Assembly: GCA_022561975.1 (NCBI GenBank) | Contig: JADFQD010000008.1 | Coordinates: 1 to 55,803 of the forward strand | Direction of reading: 5' to 3' | DNA from: Acidobacteriota bacterium | GTDB taxonomy: Bacteria > Acidobacteriota > Thermoanaerobaculia > Multivoradales > JAHEKO01 | Length of the DNA: 55,803 nt | Part shown: piece by piece, positions 1 through 55,803 of the stretch | Numbering within the stretch: position 1 is the stretch's first letter | Layout of the letters: each line of letters opens with the position of its first letter | Program-made: the position numbers and the translations under genes | Notes under the pieces: generated by a model | Seen by the model: the letters and a program-made list of their open reading frames with translations, nothing else | Database searches by the model: none | Told to the model about the DNA's origin: nothing

Positions 1-11
1 TGAATTTCCGA

Positions 12-251
12 ATGTACATGACGCGACGGCTCGGCTACCTCTTCAGCCGCACGCCCCACTTGCCGGAAGGAGCACGCAAGGAACGGCGCGACCTGGTCAT
101 CCTCTTTCTGCGCCAGACCGGACACGGCGCGTTTCGTTGGACTCGTGTTGTCCTGGTTTCCCTACTGGCCGCTCTGCTCACCGTCGCACTCCTGAGTATG
201 CTTTGGGGGAGCCAGATCAAGGCCTTTCTGCAGGCATGGCTGAGCGGTTAG
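12..251 (+). CDS. small hypothetical membrane protein
   Basis: An open frame of 79 residues with an arginine-rich N-terminal half (about residues 5-42) followed by one hydrophobic stretch at about 44-66 (VVLVSLLAALLTVALL) that would span the membrane once, leaving a short tail. I do not recognise a family. A second in-frame ATG lies two codons in, and because the window begins just upstream, the true gene could start earlier or be the tail of a longer gene. The positive-inside pattern is the only support beyond the open frame. Confidence 0.35.
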   Translation: MYMTRRLGYLFSRTPHLPEGARKERRDLVILFLRQTGHGAFRWTRVVLVSLLAALLTVALLSMLWGSQIKAFLQAWLSG

Positions 252-612
252 TTGAGTTGTGGGCTGAGGTGTCGCATCAGCCGACTCGACAAGGGTATGG
301 TCAACTTGGTGGCCTCGGGCGGTGTGTTGCATTCCCACATCACGCCGGGATTGCAGGATGCGCGTTGAAGGAACGGTTATAATTAGCGTATGCCGCTCCA
401 CGTATTGGTCATAGCAGTTCAGCAGTGCCGCAAAACCGTCCAGTCCGGTACACAAACAATTTCTCGAAAAGCACTTTAATGCGAACTATCCTCAGATCGA
501 CCTTGCTGGTTGTGGATATAACAGTGCTGGACGGGTAGAACGCGCTTGTCGGACGGGAAGAAGGTCAAATATTTGGTGTGGGTGGAAAGAGTGACGATGA
601 TGATTAGTTGCT
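252..612. other. intergenic stretch without a convincing gene
   Basis: Short open frames occur on both strands here, but none has a recognisable domain, a ribosome binding site or codon use like the neighbouring genes. Base composition is visibly less GC-rich than the window average around 370-600. I see nothing else supportable; it may be degraded coding sequence. Confidence 0.4.
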
Positions 613-684
613 GGAAAAGCGGTGACAGGCTACTCATTCAAGAACCTGCGTTGCCATCGCTGGCATCTACCGGAATGAGTAGCC
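613..684. repeat. REP-like inverted repeat, right arm interrupted by the IS element
   Basis: The left arm (613-639) is followed by a 33-base spacer and the start of the right arm (673-685). The right arm is cut by the IS element and resumes at 2051-2062. Joining 673-685 to 2051-2062 restores a 25-base reverse complement of the left arm. The same sequence occurs a third time, intact, at 27946-27971, where 26 bases match 613-638 exactly in reverse complement. The arms carry GGTGACAGGC, in the style of REP palindromes mobilised by RAYT/IS200-like transposases (my reading of the motif, not a database match). Confidence 0.75.
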
Positions 685-685
685 T

Positions 686-941
686 TCTATGAGTCGGTCG
701 GTCCAGTCAAGAGTTGATTGTTTCTCTGGTCATGGTTTTCTTGCTTCGGATCAAGGCAGAGGACGAGCTTCTATTCGCACTCTCTCGGGTCCTTCTTTGG
801 ACCGGTGCATGGTGAGTTTTGCGTCCGTTAAGGATTCGATGCTCCCATCTGTCACACGGCATCCGGGCCACCAAGGTTACTCTCGGAGTCATCGAAACTC
901 TCAATCCGTCCTTCTTCTGTAGCGTTCGTCCTCTCTTTTCC
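686..941 (-). ncRNA. candidate bridge RNA region of the IS1111-type element
   Basis: In IS110-family elements the transposase is guided by a bridge RNA encoded in the long non-coding end; in the IS1111 subgroup this is the end 3' of the transposase gene. The 256 bases between the transposase stop and the core dinucleotide fit that place. A 10-base stretch at 846-855 (catctgtcac) is identical to the junction of element end and target at 2046-2055, which could be a guide segment. No folding was computed, so the boundaries are only the limits of the non-coding end. Confidence 0.4.
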
Positions 942-1955
942 CTACGCCGCCTGCGGAAACGCCCGGAAGCTCTCGCCCGTCACCCACAGCTGATGGAGCA
1001 ACACGGCGATCTTCCTCGCCAAGGCCACCACGGCTTTCCCCTTACCGAGCCTCTCGACCAAACCCTCGCCCCAGCGTTTGAGCGACGAGTCCTTCCTACA
1101 GTTCAACGCCGCGTGCGCCGCCTGAACCAGAAGCCTTCTCATCTCCGAATCCCCCTCCCGGGTGATCCGGCCTCGGATCTCGTGACCTCCCGAGCTTCGA
1201 AGCGACGGACGTAGTCCCAAGCACGCGCCCACGTCTCGGCTCCTCTTGAACCGATCCGGAGAGTCCACCCAGCCCATGTACGCCAAGCTCACCAAGGGCC
1301 CCACACCCGGAACGGTCTGAAGCCGAACCAGAAGCTCGTTCGACCTCGACTCGGCTACGAGCGCTTTCTCGAGGCCGTTGATCCGATCCGTCAGCTCCCC
1401 GATCGTCGTTACCAGTGGATCGATCGCTTCCGAAAGGGTGGTCTTGAGACCCATCGACGCAAAACGCACGACAAAGCTCTTGGCCGCACACGACGGCACC
1501 CGGTACCCTTGAGCTCGCAACATTCCTCGCACCGCGTTGATCAGAGATGTCCGAGATTTAACCAGGCTCGTGCGTACTCGGAGCCGGGTTCGCAGCTCCT
1601 GGGCCTCGCGCCTGCGTTGATACACCGGACGTAGAAAGCCCAGATCCAATCGGCTCAGACGCGCCAAGACCTCCGCATCGATCCTGTCCGTCTTCAAGGT
1701 CGATTCCGCGATCAGCCGCACCCGCCGCGGGTTGACCACCGTCACGTCGTGTCCCAACTCGCAGAGCAATCGAACCACCCACGGCGTCACCGGCCCGCTC
1801 TCGAGCGTCACCTGCGAGCGCTCACGAGGACCGAAGAAGCGCCGAAGAGCCGTCTCCGTCGTCGGAATCCGACGACGGACGGTCACTTCCCCCTCCCCGG
1901 AAAGCCCGCAGATCTCGCTGTACTTCGAATGGACGTCGATGCCAAAATACTCCAT
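942..1955 (-). CDS. IS110-family transposase
   Basis: 337 residues, a normal length for the family. The N-terminal RuvC-like DEDD domain shows FGIDVHS (Asp7 region), an ESGP motif near residue 53 and KTDRIDAEVLA near 92-102, supplying the catalytic acidic residues. The C-terminal Tnp domain has QTVPGVGPLVSLAYM and the conserved GLRPSLRSSG / RRLLVQAAHAAL segments, where the family keeps its catalytic serine. The protein recombines DNA at a core dinucleotide using a bridge RNA. The frame is intact with no stop or frameshift, so the copy could be active. It starts 95 bases inside the element end. Confidence 0.95.
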   Translation of the reverse strand: MEYFGIDVHSKYSEICGLSGEGEVTVRRRIPTTETALRRFFGPRERSQVTLESGPVTPWVVRLLCELGHDVTVVNPRRVRLIAESTLKTDRIDAEVLARLSRLDLGFLRPVYQRRREAQELRTRLRVRTSLVKSRTSLINAVRGMLRAQGYRVPSCAAKSFVVRFASMGLKTTLSEAIDPLVTTIGELTDRINGLEKALVAESRSNELLVRLQTVPGVGPLVSLAYMGWVDSPDRFKRSRDVGACLGLRPSLRSSGGHEIRGRITREGDSEMRRLLVQAAHAALNCRKDSSLKRWGEGLVERLGKGKAVVALARKIAVLLHQLWVTGESFRAFPQAA

Positions 1956-2123
1956 GGTCGGTTTCCTTTCTCGGCTCTGATGCCGATTCCTTGGTTATCT
2001 TCCAACTGGCACATTGTCCCAGCTGGGAAACCGACCGACTCATCTCATCTGTCACCGCTTTTTAGCCTCCTGCCCGGATCTGTCCAGCCGAACCTTCAAG
2101 TCGAACCTGACACGGCAGTATTA

Positions 2124-2591
2124 TCAAAGGTCCTTGGCAATTGCGGAAATGATTGCATCGACAGGAGCGGCCCAGGGGCTAACACCACGGACCGCCATGA
2201 ATGACGTTTTAGCAGAGTGTGAGAAAGCGGCGACCACCTCTCCATCGGTATCTACCAACATGCCTTCGACGGCGACTTTGCCACGTGCCCCGGTTGAAAA
2301 GTTGACTACCGTAAGATTTAGAGTATAGGGACCGGTTTCTGTGGCGATGTCTTTGACGCCGTCAGTGAGAAGGGTGCGTACTTCCTGATTACGCTTCTCT
2401 GCCGTCCAGGAAACATCGCCAGCCCTAAAACCTTTGGTCTTGTCGAACTTTGGTCCAATCCAGACCTTTTGAATCTTTTGCCCCTTCTTCAACTGAGCGT
2501 AGATCTCGGGAGATAGAGACTTGACGGCCTCGCCCGCCAAAGCGAGGCCGCACATGAGCACGAGGGCGACTGGAACTGCTATGTAGCGCAT
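2124..2591 (-). CDS. secreted protein of unknown function, DUF4410-like
   Basis: 155 residues with a clear signal peptide (MRYIAVPVALVLMCGLALAG, cleavage near residue 20). A strong Shine-Dalgarno (aaagggga) precedes the ATG. The mature part has alternating polar/hydrophobic strands and a VVNFSTGARGKVAVEG stretch near 96-111, resembling the Gly/Arg-rich core of DUF4410-type lipoprotein-like domains; that assignment is tentative. No lipobox cysteine is present at the cleavage site, so it is probably a soluble periplasmic protein. It lies alone between the IS110 element and the IS91 relic. Confidence 0.65.
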   Translation of the reverse strand: MRYIAVPVALVLMCGLALAGEAVKSLSPEIYAQLKKGQKIQKVWIGPKFDKTKGFRAGDVSWTAEKRNQEVRTLLTDGVKDIATETGPYTLNLTVVNFSTGARGKVAVEGMLVDTDGEVVAAFSHSAKTSFMAVRGVSPWAAPVDAIISAIAKDL

Positions 2592-3013
2592 GAAAATGTC
2601 CCCTTTCTATCGGAATGCACAGATATTAACTTCAGATCATCGCGGGACTCCAGCTCCTACCGCGGACAACGGCCATTTGCGTTTGACAACCACCCTGTCA
2701 CTCGGCTCTTCATAACGGTGACGCATCATATCGTCCGCACAGGGAAATGGGGGTCGCGGAGTAGGAAATCGCTTTTCTGCGGAGTGGGATCTTGGGCTGT
2801 GAGCTGGCCGCGAAGTGGTATCTGGCGGCCTGTCGTGTGAGGTCAGGCCGGGGCACCGTCGCCTCAACTCAGGTAGACGCAGCCGGAGGAGATCACGAGT
2901 TCAACTGTTAGCCGCCTGAACCCGGCTGCAGGCGCACGTGTCCCGGGCTCCCAGGAGTGGGAAGCTGGCCGCCACAGACTCAGGCGGATTCGGCGATGAG
3001 CTCCAGCGTCTCC
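2592..3013. other. intergenic stretch between secreted protein and IS91 relic
   Basis: No convincing gene on either strand. The part nearest 3013 may be the outer end of the decayed IS91-type element, but I cannot see a diagnostic terminus. Confidence 0.4.
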
Positions 3014-3838
3014 TTAAGGCGCGTGAGCCAGGGGCTCGGGCTCTTGGGCCGGGAGCTCGAGGCTTTTGGCGGTAGCCTTAGCGGCACCGAAGTCGACGAT
3101 GAAGGCGAGAATCTTCATTTCAGAGCCGCAGAACGGGCACAGGAGCGGGTCGACTTCGTAGACGCGGCGAATCAACTTCGCCCAGCTGAGGCGGGCGCGT
3201 CGGGTGAACTCGTCGTCGTCCTGGCTGCGCGGTGTCTGGCTGGCCTGTGTCGTCGCGTCCTTGCGGCGTTTACCGCGGGCCGCATTAGCGTAGAAGCCCC
3301 AATATCGGACTTCTCTGCTGTGACGGCTCGGGAATGTGGTCGACGACCCGGGCGAGGAACTCGAGGACATCCCAGCGGGCTTCGCCGCCGTCGGGTCCGG
3401 CGCGGCGTGAGGGCCGGCCACTGTAGTGGACTTCTCCGGTGTCCGCGTGCCAGCTCAGACGCTTGAGAACGATCGGGCAGCGGATCATGTAGCGGCCGAG
3501 GCGCACGGCACCCTGCCGGTCCTCGACGCGCACCGCACCATGCACTGAGAAGCCGCTGTGGCGCCAAGACAGCAGGTTCTCCACGATCGCCTCGGTGATC
3601 AGCTCCTTGCCGAGGAGCATTCGGAGCACCTCGGCGCGAAAGAGCCGCTCGACATGCTGGAAATGGAACCAGGCGAGCGGTCGGAACGTGCCGTCCGGCG
3701 TGAAGCCGCCGTCCGTCACGTGGGTGTGAAGGAAGCGCTCCTCATAGACACGGAGAAAGTGCTCGAAGTGTTGGGCGAGGACCCAGATAGAGCACGGTGC
3801 GCTCGGGATGGCGCCCGCGATAGACCTGTGCATGCGAA
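3014..3838 (-). pseudogene. IS91-family (Y2/HUH) transposase relic
   Basis: Three blocks of IS91-transposase sequence follow one another on the minus strand. First comes an N-terminal piece ending QHFEHFLRVYEERF. It runs directly into HTHVTDGGFTPDGTF, so the zinc-finger region and most of the HUH nickase core, well over 100 residues, are deleted. A central part follows (NLLSWRHSGFSVH, RYMIRCPIVLKRLSW, LEFLARVVDHIPEP). Near 3320 the frame shifts and the match continues in another frame as VRYWGFYANAARG, then RARLSWAKLIRRVYEVDPL and CPFCGSEMKILAFI. With an internal deletion through the catalytic motif and a frameshift it cannot be functional. Confidence 0.85.
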
Positions 3839-3989
3839 GCCGCTGCGACCGTCTCCACTCTGAAGAGAGAAGACGGAATCGGCAGCCGCGAGCTTGCGCT
3901 CGAGCCACGCCGACCAACTCAGACGACCACGAAAGCACGCTGACCCATTCCGTCCGATATGGGCGGGGTGCCGCGAGTCTCGCGCACCT

Positions 3990-4595
3990 TCAGAAGGGAG
4001 GGGTCGGGATCCGGTCGAGGTCTGCGAACGGCAGTTTTGATTCGAACTCGACTTCGACGAGGTCGTCTTGATGCCGGGGAAACAGTTGGCGGGCTCCCTG
4101 ATCGCCGGTGATTCCGCGGAGTTCGCCAAAGAGGCTCCGGTCGATCAAGACCGGTGCTCGGCGGCATCCTTCGAACACCGGCACCACGATCCACCCACCG
4201 GATTCGGCGTAGGACTCGACGAGCCGATTGATGGTCTCGGCATCGAGGTTCGGGAGGTCGCAGGGGATGAACATGGCCGCCTCCGCGTTGGCATCGACTC
4301 GAGAGAGCCCGATCTTGACCGAGGTGGACTGGCCATCCGCGAAATCCGGGTTGACGACGACCTCAATGGCGAGACCCGCTAACACGGCGCCGACCTCGGC
4401 GCCTCGATGCCCGACCACGATCACGATCTGACGCAGCTTCGAGGCGAGTGCCACGGTCGCCGTCCGGTAGACGAGCGTTTGACCGTTGATTTGGTGGAGC
4501 TGTTTTGGAAGCCTACCGTCGAAGCGTCTGGAAAGCCCGGCCGCCAAGACGATCCCGGTCACCTGGGGCGAGTGGAAGCTCTCAGGGTCGGCCAT
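3990..4595 (-). CDS. MobA/MocA-like NTP transferase (Moco cytidylyl/guanylyltransferase-like)
   Basis: 201 residues with the Rossmann-like nucleotidyltransferase signature GIVLAAGLSRRF...PKQL near residues 14-32, IVIVVGH near 57, a DGQSTSVKIGL segment and the metal-binding PCDLP motif near the middle. This family attaches CMP (MocA) or GMP (MobA) to molybdopterin. Its ATG overlaps the stop region of the upstream xdhC-like gene by 14 bases, and it is the last gene of the molybdenum-hydroxylase operon. It most likely makes the dinucleotide cofactor (MCD in this enzyme family) for the CoxL-like subunit. CTP versus GTP use is inferred from context only. Confidence 0.85.
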   Translation of the reverse strand: MADPESFHSPQVTGIVLAAGLSRRFDGRLPKQLHQINGQTLVYRTATVALASKLRQIVIVVGHRGAEVGAVLAGLAIEVVVNPDFADGQSTSVKIGLSRVDANAEAAMFIPCDLPNLDAETINRLVESYAESGGWIVVPVFEGCRRAPVLIDRSLFGELRGITGDQGARQLFPRHQDDLVEVEFESKLPFADLDRIPTPPF

Positions 4596-5313
4596 GACGC
4601 ACGGCGACGATCTCGGCGATGATCGCGAGCGCTATTTCCTCGGCCCTGCGGCCGCCGAGATCGAGGCCGATCGGATTGTGAATGCGGGCGATATCCGGCT
4701 CCGAGAATCGGCCTTCCCGCAATGCCGCGACGCGTTTCGAGTGGGTTTTCTTCGAGCCGAGAGTGCCGATATAGCGAGCTGGGCTGCGCAGGGCGATTTC
4801 GATCGCCGGGAGATCGATCTTGAGATCGTGAGTCAGCATGGCGAAATAGGTATTGTCGGTGATCACGAGCTTGGCCAACGCCTCGGTGGGCCATTCGATC
4901 AGTAGTTCGTCGGCCTCCGCGAAGCGCTCCACGGTGGCAAATGCCGTTCGAGGATCGATGACCACCGTGCGGTAGCCCAGCCGCTTGCCGAACGCGATCA
5001 GATGAATCGCGACATGAACCGCGCCAATGACGATGATCTGCGGTGGTGGCGGGTACACCTCGAAGAAAAGGTCGCTTGTCTGGTCATCGATCCGAATCTC
5101 CTCGCGACCCGAACGCAGATCGGCAAGGTAACTCTTGCTCGAAACGGCAACCGCGGCGGTCAGTTGCTCCGACTCGAAGCCACCCGCCAAAATCCGACCC
5201 GTAGCGTCGAGCAGCACCTGGCCGGCGATCGGACCGCGCAAGACCGTTGCGACAGCCACCGTTTCGTGCGCCGCGAGTTTTTCCTCGAGCTTGTCTAGGA
5301 TCGCCTGTTCCAC
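4582..5313 (-). CDS. XdhC-family Moco chaperone, Rossmann-domain protein
   Basis: About 244 residues from a GTG at 5313 (V-E-Q-A-I-L-D-K-L), chosen because it lies 2 bases after the upstream stop and the homology begins there. The first ~90 residues resemble a degenerate XdhC/CoxI domain (FFEVYPPPPQIIVIGA). The rest is the XdhC C-terminal Rossmann domain with GAVHVAI in place of the usual GAGHVA, then VIDPRTAFATVERF, DLPAIEIALRS, YIGTLGSKKT and IHNPIGLDLGGRRAEEIALAI. Members bind and help sulfurate or insert the molybdenum cofactor of xanthine-dehydrogenase-family enzymes. Overlap with the next gene and tight spacing indicate translational coupling. Confidence 0.88.
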   Translation of the reverse strand: MEQAILDKLEEKLAAHETVAVATVLRGPIAGQVLLDATGRILAGGFESEQLTAAVAVSSKSYLADLRSGREEIRIDDQTSDLFFEVYPPPPQIIVIGAVHVAIHLIAFGKRLGYRTVVIDPRTAFATVERFAEADELLIEWPTEALAKLVITDNTYFAMLTHDLKIDLPAIEIALRSPARYIGTLGSKKTHSKRVAALREGRFSEPDIARIHNPIGLDLGGRRAEEIALAIIAEIVAVRHGRP

Positions 5314-5315
5314 GG

Positions 5316-5627
5316 CTAGCTCAGCGGCTCGATGAAGATTTCGAGCTTGCCGCCGCAGGAGAGCCCGACGGTCCAGGCCAGATCGTCGCTGACGCCGTAT
5401 TCGATCAGTTTCGCCCTTCCCGAAGACAGGACCGCAAGCGCTTCCTCGACCACGGCCCCCTCGACACAGCCCCCCGAGACCGACCCGGCCATTTCTCCCT
5501 CGGACGAGATCGCCATCTTGGCCCCCAGGGGACGCGGGGACGAGCCCCACGCTTTGACGACCGTGGCCAGCGCCACGGTTTTTCCCTGGTGCTGCCAGGT
5601 CCGAATCTCGGGAAGGAGGTCTCGCAT
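5316..5627 (-). CDS. short XdhC/CoxI-domain protein
   Basis: 103 residues: MRDLLPEIRTWQHQGKTVALATV, AWGSSPRPLGAKMAI, GSVSGGCVEGAV and the CGG near the end (SCGGKLEIFIEPL). This is the complete N-terminal XdhC_CoxI domain alone. Splitting XdhC into a ~100-residue protein and a Rossmann-containing partner is common next to cox-type genes, so I read this as a real small gene and not a frameshift. The downstream partner retains its own partial copy of the domain. The conserved Cys-Gly-Gly and GGC-VEG residues are probably used in cofactor binding. It sits 23 bases after coxM. Confidence 0.88.
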   Translation of the reverse strand: MRDLLPEIRTWQHQGKTVALATVVKAWGSSPRPLGAKMAISSEGEMAGSVSGGCVEGAVVEEALAVLSSGRAKLIEYGVSDDLAWTVGLSCGGKLEIFIEPLS

Positions 5628-5650
5628 TGCCGGTTGCGGATCCAGCGCCG

Positions 5651-6511
5651 TCAGCCGGCCCGGTCACGCGCGCTCTTGAGCGCCCGCTTGCCGTAGGCGG
5701 CGGCCAGCGCCGCTCGGTATTCCCCCGAGGCATAGAGGTCGCTCATCGGGTCGGGCACCGACAGCCGCGACTCGACGGCCCGGTCGATGGCCTGGTCCGT
5801 CGCGTCACTACCGATCAGAGCCTCCACTACCTCGAGAGCCGCAAGCGGCGTGGCGGTGACGCCGTTGAAGGCCAGGCTCGCCGAGGTCCAGGTACCGCCT
5901 TCGACGGTGACCACGGCGGCGGCACCGCAGACCGCATAGCCGGACGCCGGGTGTTCCACCTTGAGGTAGGTCGAGCCGGTGCCGGCACCGAGCTTCGGGA
6001 CCTCGACCGCGGTCATGATCTCGTTCTCGGCGAGGCTGGTGGTCAGCAGCTCGACGAAGAAGTCCGATGCGGGAACCGCTCGCGCACCGTCCCGGCTGCG
6101 CAGCTGAATCGTCGCTCCGAGAGCCACAAGGACCGCCGGAAGATCGGACGCCGGGTCGGCGTGCGCGAGGTTGCCGCCGATGGTTCCCTTGTTGCGGACC
6201 TGCGGGTCGGCGATCTTCGAGGCGGCCTCGGCCAGAATCGGGCAATGCTTGCGGAGCTCCGGAGAACTCGCGATCTCCGAGTGTGTTGTGAGTGAGCCGA
6301 TGCTGAGCGAATCGCCGTTGGCGGACACGCCCGCGAGCTCGTCCAATCGACCGATGTCGATCAAAACTTCCGGCTGCGCCAGACGTAGCTTCATCATCGG
6401 AATCAGGCTGTGCCCACCGGCCAGAAACTTGGCTCCCGGATTCCGGTCGAGCAGGTCGAGCGCTTCCTCTACCGAGGACGCGCGATGGTAGCGAAACTCT
6501 GCGGGGTACAT
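5651..6511 (-). CDS. coxM: FAD-binding medium subunit of a xanthine-dehydrogenase-family Mo hydroxylase (CoxM-like)
   Basis: 286 residues, standard length. The FAD contacts are AGGHSLIPMMKLRL (about 32-45) and TIGGNLAHADPASD (about 112-125). The C-terminal CO_deh_flav_C region starts near 175. It passes electrons from the 2Fe-2S subunit to the acceptor. The start codon shares one base with the coxL stop (TGATG), so the two are translationally coupled. The gene name denotes family membership and does not claim CO as substrate. Confidence 0.93.
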   Translation of the reverse strand: MYPAEFRYHRASSVEEALDLLDRNPGAKFLAGGHSLIPMMKLRLAQPEVLIDIGRLDELAGVSANGDSLSIGSLTTHSEIASSPELRKHCPILAEAASKIADPQVRNKGTIGGNLAHADPASDLPAVLVALGATIQLRSRDGARAVPASDFFVELLTTSLAENEIMTAVEVPKLGAGTGSTYLKVEHPASGYAVCGAAAVVTVEGGTWTSASLAFNGVTATPLAALEVVEALIGSDATDQAIDRAVESRLSVPDPMSDLYASGEYRAALAAAYGKRALKSARDRAG

Positions 6512-8871
6512 CAGGTACCTCCTTCCTGGAGTGCTCTCCAGATTTTCTCCGGGGTGAACGGCATGTCGATGGGCTCGGCGCCGACGCTGATAAGCGCGTC
6601 GCTGACCGCGTTGGCCACCGCCGCGGGCGCCGCGATGGCGCCGGCCTCACCGATGCCCTTGACGCCCAGAGGATTGTGCGGGCAGGGCGTTACGGTGTGA
6701 TCGAGTTCGAAAGAAACCAGCTGATGGGCTCGCGGGAGCGCATAGTCGAGAAGCGTTCCGGAGAGCAGCTGCCCCGATTCGTCGTAGACGGCTTCTTCCC
6801 AGAGCGCCTGGCCGAGGCCGTGGGCGATACCGCCGTGGACCTGGCCCTCGACGATCATCGGGTTGATCTGGTTGCCGCAGTCGTCGACGGCGACGTAGCG
6901 CAGCAGCTCGATCTCTCCGGTCTCGCGATCGATCTCGACCACCGCGATGTGGGTCCCGAACGGATAGGTGAAGTTGGCCGGATCGTAGAAACTGGTCTCC
7001 TCGAGGCCGGGTTCGACATCTTCGGGCAGGTTGTGGGCGAGATATGCAGCGAGGACGACGTCACCCCAGGCCTTGGACTGTCCGGGTGAGCCCTTGACCT
7101 TGAACTCGCTGTCTTCGAACTCGATGTCGTCGACCGCAGCCTCGAGCAGATGAGCTGCGATCTTCTTGCCCTTGGCGATGACCTTGTCGAGCGATTTGAC
7201 GATCGCCGAGCCGCCGACCGCGGCGGAGCGCGAGCCGTATGTGCCCATGCCGAACTGCACCTCCTCGGTATCACCGTGAATCACGTCGATTTGATCGACG
7301 TCGATCCCCAGCCGGTCGGAGACGATCTGAGAAAACGTGGTCGCGTGGCCCTGGCCGTGGGCGCACGACCCGGTGTAGACGGTCACGCTGCCGGAGGGAT
7401 GCACCCTCACCTTGGCGCTTTCCCACAGCCCCGCCTGGGCTCCGAGCGACCCCACCACCGCCGAGGGCGCGATACCGCAGGCTTCGATGTAGGACGAAAG
7501 GCCGATGCCCAGGAGCTTGGCGTTTCCGCTCGAGTCCGCGAGGCGTTTGGCCTGATCGGCGCGCAGGGCATCGTAGTCCGCCGCCGCGAGAGCCTTTTCC
7601 AGAGCCGGCAGATAATTTCCGCTGTCGTATGCCAACGCGACTTGCGTCTGATAAGGAAAGGCGTCCGGTTGAATGAAGTTGCGGCGGCGAAACTCGACCG
7701 GGTCGAGTCCGGCGGCGGCCGCACCGGCGTCCATGAGTCGTTCGACGGCGTAGGCGGCTTCGGGCCGGCCGGAGCCGCGGACCGCATCGACCGGCGCCGT
7801 GTTGGTGAACGTGGCGAGAACATGCACGTGAATCGCCGGGATGTCGTACTGGCCCGAAAAGAGAGTTCCGTAGAGCCAGGTCGGCACCGCCGGCGCGAAG
7901 GTGGAGATGTACGCTCCCATCGCGGCATGGGTGTCGATACGCAGACCGACGATCTTGCCGTCTGCGTCGATGGCGATGCCGGCGGTCGACCAGTGGTCGC
8001 GGCCGTGGGCGTCGGTCATATTGGTTTCGGATCGCGTCGCCGTCCATTTGACCGGCCGGCGAGTTTGCATCGCACACCAAGCGGTGATCGCCTCGTCGGC
8101 GTAGTGGTGGATCTTGGAGCCGAACCCTCCACCGACCTCGGGAGCGATGACCCGGATCTTGTGCTCGGGAAGCCCGAGGGATGCAATCGTCATCAACAGC
8201 CGATGCACGTGCGGATTCTGGGACGTCATGGTCAAGGTCAGCTTGCCGTTCTCCGCGTCCCACTGGGCCAGCGCCGCGCGCGGCTCGATCGCGTGGGGCA
8301 GGATGCGGTTGTTGCGCAGCTCTAAAGTCGCAGTCGTGGCCGCAGCGGCAAACGCCACATCGGTGGCGTCCTTGTCGCCCAGCTCCCAATCGAACGCGAT
8401 GTTGTTGGGCGCTTCGTCCCAGATCTGGGGCGCACCGTCGGCGACCGCCGCTTTCGGGTCGACCACCGCCGGCAACGGTTCGTAGTCCACTTCGACCAGG
8501 ATCGCGGCATCGTGGGCCGCGTGAATGGTCTCAGCCACAACCACGGCGACCGGATGCCCGACATAGCGCACGCGATCGGTGGCAAAGAGCGTGTGCGCCG
8601 GTGTCTTGATACCGGGCAAGAGCCATACTGTGGGTATGACCCCGGGGATTCCCGTCGCTTCGAGTTCGGTCGCCGTGAACACAGCTACGACGCCCTGGGC
8701 CTGAGCTGCCGCCGAGGAGTCGATATTGTTGACCTTGGCGTGGCCGTGGGGACTTCGCACCATCACGGCGTGGAGCATTCCCGGTACCGAGAAGTCGTCG
8801 GTGAACTTGCCCTTGCCGGTGATCAGCGCAGGGTCCTCACGCCTCTTGATAGAGGTTCCGAGCACGCTCAT
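6511..8871 (-). CDS. coxL: molybdopterin-binding large subunit, form-II-like (CoxL-like)
   Basis: 786 residues from ATG 8871 ([14 protein letters not shown]), the point where family similarity begins; this ATG overlaps the coxS stop by 4 bases. Aldehyde/xanthine dehydrogenase hammerhead domain (about 15-125), then the Mo-binding domain with GGGFGSK, and the catalytic Glu in [14 protein letters not shown] near residue 742. The active-site loop near 364 reads [10 protein letters not shown]. Form I CO dehydrogenases have AYxCSFR, with the Cu-binding Cys, and typical form II have AYRGAGR. The Cys is absent, so the enzyme is a form-II-like hydroxylase of unknown substrate. All partner subunits and maturation genes are adjacent. 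Confidence 0.93.
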
Positions 8872-9341
8872 GATGGGGCTCCGGCCTTCGCCGCCGCCGC
8901 CACGGCCTTGACGATATTGTGGTAGCCGGTACAGCGGCAGAGATTGCCTTTGAGACCCTCGCGGATCTCGCGCTCGGTCGCTTGCGGGTTGTCTTCGACC
9001 AGCTTGGTCGCCGCCATGATCATCCCGGGTGTGCAGTAACCGCACTGAAGGCCGTGCTCGTCCCAGAAGGCCTGTTGCATCGGATGGAGGTTGCCGTTGT
9101 CGGCCAGCCCCTCGATCGTGGTGATCTTGGCGCCGTCGGCTTGCACGGCAAGTTGAGTACAGGATTTGACCGCGAGCCCGTCCATGTGGATCGTGCAAGC
9201 TCCGCACAAGCTGGTCTCGCAGCCGACATGGGTACCCGTGAGGCCCAAATCCTCACGAAGGAAATGCACCAGCAGAGTGCGGGTCTCGACTTCTCTTTCG
9301 TGTTTCGTACCGTTGACTTCAACCGAGATAGTGACCCTCAT
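8868..9341 (-). CDS. coxS: 2Fe-2S small subunit (CoxS-like)
   Basis: 157 residues. The plant-type ferredoxin cluster motif [16 protein letters not shown]...SC lies in the N-terminal half (about 40-64). The C-terminal helical domain has QCGYCTPGM (about 99-107) and CRCTGYHNI (about 136-144) for the second 2Fe-2S centre. All eight cysteines expected for the two clusters are visible. It carries electrons from the molybdenum site to FAD. Third from the 3' side of coxG in the operon, with a 4-base overlap to coxL. Confidence 0.95.
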
Positions 9342-9373
9342 TGGGCGGATCCTCCTTTTGAGTCCAACTTGAC

Positions 9374-10033
9374 CTAGCCGCTACAGGCGCGGGTGAACAG
9401 AATGACGACCATCGTATACGCGATCAGGGTGCCAGCGATAACCCAGGGACTTTTGGCCGGCGCTACGAGCCTGCCTGCGAGTCTTTTGACGAACGCGAAG
9501 GCGAACTGGACTCGGTTCGGCGGCGCTGGGACTGTCGCCGTTTTGAAAGGTGAGGGAGCCGCGGCCTCTTCTTTGGTCACGACTTCGACCTGTGTCCTGC
9601 GCGCGAACCGGCGTGCCAGACCCTCCATGGTCTGCCGCGCCATGACCTGGGCCGAGCTGTCGAGAAGGCCCTGGCCGACGCCGGCGATTCGACCGCCGAC
9701 CTTGGCGTCCAGATCGTAGTGGATGCGCGTGCCGCCGCCGGACTCCTCGAGAACCAGGAGGCCATCGCCATCGACGAATCCAGCCGCCCCCATGCCGTTG
9801 AGACTGAAGCGATAGCTCGAAGGCGGCTTGAGATCGCTGAGCTTCAAAGTGCCCTGGAAGTCGGCCTGCACCGACCCGACCTTGATCTCGAGCGCGCCCA
9901 CGTACTCGTGGTCGCCGATGGTGTCGAGCCGTTGAAACCCGGGCAGGCTCGAAAACAGGGCCTTAGGATCGAGAACGGCCTCCCAGACCTGATCTCGCGG
10001 TGCCTGAAAATAGTGCTCACCTTGAATCTTCAC
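9374..10033 (-). CDS. coxG: CoxG-family SRPBCC protein with C-terminal membrane anchor
   Basis: 219 residues. Residues 1-150 are the SRPBCC/CoxG fold ([54 protein letters not shown]). A Pro/Ala linker and one hydrophobic segment near 195-215 ([18 protein letters not shown]) follow, ending in a short tail. CoxG anchors the CO-dehydrogenase-type complex to the cytoplasmic face of the membrane in Oligotropha, and the membrane tail here fits that role. It is the first gene of the cox-type operon, 32 bases before coxS. Confidence 0.88.
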
Positions 10034-10076
10034 AATGTCCCCGGCAGTTTATCGCTGCCGAACGCTGGTGCGGAAA

Positions 10077-11561
10077 TTAGTTCGCGTTGCGTACCGAGAA
10101 ATCGACGACCAGGCCAAGATGGTCGGAAGCCAACTCCGAGTCTCGACGGTTGAGGCCGAGCTTCCTGCGCGTCTTGCTTCGCATCGAGTCGGTGTCCACG
10201 ACGAAGCCTCTTTCGAGCGCCAGAGCGTCTCCGGTGAAGAGGATGAGATCGAGTCGCCCCGGGGAGAAGCTCGAACTCGCGCGCCGCCAGGTGTAGGCCA
10301 GCCGGCGGTGGGTGTGGCGAAGCGGCGGATCACGGAGCGAGCCTTCGCCGCGGCCGGGCGCGAAATCGGCGCCTTTGGAGGCATCGACAAAGACGCCGTC
10401 CCGGATGCTCTCGAGTTGACGCCGGAATCCGACCAGGTTGTAGTCCCCGGCAAAGACCGCCGCGTCGCCATCGCTGATCGAAAACGAGAAGCTGCCTTGC
10501 AGGAGATCGCGCCACGCGGCGGCCAGGTTGTCGAACTCTTCGTCCCTACCGTCTTCGTTGTCACAGCACGGTGGGTGCATGTTGAAGAGGACGAGGTCTC
10601 TCTCCTCGGGCAGGTCGATAAGTGTCACCAGATTGCCGTCGATTGGAGCCCAGCCCAGAATCGGAAATGCGCTCACGGTGATGGTGTCGAACTGCTGCCG
10701 GGCTTCCCAGGCGATTTCGCCATCGGGTGAGAGCACGCTCTCGACGAACTCGCGGGCCTGTTCGGCGTTCCAGGCGGTCAACTCCTGGAAGGCCACGATG
10801 TCCGGTCGAATCGCTTCGAGCAGCCGGCGGTAGACGTCGGGTCGGATGGCCGGCGTCGAGGCCTCGACGTTCATGCTCAGGATTCGAACGTCCGCGGTCT
10901 CCGCTCGCTCGAAGCGGATCGGTGTCGGATCGCCGACAGCCTTCTTGGCCAGCTTGTAGTTGATCGCGCCGCCATCCGGCAGCCGGTCGCCGCCCTCGGC
11001 GTTGTCGCGCAAGACCAGCTTGATTCTCTTGCGTTTGGCTTTGAAGGTGCCGGTTCGAGCCGGGCGCAAACTCTCGGGAAGTTCGATGCGAATCTCGAAC
11101 TCGTCCGAAGAATGGGTCGGGAAGCCCATCACGATGCCGGCTCCCGGGGCGACGCTTTCTGGATTGCCGGCTTGGTCGTAGCGAAAAACCGAGCGCAGGC
11201 CGAACCTGATTTCGAGTTCGGCTCCGAGATTTTCGACCGGAAGGCCGGTCGACTTCTTCCTGTCGAGATCGAGATAGAGGCGTAGATCGTTGCCGATGTC
11301 GCCACTCGGCGGGTTCTGGAGGATGGTCTCGCGTCCGACCTCGAGTCTCAGGTAGAGCGCTTCACCATCATCGCCCAGCCACAGACGGCCGAGATCGAGG
11401 CCGCCGGCGGGCCCGTCGCCGCGCGGATCGCTTTTGCCCAGCTTGGCTCCTTCCCATTCGTCGAAGACGCCGTCGGGAAGACCCTCGATGGATTTGGACG
11501 AGGCCGGTAGGCAGAGAAAGAGCGCCGCGACGGATGCGATCAGGGCGTGAGAGAAGTTCAT
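10077..11561 (-). CDS. secreted endonuclease/exonuclease/phosphatase-family protein
   Basis: 494 residues. Signal peptide (about 1-22, ending LPASSKS). Residues ~27-205 form a separate domain rich in strands with repeated LYLRLEVG/LYLDLDRK motifs, probably a carbohydrate-binding-like sandwich. Residues ~222-490 are the EEP fold: ILSMNVEAS, DIVAFQELTAWN, LFNMHPPCC, VFAGDYNLVG and the C-terminal ASDHLGLVVDF supply the metal-binding Asn/Glu/Asp/His set. Substrate is unknown (nucleic acid, sphingomyelin-like or inositol phosphate are all possible). It ends 43 bases before coxG, so it may be co-transcribed with that operon or simply precede it. Confidence 0.82.
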   Translation of the reverse strand: MNFSHALIASVAALFLCLPASSKSIEGLPDGVFDEWEGAKLGKSDPRGDGPAGGLDLGRLWLGDDGEALYLRLEVGRETILQNPPSGDIGNDLRLYLDLDRKKSTGLPVENLGAELEIRFGLRSVFRYDQAGNPESVAPGAGIVMGFPTHSSDEFEIRIELPESLRPARTGTFKAKRKRIKLVLRDNAEGGDRLPDGGAINYKLAKKAVGDPTPIRFERAETADVRILSMNVEASTPAIRPDVYRRLLEAIRPDIVAFQELTAWNAEQAREFVESVLSPDGEIAWEARQQFDTITVSAFPILGWAPIDGNLVTLIDLPEERDLVLFNMHPPCCDNEDGRDEEFDNLAAAWRDLLQGSFSFSISDGDAAVFAGDYNLVGFRRQLESIRDGVFVDASKGADFAPGRGEGSLRDPPLRHTHRRLAYTWRRASSSFSPGRLDLILFTGDALALERGFVVDTDSMRSKTRRKLGLNRRDSELASDHLGLVVDFSVRNAN

Positions 11562-11623
11562 CCCTGTGATTGTAGCGCCCCGGCCCGTCGCTTGACACTT
11601 ACTTTCCCGGATAGACTCCCGGC

Positions 11624-13423
<1,800 letters not shown>

Positions 13424-13542
13424 TCCTTTCTTTCGGTTCGACGAACGGGTCGCAGTCTTGATAGTGTTGCGGTCAATATTTCATTCGAGCCGTTCCGGCT
13501 CGACCGGCCCTCGAGGCCATTTTCACCAAGGAGGAGAATTTC

Positions 13543-14403
13543 ATGAGACGTGACACGAGTGGTGTCTTTGCGATTGCCCTAGCGGTGCTGGTTCTGGCCG
13601 CAATGCCAGCGGCAGTCTTGGCGGACGACGACGAGAAGGCGGAGCCCAGCTACACGATGATCCACTATGAAGATGTCGGCCCGGCCAACGCCCTCACCTA
13701 CGAGGAAAACTCCAAGGCGTGGGTAGCGGCTTTCAAAGAGGCGGAGGCGGGTGCGGAATGGGGATGGCGCATGTATTCCGGTCCCAATTTCAACTACGCG
13801 TATCTCACCGACGTGCCCAACTACGCTTCGCTGGATAGCGCGGACGAGCGCTGGGCGGCCGTGGTCGAGGTTGTCGGCAAGGACAAGATCGACGAGCTTT
13901 CCGCCGATGGTGGCGGCGCCACCGGGCATCGGCACGAGCTGACCAAAGACCTGCCGGAGTACGACTACACGCCCGAAAGCGGCGTGGGCGAGGTCGGCTT
14001 CGTACATCTCGCAACACACTCCGTCAAGCCCGGCATGGGTGAGCAGTACAAGGCGTTGGTAGCCAAAGTGACAGAGGCCAGGAACAAGGTCGGTGGCGGC
14101 CTGGCGGTCCGCGTTTCCAAGGTTGAGTTCGGAAATGGCTCGTACCAGTTTGCAGTCCTTGCCAAGGATGCGGCGAGCTACTATTCGGCGACCTCAGTCG
14201 GAGCGATCCTCACCGAGGCCTACGGTCCCGAAGAGTCCCAGAAGATGTTTGCCGATTGGCGCGAGTGCATCACCGACTTCGAGACCTCGGACTGGCGGTT
14301 CAAACCGGAACTTTCCTACATGCCCGGCATGGTTGACGACGAGGAAATGATGGATGACAAAGAAGAGATGGCGGACGAAGAGGAGATGAGTGAGGGAGAG
14401 TAG
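13543..14403 (+). CDS. secreted protein with two ferredoxin-like modules and an acidic tail
   Basis: 286 residues with an excellent Shine-Dalgarno (aaggagga). Signal peptide to about residue 27 (…AVLA). Two similar halves, near 33-120 (TMIHYEDVGPANALTYEENSKAW) and 150-250 (VGFVHLATHSVKPGMGEQYKALV), have the strand-helix pattern of dimeric alpha/beta-barrel (ABM/NIPSNAP-like) domains; this is inference. The last ~25 residues are nearly all Asp/Glu/Met/Lys (DDEEMMDDKEEMADEEEM), which could bind cations. It sits between lepA and hemW but has its own terminator. I cannot assign a function. Confidence 0.7.
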   Translation: MRRDTSGVFAIALAVLVLAAMPAAVLADDDEKAEPSYTMIHYEDVGPANALTYEENSKAWVAAFKEAEAGAEWGWRMYSGPNFNYAYLTDVPNYASLDSADERWAAVVEVVGKDKIDELSADGGGATGHRHELTKDLPEYDYTPESGVGEVGFVHLATHSVKPGMGEQYKALVAKVTEARNKVGGGLAVRVSKVEFGNGSYQFAVLAKDAASYYSATSVGAILTEAYGPEESQKMFADWRECITDFETSDWRFKPELSYMPGMVDDEEMMDDKEEMADEEEMSEGE

Positions 14404-14433
14404 ATTCTCTTTGCCCCGGGTTTTCTCATATGC

Positions 14434-14460
14434 GAGCGGCCGGCGTCCAGCCGGCCGCTC
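14434..14460 (+). terminator. hairpin terminator after the secreted protein
   Basis: An 11-bp perfect stem (gagcggccggc / gccggccgctc) with a 5-base loop lies 31 bases after the stop, followed by tcgtttc. The U tract is weak, but the hairpin is the strongest in the 103-base gap before hemW. Confidence 0.6.
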
Positions 14461-14506
14461 TCGTTTCTGAGGTTTCATAGACCCGCTGTGGTCAAATCTC
14501 AGCCAG

Positions 14507-15646
14507 ATGTCGATCAGCCCCGGCCTCTATCTTCACGTTCCGTTCTGCTCGGCGATCTGCCCATACTGCGATTTCGCGGTCACGACCGGTGGCGAGAAAC
14601 GGCGCGAGCGCTTCACACGTTCTCTGATTCGAGAGATCGCGCGCGATCACGGTCCCTGGAAGGCCTTCGACACCGTCTACCTCGGCGGTGGTACGCCCTC
14701 GGGCCTGGGCGATGAGCGACTCGGGCGGATCTTGGAGGCGGTTCGAGAGGCTCTGACGATCGGCGATGGCGCTACTAGCGCTGTCGTGTCGATCGAGGCC
14801 AATCCGGAGGACGTGACCGAAGCGAGCGCTCGAGTCTGGTCGAGGCTCGGCATCGACCGGCTGAGTCTGGGGGTCCAGTCCTTCGACGCCGCCGAGTTGA
14901 AGTTTCTGGGCCGTCGCCACGATCCGGTCGAGGCCCGCCGCGCGGTCGAGATCGGGCTCGGGGCGGGGTTCGTTGTTTCGATGGATCTGATCTACGGACT
15001 GCCACACCAGTCGCCCGAGAGCTGGCAGAGCAATCTGGAAATCGCCGTCGATCTCGAGCCGCACCACGTTTCGTGCTATCAGTTGACGGTCGAGCGGGGC
15101 ACGCCATTCGCGAAACAGAGCCGGCAGGGGGACTGGGCCGAGCCCGACGACGACTCGCTGGCCGAGTTCCTCTACTTGACGCACGAGTTTTTGGGCGCCG
15201 CCGGATATCCGGCCTACGAGGTGTCGAATTTCGCACGCGCGCCCGAAACTCAGTGCGCCCACAATCGAAAGTACTGGGAAGGCGCTTCCTACCTGGGCCT
15301 GGGACCATCCGCGCATTCGTTCGACGGCCGGTCGCGATGGTGGAACCAGCGTTCCGAAGCCGTGTGGCAGCTCAAGGTGGAGGCCGGAAGGAGCCCCGAA
15401 GCCGGTCGAGAACGTCTTTCCGACCGGGAACTGGCCCTCGAACGTCTGATGCTCGGCCTGCGAACGCCGACCGGGGTCGATCTCGGCGCCCTGGGGCTCG
15501 ATCCTTCCGATCTGCTGGCCGCCAACCGAGAGCTGTTCGAGCGTTTCACGAGAGAGAACCTTCTTCGAATCGATGGCGATCGTCTGATTCCCTCGCTCGA
15601 CGGCATGGCGCGTGCCGACGCCCTGGCTCGGTCGATCGAGTTTTAG
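14507..15646 (+). CDS. hemW: radical SAM heme chaperone HemW
   Basis: 379 residues. The radical-SAM cluster motif is C14-S-A-I-C18-P-Y-C21-D-F. It is followed by YLGGGTPS, SIEANPED, RLSLGVQSF, SMDLIYGLPHQ, YQLTVERGTPF, YEVSNFARA, the HN-KYW motif near 250 and GLGPSAHSF, all characteristic of HemW/HemN-like proteins. The C-terminal winged domain is present. HemW delivers heme to respiratory proteins and is not coproporphyrinogen dehydrogenase, the older annotation. The stop codon TAG is itself the first three bases of a MITE-like element (15644-15807), so the native 3' end may have been replaced. Confidence 0.95.
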   Translation: MSISPGLYLHVPFCSAICPYCDFAVTTGGEKRRERFTRSLIREIARDHGPWKAFDTVYLGGGTPSGLGDERLGRILEAVREALTIGDGATSAVVSIEANPEDVTEASARVWSRLGIDRLSLGVQSFDAAELKFLGRRHDPVEARRAVEIGLGAGFVVSMDLIYGLPHQSPESWQSNLEIAVDLEPHHVSCYQLTVERGTPFAKQSRQGDWAEPDDDSLAEFLYLTHEFLGAAGYPAYEVSNFARAPETQCAHNRKYWEGASYLGLGPSAHSFDGRSRWWNQRSEAVWQLKVEAGRSPEAGRERLSDRELALERLMLGLRTPTGVDLGALGLDPSDLLAANRELFERFTRENLLRIDGDRLIPSLDGMARADALARSIEF

Positions 15647-15807
15647 TGTCCTGTATCAGTGGTTCGCCACATAATTCTCGGTCCCTTCTGCACGCTGGCT
15701 GCGTTGCTTCTACTCGAAAGATGCCCGATCTGCCTTCGTCGAAGCGCCTTGCCAGCGCGCAGAATGACCTCGAGACTTATGCCGCGAACCACTGTTAGAG
15801 GACACTA
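15644..15807. repeat. MITE-like element with 23-bp terminal inverted repeats
   Basis: 164 bases bounded by imperfect 23-bp inverted repeats (15644-15666 and 15785-15807, tagtgtcct...aggacacta, three mismatches). The interior has a second imperfect inverted repeat beginning cgctggc (about 15692) and ending gccagcg (about 15760). No coding capacity. It fills nearly the whole gap between hemW and the dehydratase gene and starts on the hemW stop codon. The structure fits a non-autonomous transposable element or a stable RNA hairpin acting as a processing or termination site. Confidence 0.75.
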
Positions 15808-15817
15808 GCGAGATAGC

Positions 15818-16822
15818 ATGGCGTCCATGACCGAAGCTCGCGATTTGACCGAGCCGCCGTCGCTCGAGGTCATTCGAGACGCTCGCGCGCGGCTCGGCGA
15901 TCGCGTCCGCACCACCCCGGTCTGGCGTTGGCGAAGCCGGGTGTTGGAAGAACTCGTCGGCGCCGACACCGAGGTCTTGGTCAAGCTCGAGTTGTTCCAG
16001 TACGCCGGCACCTTCAAGCCACGCGGGGCGCTCGTGAACATGCTCGCCCTGAGTAAGGATGAGCTTGCCCGCGGCGTTACCGGGGTCTCGGCCGGCAACC
16101 ACGCCATGGCCCTGGGTTACGCGGCCAAAGCACTGGGAACGACCGCCAAGGTGGTCATGCCCGAAAACGCCAATCCCGCCCGCGTCGCCGGCTGCCGCGC
16201 CTACGGTGCCGAGGTCGTGCTGATGCCCGATGTCCACGCGGCGCTCGACGAGACCGAACGCATCGAGCGCGAAGAGGGGCGGGCGTTCGTTCACCCTTTC
16301 GAGGGCTACTGGACGGCGACCGGCACCGCGACCGTGGGCCTCGAGTGGTGCGAGCAGGCCCCAAACCTCGACGCCGTGATCGTACCGATCGGCGGTGGCG
16401 GTCTGATCGCGGGGATCGCGACCGCGGTCAAGCAACTCCAGCCCGATTGCCGGGTGTTCGGCGTCGAGCCCGAAGGTGCGGACTCGATGCACAAGAGCTT
16501 CGCCGCCGGATCGCCGCAATCGATCGACAAGGTCCGGACCATCGCCGACAGTCTGGGCGCTCCGCATGCTCGCGACTACAGCTTCTCGCTCTGCCGCCGG
16601 TTCGTGGACGAGTTGGTGATGATCGACGACCACCAGATCCGCTCGGCCATGCGGCTGCTTTTCGACGATCTCAAGCTCGCGGTCGAGCCCGCCTGCGCCG
16701 CAGCTACGGCGGCCCTGGTCGGACCGCTCGCCGAGCGACTTCGAGGCCAGAGAGTCGGCGTGCTCGCCTGCGGCTCGAACATCGACCGCGAAACCTTCAC
16801 TTCGCTGATCGCTGATCGCTGA
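15818..16822 (+). CDS. PLP-dependent threonine/serine dehydratase
   Basis: 334 residues of the tryptophan-synthase-beta fold. The PLP Schiff-base lysine is K67 in TFKPRGA. SAGNHAMALGYAAK is the substrate/phosphate loop, and IGGGGLIAGIATA near 190-202 is the glycine loop holding the PLP phosphate. CGSNID near the C-terminus is the ring-nitrogen-binding segment. It deaminates threonine and/or serine to 2-oxo acids. There is no C-terminal ACT/regulatory domain, so it resembles catabolic or racemase-like members more than feedback-regulated IlvA. Threonine versus serine preference cannot be read here. The 3' end contains four tandem copies of tgatcgc (about 16807-16833) running through the stop. 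Confidence 0.85.
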   Translation: MASMTEARDLTEPPSLEVIRDARARLGDRVRTTPVWRWRSRVLEELVGADTEVLVKLELFQYAGTFKPRGALVNMLALSKDELARGVTGVSAGNHAMALGYAAKALGTTAKVVMPENANPARVAGCRAYGAEVVLMPDVHAALDETERIEREEGRAFVHPFEGYWTATGTATVGLEWCEQAPNLDAVIVPIGGGGLIAGIATAVKQLQPDCRVFGVEPEGADSMHKSFAAGSPQSIDKVRTIADSLGAPHARDYSFSLCRRFVDELVMIDDHQIRSAMRLLFDDLKLAVEPACAAATAALVGPLAERLRGQRVGVLACGSNIDRETFTSLIADR

Positions 16823-16844
16823 TCGCTGAGGTTCGATCAACCGC

Positions 16845-17759
16845 GTGACGTCCGATTCGGCATTCACCAGCTTCCCGGACGCTCTGGCGGCGTGGCACCT
16901 ACGTGGCGACCGAGCGCGAGTCTTCGGACAGGAGGTTTTCTTCGTCGATAGCGGCGGTCCAGGGCCGGTGCTTCTGCTCCTCCACGGTTTTCCGACCTGC
17001 TCGTACGACTTCCACCGGGTCTTCGATCGGCTCGCGGAGTCCTTTCGGGTTGTCGCTCATGACCATCTCGGCTTCGGCTTTTCGGCCAAGCCGCGGGAGT
17101 ATTCCTATTCGCTTCTCGAGCAGGCCGAGGTCGCGGTCGAGCTCTGGAGAGCGCTCGGCGTCGGGCGGGCTCATGTCCTCGGCCACGACTACGGAACCAG
17201 TGTCGTCACCGAAGTGCTGGCTCGGCGCGAGCGCGGTCTGTTGCCGATCGAGGTCGAGAGCGTGACGCTCTCGAACGGCTCGATTCACCTCGACCTCGCC
17301 AGGCTTCGTCTGACCCAGCGGATCCTGCGGCATCCGGTCGCGGGGCCTTGGCTGGCGCGAGCTGTCGGCCGCCGGTTCTTCAAACGCCGCTTGCGTGCGC
17401 TCTGGGGCGATCCCTCGAAGATCGACGAATCGGATCTGGACGCGCTTTGGCTAGCTCTCGAGGCGGGAAGCGGGCGCTTCCTGCTGCCCAAGATCTCGGG
17501 CTATCTCGACGAGCGGGTGCGGTTTCGGGAGCGCTGGGTGGGTGCTCTCGAACACCTGGATGTCCCGGCTCACATTCTCTGGGGCCGTCGCGATCCGATC
17601 GCGGTGCCGGCGATCGCCGAGGCTCTGGTCGGCGAGATTCCGAACGCTCGTCTGACCTGGCTCGAGGAGGAGGGCCACTTCCCGATGCTCGAAGCTCCGG
17701 AGCAGTGGGCGGCGGCGATCCTGGACTTCCACGGACGTATCGGAGCCCACGGCAGCTAA
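16845..17759 (+). CDS. alpha/beta hydrolase, MEST-like
   Basis: 304 residues from a GTG. Oxyanion motif HGFP (47-50), DHLGFGFSAKP (73-83), and a nucleophile elbow GHDYGTS with Asp115 where esterases have Ser. An Asp nucleophile is the haloalkane-dehalogenase/epoxide-hydrolase arrangement. The YSLLEQA, HDYG and TLSNGSIHLDLARLRLTQRIL stretches resemble the MEST/PEG1 family. The catalytic His is in EEEGHFPMLEAP near 278. Reaction unknown. It starts 22 bases after the dehydratase stop on the same strand and could be co-transcribed. Confidence 0.8.
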   Translation: MTSDSAFTSFPDALAAWHLRGDRARVFGQEVFFVDSGGPGPVLLLLHGFPTCSYDFHRVFDRLAESFRVVAHDHLGFGFSAKPREYSYSLLEQAEVAVELWRALGVGRAHVLGHDYGTSVVTEVLARRERGLLPIEVESVTLSNGSIHLDLARLRLTQRILRHPVAGPWLARAVGRRFFKRRLRALWGDPSKIDESDLDALWLALEAGSGRFLLPKISGYLDERVRFRERWVGALEHLDVPAHILWGRRDPIAVPAIAEALVGEIPNARLTWLEEEGHFPMLEAPEQWAAAILDFHGRIGAHGS

Positions 17760-17842
17760 CCGGTCTCTAGCCGGCTTCCGCCGATTACCCGGTTTCTGAC
17801 GACCACTGTGGTCTAATTCTCGAAACCGCGAAAGGGATTACG

Positions 17843-18328
17843 ATGCTTCAAAAAGTACTCGAGAAGCAGTTTTCGTTCTGCCACTACTTGCTCAAGGAGA
17901 ACCTCGAGGGCATCAGCCACGAGGCGAGTCTGGTGCGGCCCGAGCCGGCCGGAAACTGCCTCAATTGGATAGTTGGCCACATCGTGTCGAGCCGCAGCTC
18001 GTTTCTGCCGTTGCTCGGCCAGGAAGAGCTGTGGGACGCCGGCAAGGCCGCGCCCTACAAGCGCGACGCCGATCCCAGCTCGGACTCCTTCGAGCCGATC
18101 GCGCTCGACGAGATCCTAGCCGATCTCGACCGCTCGCAGAAGCGCCTGCTTGCCGGGCTGCCGTCACTGACCCCGGAACGCCAGAGCGAGCCGTCGCCGA
18201 TCAATCCATTCCATCAAAAGGAAGAGACGCTCGGAGGGTTGTTCACCGGCCTGGCCTTTCACGAGGCCTACCACGTTGGCCAGACCGGAATCCTCCGCCG
18301 GATGGCCGGGCTCGATCGGACGGTCTAG
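17843..18328 (+). CDS. DinB-family protein (putative metal-dependent)
   Basis: 161 residues of the four-helix DinB/YfiT fold. NWIVGHIVSSR (about 41-51) and HEAYHVGQTGILRRMAG (about 139-155) provide the three metal-binding histidines of the family. Bacterial members include thiol transferases that use bacillithiol or mycothiol and many of unknown role, so only the fold is assigned. Shine-Dalgarno gaaaggga lies 6 bases before the ATG. A second DinB-family gene is at 33950-34495. Confidence 0.83.
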   Translation: MLQKVLEKQFSFCHYLLKENLEGISHEASLVRPEPAGNCLNWIVGHIVSSRSSFLPLLGQEELWDAGKAAPYKRDADPSSDSFEPIALDEILADLDRSQKRLLAGLPSLTPERQSEPSPINPFHQKEETLGGLFTGLAFHEAYHVGQTGILRRMAGLDRTV

Positions 18329-18375
18329 AGAACCAACGTTGCTCTCCTGTTCGGTAATTGGCAAAAGAGCGGCGG

Positions 18376-19098
18376 CTACGAGGCCAGTGCTTGCAGGCGT
18401 CCGAAGCGTCGATTGCGGCCGCGGAAGTCCGCAACCGCGGCCTCGAGATGATGGCGATCGAAATCCGGCCAGAGCACCGGAAGGAACAGGAACTCGGCGT
18501 AGGCGGACTCCCAGAGCAGGAAGTCCGAGACCCGCTGCTCGCCGCTGGTTCGGATCACGAGATCGACAGCTGGCGTGCCGGCAAGTGCGTGAGTCACACG
18601 GTCGAGGCGGCGGACGAAATCCTCGGCGGGATCGGCATCCTGCCGAGGCGGCAGTTGGCTCGCCGCAGCGATGGCTTGCCGTGCCGAGTAATCGATCGCG
18701 ACCCGAAGCAATAGACCGGTCCCCTCGGCCGTGGCTTCTTCGGTGCGCGCTATGGCGCGCGCGATCGCCGGTTGGAGGCGGTCGCGCCGTCCGATCACGT
18801 TGAGGCGAACGCCGTTCTCGACCATGCGCCGGCTCTCGTTGTCAAGGTACTTCTGGAGCAGGAACATCAAGCTCCCAACTTCGGATGGAGGCCGTTGCCA
18901 ATTGTCCGCCGAAAAGGCGAAGAGGGTCAGTGTCGAGATGTCGAGTTCGGGTGCGGCCTCGACCGTCCGTCGTACCGCCTGAGCGCCCTGCCGATGACCG
19001 GCCGAGCGGGAGAGCCCGCGGCTTGCCGCCCAGCGGCCGTTGCCGTCCATGATGATCGCGACATGGAGGCCGTTTCGGTGTTGTCGTGTTCTTTGCAT
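18376..19098 (-). CDS. uppS: isoprenyl (undecaprenyl) diphosphate synthase
   Basis: About 240 residues from the ATG at 19098 (MQRTRQHRNGLHVAIIMDGNGRW); an in-frame TTG at 19116 is possible but less likely. Catalytic Asp18 in IMDGNGRWA, GHRQGA, LTLFAFSADNWQRP, and the C-terminal DLVIRTSGEQRVSDFLLWESAYAEF. These are the cis-prenyltransferase signatures. It makes the C55 lipid carrier for peptidoglycan and glycan export. It follows the winged-helix regulator by about 30 bases on the same strand. A palindrome related to the regulator's putative operator straddles the start codon (19091-19105). No rseP/cdsA neighbours as in many bacteria. Confidence 0.93.
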   Translation of the reverse strand: MQRTRQHRNGLHVAIIMDGNGRWAASRGLSRSAGHRQGAQAVRRTVEAAPELDISTLTLFAFSADNWQRPPSEVGSLMFLLQKYLDNESRRMVENGVRLNVIGRRDRLQPAIARAIARTEEATAEGTGLLLRVAIDYSARQAIAAASQLPPRQDADPAEDFVRRLDRVTHALAGTPAVDLVIRTSGEQRVSDFLLWESAYAEFLFLPVLWPDFDRHHLEAAVADFRGRNRRFGRLQALAS

Positions 19099-19105
19099 TG
19101 TAAAG
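19091..19105 (-). promoter_or_regulatory. palindromic site at the uppS start, related to the site at 20193
   Basis: CTTTGCATTGTAAAG shares 12 of 15 bases with CTTTGTATTGCAGAG at 20193-20207 and is itself near-palindromic. It overlaps the likely ATG of uppS. Its similarity to the site upstream of the regulator operon suggests binding by the same protein, but it could be coincidence. Confidence 0.35.
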
Positions 19106-19129
19106 TTATGCTCCAAAAAAGGGGAGGAG

Positions 19130-19555
19130 TTACTTGCCCCGGGTCGCGTGAATGATCGCTTCTATGTGGGCCAAATACCGCTCTAGTGCCTTCCGGCCCT
19201 TGGCGGTTATCGCGAACTCGGTCTTGGGTGTTCTACCCTCGAAGCTCTTCTTGCAGCTCACGTAACCAGCGTCCTCGAGCTTGCGGGCGTGGACGCTCAG
19301 GTTGCCGTCGCTGGTCGTCAGCAGCTCTTTCAGCTCCGAGAAGCTCATTGAGCGGCTCACCGACAGTGCGCTCAGAATGCCGAGCCGAACACGCTCGTAG
19401 ACCAGGCGGTCCAACTCGCGTGCGCCGGCATCGGAGAGATAGCCGGCGACCGTCGCCAGCCGCCGCTTGCGCGATGGTCCTACTGCTGCCGCCGGCACTG
19501 CGGAGGCCGCGCTAGTCGACGACCGTGATCGGGGAGTCGTAGAGGTCTTAGCCAC
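19130..19555 (-). CDS. winged-helix transcriptional regulator
   Basis: About 141 residues from a GTG at 19555 that overlaps the stop of the upstream membrane gene by 8 bases. Residues ~1-35 are low complexity (Ser/Thr/Ala/Arg). The rest is a compact winged helix of the MarR/HTH_34 type: LDRLVYERVRLGILSAL, MSFSELKELLTTSDGNLSVHARKLEDAGYV (recognition helix), KKSFEGRTPKTEFAITAKGRKALERYLAHIE. The pairing of this regulator type with a small membrane protein is common; the palindrome at 20190-20210 before the pair is a good candidate operator for autoregulation. Confidence 0.88.
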   Translation of the reverse strand: MAKTSTTPRSRSSTSAASAVPAAAVGPSRKRRLATVAGYLSDAGARELDRLVYERVRLGILSALSVSRSMSFSELKELLTTSDGNLSVHARKLEDAGYVSCKKSFEGRTPKTEFAITAKGRKALERYLAHIEAIIHATRGK

Positions 19556-20150
19556 CGTAGCTCCGAGCGATGATGCAACCGAACACCAGGTGAAGCCCGC
19601 CGAATCCGGTCGCGAGCAGCACATTGGCCCAGGCTGGCGAAGTCAGCAGTGTGATCGCGCCGAGGAAAATGAAGCACGCGCCCATGATCAGCACCGGCCG
19701 CACCGAGAAGGCACCGCCCGAGACCACCGCGACGCCGTACAGGAGGAGCCAGGTTCCCGGCACCAGGTCGGCGTGACCACCGCGCAGCAGAGCGAAGGAC
19801 AGGACGGCCGCCGCCAGTAGCGCGGGACTGAGATTGAGCAGGAACCGACGGCCGACGCCGCTCGCGAGTTTCTGCCCCAGCGTCGCGGCTTTGCGCCGCA
19901 TGAACCAGCCGCCGATGGCGGCGGCGAGGAGAGCGTCGAGTACCCAAATTCGAAACCAGTCTTCGGGTGAGTTGTGAACGAGGATTGCCGCCAGAATCGC
20001 CGAAAGGCCCATCGCGATTCCGCCGCGGCCGGGAACCGACGTGAACGAGCCCGCCGATTCCATGGCCGAGCGAATGAAGGCGAGATGGTCCAACGCGCGC
20101 TCGCTCAGAGCGACCGCTTCCGAGGTGGCGTTGGCGGCGGGTTCGCTCAT
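19548..20150 (-). CDS. integral membrane protein paired with the regulator
   Basis: About 200 residues from ATG 20150 (MSEPAANATSEAVALSERALDHLAFIRSAMESAGSF); an earlier in-frame start at 20189 is possible but would place the start against the palindrome. After a soluble N-terminal ~50 residues there are five or six hydrophobic segments (GIAMGLSAILAAILV, WVLDALLAAAIGGWFM, PALLAAAVLSFALL, WLLLYGVAVVSGGAF, VLIMGACFIFLGAITLL, VLLATGFGGLHLVFG). No catalytic motif is seen. Function unknown; probably a membrane sensor or effector controlled with the downstream regulator. Confidence 0.78.
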   Translation of the reverse strand: MSEPAANATSEAVALSERALDHLAFIRSAMESAGSFTSVPGRGGIAMGLSAILAAILVHNSPEDWFRIWVLDALLAAAIGGWFMRRKAATLGQKLASGVGRRFLLNLSPALLAAAVLSFALLRGGHADLVPGTWLLLYGVAVVSGGAFSVRPVLIMGACFIFLGAITLLTSPAWANVLLATGFGGLHLVFGCIIARSYGG

Positions 20151-20183
20151 GATCGCGCCGACGCTACGAGAAGGGATCGTGAT

Positions 20184-20210
20184 TGTCAAGTACTTTGTAT
20201 TGCAGAGTAC
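20184..20210 (-). promoter_or_regulatory. putative operator palindrome and -35 of the membrane-protein/regulator operon
   Basis: GTACTTTGTATTGCAGAGTAC (20190-20210) is a near-perfect palindrome. On the minus strand it is followed directly by TTGACA (20184-20189), a consensus -35 whose downstream gene starts at 20150. An adjacent dyad is the expected place for regulator binding. No good -10 is seen at 17 bases. Confidence 0.5.
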
Positions 20211-20219
20211 ATGGCACCC

Positions 20220-20591
20220 TCACTCCTCCCGATTCGCCAGCTCGGGGGAAAAGGCGGGCCAACAGATCGCGTAGTACTCGGCCTCTTCGTCAAAGGGGTT
20301 CGAGAAGTGAACGCGCAACCCAGCGGGAGTCCAGATCGCCTCGCCCGCCGCCACGACGACCCGGTCGCCGGCGACTTCCACCCTTAGGCGACCCCGGAGC
20401 ACCAGGGTCAGTTCGCCGAACTCGGGGGTTTGCGGCGGCTCGTCCCAACCCGCGGGAGCCACCATGTGGGCGAGGCTGAGCTCTTCGGTTCCGGTGTGGA
20501 CGCGGCCGATTATTTCGGTGATTCTCTTGCCGCCGGGCACCGGAATCGGCGTTCCGGTGGTCACGTGCAGATAGCGCTTCGAGTTCGGCAT
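20220..20591 (-). CDS. small cupin-domain protein
   Basis: 123 residues, a single beta-barrel cupin. The motif-1 region is TPEFGELTLVLRGRLRVEV and motif 2 is VVVAAGEAIWTPAGLRVHFSNP. The usual first-motif histidine pair is largely absent (EFGE in place of HxHxxxE), so metal binding is doubtful. Residues 1-25 (PVPGGKRITEIIG) are typical of cupins acting on small polar ligands. It lies upstream of and in line with the membrane-protein/regulator pair, but the operator palindrome separates them. Confidence 0.75.
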   Translation of the reverse strand: MPNSKRYLHVTTGTPIPVPGGKRITEIIGRVHTGTEELSLAHMVAPAGWDEPPQTPEFGELTLVLRGRLRVEVAGDRVVVAAGEAIWTPAGLRVHFSNPFDEEAEYYAICWPAFSPELANREE

Positions 20592-20760
20592 GAGAGCTTT
20601 CTTAACACAGCACGCTTACCCGCGAGGTTCCCTGCAGAACCTTTTCGCGCCGGATGCGTTTTTCTCTAGTGATCGTTTTTCCGCGTACACTACCCACCCT
20701 TGAGATCGCATCGGCTCGACATACCGCGGTCGATCGTTGCCGGCGGAAAGGAAGGAAAAC

Positions 20761-22308
20761 ATGAGACGACTTGTGAGAAGCGCTGCCTTTGCACTCGGTG
20801 GCCTTGCGCTCGCGGTGGTTCTGCCCGCGCAGGATCTGGCGAACTTCGAGAAAAACCTGACCCGGCACACTCTTGACAACGGCTTGACGTTTCTCATCTA
20901 CGAGCGGCCGGTGGCGCCCGTGGTGTCGTTCTATACCTACGTCAACGCGGGCTCGGCACAGGAGGTCGCCGGTATCACCGGGCTGGCCCACATGTTCGAG
21001 CACATGGCCTTCAAGGGCACCAGCCGGATCGGAACCACCGACATCGACTCCGAAAGGGCCGCGCTCGCCGAGATCGACGAGGCCTATCACGCCTACGACA
21101 GGTCCCGCCGCGACCTCGGGGCCGATCCGGAAGAGGTCGCACGGCTCGAGAAGGTCTGGAAGGACGCCCGCGAAAAAGCCACGGAGTTCCTCACCAGGGA
21201 CGAATTCAGCGAAATCATCGATCGCGCGGGTGGCGTCGGGCTCAACGCTTCGACCGCCTCCGACAAGACCGACTACTTCTACTCGCTTCCCGCCAGCAAG
21301 GTCGAGCTTTGGGCCTACCTCGAGTCCGAACGGTTTCTGGATCCGGTGCTGCGAGAGTTTTACACCGAGCGCGATGTGGTCATGGAAGAGCGGCGACTGC
21401 GCGTTGACAGCGCGCCGATCGGCCGCCTGATCGAGCAGATGCTGGCAACGGCGTTCATCGCGCATCCGTACGGCTACCCCACCATCGGCTACATGAGCGA
21501 CCTCGAGTCGTTTTCGCGCGAAGACGCCCAGGCCTTCTATGACAAGTACTACGTGCCCAGCAACATGACGATTGCGATTGTCGGTGCGGTCAATGCCGAA
21601 GAGCTCTTGCCGATGCTCGAGAAGTACTTCGGCAGACTTCCGGCCGGCGACAAGCCGCCCGCGCTGCGCACGGTCGAGCCCCGACAGATCGCCGAGCGCA
21701 TCATCCGGATGCCCGATGCGGCACAGCCGATCTACGTCGAAGGCTATCTGCGCCCGGAGGCTACCCATCCCGACGATGCGGTCTACGATGCGATCGTCGA
21801 CGTCCTTTCGACCGGCCGAACCTCACGGTTGTATCGCAGTCTCGTGCGAGACCGAAAGATCGCGGCCCAGACCGGCGCCTTCAACGGTTTTCCGGGCAAC
21901 AAATACCAAAACCTGATGTTGCTATTCGCGTTTCCGACGCCCGATCACTCCAATCAGGAGGTCCAGGACGCGATTCGGAGCGAGATCGAGCGGCTCAAGA
22001 CCGAGCTCATCAGTGACCAAGAGCTGGCCATGGTCAAGACGCGCGCCAAAGCGGGTCTGGTTCGCTCGCTTGCGGACAACACCGGGATCGGTCGACAGCT
22101 GGCCGCCTATGAAGTCCTGTATGGAGACTGGCGAGAGCTGTTTCGTAGCGTCGATCGGATCGAGCTGGTCACCAAAGAAGACATTCAGAGGGTTGCTCGC
22201 GAGGCGTTTAACCCCGTGAACCGAACGGTCGCGATGATCGTCAATGTCGAGCCTGCGGAAATCGTCGCAACAGACGAAACCGGTGGTTCGGAATCGAGCG
22301 AGGGCTAG
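20761..22308 (+). CDS. M16 family zinc peptidase, catalytically competent
   Basis: 515 residues from ATG 20761, preceded by aaggaaggaaa; a TTG 24 bases upstream is less likely. Signal peptide (RRLVRSAAFALGGLALAVVLPA). The inverted zinc motif is HMFEHMAFKGT (HxxEH) near residue 77 and the distal glutamate region is EIIDRAGGVGLNASTASDKTDYF. A ~55-residue helical insertion (SERAALAEIDEAYHAYDRSRRD...) lies between them, as in other periplasmic M16 proteins. The second M16C half is complete. It acts in the periplasm, probably as a heterodimer with the next gene product, 4 bases downstream. Confidence 0.92.
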   Translation: MRRLVRSAAFALGGLALAVVLPAQDLANFEKNLTRHTLDNGLTFLIYERPVAPVVSFYTYVNAGSAQEVAGITGLAHMFEHMAFKGTSRIGTTDIDSERAALAEIDEAYHAYDRSRRDLGADPEEVARLEKVWKDAREKATEFLTRDEFSEIIDRAGGVGLNASTASDKTDYFYSLPASKVELWAYLESERFLDPVLREFYTERDVVMEERRLRVDSAPIGRLIEQMLATAFIAHPYGYPTIGYMSDLESFSREDAQAFYDKYYVPSNMTIAIVGAVNAEELLPMLEKYFGRLPAGDKPPALRTVEPRQIAERIIRMPDAAQPIYVEGYLRPEATHPDDAVYDAIVDVLSTGRTSRLYRSLVRDRKIAAQTGAFNGFPGNKYQNLMLLFAFPTPDHSNQEVQDAIRSEIERLKTELISDQELAMVKTRAKAGLVRSLADNTGIGRQLAAYEVLYGDWRELFRSVDRIELVTKEDIQRVAREAFNPVNRTVAMIVNVEPAEIVATDETGGSESSEG

Positions 22309-22312
22309 GAAG

Positions 22313-23812
22313 ATGAACAGCATGATGATGAAAAGCGGATGGAAGGCGATGCGGGCTCTGCTGGCTGTGCGGGCCCCGCTGGTTCTGATGGCGCTGCTGG
22401 CTCCGATAGTTCCGATACCGCCGGCCACAGCCCAAGTAGAGGACTATCGCGACATCGAGTTCCCCGAGCTCCAGGATTTCGAGATTCCGCGCCCGGAGAC
22501 CTTCGCGCTTGACAACGGTCTCGAGGTCTTCTTGCTCGAGGACCGCGAGCTTCCGTTGATCGAGGTCGTGGCTCGGATTCGCACCGGCTCGGTCTACGAG
22601 CCTGCCGACAAGACCGGCTTGGCGGGACTGCTGGGCGCCGTGCAGCGCACCGGCGGTACCCGGACGATGACCGGCGACGAGATCGACGACTTTCTCGAGG
22701 CGCGAGCGGCTTCGGTCGAGACCAACGTCGGCAACACCGTCGGGTTTGCGTCGATGGACTGTCTTGCCGGCGATTTCGACGAAGTTCTGACAGTATTTCA
22801 CGATATTCTCAGGTTCCCGGTCTTCGCCGAGGACAAGCTCGAGATCGCCAGGGCGCAAGCCCGGTCGCAGATCGCTCGCCGCAACGACAGCGTTGGAGCG
22901 ATTGCCGCGCGGGAGTTTTCGCGGCTGATTTACGGTCCCCAATCCCCGATGTCGCGACTCACCGAGTACGCGACCGTGGCCGCCGTGAGTCGAGGCGACC
23001 TTGCCGAGTGGCACGCTCGCTACTACCACCCCAACAATATCTTTCTGGGAGTCGTGGGAGATTTCGACAGCGCGAGCATGAAGAGGAAGATTCAAGCCGC
23101 GTTTGGGAATTGGCCGGAGGGTGCCGAGTTCGACGAGGTCGCAATCGAGTACCGCAAGGAGCACAAGGCGGGTGTTTACTTCATTGAAAAAAGCGACGTA
23201 ACCCAGGCCAACGTTCGCCTCGGACACCTGGGGATCACGATGGATAATCCCGATTTCTTCCCGCTGCAGGTGATGAATGAAGTTCTGAGCGGTGGTTTCT
23301 CCGGGCGACTATTGCGCAACATCCGATCCGAGAAGGGACTTGCCTACAGCGCCGGCGGTAGGGTCGGGGCGTCCTACACCTATCCCGGCGTCGCCGGTTT
23401 CAGCCTGCAGACCAAATCCGAGACCATGGGCGAGGCCGTCGATGCGCTCTACGAGGAACTGGAAGGGATGATCTCGAATCCCGCGACCGAGGAAGAGCTG
23501 GGACGCGCCAAGGACACGATCCTCAATTCCTTTATCTTCAACTACGCATCCAAGGGCCAGGTCTTGGCGCAGCAGATGCTCTATGCGTACTATGGTCTAC
23601 CGGTCGATTTTCTCGAGACCTACCGGTCGAATATCGAAAAAGTGAAAACCGCGGATGTCGCACGGGTAGCGGAGGACTATCTCCACCCCGAAAAGGCCAA
23701 GCTTCTGGTGGTCGGCCGCGCCGAGGACTTCGATCGGCCGATGAGTAGCTTTGGCGAAGTGACCGAGATAGACATTTCGATACCCAGCCCGCCCGCCGGC
23801 CCATCGGATTGA
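22313..23812 (+). CDS. M16 family peptidase-like partner lacking the zinc site
   Basis: 499 residues with a signal peptide (ALLAVRAPLVLMALLAPIVPIPPATA). The M16 fold is clear (FALDNGLEVFLLEDRELPLIEVVARIRTGSVYEP, EKSDVTQANVRLGHLGI, LSGGFSGRLLRNIRSEKGLAYSAGG), but the place of HxxEH reads LAGLLGAVQRTGG, with no zinc ligands. Active/inactive M16 pairs form heterodimers in which the second subunit supplies the R/Y substrate-binding pair; the R-Y region (RSEKGLAYS) is present here. Only 4 bases separate it from the active partner. Confidence 0.9.
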   Translation: MNSMMMKSGWKAMRALLAVRAPLVLMALLAPIVPIPPATAQVEDYRDIEFPELQDFEIPRPETFALDNGLEVFLLEDRELPLIEVVARIRTGSVYEPADKTGLAGLLGAVQRTGGTRTMTGDEIDDFLEARAASVETNVGNTVGFASMDCLAGDFDEVLTVFHDILRFPVFAEDKLEIARAQARSQIARRNDSVGAIAAREFSRLIYGPQSPMSRLTEYATVAAVSRGDLAEWHARYYHPNNIFLGVVGDFDSASMKRKIQAAFGNWPEGAEFDEVAIEYRKEHKAGVYFIEKSDVTQANVRLGHLGITMDNPDFFPLQVMNEVLSGGFSGRLLRNIRSEKGLAYSAGGRVGASYTYPGVAGFSLQTKSETMGEAVDALYEELEGMISNPATEEELGRAKDTILNSFIFNYASKGQVLAQQMLYAYYGLPVDFLETYRSNIEKVKTADVARVAEDYLHPEKAKLLVVGRAEDFDRPMSSFGEVTEIDISIPSPPAGPSD

Positions 23813-23831
23813 ACCGCCGCGGTACCAGGGA

Positions 23832-24023
23832 ATGAATCCGGCAACCGGTGCGCCCGGTGATTTCGAGATTGTGTTCTCGGACTATCGAAGCGTCGGCGAA
23901 TTCAACATGCCGCACAAGAGAGTTACCACAATCGACGGAGCGGAGTTCGCGACCGAAACCGTCGAATCCTACGAGATCAATCCGCCGGTCGATATGACGG
24001 TGTTCGAGAAGCCGGCCGCCTGA
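23832..24023 (+). pseudogene. C-terminal remnant resembling a LolA-like or M16-associated periplasmic domain
   Basis: A 63-residue frame (IVFSDYRSVGEFNMPHKRV, ESYEINPPVDMTVFEKPA) matches the style of the C-terminal ends of periplasmic outer-membrane-lipoprotein-sorting-like domains (DYR...G...P...N..VD...F..P). No N-terminal part or signal peptide is present upstream. Because it follows the M16 pair by 19 bases, it is probably what is left of a third gene in that operon. Expression is doubtful. Confidence 0.5.
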
Positions 24024-24309
24024 GATTCAATGATCCGTAGACAGCAAACGGCGAGCCAACTTGAACCCAGGTAACTGCTATGGTCAAAAGAGTTTTGGAG
24101 ATGCGGTTCTTTGAATGCGGAAGGTGTTTGGGTGAGCGGAAAACCGTAGCCTCCGATTAGTTGATTCAATAGGTGCAATTGGGTAGCCTCTCTCTTTATT
24201 GAACAAGGTGGTTACGTCTACACTCTGAAAGAGAAAAGACGAAATCGGCTGCCGGCCCACTGCACATGATCTCAATTTCGCCCATCTGGGCAAAGCAAGG
24301 AGTAACCCC
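24024..24309 (+). other. leader region of the TonB receptor with a repeated hairpin motif
   Basis: 286 bases without a gene. TTGAAC and TACACT lie at 24199 and 24219 with too short a spacer (14) to be a confident promoter. At 24215-24255 is a motif also present at 3851-3888 (see findings), which can fold as cgtct...agacg with an inner ctct/agag. The receptor ATG is preceded by a good Shine-Dalgarno (caaggagt). Confidence 0.4.
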
Positions 24310-27300
24310 ATGAAAGCCACTCTCAGAGCAATGTTCGTTATCTGCCTGCTGGTCGGCGCGCTGCTCGCAACCACCGCCGCGGCACAGGAGACGACGGCCA
24401 CGATCCGTGGAACCGTCGTGGATGTCGACGGCTCGCCGCTCGCCGACACCAAGATCGAGGTGCTGGACCAGCGGACAGGCGTCATCAAGAGTCTCAAGAC
24501 CAACGCGGGCGGCGTTTTCCTGGCGACGCGCCTGTCACCGGGCGGACCCTACCTGATCATTGTCAACGATCAGCAAACCGTCTCCGTCGAGAGCCTCTCG
24601 GTGGCTGACATTTACAGCCTGAAGATCAACATGGACCCCGCCTCGTTCGGGGAGATAGTGTCCGTCGTCGCCTCTCGCGACTTCGTTCAGGTGGCCACGG
24701 GTCCGGCGGCGACCTTCACTACTTTCCAGCTGGAGACCACGGTCGCCTTCAACCGGGACATCATCGACGCCTACGGAATCGACCCGCGGGTCAACATCGA
24801 CAACGGGGAACGTGGCTTCGAGGTCAACTGCGCCGGCAAGCATCCCCGCTTCAACAGCGTGACACTGGACGGTGTGGGACAGAACGACCGCTTCGGCCTG
24901 AACTCCAACGGCTACTCGACGGCCGTCGGGATGCCCTTCCCCTACGACGCCATCGCCCAGTTGGCGGTCGAGTTGGCGCCCGCGGATGTCACCTACGGCG
25001 GATTCTCGGCCTGCACGATCAACGCGGTGACCAAGTCCGGCACCAACGAGTTCAAAGGCAACGCGTTCTACGAGTACACCAGCGACAGCCTACGGGGGGA
25101 CTCGCTGGGCGGCGATCCGAGTGACTTCAGCACGCCGCCTTTCGACTCGACCAAACAGGGGTTCACGCTTGGCGGCCGCCTCCTGAAGGACAAGCTCCAC
25201 TTCTTCGGGGCCTTCGAGACCACCGACTCGCCGCGCTTCCTCGCCGCGGGCTACGCGGGCTCGGGCGCCGGCGTCGAGCGCCCTTGGCTCAGCCAGGCGG
25301 ACCACGACCGCATCGTCTCGATCGCCAACGACATCTACGGCTACGATCCGGGCGGGCAGCCGGGGGACGGCGTCCAGGAGGAAGACAAGCAGATGCTGAA
25401 GCTCGACTGGAACGCAGCCGATCGCCACAACCTGGCGCTGATCTACAACTACTACGACGGCTTCCAGGACCGCGGCTCGGACAATGACCCCGACGAGTTC
25501 GAGTTCTTGAACCACTTCTACGTCAAGGGCGCCGAGTCGACGACCACCACGGCCCGGCTCTCCTCGCAGTGGAGCGACGCCTTCTCGACCGAGATCTTTC
25601 TGAGCAACAACACGATGGACGATTCTCAGGTCACGGTGGGCCCCGGCGACTTCGGCGACTTCCAGATCAGCATCGGGGGCCGCACCGGTGTGGTCTACCT
25701 GGGAGCGGACGACTCGCGTCAGGCCAACTCCCTGAACACCGAGACGGACTACGCCAAGTTCTCGGCACAGCTCCTCAAGGGGCGTAACGTCTTCACGGCC
25801 GGCTACGAGGCCGAGAAGAACGACATCTTCAACATTTTCGTGCAGCACTCCCGCGGCGGCGAGTGGGACTTCTTCGACGACTCTGTCGGCAACCCTGCCT
25901 TCTGCGCCGCGCTCACCGCGCAGGGGCGGTTCGACGATCCCGCGTGCGGGCTCTCGGGCATCGATCGCTTCGAGCTCGGCCGCCCCAGCCGCATCTACTA
26001 CGGCAGCGGCGGCGGTACCAACGTTGCCACGGACGCGGCGGCGAGCTTCGCGAACACGCTCAACTCGATCTACCTGCAGGACGAGATCTTCTTCGACGAG
26101 CGCAATCTGACAGTGGTGGCGGGTCTGCGCTACGAGTTCTTCACCAGCAGCGACAATCCCAACTTCAATGCCGCCTTCACAGAGGCCAACGGCGGGCTGC
26201 GCAACGACTCGAACCTCGATGGCCTGAGCCTGCTGATGCCCCGCCTGGGCTTTATCTGGGGCCCGAAGCCGCAGATGTCGGTGCGCGGCACCATGGGCCG
26301 CTTCTCTGGTGGCAACCCCAATGTCTGGATCTCCAACGCCTGGAGTAATGACGGCATCACCAACGTGCAGACGCTTCTTAACAATTTCGGAGGGGGCGGC
26401 TCGGTGCTCGACGGCAGCATCCCCCTGACCGGCCCCAATCCGGGCAGAGACGTTCCCCAGTCGCTCTTCGACCTGGTCGCCGCGACCACCGCCGCCGACG
26501 GCGCTACCAGCCGCCTGGTACTGATCGATCCGAACTACAAGCAGCCGCACGAGGACAAGTTCTCGCTGGGCCTGACCTACCGCTTCGCGAACGGACTCCA
26601 GGCCGACCTTGACTTCCTCCACACCGAGCTCGTGGACTCCGCGTACTACGTCGACGTCTCCCAGGAGATCGTCGGGACCACGTTGGCCGGAGGACCGATC
26701 TACGACTTTACGAATGGTGCGGAGAACTTTATGCTGACCAACTCGAGCTTCGACGCCTCCTCTGACATCCTCTCACTCCTGCTCGCGAAGCGCTGGGATT
26801 CGGGCCTCGACGTCTCGCTCGGCTACGCCTACATAGACGGCGAGGACGTAAGCCCGATGACGTCCTCGGTCGCGTTCTCGAACTTCACCAACCTGGCCCT
26901 GACCGACCTCAACAACCCGCGGCCCGGGAAATCCAACTACGTGGTGCCGCAACGTTTCACCCTTCGCGTCAGCCTCGGCCGGGAGTTCTTCGACGGCTAC
27001 GAGACGCGCTTCACCCTGTTCGGCTTTGTCTCGGACGGCCAGCCCCAGAGCTTCGTGATGGACTCGGACGAGCTGGAGGGTGGTCGCCGCTTCGGCCGCC
27101 ACCTGCTCTACGTGCCGACCGGCCCAGACGACCCCAACGTGGTCTTCGCCGCCGGCTTCCCGGTGGCGGAGTTCTTCGACTGGGTCCAACGGCAGGGGTT
27201 CGGGCCCGGCTTCGTTGCCCGCAACAGCACCCACGCCCGCGGGACCGCTCGCTTCGATGTCGGCGTCCACCAGGATTTTCCCGTCGGCTCCAGCAGAGTG

Positions 27301-27522
27301 AACGGGAGGTTTTTCGTCAAGATGTACAATCTGATGAACTTCCTCGACGACAACTGGGGCAAGGTCTACGACGCCGAGTTCTTCAGCCGCGAGGTGCTCG
27401 CTATTGACGTCAACGAGGCGGGACAGTACGTCTTCGAGCGTTTCACCGAGGATGGTGTCACCAACCTCCTGGAGTTCCGGTCGCTCTGGGAGGTGCGCTT
27501 CGGAATCGACTTCCGTTTCTAA
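24310..27522 (+). CDS. Oar-like TonB-dependent receptor with carboxypeptidase-regulatory domain
   Basis: 1070 residues. Signal peptide to about 25 (ATTAAAQ). CarboxypepD_reg domain ~28-115 (ATIRGTVVDVDGSPLADTKIEVLD). A plug region follows (DAIAQLAVELAPADVTYGGFSACTINAVTKSGTNEFKGNAFYEY), then a ~22-strand barrel ending RFGIDFRF with the C-terminal aromatic needed for outer-membrane assembly. Such receptors are abundant in Acidobacteriota and Myxococcota (Oar of Myxococcus). The substrate is unknown, and oligosaccharides, peptides or large polymers are all plausible. It has its own leader and a strong terminator, so it is monocistronic. Codon choice is strongly C/G-ending, more uniform than its neighbours, suggesting high expression. 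Confidence 0.93.
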   Translation: MKATLRAMFVICLLVGALLATTAAAQETTATIRGTVVDVDGSPLADTKIEVLDQRTGVIKSLKTNAGGVFLATRLSPGGPYLIIVNDQQTVSVESLSVADIYSLKINMDPASFGEIVSVVASRDFVQVATGPAATFTTFQLETTVAFNRDIIDAYGIDPRVNIDNGERGFEVNCAGKHPRFNSVTLDGVGQNDRFGLNSNGYSTAVGMPFPYDAIAQLAVELAPADVTYGGFSACTINAVTKSGTNEFKGNAFYEYTSDSLRGDSLGGDPSDFSTPPFDSTKQGFTLGGRLLKDKLHFFGAFETTDSPRFLAAGYAGSGAGVERPWLSQADHDRIVSIANDIYGYDPGGQPGDGVQEEDKQMLKLDWNAADRHNLALIYNYYDGFQDRGSDNDPDEFEFLNHFYVKGAESTTTTARLSSQWSDAFSTEIFLSNNTMDDSQVTVGPGDFGDFQISIGGRTGVVYLGADDSRQANSLNTETDYAKFSAQLLKGRNVFTAGYEAEKNDIFNIFVQHSRGGEWDFFDDSVGNPAFCAALTAQGRFDDPACGLSGIDRFELGRPSRIYYGSGGGTNVATDAAASFANTLNSIYLQDEIFFDERNLTVVAGLRYEFFTSSDNPNFNAAFTEANGGLRNDSNLDGLSLLMPRLGFIWGPKPQMSVRGTMGRFSGGNPNVWISNAWSNDGITNVQTLLNNFGGGGSVLDGSIPLTGPNPGRDVPQSLFDLVAATTAADGATSRLVLIDPNYKQPHEDKFSLGLTYRFANGLQADLDFLHTELVDSAYYVDVSQEIVGTTLAGGPIYDFTNGAENFMLTNSSFDASSDILSLLLAKRWDSGLDVSLGYAYIDGEDVSPMTSSVAFSNFTNLALTDLNNPRPGKSNYVVPQRFTLRVSLGREFFDGYETRFTLFGFVSDGQPQSFVMDSDELEGGRRFGRHLLYVPTGPDDPNVVFAAGFPVAEFFDWVQRQGFGPGFVARNSTHARGTARFDVGVHQDFPVGSSRVNGRFFVKMYNLMNFLDDNWGKVYDAEFFSREVLAIDVNEAGQYVFERFTEDGVTNLLEFRSLWEVRFGIDFRF

Positions 27523-27563
27523 AGTCTGCGCCGGTCCTTCCTGGACCGCACGCCATGGACCAG

Positions 27564-27595
27564 GGGCCGCGCTTCGGCGCGGCCCTTTTCTTTTT
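27564..27595 (+). terminator. rho-independent terminator of the Oar-like receptor
   Basis: 9-bp GC stem gggccgcgc / gcgcggccc with a TTCG tetraloop, followed by ttttcttttt. It is 41 bases after the stop and is the clearest intrinsic terminator in the window. Confidence 0.95.
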
Positions 27596-27597
27596 GT

Positions 27598-27634
27598 GCG
27601 CCAGTTCATGGCGCGAAGCGCCATGAACTGGCGC
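27598..27634. repeat. perfect 17-bp hairpin with GAA loop
   Basis: A perfect inverted repeat (gcgccagttcatggcgc, gaa, then its complement) begins 2 bases after the terminator's T tract and runs into the group II intron-like sequence. It may be a second terminator stem, a REP-like palindrome, or an insertion scar. Confidence 0.75.
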
Positions 27635-27639
27635 TTGAT

Positions 27640-27945
27640 ACCCGGCAAGCGAAAGCGAGTCGGGAAGTGACTTGGGGGTGCGAGTCCCCTGGAGGCCTTG
27701 ATGGCAGGGACTTCTAGCCGAACAGCAACCGCGTCGCTGCGAGGCGGGGTGGGAAGGCAGCTGCAGGCAAAGCCCTGGCCCGAGGAACACGAACCGCAAA
27801 GGAGACGTCCATCCGGTGGGCGAGGGGGCCATAAGACCCGAAGCCCGATGCCATCCGGACTGGCTGGGCGTAGATGCGGCGGGTATGTGGGGCGAAGGTC
27901 ACGTTTCCCCGGCGGCCGCGAGTTCCTGCGATCTGCCTTCCAAGA
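27640..27945 (+). mobile_element. group II intron relic (domain I-like), no reverse transcriptase
   Basis: The sequence has segments I recognise from the 5' ribozyme part of bacterial group II introns: gggggtgcgagtcccc (hairpin, about 27674-27690), cttctagccgaacagcaacc, the ggcaaagccctggccc stretch and gaggaacacgaaccgca (about 27781-27799). No reverse-transcriptase ORF, domain V or intron 3' end follows, so only the domain I portion survives. The assignment rests on motif memory and needs a covariance-model search. Confidence 0.5.
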
Positions 27946-27971
27946 AATGAGTAGCCTGTCACCGCTTTTCC
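27946..27971. repeat. intact single arm of the REP-like repeat
   Basis: 26 bases identical to the reverse complement of 613-638. The sequence includes gtagcctgtcaccg, the uninterrupted form of the target site split by the IS110-family element. No second arm is found nearby, so it is a half-unit. It abuts the group II intron relic. Confidence 0.85.
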
Positions 27972-27991
27972 CGCCCGCCTTGGCGCTACAA

Positions 27992-29443
27992 CTAATCGAT
28001 CCGCCCTGCCGCTTCGAGTGCCAAAGCATAGGCACGCCGGAGTTCCTCGTGGTCGACCCCTAGCGCGATAGCGCGCTCGAAGTGCGCGACCGCTTCGGTC
28101 GGGCGCTCAAGGCCATAGGCAACGATGGCTGCGACTTCATGGGCCTCGCCGATGTCTGGATCGATCGCCAGGGCTCGGGTCAGCGCCGACTCGGCGGCGC
28201 CGAGGTCGCCGAGATGGTAGGCGAAGAGTCCCTCGAGGTAGTGATGCTCGGCGTTTGCCGAATCACTGGATCGCGCCGCAATCGCCGCCCGAAGGGCTCC
28301 AGCGAGATCGCCGGTCGAGAACAGGATCTTGGCCTCGAGAGCAAGCGTACGGGCATGGTCAGGAGCCTCGGTGAGAATCTCGTGGACCGCGGTCAGCGCC
28401 TCGGAGAGGCGGTCGGCCTGGATGTGCTCGATCGCAATATTGAGACGGATTCCGAGCCTCTTGGCGCGAGCATTCGCCGCATCTCGCTGTTGCCTGAGTT
28501 CACGAAAACGGCTCAGCGCTGCTGCCGCCTCTTCCCGCCGCTGGGCTCGCTGGAGCGCCTGGCCCAGAAGGTAGTGGGCCTGGGGCTCCGCCGGGGCCAT
28601 CTCGGCAGCCTCCTCGAGTCGAGCGATCGCGTCATCCAGCCGATCGCCGGCCATCAGAAGCTCCGCGAGCCGGATTCGCGCCTGGGCGCCGCCTTCGCCA
28701 CCGGAGACCGCGAGTTCGAGGCTCACGATCGCTGCGTCGCGGCGCTCCGGATCCTCCGCCAGAGCGAGGCCTCGCACCAGCTCGACGCGGGGAGTCGAGG
28801 AGTAGCGGGAAAGATGATCCTCGACAGCAACCAGGGCGTCCCCGGGCCTCTGCTGGGATAGCAGCACCAGTCCAAGCTGGTCCCAAAACTCGGGCCGTGG
28901 CTTGGCCAGGGAGATGCCGTCGCGCAGTAGTGCTTCGGCCTCGGCATAGCGGCCGGCGTCTCTCAGTAGAAGTGCCGCGAAGAGATAGCCGTCGGGCTGC
29001 GTGGGGTCGAGCGTGCGGGCTTTTTCGAGGGCGGCCAAAGCCGAGTTGGCGACTCCGGACCGCGCCAGGATCCGGCCGCGCGCGAGCTGCACGGCCGCCC
29101 GCTCCGGGTCGAGTTCAGCCGCACGGCCCAGAAAACCCAGCGCTGAACCGAAGTCGCCCGATGCTTCGGCAGCGAGACCGCTACCAAACCAGCCCGAGGG
29201 GTACTCCGGATGTTGCCGGCGCAGTTCGCCGTAGATCATTGCCGCGCTCTTGGAATCGCCCGCCTCGAGGGCCGCAGTGGCTCGGCGCAGCAGTTCCTCG
29301 GCGCTGAGCGCGGGGCTTACCGTCCCTACAGCCTCTGCCTGCTCGGCGGCGGGCTCGGCCGGCTCTGCGGACTCGCCTTGGACAGTCGATCGGGCCGGTG
29401 AAGAAGCCAGGACCAGAACCAGGAGTGGGATCAATCGCCGCAC
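27992..29443 (-). CDS. periplasmic tetratricopeptide-repeat protein
   Basis: 483 residues. Signal peptide (RRLIPLLVLVLASSPARS), then an Ala/Glu-rich linker to about 45. From about 48 to the end there are roughly ten TPR units (AATAALEAGDSKSAAMIYGELRRQHPEY, GFLGRAAELDPERA, ALEKARTLDPTQPDGYLFAALLLRDAGRYAEAEALL, and the last AVAHFERAIALGVDHEELRRAYALALEAAGR). No enzymatic domain. It probably serves as a periplasmic scaffold. It reads away from the truncated dehydrogenase gene, with 79 bases between the two starts. Confidence 0.9.
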   Translation of the reverse strand: MRRLIPLLVLVLASSPARSTVQGESAEPAEPAAEQAEAVGTVSPALSAEELLRRATAALEAGDSKSAAMIYGELRRQHPEYPSGWFGSGLAAEASGDFGSALGFLGRAAELDPERAAVQLARGRILARSGVANSALAALEKARTLDPTQPDGYLFAALLLRDAGRYAEAEALLRDGISLAKPRPEFWDQLGLVLLSQQRPGDALVAVEDHLSRYSSTPRVELVRGLALAEDPERRDAAIVSLELAVSGGEGGAQARIRLAELLMAGDRLDDAIARLEEAAEMAPAEPQAHYLLGQALQRAQRREEAAAALSRFRELRQQRDAANARAKRLGIRLNIAIEHIQADRLSEALTAVHEILTEAPDHARTLALEAKILFSTGDLAGALRAAIAARSSDSANAEHHYLEGLFAYHLGDLGAAESALTRALAIDPDIGEAHEVAAIVAYGLERPTEAVAHFERAIALGVDHEELRRAYALALEAAGRID

Positions 29444-29522
29444 GGCAGAGATCGTAGCAAGCCGTGTTCCGGAGGGTCCATCCCGGACCTCCGCCGGCCG
29501 CGGTCGTCATAGACTCCGCTCG

Positions 29523-30098
29523 ATGCAGGGTATCTGGCTGGAGGACGGCACGATTTCTCTTCGAGACGATCTCGGCCCTCCTGAACCGGTCGCGGGCGAG
29601 GCGTTGGTCAGAGTCCTGTGCGCCGGTGTCTGCAACACCGACCTCGAGTTGGTGCGTGGCTACTATCCGTTCACCGGTGTCTTGGGCCACGAATTCGTTG
29701 GAGAAGTCGCCGCGGGCCCGCCCGAACTGGTCGGCAAGCGCGTCGTAGGCGAGATCAACGCCACCTGCGGGCGCTGCAAGGCGTGTCAGTCAGGGCGGTC
29801 GAGTCATTGCCCGAACCGTACGGTGCTCGGCATCGTGGGCCGAAACGGCGCCTTCGCGGAGTACTTGACTCTGCCGATCGAGAACCTCCACGGATATCGC
29901 GAAGGGAAGAGACGGGTCGTCCGCAATTGGCAGGACGTTGACAGGCGAGACGAGATCCAGAAGCGGCCCGACACCGGGATGGCAAGGGGGTTCGGTTGCG
30001 GGCTTTCGTCGAGTGGAGCGTCGGCCCACCTTTGGGAACCTGTGCAAGAGTCGAAGTCGAGCCCGAGAGAGCCAAGGCAGGCCGCTGCCGCCATCTGA
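29523..30098 (+). pseudogene. truncated zinc alcohol dehydrogenase (MDR family)
   Basis: From ATG 29523 the first ~123 residues are a good medium-chain dehydrogenase N-terminus: VRVLCAGVCNTDLELVRGYYPFTGVLGHEFVGEV (catalytic zinc Cys, and GHE), GEINATCGRCKACQSGRSSHCPNRTVLGIVGRNGAFAEYLTLP (four structural-zinc cysteines). After LPIENLHGY (about 29892) the similarity stops. The next ~68 codons are Arg/Ser-rich and non-homologous, and the Rossmann domain is missing. The break point is followed directly by the valS upstream region, so a deletion has joined the two. Not expected to be functional. Confidence 0.85.
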
Positions 30099-30180
30099 TG
30101 AATTGGCCGAGAAGTCTTCCTGGTATTTCCTTGCTACACTTTCGCGTCTTCGAGGCCAGCGCGAAAGAGAGTTTTTCGAT

Positions 30181-32823
30181 TTGAGTGACGATTCTGAGCA
30201 GATCCCAAACAAGCCGTCTCTCGAGGGCCTGGAAGACAAATGGAGTGAGCGCTGGGAGGCCGAGGGTCTCTACCGTTTTGATCGCGACGCGTCTCGCGAC
30301 CAGATCTATTCGATCGATACGCCGCCACCAACGGTGAGCGGATCCCTACACGTCGGCCACGTCTTCTCTTACACCCAGACCGACGTTTTCGCTCGCTTCC
30401 AGCGCATGCGCGGTCGCAAGGTCTTCTATCCGATGGGCTGGGACGACAACGGCCTGCCCACCGAACGCAGGGTGCAGAACTACTACGGCGTTCGCTGTGA
30501 GCCGAGTCTGCCCTTCGACCCGAGCTTCGAAGCGCCGGAGAAGCCGGGCAAGCGACTCGAGCCGATCGCGCGCCGGAATTTCGTAGATCTCTGTTTGAAA
30601 CTCACCGCGATCGACGAGCAGGTTTTCGAAGAACTATGGCGCCACCTGGGTCTTTCGATCGACTGGTCGCTGACCTACACCACCATCGGCGAGATCGCAC
30701 AGCGGGTCTCGCAGAGAGCCTTTGCCCGCATGCTCGCGAAGGGGCTCACCTATCAGGTCGAGGCTCCGACTCTGTGGGATGTCGATTTTCAGACCGCGGT
30801 GGCCCAAGCCGAGATCGAAGATCGCGAAACCCCGGCCGCATACCACAGGGTGGCGTTTCACCACGATAATCAGGTGGTCGTGATCGAAACCACTCGGCCG
30901 GAGTTGATTGCTTCGTGCGTCGCGCTGGTTGCCCACCCCGAGGACGAACGCTATCGGCCACTTTTCGGCCAGGAGGTGACGACTCCGCTCTTCGGTGTTC
31001 GGGTCCCGGTCTTGGCGCACGAACTGGCCGACCCCGGTAAGGGTAGCGGGATCGCCATGATCTGTACCTTCGGTGATGCCACCGACATCGTCTGGTGGCG
31101 GGAACTCGAGCTGCCGGTGCGCGCGACCGTCGGCCGGAGAGGCACGCTCACGCCGGTGGTGTGGGGAGAAACCGGTTGGGAATCGGAGGATCCCGACCGC
31201 GCGCAGCGCTACTACGATGAACTCGAAGGCCTCTACACCAAGAAGGCCCAAAAACGCATTGTCGAGCAGCTCACCGAATCCGGCGATCTGCTGGCCGAGC
31301 CCAAGCCGATCACTCATCCGGTCAAGTTCTACGAAAAGGGCGACCGGCCGCTCGAGATCGTTACCAGCCGTCAGTGGTTCGTCAAGACTCTCGATTATCG
31401 CGAGGAGCTGCTCGAGCGCGGCGAGCAGATCTCCTGGCACCCAGCGCACATGAAGACCCGCTACTCCACCTGGGTCGAGGGTTTGAATACCGACTGGTGC
31501 ATCAGCCGTCAGCGTTTCTTCGGGGTGCCGTTTCCCGTTTGGTATCCCCTCGACGAGAATGGCGAGGCCGACCACGGCTCACCCATCGTGGCCGGTGAGG
31601 ACGCGATGCCGGTCGACCCTTCGAGCGAGCCGGCGCCGGGCTACTCGGAGGAGGATCGAGGCAAACCGAGGGGCTTTGTGGGTGATCCCGACGTGATGGA
31701 CACCTGGGCGACCAGTTCACTCTCGCCGCAGATCGCGGGGGGCTGGTGCGAGCCGGAGGGTGTTTTTGACCGGGTTTTTCCCATGGACCTAAGGCCGCAA
31801 GCGCACGAGATCATCCGTACTTGGCTGTTTTCCACCATCGTGCGCTCGCACTTCGAGCACGACTCGCTGCCCTGGGCCAATACCGCGATTTCGGGATGGG
31901 TGCTGGACCCGGATCGCAAGAAGATGTCGAAGTCGAAGGGTAATGTGGTCACGCCGATGGATCTTCTCGAGCGCTACGGCTCAGACGGCGTTCGCTACTG
32001 GGCAACCAGCGCGCGATTGGGAGTCGATACCACCTTCGACGAGGGGCAGCTGCGCATCGGCCGCAAGCTCGCGATCAAGGTGCTCAACGCGGCCAAGTTC
32101 GTGCTGTCGCGAAGCGGTGTGACGGGTCCGGGCGGCTCGGGCGGTCCGGCCGGCCCGACTTGCCCCACTGGAGACGTCCGCGAGGCTCTCGATCGGTCGA
32201 TGCTGGTCGCTCTTGCCGATGTCGTAGAAGGCGCTACCAGGGATCTCGAGCAGTATGAACAGGCTCGGGCGCTCGAGCGCAGCGAGACCTTCTTTTGGGG
32301 GTTTTGCGACAACTATCTGGAATTGGTCAAGAGCCGCTCCTACGGCAACGAGGGCGAGTCGGCCGCAGCCTCCGCCAATGGTGCGCTACTCATCGCCCTG
32401 GCGGTACAGCTCAAATTGCTGGCTCCGTTCCTGCCGTTCACGACCGAAGAGGTCTGGTCCTGGTGGCAGGAAGGGTCCGTGCACGCCGCCGCCTGGCCGG
32501 ACGCGGACGAGCTGCGTACCCTGGCGGGAGAGGGGACCGGCGAGCGAGCCGACCGTGCCGCAGGACCCGATCCGGCCCTTGTGCTCCAAGTCGCGGCGGA
32601 TGCGCTCGCCGAGGTGCGGCGTGCCAAGACCGAGGCCAAGGTCTCGCTGCGGGCCGAGGTCGAAGAGGTCACGGTGCGCGACAGCCAGGAGCGCCTCGAT
32701 GCGCTCGACGAAGTCCGGGGGGATCTGATGGCAGCGGGCAAGATCGCCAAGCTGCGGTTGGAAGTGGCCGAGACGCTCTCGGTGATCGTGCGCCTGGCGG
32801 ACGCGCACTACTTAGCTCGCTAG
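30181..32823 (+). CDS. valS: valyl-tRNA synthetase, archaeal/alphaproteobacterial type
   Basis: 880 residues from TTG 30181 (LSDDSEQIPNKPSLEGLEDKW); the frame is open further upstream, but that part is not homologous. HIGH motif as HVGH in PPPTVSGSLHVGHVFSY. The editing (CP1) domain is present (TTRPELIASCVALVAHPED). KMSKS lies in DRKKMSKSKGNVVTPMDLLERYG. The GWDDNGLPTERRVQNYYGVRC stretch is typical of the archaeal-like ValS found in Rickettsiales and other alphaproteobacteria, and is unlike the common bacterial form with a C-terminal coiled coil. A Gly/Pro-rich insertion (GPGGSGGPAGPTCP) near 650-665 is unusual. No other valS is visible. Confidence 0.95.
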   Translation: MSDDSEQIPNKPSLEGLEDKWSERWEAEGLYRFDRDASRDQIYSIDTPPPTVSGSLHVGHVFSYTQTDVFARFQRMRGRKVFYPMGWDDNGLPTERRVQNYYGVRCEPSLPFDPSFEAPEKPGKRLEPIARRNFVDLCLKLTAIDEQVFEELWRHLGLSIDWSLTYTTIGEIAQRVSQRAFARMLAKGLTYQVEAPTLWDVDFQTAVAQAEIEDRETPAAYHRVAFHHDNQVVVIETTRPELIASCVALVAHPEDERYRPLFGQEVTTPLFGVRVPVLAHELADPGKGSGIAMICTFGDATDIVWWRELELPVRATVGRRGTLTPVVWGETGWESEDPDRAQRYYDELEGLYTKKAQKRIVEQLTESGDLLAEPKPITHPVKFYEKGDRPLEIVTSRQWFVKTLDYREELLERGEQISWHPAHMKTRYSTWVEGLNTDWCISRQRFFGVPFPVWYPLDENGEADHGSPIVAGEDAMPVDPSSEPAPGYSEEDRGKPRGFVGDPDVMDTWATSSLSPQIAGGWCEPEGVFDRVFPMDLRPQAHEIIRTWLFSTIVRSHFEHDSLPWANTAISGWVLDPDRKKMSKSKGNVVTPMDLLERYGSDGVRYWATSARLGVDTTFDEGQLRIGRKLAIKVLNAAKFVLSRSGVTGPGGSGGPAGPTCPTGDVREALDRSMLVALADVVEGATRDLEQYEQARALERSETFFWGFCDNYLELVKSRSYGNEGESAAASANGALLIALAVQLKLLAPFLPFTTEEVWSWWQEGSVHAAAWPDADELRTLAGEGTGERADRAAGPDPALVLQVAADALAEVRRAKTEAKVSLRAEVEEVTVRDSQERLDALDEVRGDLMAAGKIAKLRLEVAETLSVIVRLADAHYLAR

Positions 32824-33945
32824 CTATTGGTCTCCCAGGCAGATGCCCATGTCACGCGCACTGCAAACCACGTCGCCGTCGAGCGGTACCGTTTTCATTC
32901 GGCGAGTCGCTTCGGCGAGCGGCACCGTGCGCACGATCGGCGGGTCCAGGGCCACCATCACCGAGCTTTTGCCCGCGGCGATCACGCGCACCGCGGCCGC
33001 GCCGAACCGCAGCGCGAGAATCCGATCGTAAGGGGTCGGCGAGCCGCCGCGCTGTAGGTGGCCGAGGATGACTGACCGGGTCTCTTTGCCGGTGCGCTCT
33101 TCGATCTCTCGCGCCACCTGTTCCCCGATCCCGCCGAGAACAACCTCCCGGCCCTTCTCGGGCTCGCCCTTTGTGGCCATGGAACCGCCCACGCTCCGGG
33201 CTCCCTCGGCCACCACCACCAGGCTGAACCTGCGTCCGCGAGCCTCACGGCGAAGAATCTTTTCGCACACGCGATCCATTTCGAACGGGATCTCCGGCAT
33301 CAAAATGACGTCTGCGCCGCCGGCGAGCCCAGCGTAAAGGGCGATCCAACCCGCGTAGCGGCCCATGACCTCGATCGTAAACACGCGATCGTGAGCTTCG
33401 GCGGTCGAGTGGAGCCGGTCGATCGCCTCGGTGGCGACTCGGACCGCGGTGTGGAAGCCGAATGTGACCACGGTTCCGTTCAGGTCGTTGTCGATGGTCT
33501 TGGGAACGCCCACGATGGAGAGCCCCTTGGCGCACAGCCGGTGCGCGATCTCCATCGAACCGTCGCCCCCGATGGCGATCAGCGCGTCGAGCCCGAGCTT
33601 GGCGAAATTCTCGACTACCAGGTCCGAACGGTCGGTCACCTCGCCGGCTCCGTCGCCGCCGTTGCCCCTGTCGCCACCACTGCTTTCAGACGCCGGATAG
33701 TCGAACGGATTCCCTCGATTGCTGGTGCCCAGGATGGTTCCGCCCAGGTGCGCGATACCGCTCACGGAGTCTTTGTCCAGGAGCACGGTCTCGCGGGTGT
33801 CTAGAAGTCCCAGGTAGCCGCGGCGAATGCCGAGCACGTCCCAGCCTCGCTGCTTCGCCGAGAGCACGGCCGCTCGGATGACCGCGTTCAGGCCCGGCGC
33901 GTCGCCGCCGCCGGTGTTGATCCCGATGCGCTTGGTCTTCGCCAT
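32824..33945 (-). CDS. pfkA: 6-phosphofructokinase
   Basis: 373 residues from ATG 33945 (MAKTKRIGINTGGGDAPGLNAVIRA). Catalytic PKTIDNDLNGT, AIGGDGSMEIA (Gly at the position that is Asp in PPi enzymes), MGRYAGWIALYAG and LGHLQRGGSPTPYDR. The Gly104/Lys124 combination places it with group III PFKs, where both ATP- and PPi-dependent enzymes occur, so the phosphoryl donor is uncertain. A Gly/Ser-rich insertion (ESSGGDRGNGGDGAGE, about residues 85-100) precedes the GGDGS strand. It faces valS tail to tail with no intergenic base and is 4 bases downstream of the DinB gene. Confidence 0.93.
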   Translation of the reverse strand: MAKTKRIGINTGGGDAPGLNAVIRAAVLSAKQRGWDVLGIRRGYLGLLDTRETVLLDKDSVSGIAHLGGTILGTSNRGNPFDYPASESSGGDRGNGGDGAGEVTDRSDLVVENFAKLGLDALIAIGGDGSMEIAHRLCAKGLSIVGVPKTIDNDLNGTVVTFGFHTAVRVATEAIDRLHSTAEAHDRVFTIEVMGRYAGWIALYAGLAGGADVILMPEIPFEMDRVCEKILRREARGRRFSLVVVAEGARSVGGSMATKGEPEKGREVVLGGIGEQVAREIEERTGKETRSVILGHLQRGGSPTPYDRILALRFGAAAVRVIAAGKSSVMVALDPPIVRTVPLAEATRRMKTVPLDGDVVCSARDMGICLGDQ

Positions 33946-33949
33946 CGGG

Positions 33950-34495
33950 TCACTCGCCCTGATGTCGTGAGTAGAAGTCGAACGCCTCGTGCTCGGAGGT
34001 GAGTGTCTTGACGATGTAGAGAATCTGTCCGGTGTGATAGCCCATGTGCTCGACCGCATGAAAAACCGCTCCGCGGACGTCGATGTCGTAGCCCTGGATA
34101 TGGAGGGCGTCCGACAGGGCTTCGTCGGGGATGCTCTCGATGAGTGCGCGGCAGTCGGTCACGGTTTTGGAGATGAGCTGCATCAACTCGCTGCTTTCGT
34201 GCGTGCGATCGGCGGTGAATTCCTTGCTGCGTTCGCGTCTTACGGTTTGTTTGCCGAGGCCGCTCGAAATCCATAGCGAAAGATTGCCGTGAAGATGCAG
34301 AATCAGATTGCCTACGCTCAGCACGTTCTTGTGCGGCCGCCACCACACCAAGTCTTCGGGCAGCCGGCTCGTAGCCAACCGGATCTTGTCCAGGTATTCG
34401 CCGAGATAGCGGCTGGCCAGAGCCTGCCAGGACGGTGACCGTCCCTGGGACAGCGCGGTAAGAGGCTCCGTGTCAGGGGTCTGGGTCGGGCTCAT
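33950..34495 (-). CDS. DinB-family protein (DUF1572-like)
   Basis: 181 residues. ASRYLGEYLDKIRLATSRLPEDLVWWRPHKNVLSVGNLILHLHGNLSLWI gives the family's N-terminal helices with His at LHLHGN. The C-terminal FHAVEHMGYHTGQILYIVKTL supplies the other two histidines (HxxxH). It is probably a metal-dependent thiol-transferase-like protein, with function unproven. Its stop is 4 bases before the pfk start, so the two are likely co-transcribed. This is unlike the DinB gene at 17843 in sequence. Confidence 0.85.
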   Translation of the reverse strand: MSPTQTPDTEPLTALSQGRSPSWQALASRYLGEYLDKIRLATSRLPEDLVWWRPHKNVLSVGNLILHLHGNLSLWISSGLGKQTVRRERSKEFTADRTHESSELMQLISKTVTDCRALIESIPDEALSDALHIQGYDIDVRGAVFHAVEHMGYHTGQILYIVKTLTSEHEAFDFYSRHQGE

Positions 34496-34712
34496 GCCGC
34501 GAGACTATCCAATTCCGACACTTGACGGTCGCCACCCTGAGCCGCTCTGGCTGGAAACCAGATCCCTTCGTCGTCGGCGTGCTGTTTCCGACTTTCGTCC
34601 TCATCGTTCTGAGCCGCCTTGCCGTCGTCGTTTCGAGCCGACGGGCCCTCTACGAACCCGCCGGTCGATCATCACGACGAGCCCGGTACCCAACTGGTAT
34701 CTAATAGGCCGC

Positions 34713-35264
34713 GTGACAGGTCTCGACGACTCTGCGACCGCCTCGTTTCCCTTCCGTTCGTGGGTGTGTTCCACCTGCCGCAACGCGATGTTCTGGGGCG
34801 TCGGCGTGCTGGCAATTCTGGGCGGTGTTACCTGGCTATTACGGCAGCCGGAGAGCCGGCCGATTGGCCGAGCCTTCGGTGTGTTGCTGCTCTATTCCCT
34901 GCTGTTTCTGGGGACGTTGCTGAAGATTTGGTGGACCGCTTCACGCGCTCCGGCCGTCCTGCTCGGAGACGAGACTCTCTCGTACCAGTTACTGCACCGC
35001 TTTCGCCCGAAGTCGTTTCCAATCGAGGAGATCGTTTCGTGTGGGATGCGCGCGGGCAGCGAGAGTTTGCGTTTTGTGCTGTTGAAGCCATCCGGACGGG
35101 TGCTCGAGTTTTTTCTGAACCTGGGCGTGGTTGACGGCCGCAACGAGTTCATCCACCTGCTCGGGCAGCGACTCGAGAGCCGAGGCCTCGAGAGAACCAC
35201 GGAACGACCCACGCGCTGGATCAAGCCCGGCTACGAAGAGACATTCTGGGGAGCGCAGACCTAG
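34713..35264 (+). CDS. small membrane protein of unknown function
   Basis: About 183 residues from GTG 34713 (VTGLDDSATASFPFRSW), chosen because upstream residues are Arg-rich and non-homologous. Two hydrophobic segments (NAMFWGVGVLAILGGVTWLL and AFGVLLLYSLLFLGTLLKIWW) form a hairpin. A ~110-residue cytosolic domain follows (VLLGDETLSYQLLHRFRPKSFPIEEIVSC..., LRFVLLKPSGRVLEFFLNLGVVDGRNEFIHLL), resembling PH-like domains of bacterial membrane proteins (bPH2/YcxB type). That similarity is tentative. Confidence 0.6.
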   Translation: MTGLDDSATASFPFRSWVCSTCRNAMFWGVGVLAILGGVTWLLRQPESRPIGRAFGVLLLYSLLFLGTLLKIWWTASRAPAVLLGDETLSYQLLHRFRPKSFPIEEIVSCGMRAGSESLRFVLLKPSGRVLEFFLNLGVVDGRNEFIHLLGQRLESRGLERTTERPTRWIKPGYEETFWGAQT

Positions 35265-35271
35265 CAGAAGA

Positions 35272-35365
35272 CGGTCGAGACGGGGCTCGACCGCTACAAA
35301 CGGGCAGAGAATTCGCTCGAGACGGCCGGGCCAAGGATTGTAGCGGTCGACCTCCGTGTCGACCG
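35272..35365. repeat. inverted pair of GTAGCGGTCGACC-type repeats
   Basis: Arms of 28 bases at 35272-35299 and 35338-35365 are inverted copies with three mismatches, separated by 38 bases. Starting 8 bases after the membrane-protein stop, the pair could act as a bidirectional terminator or REP-like element. A third, single copy is at 46382-46408. Confidence 0.8.
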
Positions 35366-35426
35366 GGAATTGCCGAGCCGTTGGCGGTCGAGAGGTAGGA
35401 ACGTCGAGCAGGCTCTACCGATCGTC

Positions 35427-36866
35427 CTAGAAAGGCTCGACCTCGGCTGCGGCGAGTGCGCGGCGCACGAAGCTACGCCAGCGGCGGCGGGTCTTGGCGG
35501 CCCTCGAGGCCGACCAGCGGGGGCGGACGTACGACCGGGTTTCCGGTCGATACGACAGGGGACGGGTGTTGCCGCTGGCTCCGGCGGCCGCCAGCCGCGC
35601 TATCCCGGCGAGTCCGGTTTCCTCGAGTTTCGACACTTCGACCCGGATCTGGCCCGCGTTCGCGAGCAGAGCGACCAAGCCGTCGAGGCGCGTGAGCTTG
35701 CCGCTGACGCGCAGCACGCGCGTGGGCACTCCCGCGCCGGCAAGCGCATCGACGCAATCCAGAACCCGCATGGCGAGCGCAAACAGGGTGCCGCCGATCA
35801 GATCATCGGCACTCGTGCGTGGGTTGATGGCGGCATAGACCGCTCGGGTCTCGGGTCTCCACCAGGGCGTGGCCAGACCGGCGAACGCGGGTAGGACCGC
35901 GGCCAAGGTCCCGGGTTCGACCTCGCGCCCAGCCCAGTCTTGGAGACGGCTCTTGGTGATGCCGAAGATCCAGTCGACCGCGCTGCCGGCGCTGTTGACC
36001 GAGCCTTCGACCTGGAATCGCCGCGTTCGGTTCGTGGTCGCAAGCGCTGCCGAGAGAACGCGAGCGCCGCGCTTAGGCCGGCTGCCGGTCGAAGCCAGAA
36101 TGAACGCACCGGTGCCGAAGTGGGCCGCCGTGACTCCGGTCCGCCAGCCGCCGTGGCCGAGGAGGGCCGACTGCTGGTCGCCGGCCACCGCGGTCAGCGG
36201 GATGCCGCGATAGGAGCCGCGGATCGAGGCGCTCGGCACGACCGCCGGCAAGGCCGCCCGCGGCACTCCGAAGAGGCGGCAGAGATCGCGATCAAACGCG
36301 CCCCGGTCGAGATCGAAGCACAGAGTGCGTCCGGCATGTCCGGGCTCGGTGAGATCGCGGCCGACCAGTCGCCGCACGAGAAACGCGTCGAGCGTGCCGG
36401 CCACGATCTCGCCGCGTTCGGCCCTGCGCCTACCAGCCGGGACGCTACCCAGAAGATGAGCCAACTTGAGCGCTGCGTAGTGGGGCGAAAGCCGCAAACC
36501 GGTCCGTCGCCGAATCATGCGATCGTGGCGATGCAGTAGCACGGCTCGCCGTGTCTGGCTTCGGTCCTGCCAGGAAAGCGCTTTCGTGATCTCCTCGCCC
36601 GAGGCGCGGTCCCAGAGTAGGCAGGTCGAGCGCTGGCACGCGAGACCGATCCCGGCGACCGAATTGCGGGGCTCCCGAGAAAGAAGTCGGTCCAGGACGT
36701 GGACGACTCCTTGGGCAAGGGCGGCCGGCTCGTGGACCACGGAATCACCCGACACCTCGCGCGCGACCGGCACGTGGGTCTCGAAAACAACGTCACCGCG
36801 ATCCGAAATCAAGGCGCCCTTGGTCGAGGTCGAGCCCTGGTCGATGGCTGCCCACAAAGTGGTCAT
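35427..36866 (-). CDS. FGGY-family carbohydrate kinase, glycerol-kinase-like
   Basis: 479 residues. The N-terminal ATP site is AAIDQGSTSTKGALI. GIGLACQRSTCLLWDRASGEEITKALSWQDRSQ is the substrate region as in GlpK (family form SWQDRR). FGTGAFIL, GSVNSAGSAVDWIFG and, in the C-terminal half, VLRVSGKLTRLDGLVALLANAGQIRVEV correspond to the FGGY_C domain. GlpK usually has DGGA/RNN in the C-terminal motif; here the signature is only partly kept, so a different polyol is possible. It overlaps the upstream glycerophosphodiesterase by 4 bases, which supports glycerol as substrate. Confidence 0.82.
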   Translation of the reverse strand: MTTLWAAIDQGSTSTKGALISDRGDVVFETHVPVAREVSGDSVVHEPAALAQGVVHVLDRLLSREPRNSVAGIGLACQRSTCLLWDRASGEEITKALSWQDRSQTRRAVLLHRHDRMIRRRTGLRLSPHYAALKLAHLLGSVPAGRRRAERGEIVAGTLDAFLVRRLVGRDLTEPGHAGRTLCFDLDRGAFDRDLCRLFGVPRAALPAVVPSASIRGSYRGIPLTAVAGDQQSALLGHGGWRTGVTAAHFGTGAFILASTGSRPKRGARVLSAALATTNRTRRFQVEGSVNSAGSAVDWIFGITKSRLQDWAGREVEPGTLAAVLPAFAGLATPWWRPETRAVYAAINPRTSADDLIGGTLFALAMRVLDCVDALAGAGVPTRVLRVSGKLTRLDGLVALLANAGQIRVEVSKLEETGLAGIARLAAAGASGNTRPLSYRPETRSYVRPRWSASRAAKTRRRWRSFVRRALAAAEVEPF

Positions 36867-37588
36867 CGGCGGTCCCTGAAATGCTCGACCAGTTTCGTGG
36901 GCATGTCGGTGAAGAATCCCGAGACACCGTCTTCGACCAACTGCTCGGCCTGGCGCGGTTCGTTGACCGTATAGGCGAGCACCCGGTCGAAGCCCTCGAC
37001 AGCCGCTCTCTCGATAAAGTGCCGGGTTACCAGGCGTCGATGACAGTGCAAGCTGAATGCGCCGAGCGCCTTGCCGGCCGCGAGCAGCTTTCCGGGCTGG
37101 TGTCTCTCGATCGGCGCAAGCGGTAGATCGGGGGCGAGTTTGCGCAGCGTCTCGAGGAGCTTCCAGTCGAAGCTCGAAACCAGAATCTGGCCGCGGCCGT
37201 CGAGTTGGTCGAGGACCCTTCGGACGAGCTTGACGGGTGGGGCCCGGCGCCGCTTGAGTTCTACGTTGAGCGGTACGGATGCCGGAATCACTTCCAGCGC
37301 GTCCCTCAACAGCGGGATTCTCGATCCGTCCGGCGCGATCGTGATCCCGGTCACGAGGTCACTGCTCGATTCTTCGACCGCGTCCGCTCGGCCGCCGAGC
37401 CGTGCCAGTGTCCAGTCGTGAAAGCAGACCAACTCCCCGTCCTGGGTCATTTGGATGTCGAGCTCGATCATGTCGGCGCCCGCCTCCAGGGCGCGCCGGA
37501 AGGAAGCCAACGTGTTCTCGCAGATCTCACCCGCCGCGCCGCGGTGACCGACGATCCAAGGCGCGCTCGGAAGTTCCAGGTTGGGCAC
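36863..37588 (-). CDS. ugpQ: glycerophosphodiester phosphodiesterase
   Basis: 241 residues, TIM barrel. WIVGHRGAAGEICENTLASFRRALEAGADMIELDIQMTQDGELVCFHD contains the catalytic HRG...ENT, ELD metal ligands and the second His. LNVELKR carries another metal Glu. No signal peptide, so cytosolic (UgpQ-like). It hydrolyses glycerophosphodiesters to glycerol-3-phosphate and an alcohol. The downstream FGGY kinase overlaps by 4 bases, forming a small glycerol-salvage operon. Confidence 0.93.
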   Translation of the reverse strand: MPNLELPSAPWIVGHRGAAGEICENTLASFRRALEAGADMIELDIQMTQDGELVCFHDWTLARLGGRADAVEESSSDLVTGITIAPDGSRIPLLRDALEVIPASVPLNVELKRRRAPPVKLVRRVLDQLDGRGQILVSSFDWKLLETLRKLAPDLPLAPIERHQPGKLLAAGKALGAFSLHCHRRLVTRHFIERAAVEGFDRVLAYTVNEPRQAEQLVEDGVSGFFTDMPTKLVEHFRDRR

Positions 37589-37756
37589 GATGTCCAGCGA
37601 TCATAGCCGAGCGGTGCGGTGCCGGCTTCGCTGGCCCCGCTGGCTCCGGCAAACCTGTTTTGGGCCTCATTGCGCCGCTGTCGCGCCGGGCATACCATCG
37701 GCGCGACATCCGAACCAAGTGTTGATAGGTCCGGCGTGGCTGCGAAGGCTCATCTT

Positions 37757-39475
37757 GTGAAACTCCGATACCGCTACGGTGTGCTGGGCCTGGGCGTGGT
37801 TCTGGTCGCGCTGGCGTGGTGGCTGCCGCAGGGCGCGGCGAGTGCCAAGGCGGTACCCATCGAGGTCTTACTGGTGACACTCGGGTCCGGCATTTTGGGT
37901 GCGGCCTATGGGTCTCGGTCGGGTCGTGGTCTCGGCCTCGGCACCGTGGCTTTGCCGCCGCTCTTGTACTTCGGCGGCAGCCGGCTCGCGGCTCCGGCGG
38001 CGCTGGTGTTCCTGGCCACCGCGTCATTGATCTCGCGGCTAGACCCTGAGGGCAGCGGTCATGAGCACGGCGGCGGTGGCGCCAGCGAGCGTACGCTCGA
38101 TGAGTGGGCCGAGTTGCTGGGTACCAGAATGCTGGCGGTGATTGCCGCCGGTTTCGTCTGGCTATCGGTCTTCGCGGGACCGGGCGAGAGCACGTTTCGC
38201 GCCGGCCTCGCGGCCGGGAGCACTTATTTTCTGGTGATCGCCGTCGCCGAGGTGATTCGCTGGAGCACCGCTGGCCGCGAGCTGCGCAAAGATGCCTTCA
38301 ACCGCGACCTGGCCTACGAGATCGGCGCTTGGGCGGTCGGAGTTTTGTCGGTGACGGTTTTTCTGAGCAGCGGCCGGGGGGCGGGCATCGGTTTGCTAGG
38401 GGCGGTAGCGATTCTGGCACTCGAGCTGGCGCGGCTCGAGCGTGAGCGCAAGATCGCGGTAGAGGGCGCTCAGGCGATGCGGGAGGTTCACCTAGCCGGT
38501 CATCGGATCATCTTCGGTGAATCCGAGCCGCTGGCAATCGCCAGGCAGATTTTCGGAGAGTGCCGGCGCCTGGTTACATTCAGCTGGTTTCAACTCGTCT
38601 TGCTGGGCGCCAACGGCGCAGAGCAGAGTTGGTTTTCGGGGCCCGATGGCTGGATCCGCGAGGGCTTGCCCGAGCCACCTCCGAGGCCGGCGGCGCTGCC
38701 GGGAGTGCACCGGCGGGTCAAATGGCGGATCCTCGAGCGCGACTTGAGCGTGCCCGGCCGTCGGTTGGGAGTCATCCGCATGTGGTGCGATCCCCGTCAG
38801 CAGCGTCCGGGAGCCATCGGGTGGCTGGACGCTCTGCTTCCTCAGATGGCCTCATCGGTTCACAGCGTCGTTTTGGACCGTGAAGCGCGCCAGGATCCTC
38901 TCACCGGCTTGGCGGACCGCCGCGCACTCGAAGAACGGCTCCACAACGTCCACTCCCAGGCGGTCGACGCGGGCTTGCCGATGGCGGTCATCATGTGTGA
39001 TCTGGACAAGTTCAAGCGGATCAACGATCTCCATGGCCATGCCACCGGAGATCAGGCTTTGATGGCCGTTGCCGCGGTGCTAGAGACCCATCGCCGCGAG
39101 AAAGATCTTTGCTGCCGCTACGGCGGCGAGGAGTTCGCCGTGGTTCTCCAAGAAACCGACGGCCGGACCGGGTTGCAGGTGGCGGACCGCTTGCGCGAGG
39201 CCGTCCAAGACCTGACCTTCGAGTCCCACGGCAAACGAATCAAGTTGCAGCTGAGCGCCGGCGTTGCCGCGTTTCCCGAGCTGCACGTCAAGCAAGCCGA
39301 TGAGTTGCTCGAGCTTGCCGACGAAGCGCTCTACAAGGCCAAGAAGTTGGGAAGGAACCGCTGCCTTCTGGCTCGGGGAGGAGCCCGGTTCGAGACCGTC
39401 AGCGGCGAGATGGTGGGCGCCACCGAGAAGCCGTCGCAGCCGTCGCAGCCGTTGATCCCCAGGCTCTTTGTGTGA
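37757..39475 (+). CDS. membrane diguanylate cyclase (GGDEF)
   Basis: About 572 residues from GTG 37757 (VKLRYRYGVLGLGVVLVALAWWLP), with gaagg 9 bases upstream; GTG 37736 is an alternative. Seven or eight hydrophobic segments span about 1-230 (MASE-like sensor). A GAF-like soluble region spans about 250-385. The GGDEF domain runs from about 400 to 555 with DPLTGLADRRALEERL, DLDKFKRINDLHGHATGDQAL and active-site GGEEF near 455-459. The inhibitory I-site R-E-K-D lies five residues before GGEEF, so product inhibition by c-di-GMP is expected. The stop codon coincides with the first bases of a MITE-like element (39474). Confidence 0.9.
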   Translation: MKLRYRYGVLGLGVVLVALAWWLPQGAASAKAVPIEVLLVTLGSGILGAAYGSRSGRGLGLGTVALPPLLYFGGSRLAAPAALVFLATASLISRLDPEGSGHEHGGGGASERTLDEWAELLGTRMLAVIAAGFVWLSVFAGPGESTFRAGLAAGSTYFLVIAVAEVIRWSTAGRELRKDAFNRDLAYEIGAWAVGVLSVTVFLSSGRGAGIGLLGAVAILALELARLERERKIAVEGAQAMREVHLAGHRIIFGESEPLAIARQIFGECRRLVTFSWFQLVLLGANGAEQSWFSGPDGWIREGLPEPPPRPAALPGVHRRVKWRILERDLSVPGRRLGVIRMWCDPRQQRPGAIGWLDALLPQMASSVHSVVLDREARQDPLTGLADRRALEERLHNVHSQAVDAGLPMAVIMCDLDKFKRINDLHGHATGDQALMAVAAVLETHRREKDLCCRYGGEEFAVVLQETDGRTGLQVADRLREAVQDLTFESHGKRIKLQLSAGVAAFPELHVKQADELLELADEALYKAKKLGRNRCLLARGGARFETVSGEMVGATEKPSQPSQPLIPRLFV

Positions 39476-39671
39476 GGTGCCTGGCCTGGATTATTCACCC
39501 GCCTTCTACTGCTGAGGCGTAAGCCATTGAATCTACAGCGTTGCGCTCGGTCGGACCCCTCGCCGTAGCTATGGCTACGCCTGCGGAGGCCTCGGTCGCG
39601 ACGCCTTGTATCCTCAACAACGTACACCTCCTCGCTACGAACCCTGGTGAATAGTCCGGGCCAAGCACCTC
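39474..39671. repeat. MITE-like element with 26-bp terminal inverted repeats
   Basis: 198 bases bounded by 26-bp inverted repeats (39474-39499 and 39646-39671, gaggtgc...gcacctc, four mismatches). An inner imperfect palindrome runs from about tacagcgttgcgc (39533) to gacgccttgta (39600-39610). No coding capacity. As at hemW, the element begins on the last bases of the preceding stop codon. It resembles the 15644 element in architecture (outer TIR plus inner cGTTGC/GCcttG palindrome) but not in TIR sequence. Confidence 0.75.
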
Positions 39672-39677
39672 GGCGCC

Positions 39678-40712
39678 TCAGACCAGGGGCCAGAGCGGGG
39701 CGAGGTCGGCGGGAAGATCGGGCCGCCTCGGCGGCTCGACGTTGCCGAGCGTGTCGGCCGGAGCCTTACGGCCGCGAAGCTCTTGCCATTCCTCGCGATT
39801 CGATTCGATGGCTCCGTCCAACCACTTCGGCTTGCTTGCGCCCTCGAGATCGTTGATCAAGTCGAGCGGCAGGAAAAAAAGATCGTCGACCGAAACCAGG
39901 TGGCCCTTGGCCATGGCTCGACCTCCGAGCGCCAGGAGAGAAGGGCGCAGGAGATCGAGAAGCCGGCGATACTGCTCACGAAAACCGCCGCGAAGACGAT
40001 GGCTCGGAAAGCACAGCGCGGCGGGCGCCCACTCGCCGGGCGCCCCGGCCGCGAGCGGCGGCTTCGAGTCCCGCCAGGACGGAAGGATCGGATCGGGCAG
40101 GCCGAGGCGCGAGAGATCGGCCCGACAACCTTCGAGAAACCGCGCTGCCTGGAGGCTTTGAACCGGCCCCATGTCTTTGCCCGCGGCTCGTAACTGGCGC
40201 CGGTCGAGGGCGGCGATGAGATCTCCCAGAAGCGCTTCTCCGAGCGCGGGCAGGAGTTCGGTCAGGCGTGTCGTGGGGCTACTGCTGCTACGGCTACTAC
40301 CGCGGCTGCCGGTACTACCGCGGCTACTGATACCGCGCACCGCCGACCTGGCGGTGAGGCGCAGCCGATGAAACCACAGGGCGCCGCGCAGGCGCTTGGG
40401 CAGAGGCTCGACGGCGGCGCCGCCGGGATTCAAGAGCGCTCCGAGGATCTCCTGCGAACCGGCCTGTGTCCCCAAGCAGTCACGCAGAGAGGGAGCGTCC
40501 AGGTACAGCCTGAGAGCCACGAAGCGGGTCGGCGGCGACTCGGGAACGGCTTGCCCGAGCTGATACAGGGCGTAGCGCAGCGCTGAGTGCACGGCGTAGC
40601 GCAGGAGCGTCGCTCCGAGGTGAGAAAACGGTGGGTGGGGCCCGGGCACAAGCAGGCTTCGGTCCGCGCGAATCTCTGGGGTCTGCAAATTGGGGACAGG
40701 CACCAATTTCAA
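39678..40712 (-). pseudogene. fragment resembling the linker region of PEP-utilising enzymes
   Basis: A 344-residue frame. Residues ~20-110 and ~140-330 have the look of the helical linker of PEP-synthase-like proteins (FREQYRRLLDLLRPSLLALGGRAMAKGHLVSVDDLFFLPLDLINDLE, then IESNREEWQELRGRKAP). There is no ATP-grasp domain before it and no phospho-His domain after it. A Gly/Ser/Arg low-complexity tract (~125-145) interrupts it. The first residues (MKLVPVPNLQTPE) are encoded by the arm of the REP palindrome at 40678-40771, so the original N-terminal part has been lost or the true start is downstream. Between a MITE and a REP, this is probably a stranded fragment; the family call is tentative. 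Confidence 0.5.
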
Positions 40713-40771
40713 AGCCTCAGCGTGTTTCTCAGATCGATGAAATTGGTGCCTGTCCCCAATTTGCAGACCCC
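40678..40771. repeat. REP-type palindrome with perfect 32-bp arms
   Basis: Arms at 40678-40709 and 40740-40771 are perfectly complementary over 32 bases, with a 30-base loop. The core ttggggacaggcacc / ggtgcctgtcccc is the GGGGACAGGCACC-type motif I associate with REP sequences of RAYT (REP-associated tyrosine transposases). It sits in the gap before trkH and overlaps the start of the PEP-utilising fragment. Confidence 0.88.
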
Positions 40772-40781
40772 GCTTGGGGCA

Positions 40782-42227
40782 CTACGGACGCCAGAAGGAG
40801 CGCATGAACAGTGCCGCGATGGCGTAGACCTCAAGCCTTCCGATCCACATCAACACGACCATCAGCAGCTTGTCAAAGGAACCGAAGAAGGCGAAGTTCG
40901 CGGTCGGGCCGACGGCCCGCAGGCCGGGACCGATATTGCCGATGGTAGCGGCCGATGCGGTGGCCGTGGTGATCAGATCCGGCCCCCCGATGCTGAGCGC
41001 CAAGGCGCCAAGAGCCCAGATGCTGATGTAGAGGATGAAGAAGCCGGAGACACTTCGCACCACGGTGTCGGGCACGCGCCGGCCGCCGACGAAGATCGAC
41101 AGGACGGTGTTGGGGCTGAAAATCAGGCGGACCTCGCGGATCGCGGACTTGATGCCGATCACCATGCGCATGACCTTCATCGAGCCCGCCGTCGAGCCGG
41201 CGCAACCGCCAATGAACATCAGGACCACGAGAATGATGCGCGACAGCACCGGCCAGGTGTCGAAATCGGTGCTGGCAAAGCCGGTGGTTGTCGAAAGCGA
41301 CACGACCTGAAAGATGCCGTGCCGAGACGCTTCGACAAAGCCTTCGTAGGCCCGATGTCGCATCAGGTCCCAGCTCACGATGGTGGATGCGGCCAAAGCG
41401 ATGCCGAGGTAGATTCGAAACTCGGCGTCTTTGAGCAGATTCCAACCGCGCTGATCCCAGACGCGAAAGTAGAGGGAGAAGTTGGCGCCGGCGAGAAACA
41501 TGAAGACGACAATGATGATCTCGATCAGCGGCGAATCAAATGCCGCTACCGAAGCGTTCCTGGGCGAAAAGCCGCCCGTCGAGAGAGTCGAAAAGGTGTG
41601 AGTCAACGCGTCGTAGAGGTCCATGCCCGCAAGGCTCAGCAGTATCGTCTGGGTCGCGGTCAGGGCCAGGTAGATTTTCCAGAGAATCTTGGCGGTGTCG
41701 TGAATTCGCGGCTGTAGTGCTTCGGCCGACGGGCCGGGCACTTCCATCTTGTAGAGAAATCGCGCACCTGGACCGAGCTCAGGAAGCAGTGCGACGAACA
41801 GCACCACGATGCCCATGCCGCCCAACCATTGTGTGAAACAGCGCCAAAACAGGATGCCACGGCCGGCGGCCTCGATGTTGGCCATGACGGAAGCGCCGGT
41901 GGTGGTGAACCCGGAGGCGGACTCGAACAGCGCATCGACGGGGCTCGAAATGGTGGCGGTCAGCAGGTAGGGAATTGCGCCCAGAATCGAGGCGAGGATC
42001 CAGCTGCCGGCGACGATCAGAATGCCCTCGCGCCGGTAAGCCTCCGTCCGGCGCCCGCAAAGTATCAACGCAGCGCCGAGAATGGCCGCCAGCATCGCGG
42101 AAACTCCGAAAGCCCGCGCGTCGGCCCATTCCCTGTAGCAGAGCGAGCACACCAGGGGCGCCAGCTCGGCCACGGCGACCAGCATCACCAGGCGCCCGAG
42201 AAAGAAAGCTGTTGAGCGGAGGTTCAC
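40782..42227 (-). CDS. trkH: TrkH-type potassium uptake channel
   Basis: 481 residues with about ten membrane segments. The four selectivity-filter loops are visible: ASGFTTTGASVM, HTFSTLSTGGFSPRN, SLSTTTGFASTDF and AATIGNIGPGLRAVG, each with the filter glycine. CAGSTAGSMKVMR in the middle is the loop characteristic of TrkH. It imports K+ across the inner membrane under TrkA control. The stop is 10 bases from the REP palindrome; trkA lies 18 bases upstream on the same strand, so the two form an operon. Confidence 0.96.
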   Translation of the reverse strand: MNLRSTAFFLGRLVMLVAVAELAPLVCSLCYREWADARAFGVSAMLAAILGAALILCGRRTEAYRREGILIVAGSWILASILGAIPYLLTATISSPVDALFESASGFTTTGASVMANIEAAGRGILFWRCFTQWLGGMGIVVLFVALLPELGPGARFLYKMEVPGPSAEALQPRIHDTAKILWKIYLALTATQTILLSLAGMDLYDALTHTFSTLSTGGFSPRNASVAAFDSPLIEIIIVVFMFLAGANFSLYFRVWDQRGWNLLKDAEFRIYLGIALAASTIVSWDLMRHRAYEGFVEASRHGIFQVVSLSTTTGFASTDFDTWPVLSRIILVVLMFIGGCAGSTAGSMKVMRMVIGIKSAIREVRLIFSPNTVLSIFVGGRRVPDTVVRSVSGFFILYISIWALGALALSIGGPDLITTATASAATIGNIGPGLRAVGPTANFAFFGSFDKLLMVVLMWIGRLEVYAIAALFMRSFWRP

Positions 42228-42245
42228 GGCGCGCTGGCGTCCAGG

Positions 42246-43622
42246 CTAGTTTTTTTCCTGGCCCGGGAACAGCAGCCGGACCGTTCCGAGTTCTTCTTCG
42301 CGAACAAAGAGGATCACCAGGTCGTTGACTTCGAGCCGGTCCCTGCCGCGCGGTACGAAGACCTTGCTGCCGCGCACCACGGCGCCCACGATGAGGCCCC
42401 GAGGGGCGTCCATCTCGGCCAGCGTGACCCCCGCGGCCGGGCTCGCCTCTGCGAGCCGACGCTCGAGAACCTGGGCCGCGCCGCGCTGCAGTGAAACGAT
42501 ATTGGCCGAGAAGTCGCTGTCGATGTAATCCTGGATTCGCTCGGCGGCGACCGCGCGCGGCGAGAACACGTCGTGCAGGTTGAGCCGGCTCCAGAGCTTC
42601 GAGGTTTCAGCCCTTTGAACCAGGGCCAAGACCTGTGGCACCTCCAATTCTTGTGCCAGCAGGCACGCCATCAGGTTGTCCTCGTCCTCGCCCGTAAGCG
42701 CAGCGAACGTCTGCGCAGCGTCGACGCGCTCGGATTTCAGGAGCTGAAGGTCCGTGGCGTCGCCGTGAATCACTTCCAAATTTGGGAACTCCGCCGCGAG
42801 CTGCTTGGCGCGCGGACGGTCTCTTTCGATGATCTTGATTTTGACTCCGACCCGCTCAAGCATCTGGGCCACCGTTTTTCCCGTGCCCCCGCCGCCGGCG
42901 ATAACCACGGGGCCGATGACCTCGCGGCCGTGGCTGATCATTTTCTCGGCCTGACCGATCGCGTCCGTGGTGCCTAGAATCAGGGCGTCGTCGCCGGCTT
43001 CGGCACGGTCGTTGCCCGAGGGAATGATCAGCTCTTCGCCGTGGAAAAACGCCACCACCAAGGTGTTGTTCGGCATGACGAGTTCGCGCAGAGGCTTCTG
43101 AGTCAAAGGCGAATCGCTGTCCAGATGAATCTTTCTCAGCTGGACCTTGCCCCCGGCGAGGTATTCGACCGCGACCGTGCTGAGGCCCCGAATCGTGTTG
43201 AGAATACGGGTCGTGGTCAGCAGCTGGGTGGAGAGCAGGAGATCGACGCCGAAGAGGTCCTCGAAGAGGCGTCGGTCGGCGATCACTTCCTGGGCCTCGC
43301 CGACTCGAACGATGGTGCGAGAGACCCCCATGTGCTTGGCGATACGCGCCGCGGCGAGATTGGCTTCGTCGGACGAGGATACCGCGATCAAGAGATCGGC
43401 TGTGCCCACCTTCGCCGACATCAAGACCGGCGGATGAGCGCCGTTGCCTTCGACTGTCAAGACGTCCAGCTCGTCGTCTATGCGCTCGAGCTTGGCGGGA
43501 TCGGTATCGATTACGGTGATGTCGTGGCCTTGCTTCGAGAGCTTCCGGGCGAGGTGAAACCCGACCTCACCGGCGCCCATCACGACGAAGTTGTGCGGCC
43601 CCTTAGCGCTCTTGGAAACCAT
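42246..43622 (-). CDS. trkA: Trk system NAD-binding regulatory protein TrkA
   Basis: 458 residues, the long tandem form. The first RCK_N has VMGAGEVGFHLARKLSKQGHDITVIDTDPAKLERI (GxGxxG). RCK_C follows to ~225. The second RCK_N is VIAGGGGTGKTVAQMLERVGVKIKIIERDR, and the last RCK_C ends RDRLEVNDLVILFVREEEL. It binds NAD(H)/ATP as a ring and gates TrkH from the cytosol. First gene of the trkA-trkH pair. Confidence 0.96.
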   Translation of the reverse strand: MVSKSAKGPHNFVVMGAGEVGFHLARKLSKQGHDITVIDTDPAKLERIDDELDVLTVEGNGAHPPVLMSAKVGTADLLIAVSSSDEANLAAARIAKHMGVSRTIVRVGEAQEVIADRRLFEDLFGVDLLLSTQLLTTTRILNTIRGLSTVAVEYLAGGKVQLRKIHLDSDSPLTQKPLRELVMPNNTLVVAFFHGEELIIPSGNDRAEAGDDALILGTTDAIGQAEKMISHGREVIGPVVIAGGGGTGKTVAQMLERVGVKIKIIERDRPRAKQLAAEFPNLEVIHGDATDLQLLKSERVDAAQTFAALTGEDEDNLMACLLAQELEVPQVLALVQRAETSKLWSRLNLHDVFSPRAVAAERIQDYIDSDFSANIVSLQRGAAQVLERRLAEASPAAGVTLAEMDAPRGLIVGAVVRGSKVFVPRGRDRLEVNDLVILFVREEELGTVRLLFPGQEKN

Positions 43623-43870
43623 GGCAGGAGTTGGCCGCTAGTCACGGCTCGAGAGATACTACCTGAGGCCAGGGGCTGCTAGCGATCACCGGCACAAGAG
43701 GAACCCCGTGTCCCCGCGCCGGCGTGCCGGCGATGAGTTCGAAGAGTTCTCGAGGTTCTACCTCTCTGGGGGGACTCGAAAGGTTCATTGTCCGTCTTGC
43801 TTTAGGGGCCGCGATAGTGAGATATTAGCGGGAGTAGGATCTTTTCTCGACTGTTTGGGAGGCTTTTGGA

Positions 43871-46315
43871 ATGAACCGAAAAATAGGTGTATTTGTTGTC
43901 GTGACGTTATGGCTCCTGGCACCCACCGCTTGGGCTCAGAGCAATGGCAAAATCGAAGGACAGGTGGCGCGAGCGAGCGGAACCGGAATCGGCGGCGTGA
44001 CCGTTGTCGTGAACGAGATCGGAGCCGCGCAGCTCACCGGAAAAGACGGTAGCTTCGCGTTTGACGGAGTGGCTCCGGGCACGTACTCGTTGAGCTTTAC
44101 CCTTGGCGACAGGGTCAGCCAGCAAGACGGTGTCGAAGTGGTCGCCGGCGAAACCACGTCGGTTCAGGAGAATGTCGATTGGGATTTCAGCTTCGCCGAG
44201 ACCATTACCGTGACCTCCGCTTCCCGGCGCCCCGAGCGCCTTGTCGAAGCGCCGGCGGCGATCACGATCGTGACCGACGCCGAGATCCAGCGCCAGGCGT
44301 CGCATGGCCAGATTCCGAAGTTGCTCGAGTTCACTCCCGGCGTCGAGGTAACGCAAAGTGGTCTCTACGACTACAACTTGAACACCCGGGGTTTCAACAG
44401 CTCGCTCACTCGGCGTGTCGCCAGTCTCGTGGACGGTCGGGATCCCTCGGTGCCGTTTCTCGGTTCGCAGGAGTGGCTGGCACTCTCCTTTACGATGGAC
44501 GACATCGAGAGCCTGGAGATGGTGCGCGGGCCAAGCGCGGCGCTCTACGGCGCCAACGCCTCGAGCGGCATCATCAATATGATCACCAAGCGTCCCAAGG
44601 ACAGTCAGGGTGGCATGTTTCGGATGACGGTAGGGGAGGTTTCGACCACTAACGCAGAGTTTCGCTGGGCGACTCCGATCGCCAATGAATGGTATTTCAA
44701 GATCCAGGCGGGCATCCGCACTACCGGAGATTTCTCGAAGTCGCGAAACGGCGCCGCCGAGTACTCGATTCCGTGTACGGCCTCCGGACAGACCGACTGC
44801 CTGCCGCAGGAGGGGGTGCCGCTCAACCCGCTGGATGACGACGAACTCACCTTCTATAGCGTCCGTCTCGACAAGCATCTGAACAACGGCGACCTGTTCA
44901 CCGTCGAGGGCGGCACCGCCAAGGCCGAGGGGCCGGTCGCTCAGACCGGCATCGGACGAGTCCAGCTGGTAGACATCGAGCGGCCCTGGTTTCGCGTCAA
45001 CTACAACTCCGAGCACTGGAACTTGATGGCCTATAACTCGGGCCGCGACGCGCCGGTCCAAACGGCTCTCGCTTCGGGTGGCAATATATCTCTCGATACC
45101 CAGCGCGACACCGTCGAGGCTCAGACCAACTGGGCGTTCGCCCAGGACAAGGCGCGCCTTGTTGTGGGAGCCTCCTTCTCAGACGAGGACATCGACACGC
45201 GGGATCCAGCAACCGGCCGGCAAACACTGATCTTCGAACCGGTCCAAAACGAGAAGAGTGCGATCTTCGGCCAACTCGACTGGAGTGTCAGCGAGAAGCT
45301 CAAGATCCTCGTGGCCGGGAGGGTGGACGAAAACGATCTCCACGCTTCGCAGTTCTCGCCCAAGGCCTCTCTGGTCTATTCGATCAACCCCAACAGCACC
45401 CTGCGCTTCACCTATAACGAGGCGTTTCAGGTAGCCAACTACTCCGAATTCTTCCTCCTGGCCAACGTGGCGGCGCCCCTCGACCTCTCGCCGTTCGAGG
45501 GCTTCTGCGCCCCGTTCGGGGTCAGTTGCGGTTTTGGTGGCCTGACCCGAATCGTGGCGGTCGGCAACGCCGACCTCGAGCTCGAGGAGATCAAGACCAC
45601 CGAGATCGGCTACAGCGGCATCATTGGCGGCAGGGCCTACCTGACCATCGACGTCTACCAGAGCGACAACACCAACTTCATCACCGACCTCATTCCCCAG
45701 CTCGGCGCTTTGCCGGGTGGCGCCCGCACCAACCCCAACTTCGGTCCCTACCAGCCGCCGTCGGCCTTGCCGGCGCCGGCCGCGGCCGCTCTGTTGGCGA
45801 CCCTCCAGGGCGCGCTCGGACCGGCATTTTTCATTTTGACCAACAACGTCGACGGCGATCCGATTCTTGCCGCAGTCTCCTACACCAACTTCGGCGATGT
45901 CGATACCGAGGGTGTGGATCTCGGCCTCAACTACTACGTCGACGAGAAGTGGACGGTCAACTTGAGCCTGTCGAGCTTCGACTTCACCGTCAACAATCCG
46001 CAGCCGGGCTTCGAGAACGTCCTCCAGCCCAATACTCCGGAGAGCAAGGGCAGCTTCGGGGTCAGCTATGTAGCACCGCGCTGGGACTTCTCGATCAGTG
46101 CGCGCTGGGTCGACGGATTCCGCTGGGCCGTGGGTCCGTTCGTGGGAGACGTTCCATCCTACACTACGGCCGACGTGAGCTTCAATTTCCAGGCCACCGA
46201 CAACGTCCGCTTGGGTCTCAATGCCGCCAACGCCTTCGACGAGCGGCACTGGGAGTCCTTCGGCGGCGACATCCTCCGGCGCCGTATTTTGGCAAATGCC
46301 ACCTTTAGCTGGTAG
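43871..46315 (+). CDS. TonB-dependent receptor with carboxypeptidase-regulatory domain
   Basis: 814 residues; Shine-Dalgarno gggagg 9 bases before the ATG. Signal peptide ending WAQ (about 23). CarboxypepD_reg ~26-100 (GKIEGQVARASGTGIGGVTVVV). A TonB-box-like stretch ETITVTSASRR near 115 lies just before the plug (PAAITIVTDAEIQRQ...VRGPSAALYGANASSGIINMITKRP). The 22-strand barrel has TFNEAF-like FTYNEAFQVANYSEFF and ends RRRILANATFSW with the terminal aromatic. Two Cys-containing loops (IPCTASGQTDCLP and GFCAPFGVSCGF) probably form disulfides. It resembles siderophore/vitamin-type receptors more than the Oar-like one. It has its own terminator. Confidence 0.94.
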   Translation: MNRKIGVFVVVTLWLLAPTAWAQSNGKIEGQVARASGTGIGGVTVVVNEIGAAQLTGKDGSFAFDGVAPGTYSLSFTLGDRVSQQDGVEVVAGETTSVQENVDWDFSFAETITVTSASRRPERLVEAPAAITIVTDAEIQRQASHGQIPKLLEFTPGVEVTQSGLYDYNLNTRGFNSSLTRRVASLVDGRDPSVPFLGSQEWLALSFTMDDIESLEMVRGPSAALYGANASSGIINMITKRPKDSQGGMFRMTVGEVSTTNAEFRWATPIANEWYFKIQAGIRTTGDFSKSRNGAAEYSIPCTASGQTDCLPQEGVPLNPLDDDELTFYSVRLDKHLNNGDLFTVEGGTAKAEGPVAQTGIGRVQLVDIERPWFRVNYNSEHWNLMAYNSGRDAPVQTALASGGNISLDTQRDTVEAQTNWAFAQDKARLVVGASFSDEDIDTRDPATGRQTLIFEPVQNEKSAIFGQLDWSVSEKLKILVAGRVDENDLHASQFSPKASLVYSINPNSTLRFTYNEAFQVANYSEFFLLANVAAPLDLSPFEGFCAPFGVSCGFGGLTRIVAVGNADLELEEIKTTEIGYSGIIGGRAYLTIDVYQSDNTNFITDLIPQLGALPGGARTNPNFGPYQPPSALPAPAAAALLATLQGALGPAFFILTNNVDGDPILAAVSYTNFGDVDTEGVDLGLNYYVDEKWTVNLSLSSFDFTVNNPQPGFENVLQPNTPESKGSFGVSYVAPRWDFSISARWVDGFRWAVGPFVGDVPSYTTADVSFNFQATDNVRLGLNAANAFDERHWESFGGDILRRRILANATFSW

Positions 46316-46343
46316 CGGTCGTATTCATCGCACTTTCATCCGG

Positions 46344-46377
46344 CCCCGCTCGAATCGTCGGGCGGGGTCTTTTTCTT
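46344..46377 (+). terminator. rho-independent terminator of the second TonB receptor
   Basis: 10-bp stem ccccgctcga / tcgggcgggg (one G-U pair), loop ATCG, followed by tctttttctt, 28 bases after the stop. Confidence 0.92.
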
Positions 46378-46381
46378 GGGC

Positions 46382-46408
46382 TGTAGCGGTCGACCTCCGT
46401 GTCGACCG
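46382..46408. repeat. single GTAGCGGTCGACC-type repeat
   Basis: Matches the right arm of the pair at 35338-35365 over at least 26 bases. Here only one arm is present, directly after a terminator. Confidence 0.8.
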
Positions 46409-46437
46409 TCTGGCGTTGGTGAGGTGCGTGAATTCCG

Positions 46438-47934
46438 CTAGGCCGCGATGAAGCTCTTCGCCAGCTCGACGAAGGCTTCGACGTCGGCGAAGTTGGAGGC
46501 GATCCCGAGGGATACCCGCACGGCGCCGCTGCCCTTGCCCTGGACACAGTCTCTGAAGTCGTCGTAGCTCATCCGCTCGGGCGAGCTGCGAAAGCAGGCG
46601 GTGAGTTCGCGTTTGGAGATTTCGAGGGCCACCTCGCCCGCGCCCGGATTGCAGAAGCAACCGGTGCGAATCGAGATATTGCGCTGATTGGCGCGTTCCT
46701 GGACTTCGTCCTGGTCGATGATCTCGCCATCGGCGCCGACGAAGTTGACCGCCAGGGTCGCGCCGCGCCGCTCGAGGCCGCTCGGGCCGTAGAGCCGGAT
46801 CAGGCGCGAACCGTTCGAGTGTTCCATCGCGAGCAGCTGCTCGATCATCCAGCCCGTCAGAGGCTTCAGGCGCGCCTGGATGCGATCGTAGCCGAGCGAA
46901 TCGAGGAAATCGAGGCCCAGCTCGACCGCCGGGATGTTCGAGTAGTCGAGCGTGCCGTCCTCGAAAGCCTGAGCCCCCGGCGCCAGATAGTGCCGGTCTG
47001 CCTGGACCGAAGCGACCGAGATCGTACCGCCGGCAAACCAGGGCCGGTGGAGCTTCTCGAGCGCCTGCCAGCGGGCGATGAGCGCGCCCACGCCGGTCGG
47101 GTAGCCGAACATCTTGTAGAACGAGAGCGCAACGTAGTCCGGATGCCAGGCGCCGAGGTCGAGGCGGTTGGTCGGAACGAACGCCGCGGCATCGACCAAC
47201 ACGTCCCAGCCCTTGGCCTGGGCCTCCTCGATCCACTCCAACGGGTGGAGAACACCGGAGAAGTTGGACTGGGCCGGAAAGGCGAACAGATTGTGCCCGC
47301 CGGGCCGGGCCCGCTCCAGGTACTCGCCGATTCGCGCCTCGTCGACCTGCATGTCCGGGGGCACGATCGGGATATACGTGGTTCGGGCGCCGTGCGCGCG
47401 GGGAAACTCGCGAATGCCGTTGACCGAGTTGTGATTGTCGAAGGTCAGAAGGAACTGATCCCCGGCCTCGAACGGATAGGACTCACCGACCAGCTTCAGA
47501 GCGTGGCTGGCATTGGCCGTGAAAATGACGCAATACTCATCGGGCGAGGCATTGAAAAACTCGAGGATCCGGCGGCGACACGACTCGACCCGGTTGGTGG
47601 TGTCGAGCGAACTCGGATTCGAAGAGTGAGGGTTGCCCAGAACGTGGGTGAGCAGGAACTCGCCGTGCTGGCGGACCTGGGTCTCCGTGTAGAGGCCACC
47701 GCCGGTGTAGTCGAGGTAGACATGGCGCTGGTGGTCGAGGCGGGAGAACTCCCGGGCTCTGAGATCGTCAAAGATCGCGGTCTCGCGGTACCCCGGATTT
47801 TCTTCGAGAAAGCGTTCGATTTGCGTGCTGCCGACGCTTTCAGAACAATCCGAGCGCTCCGAGCGATGCGAGCGATCTGAGCCATGGGCGGCAGCAGCGC
47901 GCCCGGGAAGGGCGGATTTGGTTTGCGGTTCCAT
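46438..47934 (-). CDS. class V aminotransferase-fold protein, Moco-sulfurase N-terminal-like
   Basis: 498 residues. YLDYTGGGLYTETQV, NPHSSNPSS and FTANASHALKLVGESYPF lie in the first half. FDNHNSVNGIREFPRAHGA is a segment characteristic of MOCOS/HxB-type proteins. The PLP lysine is in ALSFYKMFGYPTGVGAL, and the sulfur-carrying cysteine candidate is in RTGCFCNPG. No C-terminal MOSC domain is present. It probably moves sulfur from cysteine, possibly to the molybdenum cofactor of the CoxL-like hydroxylase. The Ser/Arg repeat near residues 18-32 comes from a degenerate 9-base tandem repeat (gagcga). Alternative: a generic cysteine desulfurase-like enzyme. Confidence 0.83.
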   Translation of the reverse strand: MEPQTKSALPGRAAAAHGSDRSHRSERSDCSESVGSTQIERFLEENPGYRETAIFDDLRAREFSRLDHQRHVYLDYTGGGLYTETQVRQHGEFLLTHVLGNPHSSNPSSLDTTNRVESCRRRILEFFNASPDEYCVIFTANASHALKLVGESYPFEAGDQFLLTFDNHNSVNGIREFPRAHGARTTYIPIVPPDMQVDEARIGEYLERARPGGHNLFAFPAQSNFSGVLHPLEWIEEAQAKGWDVLVDAAAFVPTNRLDLGAWHPDYVALSFYKMFGYPTGVGALIARWQALEKLHRPWFAGGTISVASVQADRHYLAPGAQAFEDGTLDYSNIPAVELGLDFLDSLGYDRIQARLKPLTGWMIEQLLAMEHSNGSRLIRLYGPSGLERRGATLAVNFVGADGEIIDQDEVQERANQRNISIRTGCFCNPGAGEVALEISKRELTACFRSSPERMSYDDFRDCVQGKGSGAVRVSLGIASNFADVEAFVELAKSFIAA

Positions 47935-48079
47935 GCGGGCTGGACTCTGTTACAGGCTGATTCTACAGTCGATAGAGGTGAGTTCAGCGTACTTTCTCTC
48001 CGGGCCCTGAGCAAGCGATGCTACCTGCGGCCGGATCGTACCGGAAGCCCGCGAATGCGCCTTCTCCGGAATGGCCGGC

Positions 48080-48115
48080 TTGAGCTTTCAATCGCCCTCC
48101 CGTACACTCCCGGGC
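48080..48115 (+). promoter_or_regulatory. promoter of the tRNA cluster
   Basis: TTGAGC (48080-48085), 17-base spacer, TACACT (48103-48108), with a start expected near 48115, six bases before tRNA-Pro. Each hexamer matches 4 of 6 consensus bases. Spacing and position are right for a tRNA operon. Confidence 0.65.
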
Positions 48116-48120
48116 TCTGA

Positions 48121-48194
48121 CGGGGTGTGGCGCAGCCTGGTAGCGCACCTGCTTTGGGAGCAGGGGGTCCCGAGTTCAAATCTCGGCACCCCGA
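48121..48194 (+). tRNA. tRNA-Pro (TGG)
   Basis: Acceptor cggggtg/caccccg, anticodon stem cctgc/gcagg with 7-base loop tttggga (anticodon TGG), T loop ttcaaat. CCA is not encoded. First of four tRNA genes on the same strand. Confidence 0.95.
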
Positions 48195-48244
48195 TATGAG
48201 AGGAACACATGGCCGCAGCTGCGGTTTTGCGGTTCCATGAGAGG

Positions 48245-48321
48245 CTGCCTGTAGCTCAGCTGGATAGAGCAGCGGCCTTCTAAGCCGCGGGTCGGGGGTT
48301 CGAATCCCTCCAGGCAGGCCA
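48245..48321 (+). tRNA. tRNA-Arg (TCT)
   Basis: Acceptor ctgcctg/caggcag, anticodon stem gcggc/gccgc with loop cttctaa (anticodon TCT), T loop ttcgaat; a 3' CCA is encoded (48319-48321). Confidence 0.95.
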
Positions 48322-48343
48322 GTTTTTTTGACAATTTGACAAT

Positions 48344-48420
48344 GGTGAGCGTAGCTCAATCGGTAGAGCACTTGATTGTGGTTCAAGTGGTTGGGGGTTC
48401 AAGTCCCCTCGCTCACCCCA
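48344..48420 (+). tRNA. tRNA-His (GTG)
   Basis: Acceptor gtgagcg/cgctcac, with the extra G-1 (48344) facing C73 as expected for tRNA-His. Anticodon stem cttga/tcaag, loop ttgtggt (anticodon GTG), T loop ttcaagt; CCA encoded. Confidence 0.95.
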
Positions 48421-48436
48421 CCTTCTTCTTCGAAAC

Positions 48437-48513
48437 GCGCCCTTAGCTCAGCTGGATAGAGCGACAGCCTCCGGAGCTGTAGGTCAGAGGTTCGAATCCC
48501 CTAGGGCGCACCA
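48437..48513 (+). tRNA. tRNA-Arg (CCG), likely integration site
   Basis: Acceptor gcgccct/agggcgc, anticodon stem acagc/gctgt, loop ctccgga (anticodon CCG), T loop ttcgaat, CCA encoded. A tyrosine integrase starts 126 bases downstream in the same orientation, so the 3' half of this tRNA is the expected attachment core. The tRNA is intact, as usual when the element restores it. Confidence 0.95.
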
Positions 48514-48588
48514 CGTTTCTCCAATAAAACACAAGTAGAACAGGATCTTTCGAATACTTCCGGCTACTCCGGTGAACGCTGCTTTTCG

Positions 48589-48616
48589 TGCTATGATGGT
48601 GACCAAGTAGGTGACC
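48589..48616 (+). promoter_or_regulatory. extended -10 promoter and direct repeats before the integrase
   Basis: TGcTATGAT (48589-48597) is a good extended -10. Two direct GGTGACC repeats (48598-48604 and 48610-48616, 12-base period) follow and precede the integrase ATG by 23 bases; they could be an operator or integrase arm sites. Confidence 0.45.
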
Positions 48617-48639
48617 GGCAGGACGAGAACGGCGCGAGA

Positions 48640-49944
48640 ATGCCCCGAGAAGCCAAAAAGCTGACCAAAGCCACTCTGGATAGCCTCAGGCGCAAAGCGC
48701 AGGCTGAGAGGGGCTTCTCGGAGTACGTAGCCGATGCTGGGCAGCCCGGCCTCTATGCCTGGGCGCGGCGCGGTCGCGTTCGTTTCATCTTCGCCTATCG
48801 CCCACCCGGAGGCGGCCGGCGCCGCAGAGTCAAGATTGACGACTACGGCGCGATTACGCTAGACAAGGCTCGAGGCATTGCCGAGACGTGGCGGGGCCTC
48901 GTGGCCGAAGGCCGGGATCCTCAGATAGAGGTTCGAGAAGAAGCCCGCCGAGCGACCACCGTGAGGCAGGCGGTCGATCTGTACCTCGACGATTTTCGCA
49001 AGCGCGCCGACTCTGGCGCGAAGCGAGGCCGCCGTTCCAGCTACGAGGAAGCCAAGCGGCTCTTGGAGAGTCACATAGTGCCGAACCTCGGGAGTCTTTG
49101 CCTTCGGAGCCTGACCGTCGACCAAGTGCAGCGTCTTCACCGGAGCATGAAGAACACTCCAAGCGCCGCGAACAGGGCGATAGCTGCCCTCTCGGCTGTC
49201 TATGGCTATGCTGATCGTCGCGATCTTGTACCGGCGCACTTCAATCCGTGTCGACACGTCGAGGGCTTCGAGGAAAAGGGCGAGCGCCGAGCTCTGACGC
49301 CTGACGAACTGGAGCGTCTCGGTAAGGCGATACTCGATGCCGAAGAAGCCGGGAGCATCCACCCGTCCGCCCTTCTCGCCATTCGTCTGTTTGCTCTGAC
49401 CGGAATGCGCCGCTCCGAGCTGCTAGGCCACGAGTCGAAGAAGCGGCGCGGCAAGCTCGAAGGGCTTCGCTGGGGAGACGTGAATCTCGAAGAAGGTACG
49501 ATGCGGCTTCGGCAGACCAAGACAGGCGCGCAGACGCGCGTGCTGGGTCGAGCTGCAATCGACCTGCTCGAGAGAGAAAAGCCCGAAGGCACCAGCGACG
49601 AAGATCCCGTTTGCCCCGGAACACAGCCGGGCCGACCCTTCGTCGGTATCGACAGGCCTCGAATTCGACTCTACGAGGCCGCCGGCCTTCACGGATTGCG
49701 GGGAGTTGATCTGCACTCGCTCCGACATACCTACGCGAGCCAAGGGGCGCACGTCCAGAATGGACGCTATGCGGCCTTCGTAGGGCCGCTCCTGGGTCAC
49801 GGCTACCAGAAGCGGTCGATCACTGAGCGCTATATTCATTCGAGCGCCGATGCCCTGCGGCCAGCCGCTGACGCTGTTTCTGAAGCGATCGCTACAAGGC
49901 TCGGACTTGTCGAATCAGGGCGTGTCCTCGCCTTCAAGAAGTAG
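48640..49944 (+). CDS. int: tyrosine-type integrase of the tRNA-Arg island
   Basis: 434 residues. An N-terminal arm-binding DUF4102-like domain spans ~1-100 (YVADAGQPGLYAWARRGRVRFIFAYRPPGGGRRRRVKIDDYGAITLDKAR). The core-binding domain spans ~110-205. Catalytic domain: Arg in LTGMRRSELL, LHSLRHTYAS (His-x-x-Arg), LGH in PLLGHGYQKRS, and nucleophile Tyr in ITERYIHSS. A ~25-residue insertion (GHESKKRRGKLEG) follows the first Arg. All catalytic residues are visible and the frame is intact. It integrates and excises the element at the tRNA-Arg(CCG) 3' end. Confidence 0.95.
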   Translation: MPREAKKLTKATLDSLRRKAQAERGFSEYVADAGQPGLYAWARRGRVRFIFAYRPPGGGRRRRVKIDDYGAITLDKARGIAETWRGLVAEGRDPQIEVREEARRATTVRQAVDLYLDDFRKRADSGAKRGRRSSYEEAKRLLESHIVPNLGSLCLRSLTVDQVQRLHRSMKNTPSAANRAIAALSAVYGYADRRDLVPAHFNPCRHVEGFEEKGERRALTPDELERLGKAILDAEEAGSIHPSALLAIRLFALTGMRRSELLGHESKKRRGKLEGLRWGDVNLEEGTMRLRQTKTGAQTRVLGRAAIDLLEREKPEGTSDEDPVCPGTQPGRPFVGIDRPRIRLYEAAGLHGLRGVDLHSLRHTYASQGAHVQNGRYAAFVGPLLGHGYQKRSITERYIHSSADALRPAADAVSEAIATRLGLVESGRVLAFKK

Positions 49945-50011
49945 GGAGCGCGAGCGCTAGAATGCCTCACACCGAGAGAATACATTCTGCCGACTGGGAG
50001 GTAGGCGAAGG

Positions 50012-50551
50012 ATGAAGAAGTGCCCTTACTGCGTGGAGGAGATTCAAGACGAGGCGATCAAGTGCAGGCATTGCGGAGAAAGGCTGGATGCACCCAAGAA
50101 GACCGCCAACATAGAGCCGTCGCAAGAAATATGGGGTAAGCCAAAGGAGAAAACAGGCTGGGGGTTTTGGAAGATCGCTCTGGGAGTAGGGTGCGGCGTT
50201 CTGCTGGCGATCTTCGCAGTTCTCTTTGGATGTTCATTGCTTGTCGGGCTGGGAATGGTCAAGCAGCAGGAAGCGCTAGCGGCTATAGAGATCGAAGATT
50301 GCAGCCTGTCCCGAGACGGGAACTGGCTGACGGCTGAGGGCTCCGTTAGAAACGGCGGGAGCGAGAACGTTGAGTTCGTCAAAGTGGCCGTCGAGTGGCG
50401 AAGTGGGCTCGGGAGAATCATTGACACCGACTGGACCTACGCCGTTGGCGCTGAAGGGCTAGCGCCTCGACAGTCGAGCCAGTTCAAAGAGAGGCGACAA
50501 GATCCCAGCCACGATATCGAGCGAGTTGTCTGCAGGGTGATGGCCGACTGA
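50012..50551 (+). CDS. zinc-ribbon membrane protein with FxLYD-like domain
   Basis: 179 residues. A CPYC...CRHCGERL zinc ribbon (4-24) is followed by a linker, one long membrane segment (about 52-78, [28 protein letters not shown]) and an outside beta domain (about 88-178, [38 protein letters not shown]...[13 protein letters not shown]) resembling FxLYD/DUF3426-type domains. Shine-Dalgarno gggaggtag is close to the ATG. It is inside the island; function unknown, and it may be cargo such as a surface or exclusion protein. Confidence 0.78.
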
Positions 50552-50579
50552 GCTGCTCGCTTATCATCCTTCTTGTGAC

Positions 50580-51350
50580 GTGGGGCCTAGGGTTGTATGG
50601 GGGAGAATGGTCTTAACCTTGGGGCAACGGTTGAAGAAGAAGAAGAAGTCAGAGCACGTTGAGCGGAGAATCGTAATCGGCGACCCGCGCCCTCTGTGGC
50701 CGGAGTACCTGCCGCTACAGGCAAGTCTGCTTGTCCAAGGAATCGCGGCAAGAGATGAAAGGCGAAACGCTCTCGGACAGCTCTCCGTTCTCACGGAATT
50801 CCGCTTTGCGAAACGAGCAAACGAACTCGGCAATTGGTTCGGCGTCCTGGGGGCACTCGGCTTGTGCCAGGTCTACGAGCTGGCCTTGCCTCCCTGGTTA
50901 AACCAGGCGGTTCTGCAAGCCATCCGAACGAAGCCCGAGAAGGTAATGAGCCAGGATATTAGGGTGCTGCTGCGCTACGAGGCGGTGGCGCTGGCTAGGA
51001 TGGTTCGAGAGACGGTTGTCAAGCCGTCAGCTGCGCGGACCTCCCACCGGCGTACTAAAGCGATGCTCGAAGAAATGCTATTCCACAGTGCCACGACACA
51101 GCAGCGACTCTTCGACAGCGTGGCTTCGGGATTGGCCAGAGCGGGATTCGAGAAGCGGACTTGGGGCACGATTCAAGGGAGCTACAAGGAGGTTCGGCGC
51201 CGTGTACGAGAGGACAGCTTGGAGGCTGCGGGCCGTTACTACGTGCCAAGCTGGTTTCCTGGCGAAACACCTTGCAGAGCTGCGTACTTCTGTGACGAGA
51301 AGGGGCAGCCCACCGACGGCTGGGGCGTTCTCTTGGACAGTCTGTATTAG
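50580..51350 (+). CDS. unknown island protein
   Basis: About 256 residues if started at GTG 50580; ATG 50607 (MVLTLGQRLKKKKKSEH) is an alternative, and neither has a well-spaced Shine-Dalgarno. Lys-rich N-terminus, then mostly alpha-helical sequence (LPLQASLLVQGIAARDERRNALGQLSVLTEFRFAKRANELGNWFGVLGAL; LRYEAVALARMVRETVVK; LEEMLFHSATTQQRLFDSVASGLARAG). No signal peptide or membrane segment and no family recognised. It lies 28 bases after the zinc-ribbon gene and before the AlpA-like gene. Confidence 0.6.
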   Translation: MGPRVVWGRMVLTLGQRLKKKKKSEHVERRIVIGDPRPLWPEYLPLQASLLVQGIAARDERRNALGQLSVLTEFRFAKRANELGNWFGVLGALGLCQVYELALPPWLNQAVLQAIRTKPEKVMSQDIRVLLRYEAVALARMVRETVVKPSAARTSHRRTKAMLEEMLFHSATTQQRLFDSVASGLARAGFEKRTWGTIQGSYKEVRRRVREDSLEAAGRYYVPSWFPGETPCRAAYFCDEKGQPTDGWGVLLDSLY

Positions 51351-51407
51351 GGTAGAAAAAGCGGCTCGTTTTCGCCCCACTCCATTAGTCGGTTCTCTGG
51401 CACTCTC

Positions 51408-51617
51408 GTGTCCGTGGAACCACTACTGACAACGAAGCAGGCAGCCCTCCTTCTTGGGCTCAATCACCGTTCGATAGAGGCGCTTCGCTTGAGGGGCGGC
51501 GGGCCAAGATTCGTGAAGCTGGGGCGCGCCGTTCGGTATCGCCCCGCAGACCTAGCAGAGTGGACCGAGGCAGGCCTCCGGCGGTCCACCTCCGATCCCG
51601 GTTCAGAGGCGGCCTAA
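51408..51617 (+). CDS. AlpA/excisionase-like helix-turn-helix protein
   Basis: 69 residues from GTG. LLTTKQAALLLGLNHRSIEALRLRGGGPRFVKLGRAVRYRPADLAEW is the MerR-like wHTH of AlpA/Xis proteins (HTH_17), with the recognition helix at about 20-30 and the wing at PRFVKLGRAVRY. Such proteins activate the integrase or act as directionality factor. It ends one base before the replication ATPase starts (51619), so they are coupled. Confidence 0.92.
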   Translation: MSVEPLLTTKQAALLLGLNHRSIEALRLRGGGPRFVKLGRAVRYRPADLAEWTEAGLRRSTSDPGSEAA

Positions 51618-51618
51618 G

Positions 51619-53277
51619 ATGCTCCAGCAAAGGCGAGGCAAGAAACAGGGAAAGCAACCCACACAGGCGCAAGTCCTTGCCGAGTTGGCATCCGACGCGG
51701 AACTGTTTCATACACCCCAGGGGAAAGCGTTTGCGACTGTTCGAGTGAACGGCCATCGCGAGACCTATCCCGTAATGAGTACACGTTTTCGCCTTTGGCT
51801 CTCGCACCAGTTCTACAGGAAAGAAAAAAGAGCGCCAGCAAGCCAAGCCCTGAAAGACGCTATCGCCACAGTGCAGGCCCAAGCCATATTCGACGGCGTC
51901 GAGATCGAGGTCTTCCTACGCGTCGCGGGTGACGACGAGCGGATTTTCTTGGACCTCTGCAACGGGAACTGGGAAGTTGTTGAGATCGCTACTGATGGTT
52001 GGAAAATCATCAGTGACTCGCCAATCAAGTTCCGACGGGCCTATGGAATGCTGCCGCTGCCGCACCCTCGACCGGGCGGTTCGATCGATGAGCTGCGCCG
52101 GTTCGCCAATGTGAGGACCGACAACGACTTCGTGCTGATTGTCGCAACGCTCGTCGCCGCTTTGAACCCATCCGGTCCCTATCCGATACTCAACCTCATT
52201 GGCGAACAGGGTTCGGCCAAGAGCACTTTGCAGAGGTTTCTTCGAGATCTTGTCGACCCGTCGGTTGCTCCTCTGCGAACTGCTCCAAGGGACGAACGCG
52301 ATCTTGCCATTGCGGCGAATAACGCATGGATGCTTGTCTTTGACAATCTCTCTGGCTTGTCGGGAACCTTGTCCGACGCTCTTTGCCGGCTCGCCACTGG
52401 CGGGGGTTTCTCGACGCGGAAGCTCTACACCGACGACGAGGAAGCTCTCTTTGATTCCCAGCGTCCGGTGATGGTGAATGGCATCAACGATTCGGTGCTT
52501 CGCGGCGACCTCATGGATCGGGCCATCACCGTCTCACTGCCTGCCATCCCCGAGAACAGACGTCTCACCGAGCGTGAGATCCGGGCGCAGTTTGAGTCGG
52601 TTCGCCCCAGCATACTAGGCGGCCTCCTTGATGCCGTCAGCACAGGTCTACGCAATCTGCCAGGCGTCAAATTGGAACGAAGACCGCGCATGGCGGACTT
52701 CGCCGAATGGGTGGTGGCGTGCGAGCCTTCGCTGCCGTGGCGGGGAGGCTTGTTCCTCGAGGCTTACGCCGAGAATCGTGATACGGCTGTCGAGACCGCA
52801 CTCGAATCGGACGCGGTCGGGGTGGCGATCCGAGCCCTGCTGGAGAAGGACAGGATCTTCACTGGGCCTATGAGCGAGTTGCTGCCGGCGCTCTCAGACC
52901 TGGTGGACGAGGGGCTCAAGCAGTCGAAGGCTTGGCCGAAGTCAGCGAGGTCTCTGTCGAATCGCGTACGGCGAGCGGCACCGTCTCTCCGTTCGTCTGG
53001 GATCGAGTTTGAGGAGATGCCCCGAGAGAGCAGGCGGCGCATGTACCGGCTTGAGATAGTCGAGGGCGGAGCACAAGAAGAAGGCTCGTCCAGTGACGGT
53101 CGTGACGCAACCGCCTCGGGTGCCGCGCCTACCGTCACCGCAGAATCGCCAACAAGTACCGAGATTTGTGACGGTAGTGACGGTAGTGACGGTCGAATCC
53201 CTACTTATTCTGTGGGTGGTGGAAGAAGAGATGGAAAACCACTACCCGACGATAACGAGGAAGAGGTCGCGGTATGA
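51619..53277 (+). CDS. replication-type P-loop ATPase of the island
   Basis: 552 residues. Residues ~1-150 carry no primase motif that I recognise. The ATPase domain has Walker A IGEQGSAKSTLQRF near 192-205 and Walker B WMLVFDNLSGL near 236-246. FSTRKLYTDDEEALFDSQRPVMVNGIND near 270-297 and LMDRAITVSLP resemble the superfamily-3-helicase-like ATPases found beside DUF927/DUF3987 primases in phages and islands. The C-terminal ~80 residues are low complexity (Ser/Gly/Asp), partly encoded by tandem GTGACGGT repeats (DGSDGSDGR). It probably drives replication of the excised element. It overlaps the next gene by 4 bases. Confidence 0.82.
   Translation: MLQQRRGKKQGKQPTQAQVLAELASDAELFHTPQGKAFATVRVNGHRETYPVMSTRFRLWLSHQFYRKEKRAPASQALKDAIATVQAQAIFDGVEIEVFLRVAGDDERIFLDLCNGNWEVVEIATDGWKIISDSPIKFRRAYGMLPLPHPRPGGSIDELRRFANVRTDNDFVLIVATLVAALNPSGPYPILNLIGEQGSAKSTLQRFLRDLVDPSVAPLRTAPRDERDLAIAANNAWMLVFDNLSGLSGTLSDALCRLATGGGFSTRKLYTDDEEALFDSQRPVMVNGINDSVLRGDLMDRAITVSLPAIPENRRLTEREIRAQFESVRPSILGGLLDAVSTGLRNLPGVKLERRPRMADFAEWVVACEPSLPWRGGLFLEAYAENRDTAVETALESDAVGVAIRALLEKDRIFTGPMSELLPALSDLVDEGLKQSKAWPKSARSLSNRVRRAAPSLRSSGIEFEEMPRESRRRMYRLEIVEGGAQEEGSSSDGRDATASGAAPTVTAESPTSTEICDGSDGSDGRIPTYSVGGGRRDGKPLPDDNEEEVAV
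53092..53193 (+). repeat. iteron-like GTGACGGT repeats, first cluster
   Basis: 9-base units (n-GTGACGGT) at 53092-53100, a degenerate one at 53101-53109, an inverted one at 53131-53139, and three in perfect tandem at 53167-53175, 53176-53184 and 53185-53193. They lie within the 3' end of the ATPase gene. Confidence 0.75.
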
Positions 53278-53720
53278 ACGCAGCGCAGTTACTGGAGATG
53301 TTCTCCGAACGCGGAATCGGGATTTGGCCGGACGGCGACCTTCTCCGTCTCAAGCCGAAATCCAAGCTCGACAATCGTCTACTCGAAGAGGTTAGAGCCC
53401 ACAAGCCTGAACTACTGTCGCTGTTGAACGGCGAATGGCCGCAAGAGTGTCTCGACTATGCCAAGAGATTCCAAAACGCCGCAGCAAGGTTGTACCCACT
53501 GCTGGGTAAGACGGTTCGCACCTCGCGAGGAAGAGGGCGGCTCCTGCAGGTGCTGGGAAGAGCAGCAGCCGTGGCGCTTGAGGGTAAGGACGACGTGACC
53601 TACTTGCCGTGGCAGGAAGTTAATCCGGTGATCTCGGGTAGAAAGAAAAGGTGGGAAAACGACCGTCACAACCGTCACACCGTCACTACGGACGCGTCTA
53701 CTCGCTTGCCAGCGACGTGA
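53274..53720 (+). CDS. small protein with TubC N-terminal docking-like domain
   Basis: 148 residues. Residues ~3-52 (AAQLLEMFSERGIGIWPDGDLLRLKPKSKLDNRLLEEVRAHKPELLSLL) match the TubC_N-type fold often seen beside phage/island primases. Residues 55-130 form a second small domain (CLDYAKRFQNAAARLYPLLGKTV, GRAAAVALEGKDDVTYLPW). The tail (NDRHNRHTVTTD) is encoded by the inverted iteron cluster. Function unknown; the context suggests a role in replication. Confidence 0.8.
   Translation: MNAAQLLEMFSERGIGIWPDGDLLRLKPKSKLDNRLLEEVRAHKPELLSLLNGEWPQECLDYAKRFQNAAARLYPLLGKTVRTSRGRGRLLQVLGRAAAVALEGKDDVTYLPWQEVNPVISGRKKRWENDRHNRHTVTTDASTRLPAT
53662..53687 (-). repeat. iteron-like repeats, second cluster in inverted orientation
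   Basis: Three tandem units accgtcaca, accgtcaca and ccgtcact, the reverse complement of the GTGACGGT iterons at 53167-53193, lie 469 bases downstream within the 3' end of the TubC_N gene. Confidence 0.8.
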
Positions 53721-53817
53721 AACGGGTGAAGGAAGAGGAAGCACAGCCTTGCCCACCGTCAGCAAGGGGGGTTACCCCCCGCTGGGGGACGGCCGAGGCT
53801 GGAAGGCAGCAGCCACA

Positions 53818-54711
53818 ATGAGCGCGTTCCCGACACCGTGTCGACATCCCGGGTGTTTTGTCGCTGGCTACGACCCCTATTGCAGCAAGCATCATGGGCA
53901 TCGGGTATCGCCCCCCGACAACAGGCCCAGCCGTCGCAAGGCGTTGCACAAAGGCGGCGCTGGCTATGGCCGAGCGCACGACCGCTGGCGTAGGCTAGTG
54001 CTGGCGGCAGACCCTATCTGTAGGTGGGATCTTGGCAGGGGGCGCTACTGCCTAGCCCCGGCAGTGGAGGCCGACCACATAAGGCCGGTGCGCCTACACT
54101 CCGAGCTGCGGTATGACCGGGCTAACGGGCAGGGGCTATGCCGCCGTCACCATAGCCACAAGACCATGCTTGAGCGCAACGAGGGAGCTGGAGCGTGGGA
54201 CATACGACCGCTTGGTCTACAGCCTGCCTCGATCCCAGTGTCGATAGTCTGCGGACCTCCAGCGTCCGGCAAGTCAACCTATGTCGAGCAGCACAAAGCC
54301 GCTGGCGATCTGGTCATTGACCTAGATGAGATCCGGGCCGAGGTATCGGGGTGCCGGTTGTACCATGCAACTAAGCGGTGGGTGGGACCAGCCCTAGATG
54401 AGCGCAACCGACGCCTGAGAGAGTTGGCCAAGCCACTACAGACAGCCGCGCGCTGCTGGTTCATCGTTAGAGCACCAACGCTGAGTGAGCGGGGGTGGTG
54501 GGGTGTAGCTCTCGGCACCGAGACAATCAAAGTGCTGGCAACCAAACCAGTTGACTGCATTGATAGAATAAATCGCGATCACCGCCGACCGACGTGGGTA
54601 AAGCTCGAGCATGCTCGCGCAGTTGATAAATGGTGGGCGCTGTTCTCGGTAAAAAACCAAACCGGGGCGCCAAATATTCTAACCACTAGCGAGCTGTGCA
54701 CCGACGCTTGA
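53818..54711 (+). CDS. HNH endonuclease fused to a P-loop kinase-like domain
   Basis: 297 residues from ATG 53818 (MSAFPTPCRHPGCF), with ggaagg upstream. An N-terminal zinc knuckle (C8, H10, C13, C22, H25) is followed by the HNH core at about 50-118: ICRWD, CLAPAVEADHIRPV and ANGQGLCRRHHSHKT. Residues ~140-290 are a separate P-loop domain: Walker A VCGPPASGKSTYVEQH (about 143-158), VIDLDEIRAEVSG, DERNRRLRELAKPLQ, TLSERGWWGVALG, CIDRINRD. This looks like phage polynucleotide-kinase/AAA_33-type proteins. HNH proteins adjoin terminases in many phages and help packaging; the kinase fusion is unusual. Confidence 0.88.
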   Translation: MSAFPTPCRHPGCFVAGYDPYCSKHHGHRVSPPDNRPSRRKALHKGGAGYGRAHDRWRRLVLAADPICRWDLGRGRYCLAPAVEADHIRPVRLHSELRYDRANGQGLCRRHHSHKTMLERNEGAGAWDIRPLGLQPASIPVSIVCGPPASGKSTYVEQHKAAGDLVIDLDEIRAEVSGCRLYHATKRWVGPALDERNRRLRELAKPLQTAARCWFIVRAPTLSERGWWGVALGTETIKVLATKPVDCIDRINRDHRRPTWVKLEHARAVDKWWALFSVKNQTGAPNILTTSELCTDA

Positions 54712-54821
54712 GGCGAATCGTGAGCGTCCGCACTAACCCCTTTGTTTTCAGTGACTTACAGCGATCTACTTGCTTGTTTTGCACGCTCGCAACTACTTTA
54801 GAGCAAAGGAGTTACAGCTAA

Positions 54822-55190
54822 GTGCCGCCCCGAGGACGCAAGCCCGCCCCCACTGCGCTCAAGCTCATCAAGGGCGTACAGAAGAAAGACCCCAAGCGGA
54901 TCAACAAGGACGAGCCCAAGCCTGAGGGTGTGCTTGGTAAGCCGCCTGCCCGATTGGTTGCTGCCGCCAAGGTAGTGTGGAAACGCGAGGCTCCGTTCTA
55001 TGGTGCCGATACTCACCGGGCAGCTTTCGCGCACTACTGCACGCACGAGGCGGACGCCGATAGGTTCCGTAAAGTGTGCGACAAGGAGGGCTGGTGGATT
55101 ACGGGTAGCGCCAAGTCGTTAGTGCTGCACCCGGCGGCAAAGCTCTACCAGTACAACCTCGATAAAGCCGACAAGCTGCTGAGCAACTGA
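54822..55190 (+). CDS. phage terminase small subunit, P27 family, shortened
   Basis: 122 residues from GTG 54822, with caaaggag upstream. GRKPAPTALKLIKGVQKKDPKRINKDEPKPEGVLGKPPARLVAAAKVVW is the P27 (terminase_4) signature, and YGADTHRAAFAHYCTHEADADRFRKVCDKEGWWI continues it. The family usually adds ~25-30 residues ending near an FGLTP motif; here the frame stops at DKADKLLSN, so it may be C-terminally truncated. It recognises packaging sites for a large terminase, but no large-subunit gene follows. Confidence 0.85.
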   Translation: MPPRGRKPAPTALKLIKGVQKKDPKRINKDEPKPEGVLGKPPARLVAAAKVVWKREAPFYGADTHRAAFAHYCTHEADADRFRKVCDKEGWWITGSAKSLVLHPAAKLYQYNLDKADKLLSN

Positions 55191-55803
55191 TCGGATTTCG
55201 GATTGCGGATTTTGGATTCGCAAGGATGCCGTTCCGCGCGCTTCGGTTGTTCAGCCGCGACCCCTGCCCGAGCAACGACAGCACTCGTGAACCCGGGCGC
55301 GCCGACCCATCCGCCACATGAGGCAACGCGCGGCCTGTCTTGATCGCGGCCTTGGTCTTGCGACGAAATGGCTTTGTTCGGCCACTGAATGTTCGCGGGG
55401 TCCGTGAATCGTGATTCGTGGTTCGTGATTCGCTCCCTATTCCGCATTCCGAATTTCGCATTCCCTGTTCCCTTCTTCCCCTGCGCACACCACCTCCGCC
55501 CACGGGATCGACCCACGTATATAACTTGCCACCCGATCGCCCAACCGACCCCCGCCAACCGAGCGCCGACCGGCCGCACGGCTTGAAATGAGCGAGCCTT
55601 GGGCTTTCGCCCCGACGGGCAACGCCGTGAACTGAAGGGGCGGAGCACAACTCGCCCCAAACGAGCCGCCGCAGAATTCGCCCCGAAGGGGCCCGAACAG
55701 ATCAGCCCAGGGCAGAGCGCAGCGCCGCCCTGGGAAAACAGGATCGCCTCGAAATAGAGCCCTGAAAGGGCGAAACAAGACTTGCTCCGAGGATGTGCGT
55801 TGT
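55191..55803. other. repeat-rich non-coding tail of the island
   Basis: No credible gene. The stretch contains imperfect short tandem-like motifs: ggattgcggattttggattcg (55197-55219), tgaatcgtgattcgtggttcgtgattcg (about 55404-55431) and attccgcattccgaatttcgcattcc (about 55439-55464). At 55610-55775 there is a block of GC hairpins (ccccgaaggggc, cagcccagggcagag...gccctggg, gccctgaaagggc). Such blocks recur in some bacterial genomes as dispersed repeats. No copy of the tRNA-Arg 3' end was found. Confidence 0.6.

What the first reader, a model, noticed from the sequence alone, without database searches (positions are those of the whole stretch)
613..2064. IS1111-type element caught inside a REP palindrome, with two empty copies of the target in the same window
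Joining the flanks (…685 and 2051…) restores gtagcCTgtcaccg, which exists uninterrupted at 27946-27969 and, inverted, at 615-638. This gives the exact ends, a CT core on both sides, and shows that the target is a REP-like arm. REP targeting by IS110-family elements (IS621, ISPpu9/10) is established; here target, occupied site and intact paralogous sites can be compared directly.
Basis: partly seen in the sequence, partly recalled or inferred. Interest (0 to 1): 0.72.

Follow-up and report, generated by a model that had tools for sequence, protein, structure and literature searches.

The report
RNA-guided IS1111 element in transposon end
A small RNA-guided jumping gene of a known type (IS1111) sits inside a short repeated palindrome that is itself the end sequence of another mobile element; it is a clean, well-documented example of known biology rather than something new in kind.

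Summary
A 1365-bp IS1111-type element (686-2050; transposase 942-1955 on the minus strand, 14/14 subterminal inverted repeats, 7-bp and 3-bp extensions) interrupts one arm of an 84-bp palindrome. Removing it restores the arm exactly. The best empty copies are two complete palindromes elsewhere in the genome (contig C17, 98-99% identical across the junction). The site at 615-638 is only the partner arm of the same palindrome, and 27946-27969 is a lone arm. The REP label needs correcting. One arm alone does not fold, and in relatives such arms lie inverted on both sides of a Y1 transposase gene, so the target is a transposon-end repeat (TIR of a RAYT/TIRYT-like element). The 256-nt region downstream of the transposase gene encodes a predicted seeker/bridge RNA. 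Its target guides match the flanks here (right 8/9, left 7/8). Across ten related insertions, guides match their own flanks far better than shuffled ones (right p<5e-5; left about 0.001). Mechanism and target class are known, with IS4321/IS5075, ISPa11 and IS621 as precedents. I file it as a new member of a known kind, useful as a natural reprogramming series. Interest is about 0.33.

The parts
613..685 (.). Left part of the target palindrome: arm 615-638, spacer, and the proximal part of the interrupted arm (673-685)
   Evidence: Inverted repeats I1 and I4; 98-99% identical to empty palindromes on C17
2051..2064 (.). Distal part of the interrupted arm (GTCACCGCTTTT) and the palindrome edge
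   Evidence: Inverted repeat I1 with 615-628
686..2050 (-). IS1111-type insertion sequence, 1365 bp; core CT at 684-685 (target copy) and 2049-2050 (element copy)
   Evidence: ends fixed by the 7/3-bp rule of PMC11187229 and by the same ends in G002 and G008
2030..2050 (-). Left end: 14-bp subterminal inverted repeat (2030-2043) plus 7-bp extension AGATGAG (2044-2050, read on minus strand)
   Evidence: (I2, 14/14)
686..702 (-). Right end: 14-bp subterminal inverted repeat (689-702) plus 3-bp extension AGA (686-688, read on minus strand)
   Evidence: (I2)
942..1955 (-). DEDD transposase, 337 aa (Pfam PF01548 + PF02371; NCBIfam NF033542 IS110 family RNA-guided transposase, 238.8 bits against cut-off 140)
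   Evidence: IS621 structure 8wt6 E=5e-10
686..941 (-). 256-nt non-coding region downstream of the transposase gene
764..904 (-). Predicted seeker/bridge RNA: two stem-loops, first with target guides, second with donor guides
   Evidence: Covariance model hit (this sequence is one of the nine the model was built from); consensus structure with 8 compensatory pairs
874..882 (-). Right target guide GAGTAACCT, complement of right flank AGGCTACTC except one base
849..855 (-). Left target guide GTGACAG, same as left flank plus core
768..774 (-). Candidate donor guide ATAGAAG, same as right end plus core in the element circle
   Evidence: Read from the alignment: in 10/10 elements this guide changes (A/G) together with the right end
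27943..27969 (+). Lone, uninterrupted arm of the same repeat family

Best explanation
This is an RNA-guided IS1111-type insertion sequence. After excision as a circle, its DEDD transposase carries a short RNA made from the region downstream of the transposase gene. One RNA loop pairs with both strands of the target (left half GGTGAC, right half AGGCTACTC) and another pairs with the joined ends of the circle; strand exchange at a CT/AG core inserts the element without a target duplication. The target here is the terminal inverted repeat of a Y1 (RAYT/TIRYT-like) transposase element, present as single arms and as paired-arm palindromes. Shown by sequence: ends, core, empty and occupied sites, guide-flank covariation, arm-Y1 association. 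Inferred: circle formation, RNA expression, strand exchange, present activity.
For: Transposase family and IS621 homology. GL-P----SG motif present (GLRPSLRSSG) and 337 aa, within the IS1111 range of PMC11187229. 14/14 subterminal repeats with 7/3 extensions. Long non-coding region downstream. Covarying two-hairpin RNA whose model finds ten copies in 72 genomes of the order, each beside a relative of this transposase. Each element's right flank matches its own guide: total 69 matches against 48.5 +/- 4.3 for shuffled partners, 0 of 20,000 shuffles reaching it; left flank p about 0.001. Donor guide ATAGAAG or ATGGAAG agrees with the right end (CATAGA or CATGGA) in 10/10. Target arms: 20 in the genome, 0 in control; the arm motif in 13 of 59 genomes; arm 38 bp before the Y1 start and inverted arm after it at the same positions in G005 and G013.
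Against: The right guide has one mismatch to the arms in its own genome (the guide expects GGTTACTC; arms read GGCTACTC or GGATACTC). In relative G008 the right flank does not match its guide (5/9) and the Rubrobacter element matches poorly. The element is single-copy, so activity is untested, and no empty site at the same chromosomal position was found. No RNA data.
Confidence: 0.9

Rival explanations
1. The target is a true REP/REPIN (self-folding repeat mobilised by a RAYT), and not a transposon end repeat.
For: Dispersed and palindromic in the paired form, with a -33.4 kcal/mol fold of the 82-nt paired unit. The linked Y1 protein hits the REP-associated tyrosine transposase model (66.1 bits). 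The GGCTAC arms contain GTAG.
Against: A single arm does not fold (z about 0). GTAG is not conserved (arms also read GTATCC). Arms sit as terminal inverted repeats around the Y1 gene. The model hit is below its cut-off of 80. About 20 copies rather than hundreds.
Confidence: 0.2
2. The element recognises the shape of the palindrome (a folded cruciform or hairpin) rather than an RNA-guided linear sequence.
For: The window insertion lies in an arm of a strong palindrome.
Against: Flank sequence agrees with RNA guides across ten elements, several with different flanks. The junction matches a linear site of about 15 bp.
Confidence: 0.05
3. The element is an inactive remnant and the guide match is inherited from an old insertion, with no current RNA guidance in this host.
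For: Single copy in this assembly; guide mismatch to local arms.
Against: Intact 337-aa open frame, perfect 14/14 end repeats, exact junction, and a full-length RNA model match (131.7 bits). The draft assembly (215 contigs) could hide copies.
Confidence: 0.25

Closest known systems
IS4321 / IS5075 (IS1111 family)
   Same: IS1111-type element that inserts into the terminal inverted repeat of another transposon (Tn21 family), one fixed position and orientation (Partridge and Hall 2003, cited in PMC11187229)
   Different: Here the target is the end repeat of a Y1 single-strand transposase element, with solo and paired copies scattered in the genome
ISPa11 (IS1111 family)
   Same: IS1111 element with downstream seekRNA, targets a dispersed palindromic repeat (P. 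aeruginosa REP) (PMC11187229)
   Different: Different target sequence; the arm here is not a self-folding REP
IS621 (IS110 group)
   Same: DEDD and serine recombinase, bridge RNA, CT core (core from own knowledge), targets REP (PMC11208160; homology)
   Different: IS621 has its bridge RNA upstream of the gene and lacks long subterminal repeats; here it is downstream with 14-bp repeats
ISEc11 / ISXne4 pair
   Same: Natural redirection: close relatives with different guides and matching different targets (PMC11187229)
   Different: Here ten elements, with left guide nearly constant (GTGNCAG) in the nearest clade and right guide changing
TIRtrons / TIRYT genes (PMC3733652)
   Same: Y1 tyrosine transposase genes flanked by inverted repeats that also occur as single and dimer repeats
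   Different: This is the target element, not the IS itself; this repeat lacks the GGGGWSAS consensus reported for some

Membership tests
IS1111 family (IS110 superfamily) | DEDD transposase of 330-350 aa with C-terminal GL-P----S(T)G motif | tested here: met
   337 aa, GLRPSLRSSG; PF01548, PF02371, NF033542
IS1111 family (IS110 superfamily) | Subterminal inverted repeats of about 11-13 bp (7-17 bp by PMC11208160) with 7-bp left and 3-bp right extensions | tested here: met
   14/14 at 689-702 and 2030-2043; extensions AGATGAG and AGA
IS1111 family (IS110 superfamily) | Longer non-coding region downstream of tnp | tested here: met
   256 nt downstream against 95 nt upstream
IS1111 family (IS110 superfamily) | seekRNA with top-strand complement before bottom-strand match, matching the target | tested here: met
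   Order and matches; structure. Prediction only, no RNA data
IS1111 family (IS110 superfamily) | Circular intermediate and no target duplication | not testable with these tools
   No duplication is seen beyond the 2-bp core; circle needs experiment
REP (repetitive extragenic palindrome), for the target | 20-40 bp self-complementary hairpin unit | tested here: not met
   Single arms give -0.8 and -0.1 kcal/mol, z 0.09 and 0.77
REP (repetitive extragenic palindrome), for the target | GTAG tag at one end | tested here: inconclusive
   GTAG present in the GGCTAC arms, absent in the GGATAC arms
TIR of a Y1 transposase element (TIRtron), for the target | Inverted copies on both sides of a Y1 transposase gene | tested here: met
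   G000 C158 deleted copies; G005 and G013 Y1 genes with arms at identical spacing
TIR of a Y1 transposase element (TIRtron), for the target | GGGGWSAS motif shared by some TIRs (not by all) | tested here: not met
   Arm AAAAGCGGTGACAGGCTACTCATT has no such motif; PMC3733652 says other TIRs are unrelated to it too, so this is not a required feature

The most novel reading that the evidence does not exclude
This IS1111 lineage has specialised on the end repeats of Y1 transposase elements: it keeps the left guide (GTG-N-CAG, the constant start GGTG-N-CA of several repeat families) and rewrites only the right guide as the repeat families diverge, so that one mobile element tracks another through its RNA.
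Probability: 0.35. Interest if true: 0.5.

Novelty: new member of a known kind. Interest (0 to 1): 0.33.

Why it matters
It gives a compact natural test of RNA-guided insertion: occupied site, empty paralogues, guides and a set of relatives with changed guides and matching changed flanks. It also adds the ends of Y1 (RAYT/TIRYT-like) elements to the list of transposon ends hunted by IS1111 elements, and the guide mismatch at the variable base of the repeat suggests a testable tolerance or a recent arrival from a relative carrying the GGTTACTC form.

Tried and rejected
Search for an empty site at the same chromosomal position in the family: neighbouring gene and joined flanks gave none. Copies of the element in its own genome: none; four other IS110 proteins at 25-30% identity are different elements. 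Pattern GGTGCCANNCCANTT in four relatives was not above its control except for a recurring GGTGCCANCCGATTT form in G032; fourteen regions fetched around such hits (13 in G032, 1 in G002) showed a dispersed repeat in G032 but no Y1 gene, so the link of that repeat to Y1 elements is unproved. Y1 genes of 61% identity or less to the cognate one carry no such arms nearby. Structure prediction was not run: homology to IS621 was already clear.

Full report
Observation. The element interrupts the right-hand arm of an 84-bp palindrome (arm 615-638, spacer, arm 673-685 continued at 2051-2064). Joining 685 and 2051 restores the arm exactly as it stands at 27946-27969. The arm occurs 20 times in the 3.66-Mb draft genome with up to 3 mismatches, against none for the reversed control. 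The joined flanks match two complete palindromes on contig C17 at 98-99% right across the junction; these are the proper empty paralogues.

Ends. CT occurs at 684-685 and at 2049-2050, so the junction alone leaves a 2-bp slide. The IS1111 rule of 7 bp outside the left and 3 bp outside the right subterminal repeat (PMC11187229) gives 686-2050, 1365 bp, with repeats 689-702 and 2030-2043 (14/14). Relatives G002 (90% protein identity) and G008 (71%) have the same ends, AGATGAG...AGA.

Protein. ORF 942-1955 (minus) carries both Pfam domains of the family, passes the NCBIfam model 'IS110 family RNA-guided transposase' (238.8 bits, cut-off 140), matches solved IS621 and ISCro4 transposases, and has the IS1111-type GL-P----SG motif (motif from PMC11187229).

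RNA. The 256 nt after the stop codon hold a conserved two-hairpin RNA: an alignment of nine relatives gives 24 pairs, 8 with changes on both sides that keep the pair. A covariance model finds ten copies in 72 genomes of the order, each beside a relative of this transposase; most of these were the sequences it was built from. The first hairpin has an internal loop. Its 5' side (GAGTAACCT, window 874-882 minus) is the complement of the right flank AGGCTACTC at 8 of 9 bases; its 3' side (GTGACAG, 849-855 minus) equals the left flank plus core. This is the order reported for IS1111 seekRNAs (PMC11187229).

Natural reprogramming test. The right flanks differ among ten related elements (nine distinct flanks). 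Scoring each flank against each guide region, own pairs total 69 matches, shuffled pairs 48.5 +/- 4.3, and none of 20,000 shuffles reaches 69. Over the whole RNA without choosing a region, p = 1e-4. For the left flank in seven elements p is about 0.001. Related elements are not fully independent, and G008 and the Rubrobacter copy fit poorly. In the second hairpin, ATAGAAG or ATGGAAG matches the element's own right end, CATAGA or CATGGA, in all ten (read), as expected for donor recognition.

Target identity. The arm motif with a variable base, GGTGACAGG-N-TACTCATT, is found in 13 of 59 genomes, 12 of them in the same family. A single arm does not fold; the paired form does strongly. In this genome, two elements of about 0.4 kb on C158 consist of arm, deleted Y1 transposase gene, inverted arm. 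In relatives G005 and G013, Y1 genes 82% and 74% identical to the local one have an arm 38 bp before the start and an inverted arm after the gene at identical positions. The local Y1 protein hits Y1_Tnp and, below cut-off, the REP-associated tyrosine transposase model. The target is therefore a terminal inverted repeat of a Y1 element with solo and dimer derivatives, as described for TIRtrons (PMC3733652), and not a REP in the strict sense.

Mismatch. The right guide expects GGTTACTC; local arms read GGCTACTC or GGATACTC, while GGTTACTC arms exist in G008. Either one mismatch is tolerated, or the element came from a genome with the T form. Published IS621 work found most insertions at a natural target one base off the encoded one (ATCAGG against ATCGGG, PMC11208160), so tolerance is plausible.

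Verdict. A well-supported new member of the IS1111 family using a known mechanism on a known kind of target (transposon ends, palindromic repeats). What is modestly new is the target class (Y1-element ends) and the series of relatives in which the guide changes together with the flank.

Noticed in passing
window 27733-27907 (+): Strong Rfam hit to a group II intron fragment (RF02001, 107.6 bits) with no reverse transcriptase gene seen nearby, ending about 36 bp before the lone arm.
   Followed up: no
window 3285-3938 (-): IS91-like Y2 transposase remnant (PF04986); the same kind of Y2 sequence is fused in frame behind the Y1 gene at G000:C184 (L153:1459-2817).
   Followed up: partly
L148 about 441-510 (G032:C347): Right end of a related IS1111 element present as a tandem 49-bp duplication, with the outer copy at the junction.
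   Followed up: no
L149 (G032:C144): Related element whose predicted RNA has lost the left-guide arm (about 16-nt deletion), possibly unable to find its target.
   Followed up: no
L209 1337-1482 (G032:C359) and other G032 loci: Dispersed repeat GGTGCCA-N-CCGATTTG-(A/C)-(A/G)-AGT-like in G032, the likely target family of the IS1111 copies there; no Y1 gene found beside it.
   Followed up: partly
G006:C18:4879-7776: Recurring inverted arm pairs about 160 bp apart, seen in the pattern search.
   Followed up: no
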